The position numbers and the translations under genes are program-made. This document shows, piece after piece, positions 1 through 8,079 of a DNA stretch of 8,079 nt. The DNA comes from Clostridia bacterium (GTDB lineage Bacteria; Bacillota_A; Clostridia; Oscillospirales; Acutalibacteraceae). Every line of letters begins with the position of its first letter. Positions within the stretch are counted from its first letter, which is position 1. Where the stretch lies: NCBI GenBank assembly GCA_017529165.1, contig JAFXNY010000171.1, positions 1 to 8,079 of the forward strand, written 5' to 3'. The notes under the pieces are model-generated. The model saw only the letters and a program-made list of their open reading frames with translations, did not search any database and was not told the origin of the DNA.

Positions 1-256
1 ATGCTATAGGCTCCATAACAAGAATCGGTATATCACCGTTATATTTGCGGATATCAAGAGCCTCTTCAAGAGATGATACCGCTAAATAGTTTATTCCGGC
101 CTTAATCATAGCATTAACGCTGTAAATACCGGCGCCGTAAGCATTTGCCTTTACAACACCGAAATAATACCTGTAATCACCGTATGTTTTTTTAATCTGC
201 CCTATGTTATATTTAAGAGCTTCGAGGTCCACTTCAAGGTATGTTTTTCTGAACAT
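1..256 (-). CDS. alr: Alanine racemase-family protein, N-terminal part (runs off left edge)
   Basis: Only the first 85 codons are present. The family interconverts L- and D-alanine with pyridoxal phosphate (PLP), supplying D-Ala for peptidoglycan in the cytoplasm. The translation shows the start of the fold-type III TIM barrel: a short beta strand (TYLEVDLEALKYNI, residues 5-18) and then VVKANAYGAG at 34-43, where K36 is the expected PLP-binding lysine. The usual family form is VKAxAYGHG, so the His after YG is Ala here. Residues 58-70 (YLAVSSLEEALDI) fit the next strand and helix. The start at 256 is supported by GGGAGG (plus-strand 262-267) six bases upstream and by a perfect promoter. The gene is divergent from rlmB. 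Another fold-III amino-acid racemase, or the racemase domain of a larger protein, cannot be excluded because most of the gene lies outside the window. Confidence 0.82.
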   Translation of the reverse strand, partial: MFRKTYLEVDLEALKYNIGQIKKTYGDYRYYFGVVKANAYGAGIYSVNAMIKAGINYLAVSSLEEALDIRKYNGDIPILVMEPIA

Positions 257-292
257 TAAAGCCTCCCGAGTAACATATTATTCCAATATATA

Positions 293-321
293 ATTATAGT
301 ATTTGCTAATACTTTTGTCAA
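293..321 (-). promoter_or_regulatory. Perfect-consensus sigma-A promoter for the racemase gene
   Basis: Read on the minus strand, TTGACA (plus 316-321) is followed by a 17-bp spacer and TATAAT (plus 293-298). Both hexamers match the consensus exactly at the optimal spacing. The predicted transcript start near 286 leaves a leader of about 30 nt before the ATG at 256, containing the GGGAGG ribosome site. A promoter this strong on a cell-wall gene is often held down by a repressor, and the spacer contains an inverted repeat. Confidence 0.85.
298..313. promoter_or_regulatory. Inverted repeat inside the racemase promoter spacer (possible operator)
   Basis: AGTATT-TGCT-AATACT is a perfect 6-bp inverted repeat with a 4-bp centre. 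It lies almost exactly between the -10 and -35 elements of the racemase promoter, where a bound repressor would block RNA polymerase. Short AT-rich repeats like this also arise by chance, so position is the main support. No cognate regulator is visible. Confidence 0.35.
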
Positions 322-358
322 TAGACCACAATATAATGTATTTTTTCATATTTTACTC

Positions 359-387
359 TTTATTTTTTGGAGTTATTGTGATATAAT
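359..387 (+). promoter_or_regulatory. Extended -10 promoter for the rlmB operon
   Basis: A perfect TATAAT at 382-387 is preceded by TG at 379-380, giving an extended -10 (TGnTATAAT). The hexamer 17 bp upstream (359-364, TTTATT) matches the -35 consensus at only 3 of 6 positions, which extended -10 promoters tolerate. The predicted start near 394 leaves a leader of about 24 nt with AGGGTGA at 406-412 as the ribosome site. No other good promoter appears before metG or tatD, so this one probably drives the whole four-gene operon. Confidence 0.6.
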
Positions 388-417
388 TTTATTAAGTTTA
401 TATATAGGGTGAAATAA

Positions 418-1167
418 ATGCTTGAAAACGGCGAGAAACAAAGCAATATAATATGCGGCAGAAACCCTGTTCTTGAAGCACTCCGTTCAGGCAGGGAGAT
501 TGATAGACTACTTATAGCCCACGGCGCAAACAGCGGCAGTATTAAAGAAATAGTTGCCAAATGCTCTAAAAAAGGCATTCTTATAAAGGAAGTAAGCCCA
601 CAAAAGTTAGATTTCTATTGTGGTGGGGCAAATCATCAGGGAGTGGCAATAACCTTTGCTTTCAGAGATTATTCTTCAATTTCGGATATACTTAAGGTTG
701 CAAAAGAAAAAGGCGAAGACCCCTTTATAATGATTTGTGATGAAATAGAAGACCCTCACAACTTAGGGGCAATTATCCGCACGGCGGAGGTTTGCGGAGT
801 TCACGGCATCATAATTCCAAAAAGGCGCTCGGCGTCGCTTAATGCAACCGTTGCAAAAACGAGTGCCGGCGCACTCGAATATATGAGAGTGGCGCGTGTT
901 ACAAACATATCCGCCGCTATTGATGAATTAAAGCAAAACGGCGTTTGGGTCTTCGGTGCGGATATGGACGGTGAAGATTATAACCTTACTGATTACCGTG
1001 TTCCCTGTGCACTGGTTATCGGCAACGAGGGCAAGGGGATAGGACCGCTCGTCGCAAAAAAATGCGATAAGATAATAAGCCTGCCAATGCGTGGCAAAAT
1101 CAATTCGCTTAACGCCTCTGTTGCCGCAGGTGTTTTAATGTACAAGATTATGGAACGCAGGAATTAA
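418..1167 (+). CDS. rlmB: 23S rRNA (guanosine-2'-O-)-methyltransferase, RlmB/TrmH (SpoU) family
   Basis: This 249-residue protein has the usual RlmB length. It is predicted to transfer a methyl group from S-adenosylmethionine to the 2'-OH of a ribose in RNA; RlmB proteins modify 23S rRNA. The N-terminal substrate-binding domain (about 10-85) opens with the family-typical GRNPVLEALRSG. The C-terminal SPOUT trefoil-knot domain (about 103-247) shows all three motifs: NLGAIIRTAE at 115-124 with R121, VIGNEGKGIGP at 200-210 with N203, E204 and G205, and SLPMRGKINSLNASVAAGV at 221-239. These form the knotted cofactor pocket. AGGGTGA at 406-412 supports the ATG at 418. It is the first gene of the operon, 18 nt ahead of the next. 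Family-level TrmH proteins also modify tRNA, so the exact RNA substrate is inferred. Confidence 0.93.
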   Translation: MLENGEKQSNIICGRNPVLEALRSGREIDRLLIAHGANSGSIKEIVAKCSKKGILIKEVSPQKLDFYCGGANHQGVAITFAFRDYSSISDILKVAKEKGEDPFIMICDEIEDPHNLGAIIRTAEVCGVHGIIIPKRRSASLNATVAKTSAGALEYMRVARVTNISAAIDELKQNGVWVFGADMDGEDYNLTDYRVPCALVIGNEGKGIGPLVAKKCDKIISLPMRGKINSLNASVAAGVLMYKIMERRN

Positions 1168-1185
1168 AAAATTGGGGTATACAAT

Positions 1186-3852
1186 ATGGCAAGAAAATCA
1201 AAGCATTCAGACAATGATTATATAATTGACTATAACGATCCTTCTTTCTTTGACGGCGAAACTGTTCTTGAAGAGAGAAATGAGAGCATTTTATCGGAGT
1301 TCGGCAAAGGTGTAAACAGTAAGCCCGTAACAGTTCTGCCAAAAAAATCAAACGAAAATAAGTCTAAAAGTCCTCTTGAGGCTCTAAAGGCAAATCTGCC
1401 GTCAAAGGCTGTGGAGGAGCAAGAAAGCAATAAAACATCAGAAACTTTTGAACAAAATATTGCCGAAGAAGAGCCGGCACCTGCCGAAAAGCCAACTGAG
1501 AGCGAGCAAGAAATGTCTCTGCTCGAAAAATTAAAGAGATATACTACCGATGAAACCGGCCATGATGTTGCAGAGGATGAGTCGCCGTTATATCGGCTCG
1601 AAAGCGTAGCGCAGATAATAAAGAATAACAGCAGTTCGCTTTTAGGTAAGCTTTCGGAAAAATATGATGTAACGGTTGATACTCTCGGAAAACCCACAAA
1701 TGACGATTATCTTCTTAAAGGCTTTGAAGATGAAGTGGAAGAAACTAAGGAAGAAGAAACCGAACCGTCAGAAAAGTCCGAGCCAAAACCCACCCCTACA
1801 CCTGCATTTGAAAAAATGGCCGATGATTCCAAAAAGAGATTTGAAAAGAATATTTTTGATGAGCTTTTCCCAAAGGAAAACATTGAAGAGCAAAGTGCGT
1901 CTGATACTGTACCCGATATATCCGATATTGATAATTCCGGCACAGAAAACGAGTCGGAAAATACCGAAACACGCTTTGATACGGCAACCATTCGCTTTAC
2001 ACCGATAGTCGATAAAAAAGGTAATACAGGGCGGATAAACATTAGCAGTTCAACAAGGGCTATTGATATAAGCCAAGAGCTCACAAGTGCAGAGAATGCA
2101 ACCGAAGAAGCGGATAAGACAGCTCTAGAAGTCAGCGATTTCGATTTGTTTATACCAAAGGATGAAGTAACTGACATTGCCGCCCAAAAAGCAGTTGCTA
2201 AAAAGCTGGCGCACAAAAGAAGGCATTACTTTTTATCCGGTGCAATATGCTCTGTGTGCGTTTTTGTTCTGTTTCTGTTCTTAATACCTGTTTTGGCAGA
2301 TAAGATTATAAGCTCAACCGGCGGCGCAATGGCATTTTGCAGTGCTATACTTTTTATAACGATTATTGCCAACGCCGATATGTTCAAAGATTTGGTAAAT
2401 CTTTTTAAGTGTCGTGCGGGGCATGACAGTCTTTTATCTCTTTGTGCTATCTTAGGTGTACCCCTTTGCATTTTTTCCTCAATCAGTGGAGAAAATATCT
2501 ATCATATAATTTTACTTACGGCAATTTTAATGCTTACACGCTCAATTTGTTCTTTTTTACACATCTCGACAATGCTTTCAAATCTACGCCAGACAAAAGG
2601 TAAAGCTAAAAAAAATGCCGTATCGTTTATCAAAGATAATTCAACAGCTGTTGCAATGGCAAAAGATTCTATAGAAGGCGATGTTTTAATAGCGGCACCG
2701 AGAAAAACCGATTTTATAACTGATTTTATGAAGTTTTCGCTCTTTAAGCAAAAGCTTTCAGGCAAGATAACGGTTATGTTTATAGTAACTGTTATTCTCT
2801 CGGCGTTAGGTGCGGCAATGTCTTATTTTTATTATAAAGACACTTTTTCCGTACTATATTCTGCGGCAATAGCTTCTATAATAGCGGCAATGCCTACAGT
2901 TTGCTTTATAGACATTTTGCCTCTGTTTTCAGCCGCAAAAAAGCTTAACCGAAACGGCGCTATGATAACCGGAACCTACGGCGCCGATATAATCGAGCTT
3001 TCAAATGCCGCAGTTGTAAAGACGAAGGATATATTCCCTGCCGGCAGTATAGTGCTTAAAAGCCTTAAGGTGCTCTCAAACAACAACATTGATAAAACAA
3101 TAGTAAATGCGGCGGCGCTCACCGAAGAAATAGGCAGTCCGTTAGCGCCGATATTCAATAAAATTGCCGGAACAAACACATCTTATAAAAAACCCGATTC
3201 CGATACAATTAAGTATGAGGAGAGACTTGGCGTCTCCGGTTGGGTTGATAATGAGCTTTTGTTCATCGGCAACAGAACGCTACTCGAGGCGCACGGAATA
3301 GAGGCCCCCAATATTGAAGTGGATAAAAAAATACTTAAAAGCGGCTGCTTCCCTGTTTATGTGGCAACCGCAAACGCCGCTTGTGCGCTTATAATTGTTC
3401 AGTATGTTGTCCGCTCGGATATACAAAAGCTTTTGCGAAAAATATCAAAGCTCGGAATTACCATGCTTTTTGATAATTGCGACCCCAATGTAAACGAAAA
3501 TATGATTTGCGATTATTTCGGACTTTATGAAGACAGCGTTAAAATAATGACGAATGTGGGCACTTATATGTGTAAAAACGCCACAGCCGATACAAATATG
3601 ATTTCCGCACCGGCAAGCTTTAAGGGCAACTCACTATCACTTCTTAAAATTATGAGCTGTGCCTCGGGTATCCGTATTTCAAATAAGATTTTATCAATTT
3701 ACTATATACTTGCCTCAATTTTAGGCGTTTGGTATTTTGCTTTTACATCCTTTGCAGTATCTGGCGGTTTGTTATCGGGGGCTTCTATACTGCTATTTGA
3801 AATGTTGGCGACAGTTATAGGCTTAATTGCATTTTTAATTAAAAAACCGTAA
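1186..3852 (+). CDS. Degenerate P1B-type ATPase-like membrane protein with acidic N-terminal extension; function unknown
   Basis: The protein has 888 residues, with a GGGGT ribosome site at 1174-1178. Residues 1-345 are Glu/Asp/Lys/Ser-rich and probably disordered, with short less-biased blocks at 111-168 and 266-298. Eight hydrophobic segments follow near 348-371, 380-397, 414-435, 438-458, 527-548, 554-577, 836-856 and 859-884, in the 2+2+2+2 order of P1B ATPases. The 460-526 loop keeps an actuator-like GDVLIA (498-503) but has no TGE. The M4 metal motif CPx reads MPT (569-571). The phosphorylation motif DKTGT aligns with VKTKD (611-615), so the acceptor Asp is Val. The nucleotide-site HP is SP (651-652), though GxxG and IGN remain (682-696). 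TGDN reads NCDP (764-767), and GDGxNDxP is absent. Residues 600-700 still resemble the P/N domains. It is probably catalytically dead but is an intact frame between co-transcribed genes. Pumping activity is not supported; a sensor or scaffold role is speculation. Confidence 0.85.
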   Translation: MARKSKHSDNDYIIDYNDPSFFDGETVLEERNESILSEFGKGVNSKPVTVLPKKSNENKSKSPLEALKANLPSKAVEEQESNKTSETFEQNIAEEEPAPAEKPTESEQEMSLLEKLKRYTTDETGHDVAEDESPLYRLESVAQIIKNNSSSLLGKLSEKYDVTVDTLGKPTNDDYLLKGFEDEVEETKEEETEPSEKSEPKPTPTPAFEKMADDSKKRFEKNIFDELFPKENIEEQSASDTVPDISDIDNSGTENESENTETRFDTATIRFTPIVDKKGNTGRINISSSTRAIDISQELTSAENATEEADKTALEVSDFDLFIPKDEVTDIAAQKAVAKKLAHKRRHYFLSGAICSVCVFVLFLFLIPVLADKIISSTGGAMAFCSAILFITIIANADMFKDLVNLFKCRAGHDSLLSLCAILGVPLCIFSSISGENIYHIILLTAILMLTRSICSFLHISTMLSNLRQTKGKAKKNAVSFIKDNSTAVAMAKDSIEGDVLIAAPRKTDFITDFMKFSLFKQKLSGKITVMFIVTVILSALGAAMSYFYYKDTFSVLYSAAIASIIAAMPTVCFIDILPLFSAAKKLNRNGAMITGTYGADIIELSNAAVVKTKDIFPAGSIVLKSLKVLSNNNIDKTIVNAAALTEEIGSPLAPIFNKIAGTNTSYKKPDSDTIKYEERLGVSGWVDNELLFIGNRTLLEAHGIEAPNIEVDKKILKSGCFPVYVATANAACALIIVQYVVRSDIQKLLRKISKLGITMLFDNCDPNVNENMICDYFGLYEDSVKIMTNVGTYMCKNATADTNMISAPASFKGNSLSLLKIMSCASGIRISNKILSIYYILASILGVWYFAFTSFAVSGGLLSGASILLFEMLATVIGLIAFLIKKP

Positions 3853-3868
3853 AAAGAGGTTCAATAAT

Positions 3869-5782
3869 ATGTCAGAAAAGAAAAAGTTTTATATTACTAC
3901 GGCTATAGCCTACACCTCAAGAAAGCCGCATATAGGCAACGCTTATGATATTGTGCTTGCCGATATGATAGCACGCTATAAAAGACAGCAGGGCTTTGAT
4001 GTTTTCTTTATGACCGGCTCTGATGAACACGGCCAGAAAATAGAAGAATACGCCAATAAAGCCGGCATATCGCCTAAAGAGTATGTGGATAATGTATCGG
4101 GTGAAATTAAAAAGGTTTGGAATAGTCTTAATACCTCTTACGATAAGTTTATAAGAACTACTGATGAAGACCACGAAAAGGCCGTTCAGCATATTTTTGA
4201 AAAACTATATAAGCAGGGCGATATTTACAAAGGCGCATACGAGGGTAAATACTGCGTGCCCTGCGAATCATTCTTTACCGCTTCACAGCTTAAAGACGGT
4301 AAATGCCCCGATTGCGGAAGAGAAGTAATTGATTCAAAAGAAGAGGCTTACTTTTTAAAGCTTTCAAAATATCAGGAAAGACTTGAAAAATATTTTGAAG
4401 AAAACCCCGATTTTATTAAGCCTGAGTCTCGCAAAAACGAGATGATAAACAACTTTATAAAACCCGGTCTTGCCGATTTGTGCGTTTCTCGCTCAAGCTT
4501 TAAGTGGGGCATACCGGTAACATTTGATAGCGACCATGTAATCTATGTTTGGATAGATGCTCTTTCAAACTATATAACCGGTATCGGGTATGATACAAAC
4601 GGAAATGCAAGTGAGCAGTATAAAAAGCTTTGGCCTGCCGATTTGCATGTAATAGGTAAGGATATTGTGCGTTTCCATACTATATATTGGCCGATAATTC
4701 TTATGGCGCTCGGAGAGCCGTTACCACGCCAGGTTTTAGGTCACCCGTGGGTGTTAGTGGGTGAAGACAAAATGTCCAAATCAAAGGGCAATGTGATTTA
4801 TGCGGACGAATTAGCCGAAATGTTCGGTGCGGACGCTGTAAGGTACTATCTCCTTTCAGAAATGCCCTTTACGCAGGACGGCACTATAACCTATGAATCT
4901 TTTATAAATAAGTACAACACCGACCTTGCAAATACGCTCGGCAATCTTGTAAACCGCAGTATTGCGATGACCGGTAAATACTTTGGCGGCACTGTGGACT
5001 GCCTTGGTAAAAGCGATTTAATAGACGATGAATTAAAAGCATTCGCCAGTGAGACCATAAAAAAATACACCGAAGCTATGGAAACGTACCATAACGCCGA
5101 TGCAGTAGGAGCGTTAATTGCGCTTGCAAAGCGCTCTAATAAGTACATTGACGAAACAACGCCTTGGGCGCTCAGTAAGGATGAAAGCAATAAAGACCGC
5201 CTTAAAGCCGTTCTTTACAATCTGCTTGAGTGTATAAGGCTTATAGGAAATGCAATCTATCCTGTAATGCCCGAATGCTCTGATAGAATAAAAGCGTTAC
5301 TCGGCACAGACGAGCAGTCGCTAACATTCGGTGCAGTTAAAACCTATAATGTAGGCGAGGCAAAACCGCTTTTCGCACGCATTGATACTGAAAAGGTGCT
5401 CGCAGAAATCGCCGAGAAGCAAAAGGAAACTGCACCGGCAGAGAATACAGTAAAGCTTGATGAGATTTCGATTGAAGACTTCGCTAAAATAGAACTTCGT
5501 GCGGCGAAGGTTACCGCCTGTGAGCCTATACCGAAAGCCAAAAAGCTACTTAAACTCACACTTGATGACGGAAGCGGTACACCGAGAACAGTAGCCTCCG
5601 GCATATCGGCATTTTATACTCCGGAGGACCTTATCGGCAAAACAGTTATAGTTGTAGCCAACCTAAAGCCTGCCAAGCTTTGCGGAGTTGAATCGAACGG
5701 CATGATATTAGCGGCTGACAGTGACGGAAAAATAAAAGTTGTCTTTTTAGACGATGTTAAACCCGGCAGTAAAATAAGATGA
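3869..5782 (+). CDS. metG: Methionyl-tRNA synthetase with C-terminal tRNA-binding domain
   Basis: This 637-residue class I synthetase charges tRNA-Met with methionine in the cytoplasm using ATP. The HIGH-type signature is KPHIGN at 19-24, and KMSKS is intact at 301-305 (the ATP-binding loop). A single zinc knuckle in the connective-peptide region uses C129, C132, C146 and C149 (CVPC...CPDC). Other family blocks are MTGSDEHGQKIEEYA at 48-62, YVWIDALSNYITG at 226-238 and HVIGKDIVRFHTIYWP at 260-275. The helical anticodon-binding domain occupies about 345-510. A Trbp111/EMAPII-like OB-fold tRNA-binding domain fills about 535-637 (FAKIELRAAKV to the C-terminus) and usually drives dimerisation. 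AGAGG at 3855-3859 supports the ATG. The gene starts 16 nt after the P-type-like gene, and its TGA overlaps the tatD start. No T-box leader precedes it. Confidence 0.97.
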   Translation: MSEKKKFYITTAIAYTSRKPHIGNAYDIVLADMIARYKRQQGFDVFFMTGSDEHGQKIEEYANKAGISPKEYVDNVSGEIKKVWNSLNTSYDKFIRTTDEDHEKAVQHIFEKLYKQGDIYKGAYEGKYCVPCESFFTASQLKDGKCPDCGREVIDSKEEAYFLKLSKYQERLEKYFEENPDFIKPESRKNEMINNFIKPGLADLCVSRSSFKWGIPVTFDSDHVIYVWIDALSNYITGIGYDTNGNASEQYKKLWPADLHVIGKDIVRFHTIYWPIILMALGEPLPRQVLGHPWVLVGEDKMSKSKGNVIYADELAEMFGADAVRYYLLSEMPFTQDGTITYESFINKYNTDLANTLGNLVNRSIAMTGKYFGGTVDCLGKSDLIDDELKAFASETIKKYTEAMETYHNADAVGALIALAKRSNKYIDETTPWALSKDESNKDRLKAVLYNLLECIRLIGNAIYPVMPECSDRIKALLGTDEQSLTFGAVKTYNVGEAKPLFARIDTEKVLAEIAEKQKETAPAENTVKLDEISIEDFAKIELRAAKVTACEPIPKAKKLLKLTLDDGSGTPRTVASGISAFYTPEDLIGKTVIVVANLKPAKLCGVESNGMILAADSDGKIKVVFLDDVKPGSKIR

Positions 5783-6564
5783 TATATCCGGACGAATGTA
5801 AAATACAGGAAAACCTTATTTTTGATACCCACTCGCATTATGACGACAGTAGGTTTGACGGTCTTCGTGACAAGCTACTAAGTGAAATGCACAACAGTGG
5901 CGTTGCAAATATTATCACCTGTGCAGTTGACGGTTTTTCAGCCAAAAAGGCACTCTCGCTTGCAGAAAAATATAATTTTATTTATGCTGCAGTTGGCATT
6001 CACCCTGAAAATCTTAAAAGCAAAACTACTATAGATGAAATAAAACGGCTCTCTGCGCACAAAAAATGCGTGGCGATTGGCGAAATAGGGCTCGATTATT
6101 ATTACACTCAAGATAACAACGAGGAACAAAAGCAGGTTTTTGAAAACCAGGTGATGCTTGCCAACGAATTAAAGCTACCTGTTATAGTTCACGACAGGGA
6201 AGCTCACGCAGATACACTCAAAATACTAAAAAAGCACAAGCCTAAAGGTGTTTTGCATTGCTTTTCGGGCAGTGCTGAAATGGCAAAAGAAATAATTAAA
6301 ATAGGTATGTATATCGGTGTTGGCGGAACGATTACATTCAAAAATGCACGGAAACTTCCGGATGTTATAAGGGAGGTACCGAGAGACCGTATTTTACTTG
6401 AAACCGACTGCCCTTACCTTTGCCCGGAGCCATACAGAGGCAAGCTTTGCCACTCGGGTTATATCACGCTCACAGCTGAAAGGATTGCGGAAATCTTGGG
6501 AACGGACCGTGACAGCATATTAAGGAAAACATGCGAAAACGCAAGAAAATTATTATCCCTTTAG
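5779..6564 (+). CDS. tatD: TatD family metal-dependent hydrolase/deoxyribonuclease
   Basis: The 261-residue protein is a TIM-barrel amidohydrolase-superfamily nuclease; TatD proteins are Mg-dependent DNases with 3'-5' exonuclease activity linked to DNA quality control. The metal ligands are visible: H18 and H20 in DTHSHYDD, E102 in GEIGLDYY, H138 in PVIVHDREA, H160 in VLHCFSG and D210 in LLETDCPYL. The PYRGK signature is at 218-222. The ATG overlaps the metG stop as ATGA, a typical translational-coupling arrangement, with no strong ribosome site of its own. This start gives about 12 residues before the LIFDTH strand, longer than many family members, but there is no later in-frame ATG before the essential DTHSH. 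The metG-tatD pair is a common Firmicutes gene order. Physiological substrate is not shown by sequence. Confidence 0.93.
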   Translation: MIYPDECKIQENLIFDTHSHYDDSRFDGLRDKLLSEMHNSGVANIITCAVDGFSAKKALSLAEKYNFIYAAVGIHPENLKSKTTIDEIKRLSAHKKCVAIGEIGLDYYYTQDNNEEQKQVFENQVMLANELKLPVIVHDREAHADTLKILKKHKPKGVLHCFSGSAEMAKEIIKIGMYIGVGGTITFKNARKLPDVIREVPRDRILLETDCPYLCPEPYRGKLCHSGYITLTAERIAEILGTDRDSILRKTCENARKLLSL

Positions 6565-6567
6565 AAT

Positions 6568-6615
6568 ATTACCCCGCTTTTTACAGATAATACCTGTGAA
6601 AGCGGGGTGATTTTT
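6568..6615 (+). terminator. Hairpin plus T-run after tatD (intrinsic terminator, possibly leaky)
   Basis: ACCCCGCTTT (6571-6580) pairs perfectly with AAAGCGGGGT (6599-6608). A nested ACAG/CTGT pair (6583-6586 with 6594-6597) adds structure in the loop. The base extends through a U-G wobble and two A-U pairs (6568-6570 with 6609-6611), running directly into TTTT (6612-6615). It sits 3 nt after the tatD stop, as expected for the operon's terminator. The 3' arm also contains GGGGTGA, the apparent ribosome site of a small ORF starting at 6616, so it could also gate translation. Confidence 0.75.
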
Positions 6616-6714
6616 GTGGAGGATAAGAACAAGAAGAACAATTCTTCGAACAAAAATGACAGCAACGAGACCAATAAGGAAACAAGCAAGAAATCAGACA
6701 TAAACTGCGACTAA
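6616..6714 (+). CDS. Possible small hydrophilic protein (32 aa), uncharacterised
   Basis: A GTG start at 6616 follows GGGGTGA (6604-6610) at a 5-nt spacing and opens a 32-codon frame ending in tandem stops TAA TAG. The product is extremely hydrophilic, dominated by Asn, Lys, Ser, Asp, Glu and Thr, with one hydrophobic residue (Ile) after the start and ending DINCD. About two thirds of third positions are G or C, which is higher than expected from the AT-rich intergenic setting. It sits between two hairpins and has no promoter of its own, so expression would need readthrough of the first hairpin. I do not recognise the family. The reading is uncertain: low-complexity short frames can arise by chance, but the ribosome site, stop pair and placement make it worth keeping. 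Confidence 0.45.
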   Translation: MEDKNKKNNSSNKNDSNETNKETSKKSDINCD

Positions 6715-6721
6715 TAGGTAA

Positions 6722-6756
6722 AAGAATACCGCCGGTAAATTGCCGGCGGTATTCTT
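6722..6756. terminator. Strong bidirectional hairpin terminator between convergent genes
   Basis: AAGAATACCGCCGG (6722-6735) and CCGGCGGTATTCTT (6743-6756) form a perfect 14-bp stem with a 7-nt loop. On the minus strand the stem lies 4 nt after the stop of the DtxR-type regulator and ends in a T-rich stretch (TTCTTTTA), so it most clearly terminates that gene. On the plus strand it would stop transcripts escaping the tatD operon, with the U-rich arm ATTCTTCTATT. Confidence 0.88.
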
Positions 6757-6760
6757 CTAT

Positions 6761-7129
6761 TCAAGAATGTTCTTTTAGATGTTTTTTTATTGCTTTAAAG
6801 GTTTTTTCACTTATATAATGCTCTATTCGGCATGCGTCTTCAGTTGCGGTTTTCTCATCTACGCCGAGACTTACGAGCACAGCTGCAAGGGTTGTATGGC
6901 GTTCATAAATATTTTTTGCAGATTTTTTGCCCTTATCTGTGAGCGTTATATTTCCGGAACCGTCAACCAGAATAAAACCATCGTCTTTCAGAAGTCCCAT
7001 TGCCCTGCTTACAGACGGTTTTGAAAACCCCATTTGAGCGCTTACATCAATCGCTCGTACACTCGGCTGTTTTTTAGAAAGAATATAAATGGTTTCTAGA
7101 TACATTTCTCCCGATTCTTTTACTGCCAT
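6761..7129 (-). CDS. Short DtxR-family metal-dependent transcriptional repressor, probably iron-responsive
   Basis: The 122-residue protein has the DtxR winged-helix DNA-binding domain (about 5-65; recognition region SKPSVSRAMGLLKDDGF at 36-52) followed by the helical metal-binding/dimerisation domain (about 66-122). There is no C-terminal SH3-like domain, so by size it resembles MntR. The visible ligands resemble DtxR/IdeR instead: M9 in GEMYLE where MntR has Asp, and C100, E103 and H104 in ACRIEH, matching DtxR Met10, Cys102, Glu105 and His106. H78 is conserved, but residues equivalent to DtxR Glu83 and His98 are Ala and Thr. AGGTGA (plus 7134-7139) fixes the start at 7129; an in-frame ATG at 7186 lies upstream of that site and of the proposed promoter. 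The gene is divergent from feoA-feoA-feoB, whose promoter carries three palindromes. Iron rather than manganese sensing is inferred from the ligands and neighbours. Confidence 0.88.
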   Translation of the reverse strand: MAVKESGEMYLETIYILSKKQPSVRAIDVSAQMGFSKPSVSRAMGLLKDDGFILVDGSGNITLTDKGKKSAKNIYERHTTLAAVLVSLGVDEKTATEDACRIEHYISEKTFKAIKKHLKEHS

Positions 7130-7154
7130 ACGCTCACCTCTTTCTACTATTTTA

Positions 7155-7183
7155 AGATTAACACACTTGAAAGATTTTTTCAA
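7155..7183 (-). promoter_or_regulatory. Probable promoter of the DtxR-family regulator
   Basis: On the minus strand, TTGAAA (plus 7178-7183) and TAATCT (plus 7155-7160) are 17 bp apart, with a TG one base before the -10. The -10 itself matches only three consensus positions, so this is a weak, extended -10-type promoter. The leader would be about 20 nt and include AGGTGA. None of the three palindromes overlaps it; the nearest starts about 30 bp upstream. Confidence 0.4.
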
Positions 7184-7190
7184 CAAAAAA

Positions 7191-7206
7191 CTTTTTTATA
7201 AAAAAG
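7191..7206. promoter_or_regulatory. AT-rich perfect palindrome upstream of the feo -35 (UP-element-like)
   Basis: CTTTTTTATAAAAAAG is a perfect 16-bp palindrome ending one base before the feo -35 hexamer. A- and T-tracts at this position commonly act as UP elements that bind the RNA polymerase alpha C-terminal domain. The palindromy may be a by-product of adjacent T and A runs. It differs in sequence from the three feo operators. Confidence 0.4.
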
Positions 7207-7207
7207 C

Positions 7208-7236
7208 TTGACAAGTTAGCATACGGTAACTATAAT
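7208..7236 (+). promoter_or_regulatory. Perfect-consensus sigma-A promoter for feoA-feoA-feoB
   Basis: TTGACA (7208-7213), a 17-bp spacer and TATAAT (7231-7236) match the consensus exactly. A-rich DNA lies just upstream. The predicted start is near 7243, leaving a leader of about 70 nt. The spacer is occupied by a palindrome, so the promoter is probably strong when free and shut when the repressor binds. Confidence 0.88.
7214..7231. promoter_or_regulatory. Operator palindrome 1, inside the feo promoter spacer
   Basis: AGTTAGC-ATAC-GGTAACT is an imperfect copy of the motif GTTAGC-N4-GCTAAC (one mismatch between the arms). It fills the gap between -35 and -10, overlapping the first base of the -10. 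Its centre is 34 bp from the centre of palindrome 2. The TTAG/CTAA arms resemble the known DtxR box half-sites (TTAGGTTAG...CTAACCTAA). It is the probable binding site of the adjacent DtxR-family protein. Confidence 0.7.
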
Positions 7237-7247
7237 ATAATCAGGTT

Positions 7248-7265
7248 AGTTAGCGAGAGCTAACT
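7248..7265. promoter_or_regulatory. Operator palindrome 2, at the start of the feo leader
   Basis: AGTTAGC-GAGA-GCTAACT has perfect 7-bp arms. It lies just downstream of the predicted transcription start near 7243, and its flanks (TTAG before, TTAA after) extend the DtxR-box resemblance. In RNA the same bases would form a 7-bp stem capped by a GAGA (GNRA-type) loop. Confidence 0.75.
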
Positions 7266-7281
7266 TAATATTTTCATCGTA

Positions 7282-7299
7282 GGTTAGCAGGAGCTAACT
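7282..7299. promoter_or_regulatory. Operator palindrome 3, ahead of the feoA ribosome site
   Basis: GGTTAGC-AGGA-GCTAACT has perfect 6-bp arms (GTTAGC/GCTAAC) and is 14/16 identical to palindrome 2 across the 16-bp core. Its centre is again exactly 34 bp from the previous one. It ends just before the AAAGGA ribosome site (7301-7306). A repressor bound here would act as a roadblock or help cooperative binding with sites 1 and 2. Confidence 0.75.
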
Positions 7300-7315
7300 A
7301 AAAGGACGTGACTGT

Positions 7316-7528
7316 ATGATTCCCTTAACCGTAGCGCCGATAGGCACCGAAAGCATAATACGGCGCATAGGCGGAAACGAAGAGGTTAAACGCCACCTTG
7401 AAAGCTTAGGCTTCACCGTTGGAGGAACGGTAACGGTTATAAACACGCTCGGCGGCAGCGTTATTGTGAATGTTAAAGAATCTAGGGTTGCTATAGGCAA
7501 GGATATGGCAACAAAGATTATGATATAA
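7316..7528 (+). CDS. feoA: FeoA family protein, first copy (ferrous iron transport accessory)
   Basis: This 70-residue protein is a single SH3-like FeoA domain. FeoA proteins are small cytoplasmic partners thought to interact with the FeoB iron permease; their exact role is not settled. The family pattern is visible: an N-terminal strand, then the helix and turn VKRHLESLGFTVGGTVTVI (24-42), followed by strands NTLGGSVIVNVKESRVAIGKDMATKI. The AAAGGA at 7301-7306 lies 9 nt before the ATG. It is the first gene of the feo operon, 13 nt ahead of the second feoA, and is diverged from it. The LGFTVGG turn identifies the domain; the sequence has no metal-binding cysteines or histidine cluster. Confidence 0.88.
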   Translation: MIPLTVAPIGTESIIRRIGGNEEVKRHLESLGFTVGGTVTVINTLGGSVIVNVKESRVAIGKDMATKIMI

Positions 7529-7541
7529 AGGAGTATTTATT

Positions 7542-7763
7542 ATGAACACTTTAAGGCAGGCAAAAATCGGTCAGACCGTAAGGGTTAAAAAGCTTCACGG
7601 CGAGGGCGCCGTAAAACGCAGAATTATGGATATGGGTATTACAAAAGGCGTTGAGGTTTATGTCCGTAAAGTAGCTCCCCTCGGTGACCCTATAGAAATC
7701 ACAGTGCGAAATTATGAGTTATCCATACGCAAGGCAGATGCCGAAATGATAGAAATTGAGTGA
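7542..7763 (+). CDS. feoA: FeoA family protein, second copy
   Basis: This 73-residue protein is a second complete FeoA SH3-like domain. It shows the most typical family signatures: [30 protein letters not shown], given as residues 24-53, in which the MGITKG turn and the APLGDP loop are hallmark positions, then [14 protein letters not shown] at 59-72 as the last strand and helix. AAAGGAG at 7527-7533 overlaps the stop of the first feoA. The stop of this gene (7761-7763) is merged with the GAGGTGG ribosome site of feoB, so all three genes are translated as a tight unit. Clostridial feo operons often encode two FeoA proteins ahead of FeoB; whether both bind the same partner is unknown. Confidence 0.93.
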
Positions 7764-7773
7764 GGTGGCAAAA

Positions 7774-8079
7774 ATGGATAAAAAAATTAAAATTGCCCTT
7801 GCAGGCAACCCGAACAGCGGTAAAACAACCCTTTTTAACGCTCTTACAGGCTCTAACCAGTTTGTAGGTAACTGGCCGGGCGTTACAGTTGAGAAAAAAG
7901 AGGGCAAGCTTAAAAAACACAGCGATGTTATAGTAACCGACCTTCCGGGTATATACTCTCTTTCCCCTTATACCCTCGAAGAGGTTGTTGCAAGAAATTA
8001 TCTTATAAATGAGCAACCTGATGTAATTCTTAACATTATTGACGGTACGAACCTTGAGCGAAATCTCTATCTTACCACA
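7774..8079 (+). CDS. feoB: Ferrous iron transport protein B, N-terminal G domain (runs off right edge)
   Basis: The first 102 codons are present. FeoB is the inner-membrane Fe(II) permease, with a cytoplasmic GTP-binding domain at its N-terminus followed by a GDI-like helical domain and membrane helices that lie beyond this window. The G1/P-loop GNPNSGKTT is at 11-19. The region with the switch-I threonine, [13 protein letters not shown], is at 33-45. G3 DLPG is at 54-57, followed by [10 protein letters not shown] and [13 protein letters not shown], all typical FeoB blocks. G4 (NxxD) is not yet reached. GAGGTGG at 7762-7768 lies 5 nt before the ATG and overlaps the feoA stop. Transcription is expected from the promoter at 7208-7236, under iron control through the three palindromes. 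Confidence 0.97.

Follow-up and report, generated by a model that had tools for sequence, protein, structure and literature searches.

A maintained family of P1B-type ATPase homologues without catalytic motifs, encoded behind rlmB in Clostridia

P-type ATPases are among the best-known ion pumps and are treated as enzymes. The closest described relatives of the protein considered here are the Cu+-exporting P1B ATPases (CopA, ATP7A/B), which have the same fold and the same order of helices and domains; in contrast to these, its family has no DKTGT, GDGxND or CPx motif and no HP histidine, and the protein itself also lacks TGE, has shortened actuator and P domains and carries a long, mostly disordered tail. 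The fold and the origin are thus known ones, and what has changed is the loss of catalysis and the long tail. Pseudophosphatases and pseudokinases have kept a conserved fold under selection after losing catalytic residues, and in this respect the family is like pseudoenzymes in general. Its nearest precedent in kind would be the human ER protein ERMA/TMEM94, which, according to two reports, has a P-type-like body with TGES missing and GDGVND altered (PMC12134183, PMC13322241). The resemblance is probably one of kind, since TMEM94 as described there has ten membrane helices and keeps DKQGI, whereas the present family has eight helices, has lost DKTG and is missing the GDGxND region. A literature search that covered few subscription papers and no bioRxiv preprints found no bacterial P-type family described as pseudo, degenerate, inactive or non-catalytic.

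The locus and the predicted fold

The gene lies in a stretch of 8,079 nt, the whole of which was analysed and is called the window here, with the following arrangement.

One end of the window, reverse strand: start of alr
418..1167, forward strand: rlmB, encoding the 23S rRNA G2251 2'-O-methyltransferase (TIGR00186, E-value 1.1e-73), which as a rule precedes the pseudo-ATPase gene
1186..3852, forward strand: pseudo-P1B-ATPase gene, 888 codons
3869..5782, forward strand: metG (TIGR00398), downstream neighbour in the window's subgroup
5779..6564, forward strand: tatD (PF01026), overlapping the end of metG
Beyond tatD, reverse strand: gene for a DtxR-type repressor
Other end of the window: start of feoB

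The four genes from rlmB to tatD are all on the same strand, with 18 bases between rlmB and the pseudo-ATPase ORF, 16 bases between this ORF and metG, and a 4-base overlap of metG and tatD; the pseudo-ATPase gene is probably expressed together with rlmB. No tRNA or Rfam family was found in the window, and the best E-value in a PHROGs search was only 0.19.

No Pfam family matches the 888-codon ORF at an E-value of 10. The NCBIfam CopA model matches residues 523-780 (E-value 4.4e-13, far below the curated cut-off), and a phmmer search of the PDB matched the copper ATPase LpCopA (1.8e-6). A family profile gave 16 matches among PDB sequences at 1e-5, of which the best six are Cu+ ATPases; 15 of the 16 are P1B by name or as otherwise known, the other being a Na+,K+-ATPase (9.5e-6). 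When ten distant members were scanned against NCBIfam, the best matches were to CopA or heavy-metal P-type models in nine (E-value ≤3.5e-8), the tenth (L127) reaching 0.073. Pfam gave matches below cut-off only on the cores of the same number of distant members, the best being Hydrolase (PF00702, 6.4e-5, in L096), and none on a 140-residue piece; longer references did match.

The original prediction held that the C-terminal 540 or so residues keep the P1B topology, with shortened actuator and P domains, and both points agree with the predicted model and with structure comparison. Structure prediction on the core returned the P-type fold, with helices MA, MB and M1-M6 and the A, P and N domains. 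The eight-helix membrane body is complete in the model; the actuator (A) domain is reduced to about 55 residues, the P domain is compact and shortened relative to Cu+ ATPases, and the N domain superposes on that of ATP7A with 2.1 Å over 119 residues. The parts of the protein are as follows, all on the forward strand; helix limits other than those of M4 are from DSSP on the model, and the assignment of these helices is putative.

1186..2205, forward: N-terminal tail, residues 1-340 (from pLDDT, alignment and composition)
2206..3849, forward: P1B-like core, residues 341-888
2209..2277, forward: putative helix MA, residues 342-364
2317..2370, forward: putative helix MB, residues 378-395
2425..2487, forward: putative helix M1, residues 414-434
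2500..2598, forward: putative helix M2, residues 439-471
2599..2766, forward: shrunken actuator domain without TGE loop, residues 472-527 (model, profile alignment and MAFFT alignment)
2767..2835, forward: putative helix M3, residues 528-550
2842..2952, forward: broken helix M4, residues 553-589, with A568-M569-P570 where CPC is expected (model and alignment)
3013..3045, forward: dead phosphorylation loop VVKTKDIFPAG, residues 610-620, with K612 at the Asp place and D615 at the Gly place
3046..3408, forward: N domain, residues 621-741, well preserved
3136..3141, forward: S651-P652, replacing the HP motif (alignment)
3229..3231, forward: G682, identical in 72 of 72 rows of alignment A2 and 68 of 68 of a second alignment
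3268..3270, forward: G695, identical in the same 72 and 68 rows
3475..3486, forward: NCDP (764-767), replacing TGDN, its Asp kept in 66 of 68 rows
3553..3615 (approximate), forward: stretch without the GDGxND loop, gapped in 68 of 68 family rows and present in six of six comparators
3634..3753, forward: putative helix M5, residues 817-856
3778..3840, forward: putative helix M6, residues 865-885

Catalytic motifs and the N domain

Motifs were compared in a MAFFT alignment of 68 family rows, made up of 57 distant members, ten close ones and the protein of the window itself. Six genuine P-type ATPases, from four genomes that also hold the pseudo-ATPase gene, served as comparators. DKTGT, CPC, HP and GDGIND are present in all six comparators; DKTGT, CPx and a histidine at the aligned HP place are found in none of the 68 family rows, and the GDGxND region is gapped, rather than substituted, in every one. 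Nor do DKTG, GDG.N or any of CPC, SPC, CPH and TPC occur in the last 600 residues of the 240 homologues listed by two database searches, so that a check for homologues with intact DKTGT or GDGxND found none, either in the alignment or by pattern among those listed. HP[LIM], TGD and TGE do occur by pattern anywhere in these last 600 residues, in 4, 10 and 13 of the 240 respectively, at unaligned positions.

The losses described for the window protein in the original prediction are largely confirmed by alignment: CPx is gone, the aligned letters being A568-M569-P570, HP has become SP (651-652), TGDN has become NCDP (764-767), and TGE and GDGxND are missing. The phosphorylated aspartate, earlier placed at Val611, is lost too; K612 aligns at the Asp place, which is occupied by S, N, K, H or R across the 11 close rows. 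This motif I Asp is found in none of the 11 rows of the window's type, compared with 36 of the 57 distant rows; by pattern it is present in three of the 120 listed homologues of the window's search and in 119 of the 120 that the second search listed, these being closely related to the distant member L074. Three residues on, D615 is D in all 11 close rows and D or E in 45 of the 57 distant ones. Where TGDN would be expected, the close rows have NCDP or NCDQ. No counterpart of TGE was found in the window protein's actuator; in the six family rows shown the MAFFT alignment has different residues below TGE, next to long gaps, and it misplaces the short actuator stretch, for which a profile alignment to a copper ATPase is better, placing it at GDIV..RPGE(K) and ending upstream of TGE.

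Since the window's protein has no aspartyl-phosphate loop, no Mg2+ loop, no dephosphorylation loop and no metal site, it follows from the established P-type mechanism that the textbook cycle cannot run in it. The Asp kept in 36 distant members and in nearly all listed homologues of the second search means that some members might keep residual or altered chemistry. The retained Asp as a new active site was rejected as a general rule, because it occurs in no row of the window's type and the D615 place holds D or E in no more than 45 of the 57 distant rows.

G682 and G695 are the sole invariant columns of the 72-row alignment A2, and the test of their invariance in the second, 68-row alignment covered the N-domain stretch only. 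G682 aligns with the second Gly of GxG and G695 with the Gly of (V)GN; the HP histidine and one of the two GxG glycines are lost in the family. Glycines can also have structural roles. In an NMR study of ATP7B, the ATP-responsive signals involve G1099, G1101, G1149 and N1150, and ATP binding is unchanged by the H1069Q substitution, the same paper noting that others report a decrease (PMC3203118). As judged from sequence, a nucleotide pocket in the N domain is possible, and nucleotide binding is only hinted at.

Distribution, neighbourhood and selection

Residues 340-888, used as a query, matched 588 proteins at an E-value of 1e-3 or better. The best 120 of these share 46-93 % identity with the query over 97-100 % of its length and are nearly all full length; those among them that have a name go by hypothetical protein. 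The second search, from distant member L074, found 516, the best 120 listed being 49-99 % identical to L074; names here are hypothetical proteins of Caproicibacterium, a 'HAD family hydrolase' of Caproiciproducens faecalis, 'cation transport ATPase' (JGI) and one 'Copper-transporting P-type ATPase'.

A scan of GTDB contigs gave 38 close loci, with metG downstream in all 38, rlmB upstream in 37 (the remaining locus opens 143 bases ahead of the match) and tatD in 36 (the other two end within metG). A first profile matched 151 of 295 genomes of the order, presumably Oscillospirales, at 1e-5, the weakest of these matches possibly being genuine ATPases, and 60 distant loci were chosen from its matches to span the E-values rather than at random. 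With ORFs from a rough custom caller, rlmB is directly upstream in 59 of the 60 (the exception is L127), and in 55 loci the earliest start open to the ORF lies -102 to 225 bases from where the RlmB match ends. In L072 and L097 the copy is broken into two ORFs, with the leading one behind rlmB; L072 (genome G030) is split by a stop. Three loci (L072, L122 and L128) were left out of the motif alignment, which thus holds 57 of the 60, as the ORF picked had fewer than 640 residues; the ORFs of L122 and L128 were wrong picks, and on re-reading the ORF starts at the end of rlmB in these also. Downstream genes vary in the distant loci and metG is not adjacent. By blastp, only two of the 60 distant neighbourhoods contain it (at places -6 and +5), and it was therefore rejected as a conserved partner beyond the close subgroup. 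The rlmB-X-metG order put forward originally is accordingly true of the window's subgroup but not beyond it, and rlmB is the conserved partner.

A third profile (A3) of 52 rows, including rows from 48 of the genomes later scanned with it, matches 294 of the 295 order genomes at 1e-5, and in 287 the match reaches 4.1e-49 or better, the position behind rlmB having been read at the close and distant loci rather than in all 287. Six of the eight genomes without a strong match have no convincing rlmB match either (none, or 3.8e-20 at best), and in the other two a tail-like frame begins behind rlmB and is still open where the contig ends. A sample of 245 genomes of the class included ten already used for the order, and in these the match spans almost all of the core at 5.3e-76 or better. 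The remaining 235, taken together without division by order, reach 6.6e-38 at best, with no match in 13, and their listed best matches fall mostly at profile positions 500-785, with exceptions such as G356 (297-488). In a sample of the phylum two of 199 genomes pass 1e-40, both already drawn for the order. These genome searches scored few candidates per genome (four to six), and a miss is not proof of absence. From its spread over the whole order the family appears to be old, and its order-wide retention together with its place behind rlmB suggests an important job.

Purifying selection is evident in all six close pairs, in agreement with the proposal that the gene is maintained rather than decaying: dN/dS ranges from 0.058 to 0.122 over the whole protein and from 0.028 to 0.090 over the core, with dS above 1 in two of the six pairs and with sequences that begin at the tblastn match rather than at the true start codon. 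It is higher in the tail than in the core in five of the six, the exception being the pair L013/L016. Genuine P-type ATPases number two to four per genome in all nine genomes holding the pseudo-ATPase gene. Rough ORF clustering recognized no P-type neighbour in the 60 distant neighbourhoods, where a distant P-type ATPase could escape it, and the family's own ORF cluster was seen only at its own place and as the two split halves.

The tail and the possible role of the protein

The tail of the window protein is acidic, with 79 D+E compared with 43 K+R in residues 1-340, and is mostly predicted to be disordered, pLDDT being below 50 at residues 1-146, 160-204 and 227-325 in what is a poor model of this part built from a 24-row alignment. 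The 24 members aligned have their first Met in common and many invariant positions, including the tail stretches P.ISDID and RFTP. In the 57 distant members the tail (taken as length minus 548) has 113-925 residues with a median of 381, and it is net acidic in 53. It probably lies on the cytosolic side.

The pattern [ST][VIL][DE][DE]I[LI] occurs within the first 75 residues of 27 of the 57 distant tails (shuffle expectation 0.035) and presumably resembles the FliM N-terminal peptide. A narrow form, sought as a DNA pattern, gave 15 matches in 14 of 117 genomes, compared with one for the reversed pattern; five are in the pseudo-ATPase tail (L145, L146, L151, L152 and L153), three at the N-terminal end of ORFs of a different kind (L142-L144; the first two have VanW and PG_binding_4 domains and L144 is similar by eye), and the remaining seven elsewhere in other ORFs. 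A survey of roughly half of one genome (L074 and 60 stretches, each of 20 kb, with 1758 ORFs of at least 100 aa, spurious ones included) found the motif near the N-terminus of only four ORFs, the pseudo-ATPase gene among them, and the reversed motif in none; by eye the other three resemble a TetR regulator, RsmH and NusB, and the motif was found in no evident tail of any other ORF in that half genome. Given this placement in other ORFs and this rarity, a shared N-terminal docking motif is not upheld, and a shared partner is a lead rather than a result.

Fold, motif loss and selection together bear out the view that the protein is a catalytically dead but maintained P1B homologue. Most probably it is a non-pumping membrane pseudoenzyme derived from a Cu+-type P1B ATPase, a core gene behind rlmB whose product acts as a receptor or scaffold. 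Such a protein would have kept the eight-helix body, the compact P domain and the well-formed N domain of its ancestor and not the residues of the phosphorylation cycle, and its gene would have been fixed behind rlmB early in the history of the order and then retained. The pocket of the N domain may have been kept to hold a nucleotide, or for shape; a nucleotide would be its most natural ligand, which is the weakest step of the scheme. The long acidic tail would dock cytosolic partners at the membrane. A role as sensor, scaffold or partner of another protein, as first suggested, would fit here. A bolder version, which we regard as possible and put forward tentatively, is that a dead copper pump has become an order-wide nucleotide-sensing membrane hub, in which the pocket would sense the nucleotide state, the membrane body would relay it and the disordered tail would bring in machinery of the cytosol or the envelope.

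That the protein is instead an atypical but active transporter, perhaps with chemistry at its remaining Asp residues, finds a parallel in ERMA/TMEM94, for which, in one report, ATP-dependent Mg2+ uptake is described in spite of the absence of TGES and the presence of GSSANL in place of GDGVND (PMC13322241); the complete membrane body of the model, the motif I Asp of 36 of the 57 distant members and the TGD Asp of 66 of 68 rows point the same way. However, that Asp is absent from all 11 members of the window's group and present by pattern in only three of the 120 listed, CPx is lost and GDGxND gapped in 68 of 68, and the window's actuator has only some 55 residues. Another group disputes that TMEM94 is a P-type ATPase (PMC12134183), and in view of this dispute we retain the active transporter as an unlikely reading. 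Dead paralogues commonly act as regulators in other enzyme families, and as each of the nine genomes holds between two and four genuine P-type ATPases the protein could be the dead half of a heteromer, regulating one of these or another transporter in the same cell; against this, the rough clustering recognized no P-type neighbour, one too distant to be caught excepted, and a housekeeping neighbour and near-universal retention are unlike a metal-stress gene, which leaves a regulatory partner decidedly unlikely.

The length and acidity of the tail in the distant members and its conserved stretches in the window's group would also be accounted for if the tail alone mattered and the P1B core were a passive membrane anchor. 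This seems improbable, as the core has the lower dN/dS in five of the six close pairs and the N domain, needless for an anchor, is kept. Motif loss and the one distant copy split by a stop are what a decaying pseudogene or an assembly artefact might show, but this reading is already refuted by a dN/dS of 0.06-0.12 in six pairs, by the 588 homologues, those listed being nearly all full length, and by the same locus in many genomes.

The non-pumping pseudoenzyme that we favour would be a near-universal core gene of one order of Clostridia that has gone unannotated, the window protein having no match in Pfam. If it is indeed a nucleotide-sensing hub, it would be, as far as the literature searched extends, the first case in bacteria of a whole P-type ATPase family converted to non-enzymatic signalling or scaffolding. 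The family is a natural experiment on what the P-type fold is still capable of once phosphorylation is lost, and the same question applies to human ERMA/TMEM94.

Exceptional distant loci and the downstream neighbour

At a single one of the 60 distant loci, L127 (genome G010), no rlmB was found in the vicinity of the family gene; a gene that resembles rplU by eye lies upstream of the family gene at this locus. At L072 (genome G030) the family gene is broken by a stop codon or frameshift into two ORFs downstream of rlmB, and this split copy may reflect either an assembly error or a young loss. The next downstream ORF belongs to cluster C3, from a rough grouping of the neighbouring ORFs, in 11 distant loci (L071, L072, L083, L091, L093, L114, L115, L116, L119, L120 and L126), and by eye this cluster looks like an EF-G-type translation GTPase.

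The N-terminal peptide in other proteins

A near-identical N-terminal peptide, SVDDIL.EY, is present on many family tails and on other membrane-type proteins (loci L142, L143 and L144). The L142 and L143 proteins with this type of N-terminus contain VanW and PG_binding_4 domains.

Promoter-like sites and the feo region

A perfect TTGACA-17-TATAAT promoter-like site (window 293-321, reverse) is directed at alr, divergently from rlmB. The features of window 6764-8079 are as follows.

Features of the feo region
within 6764-8079, reverse: DtxR-type metal-dependent repressor gene, divergent from the promoter
7208-7236: perfect sigma-70-type promoter
7248-7265: dyad AGTTAGCGAGAGCTAACT, after the promoter
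7316-7528: first FeoA-like small ORF (by eye), after the dyad
7542-7763: second FeoA-like small ORF (by eye)
within 6764-8079, after the two FeoA-like ORFs: FeoB gene

This arrangement resembles a feo operon under iron control, together with a putative operator.
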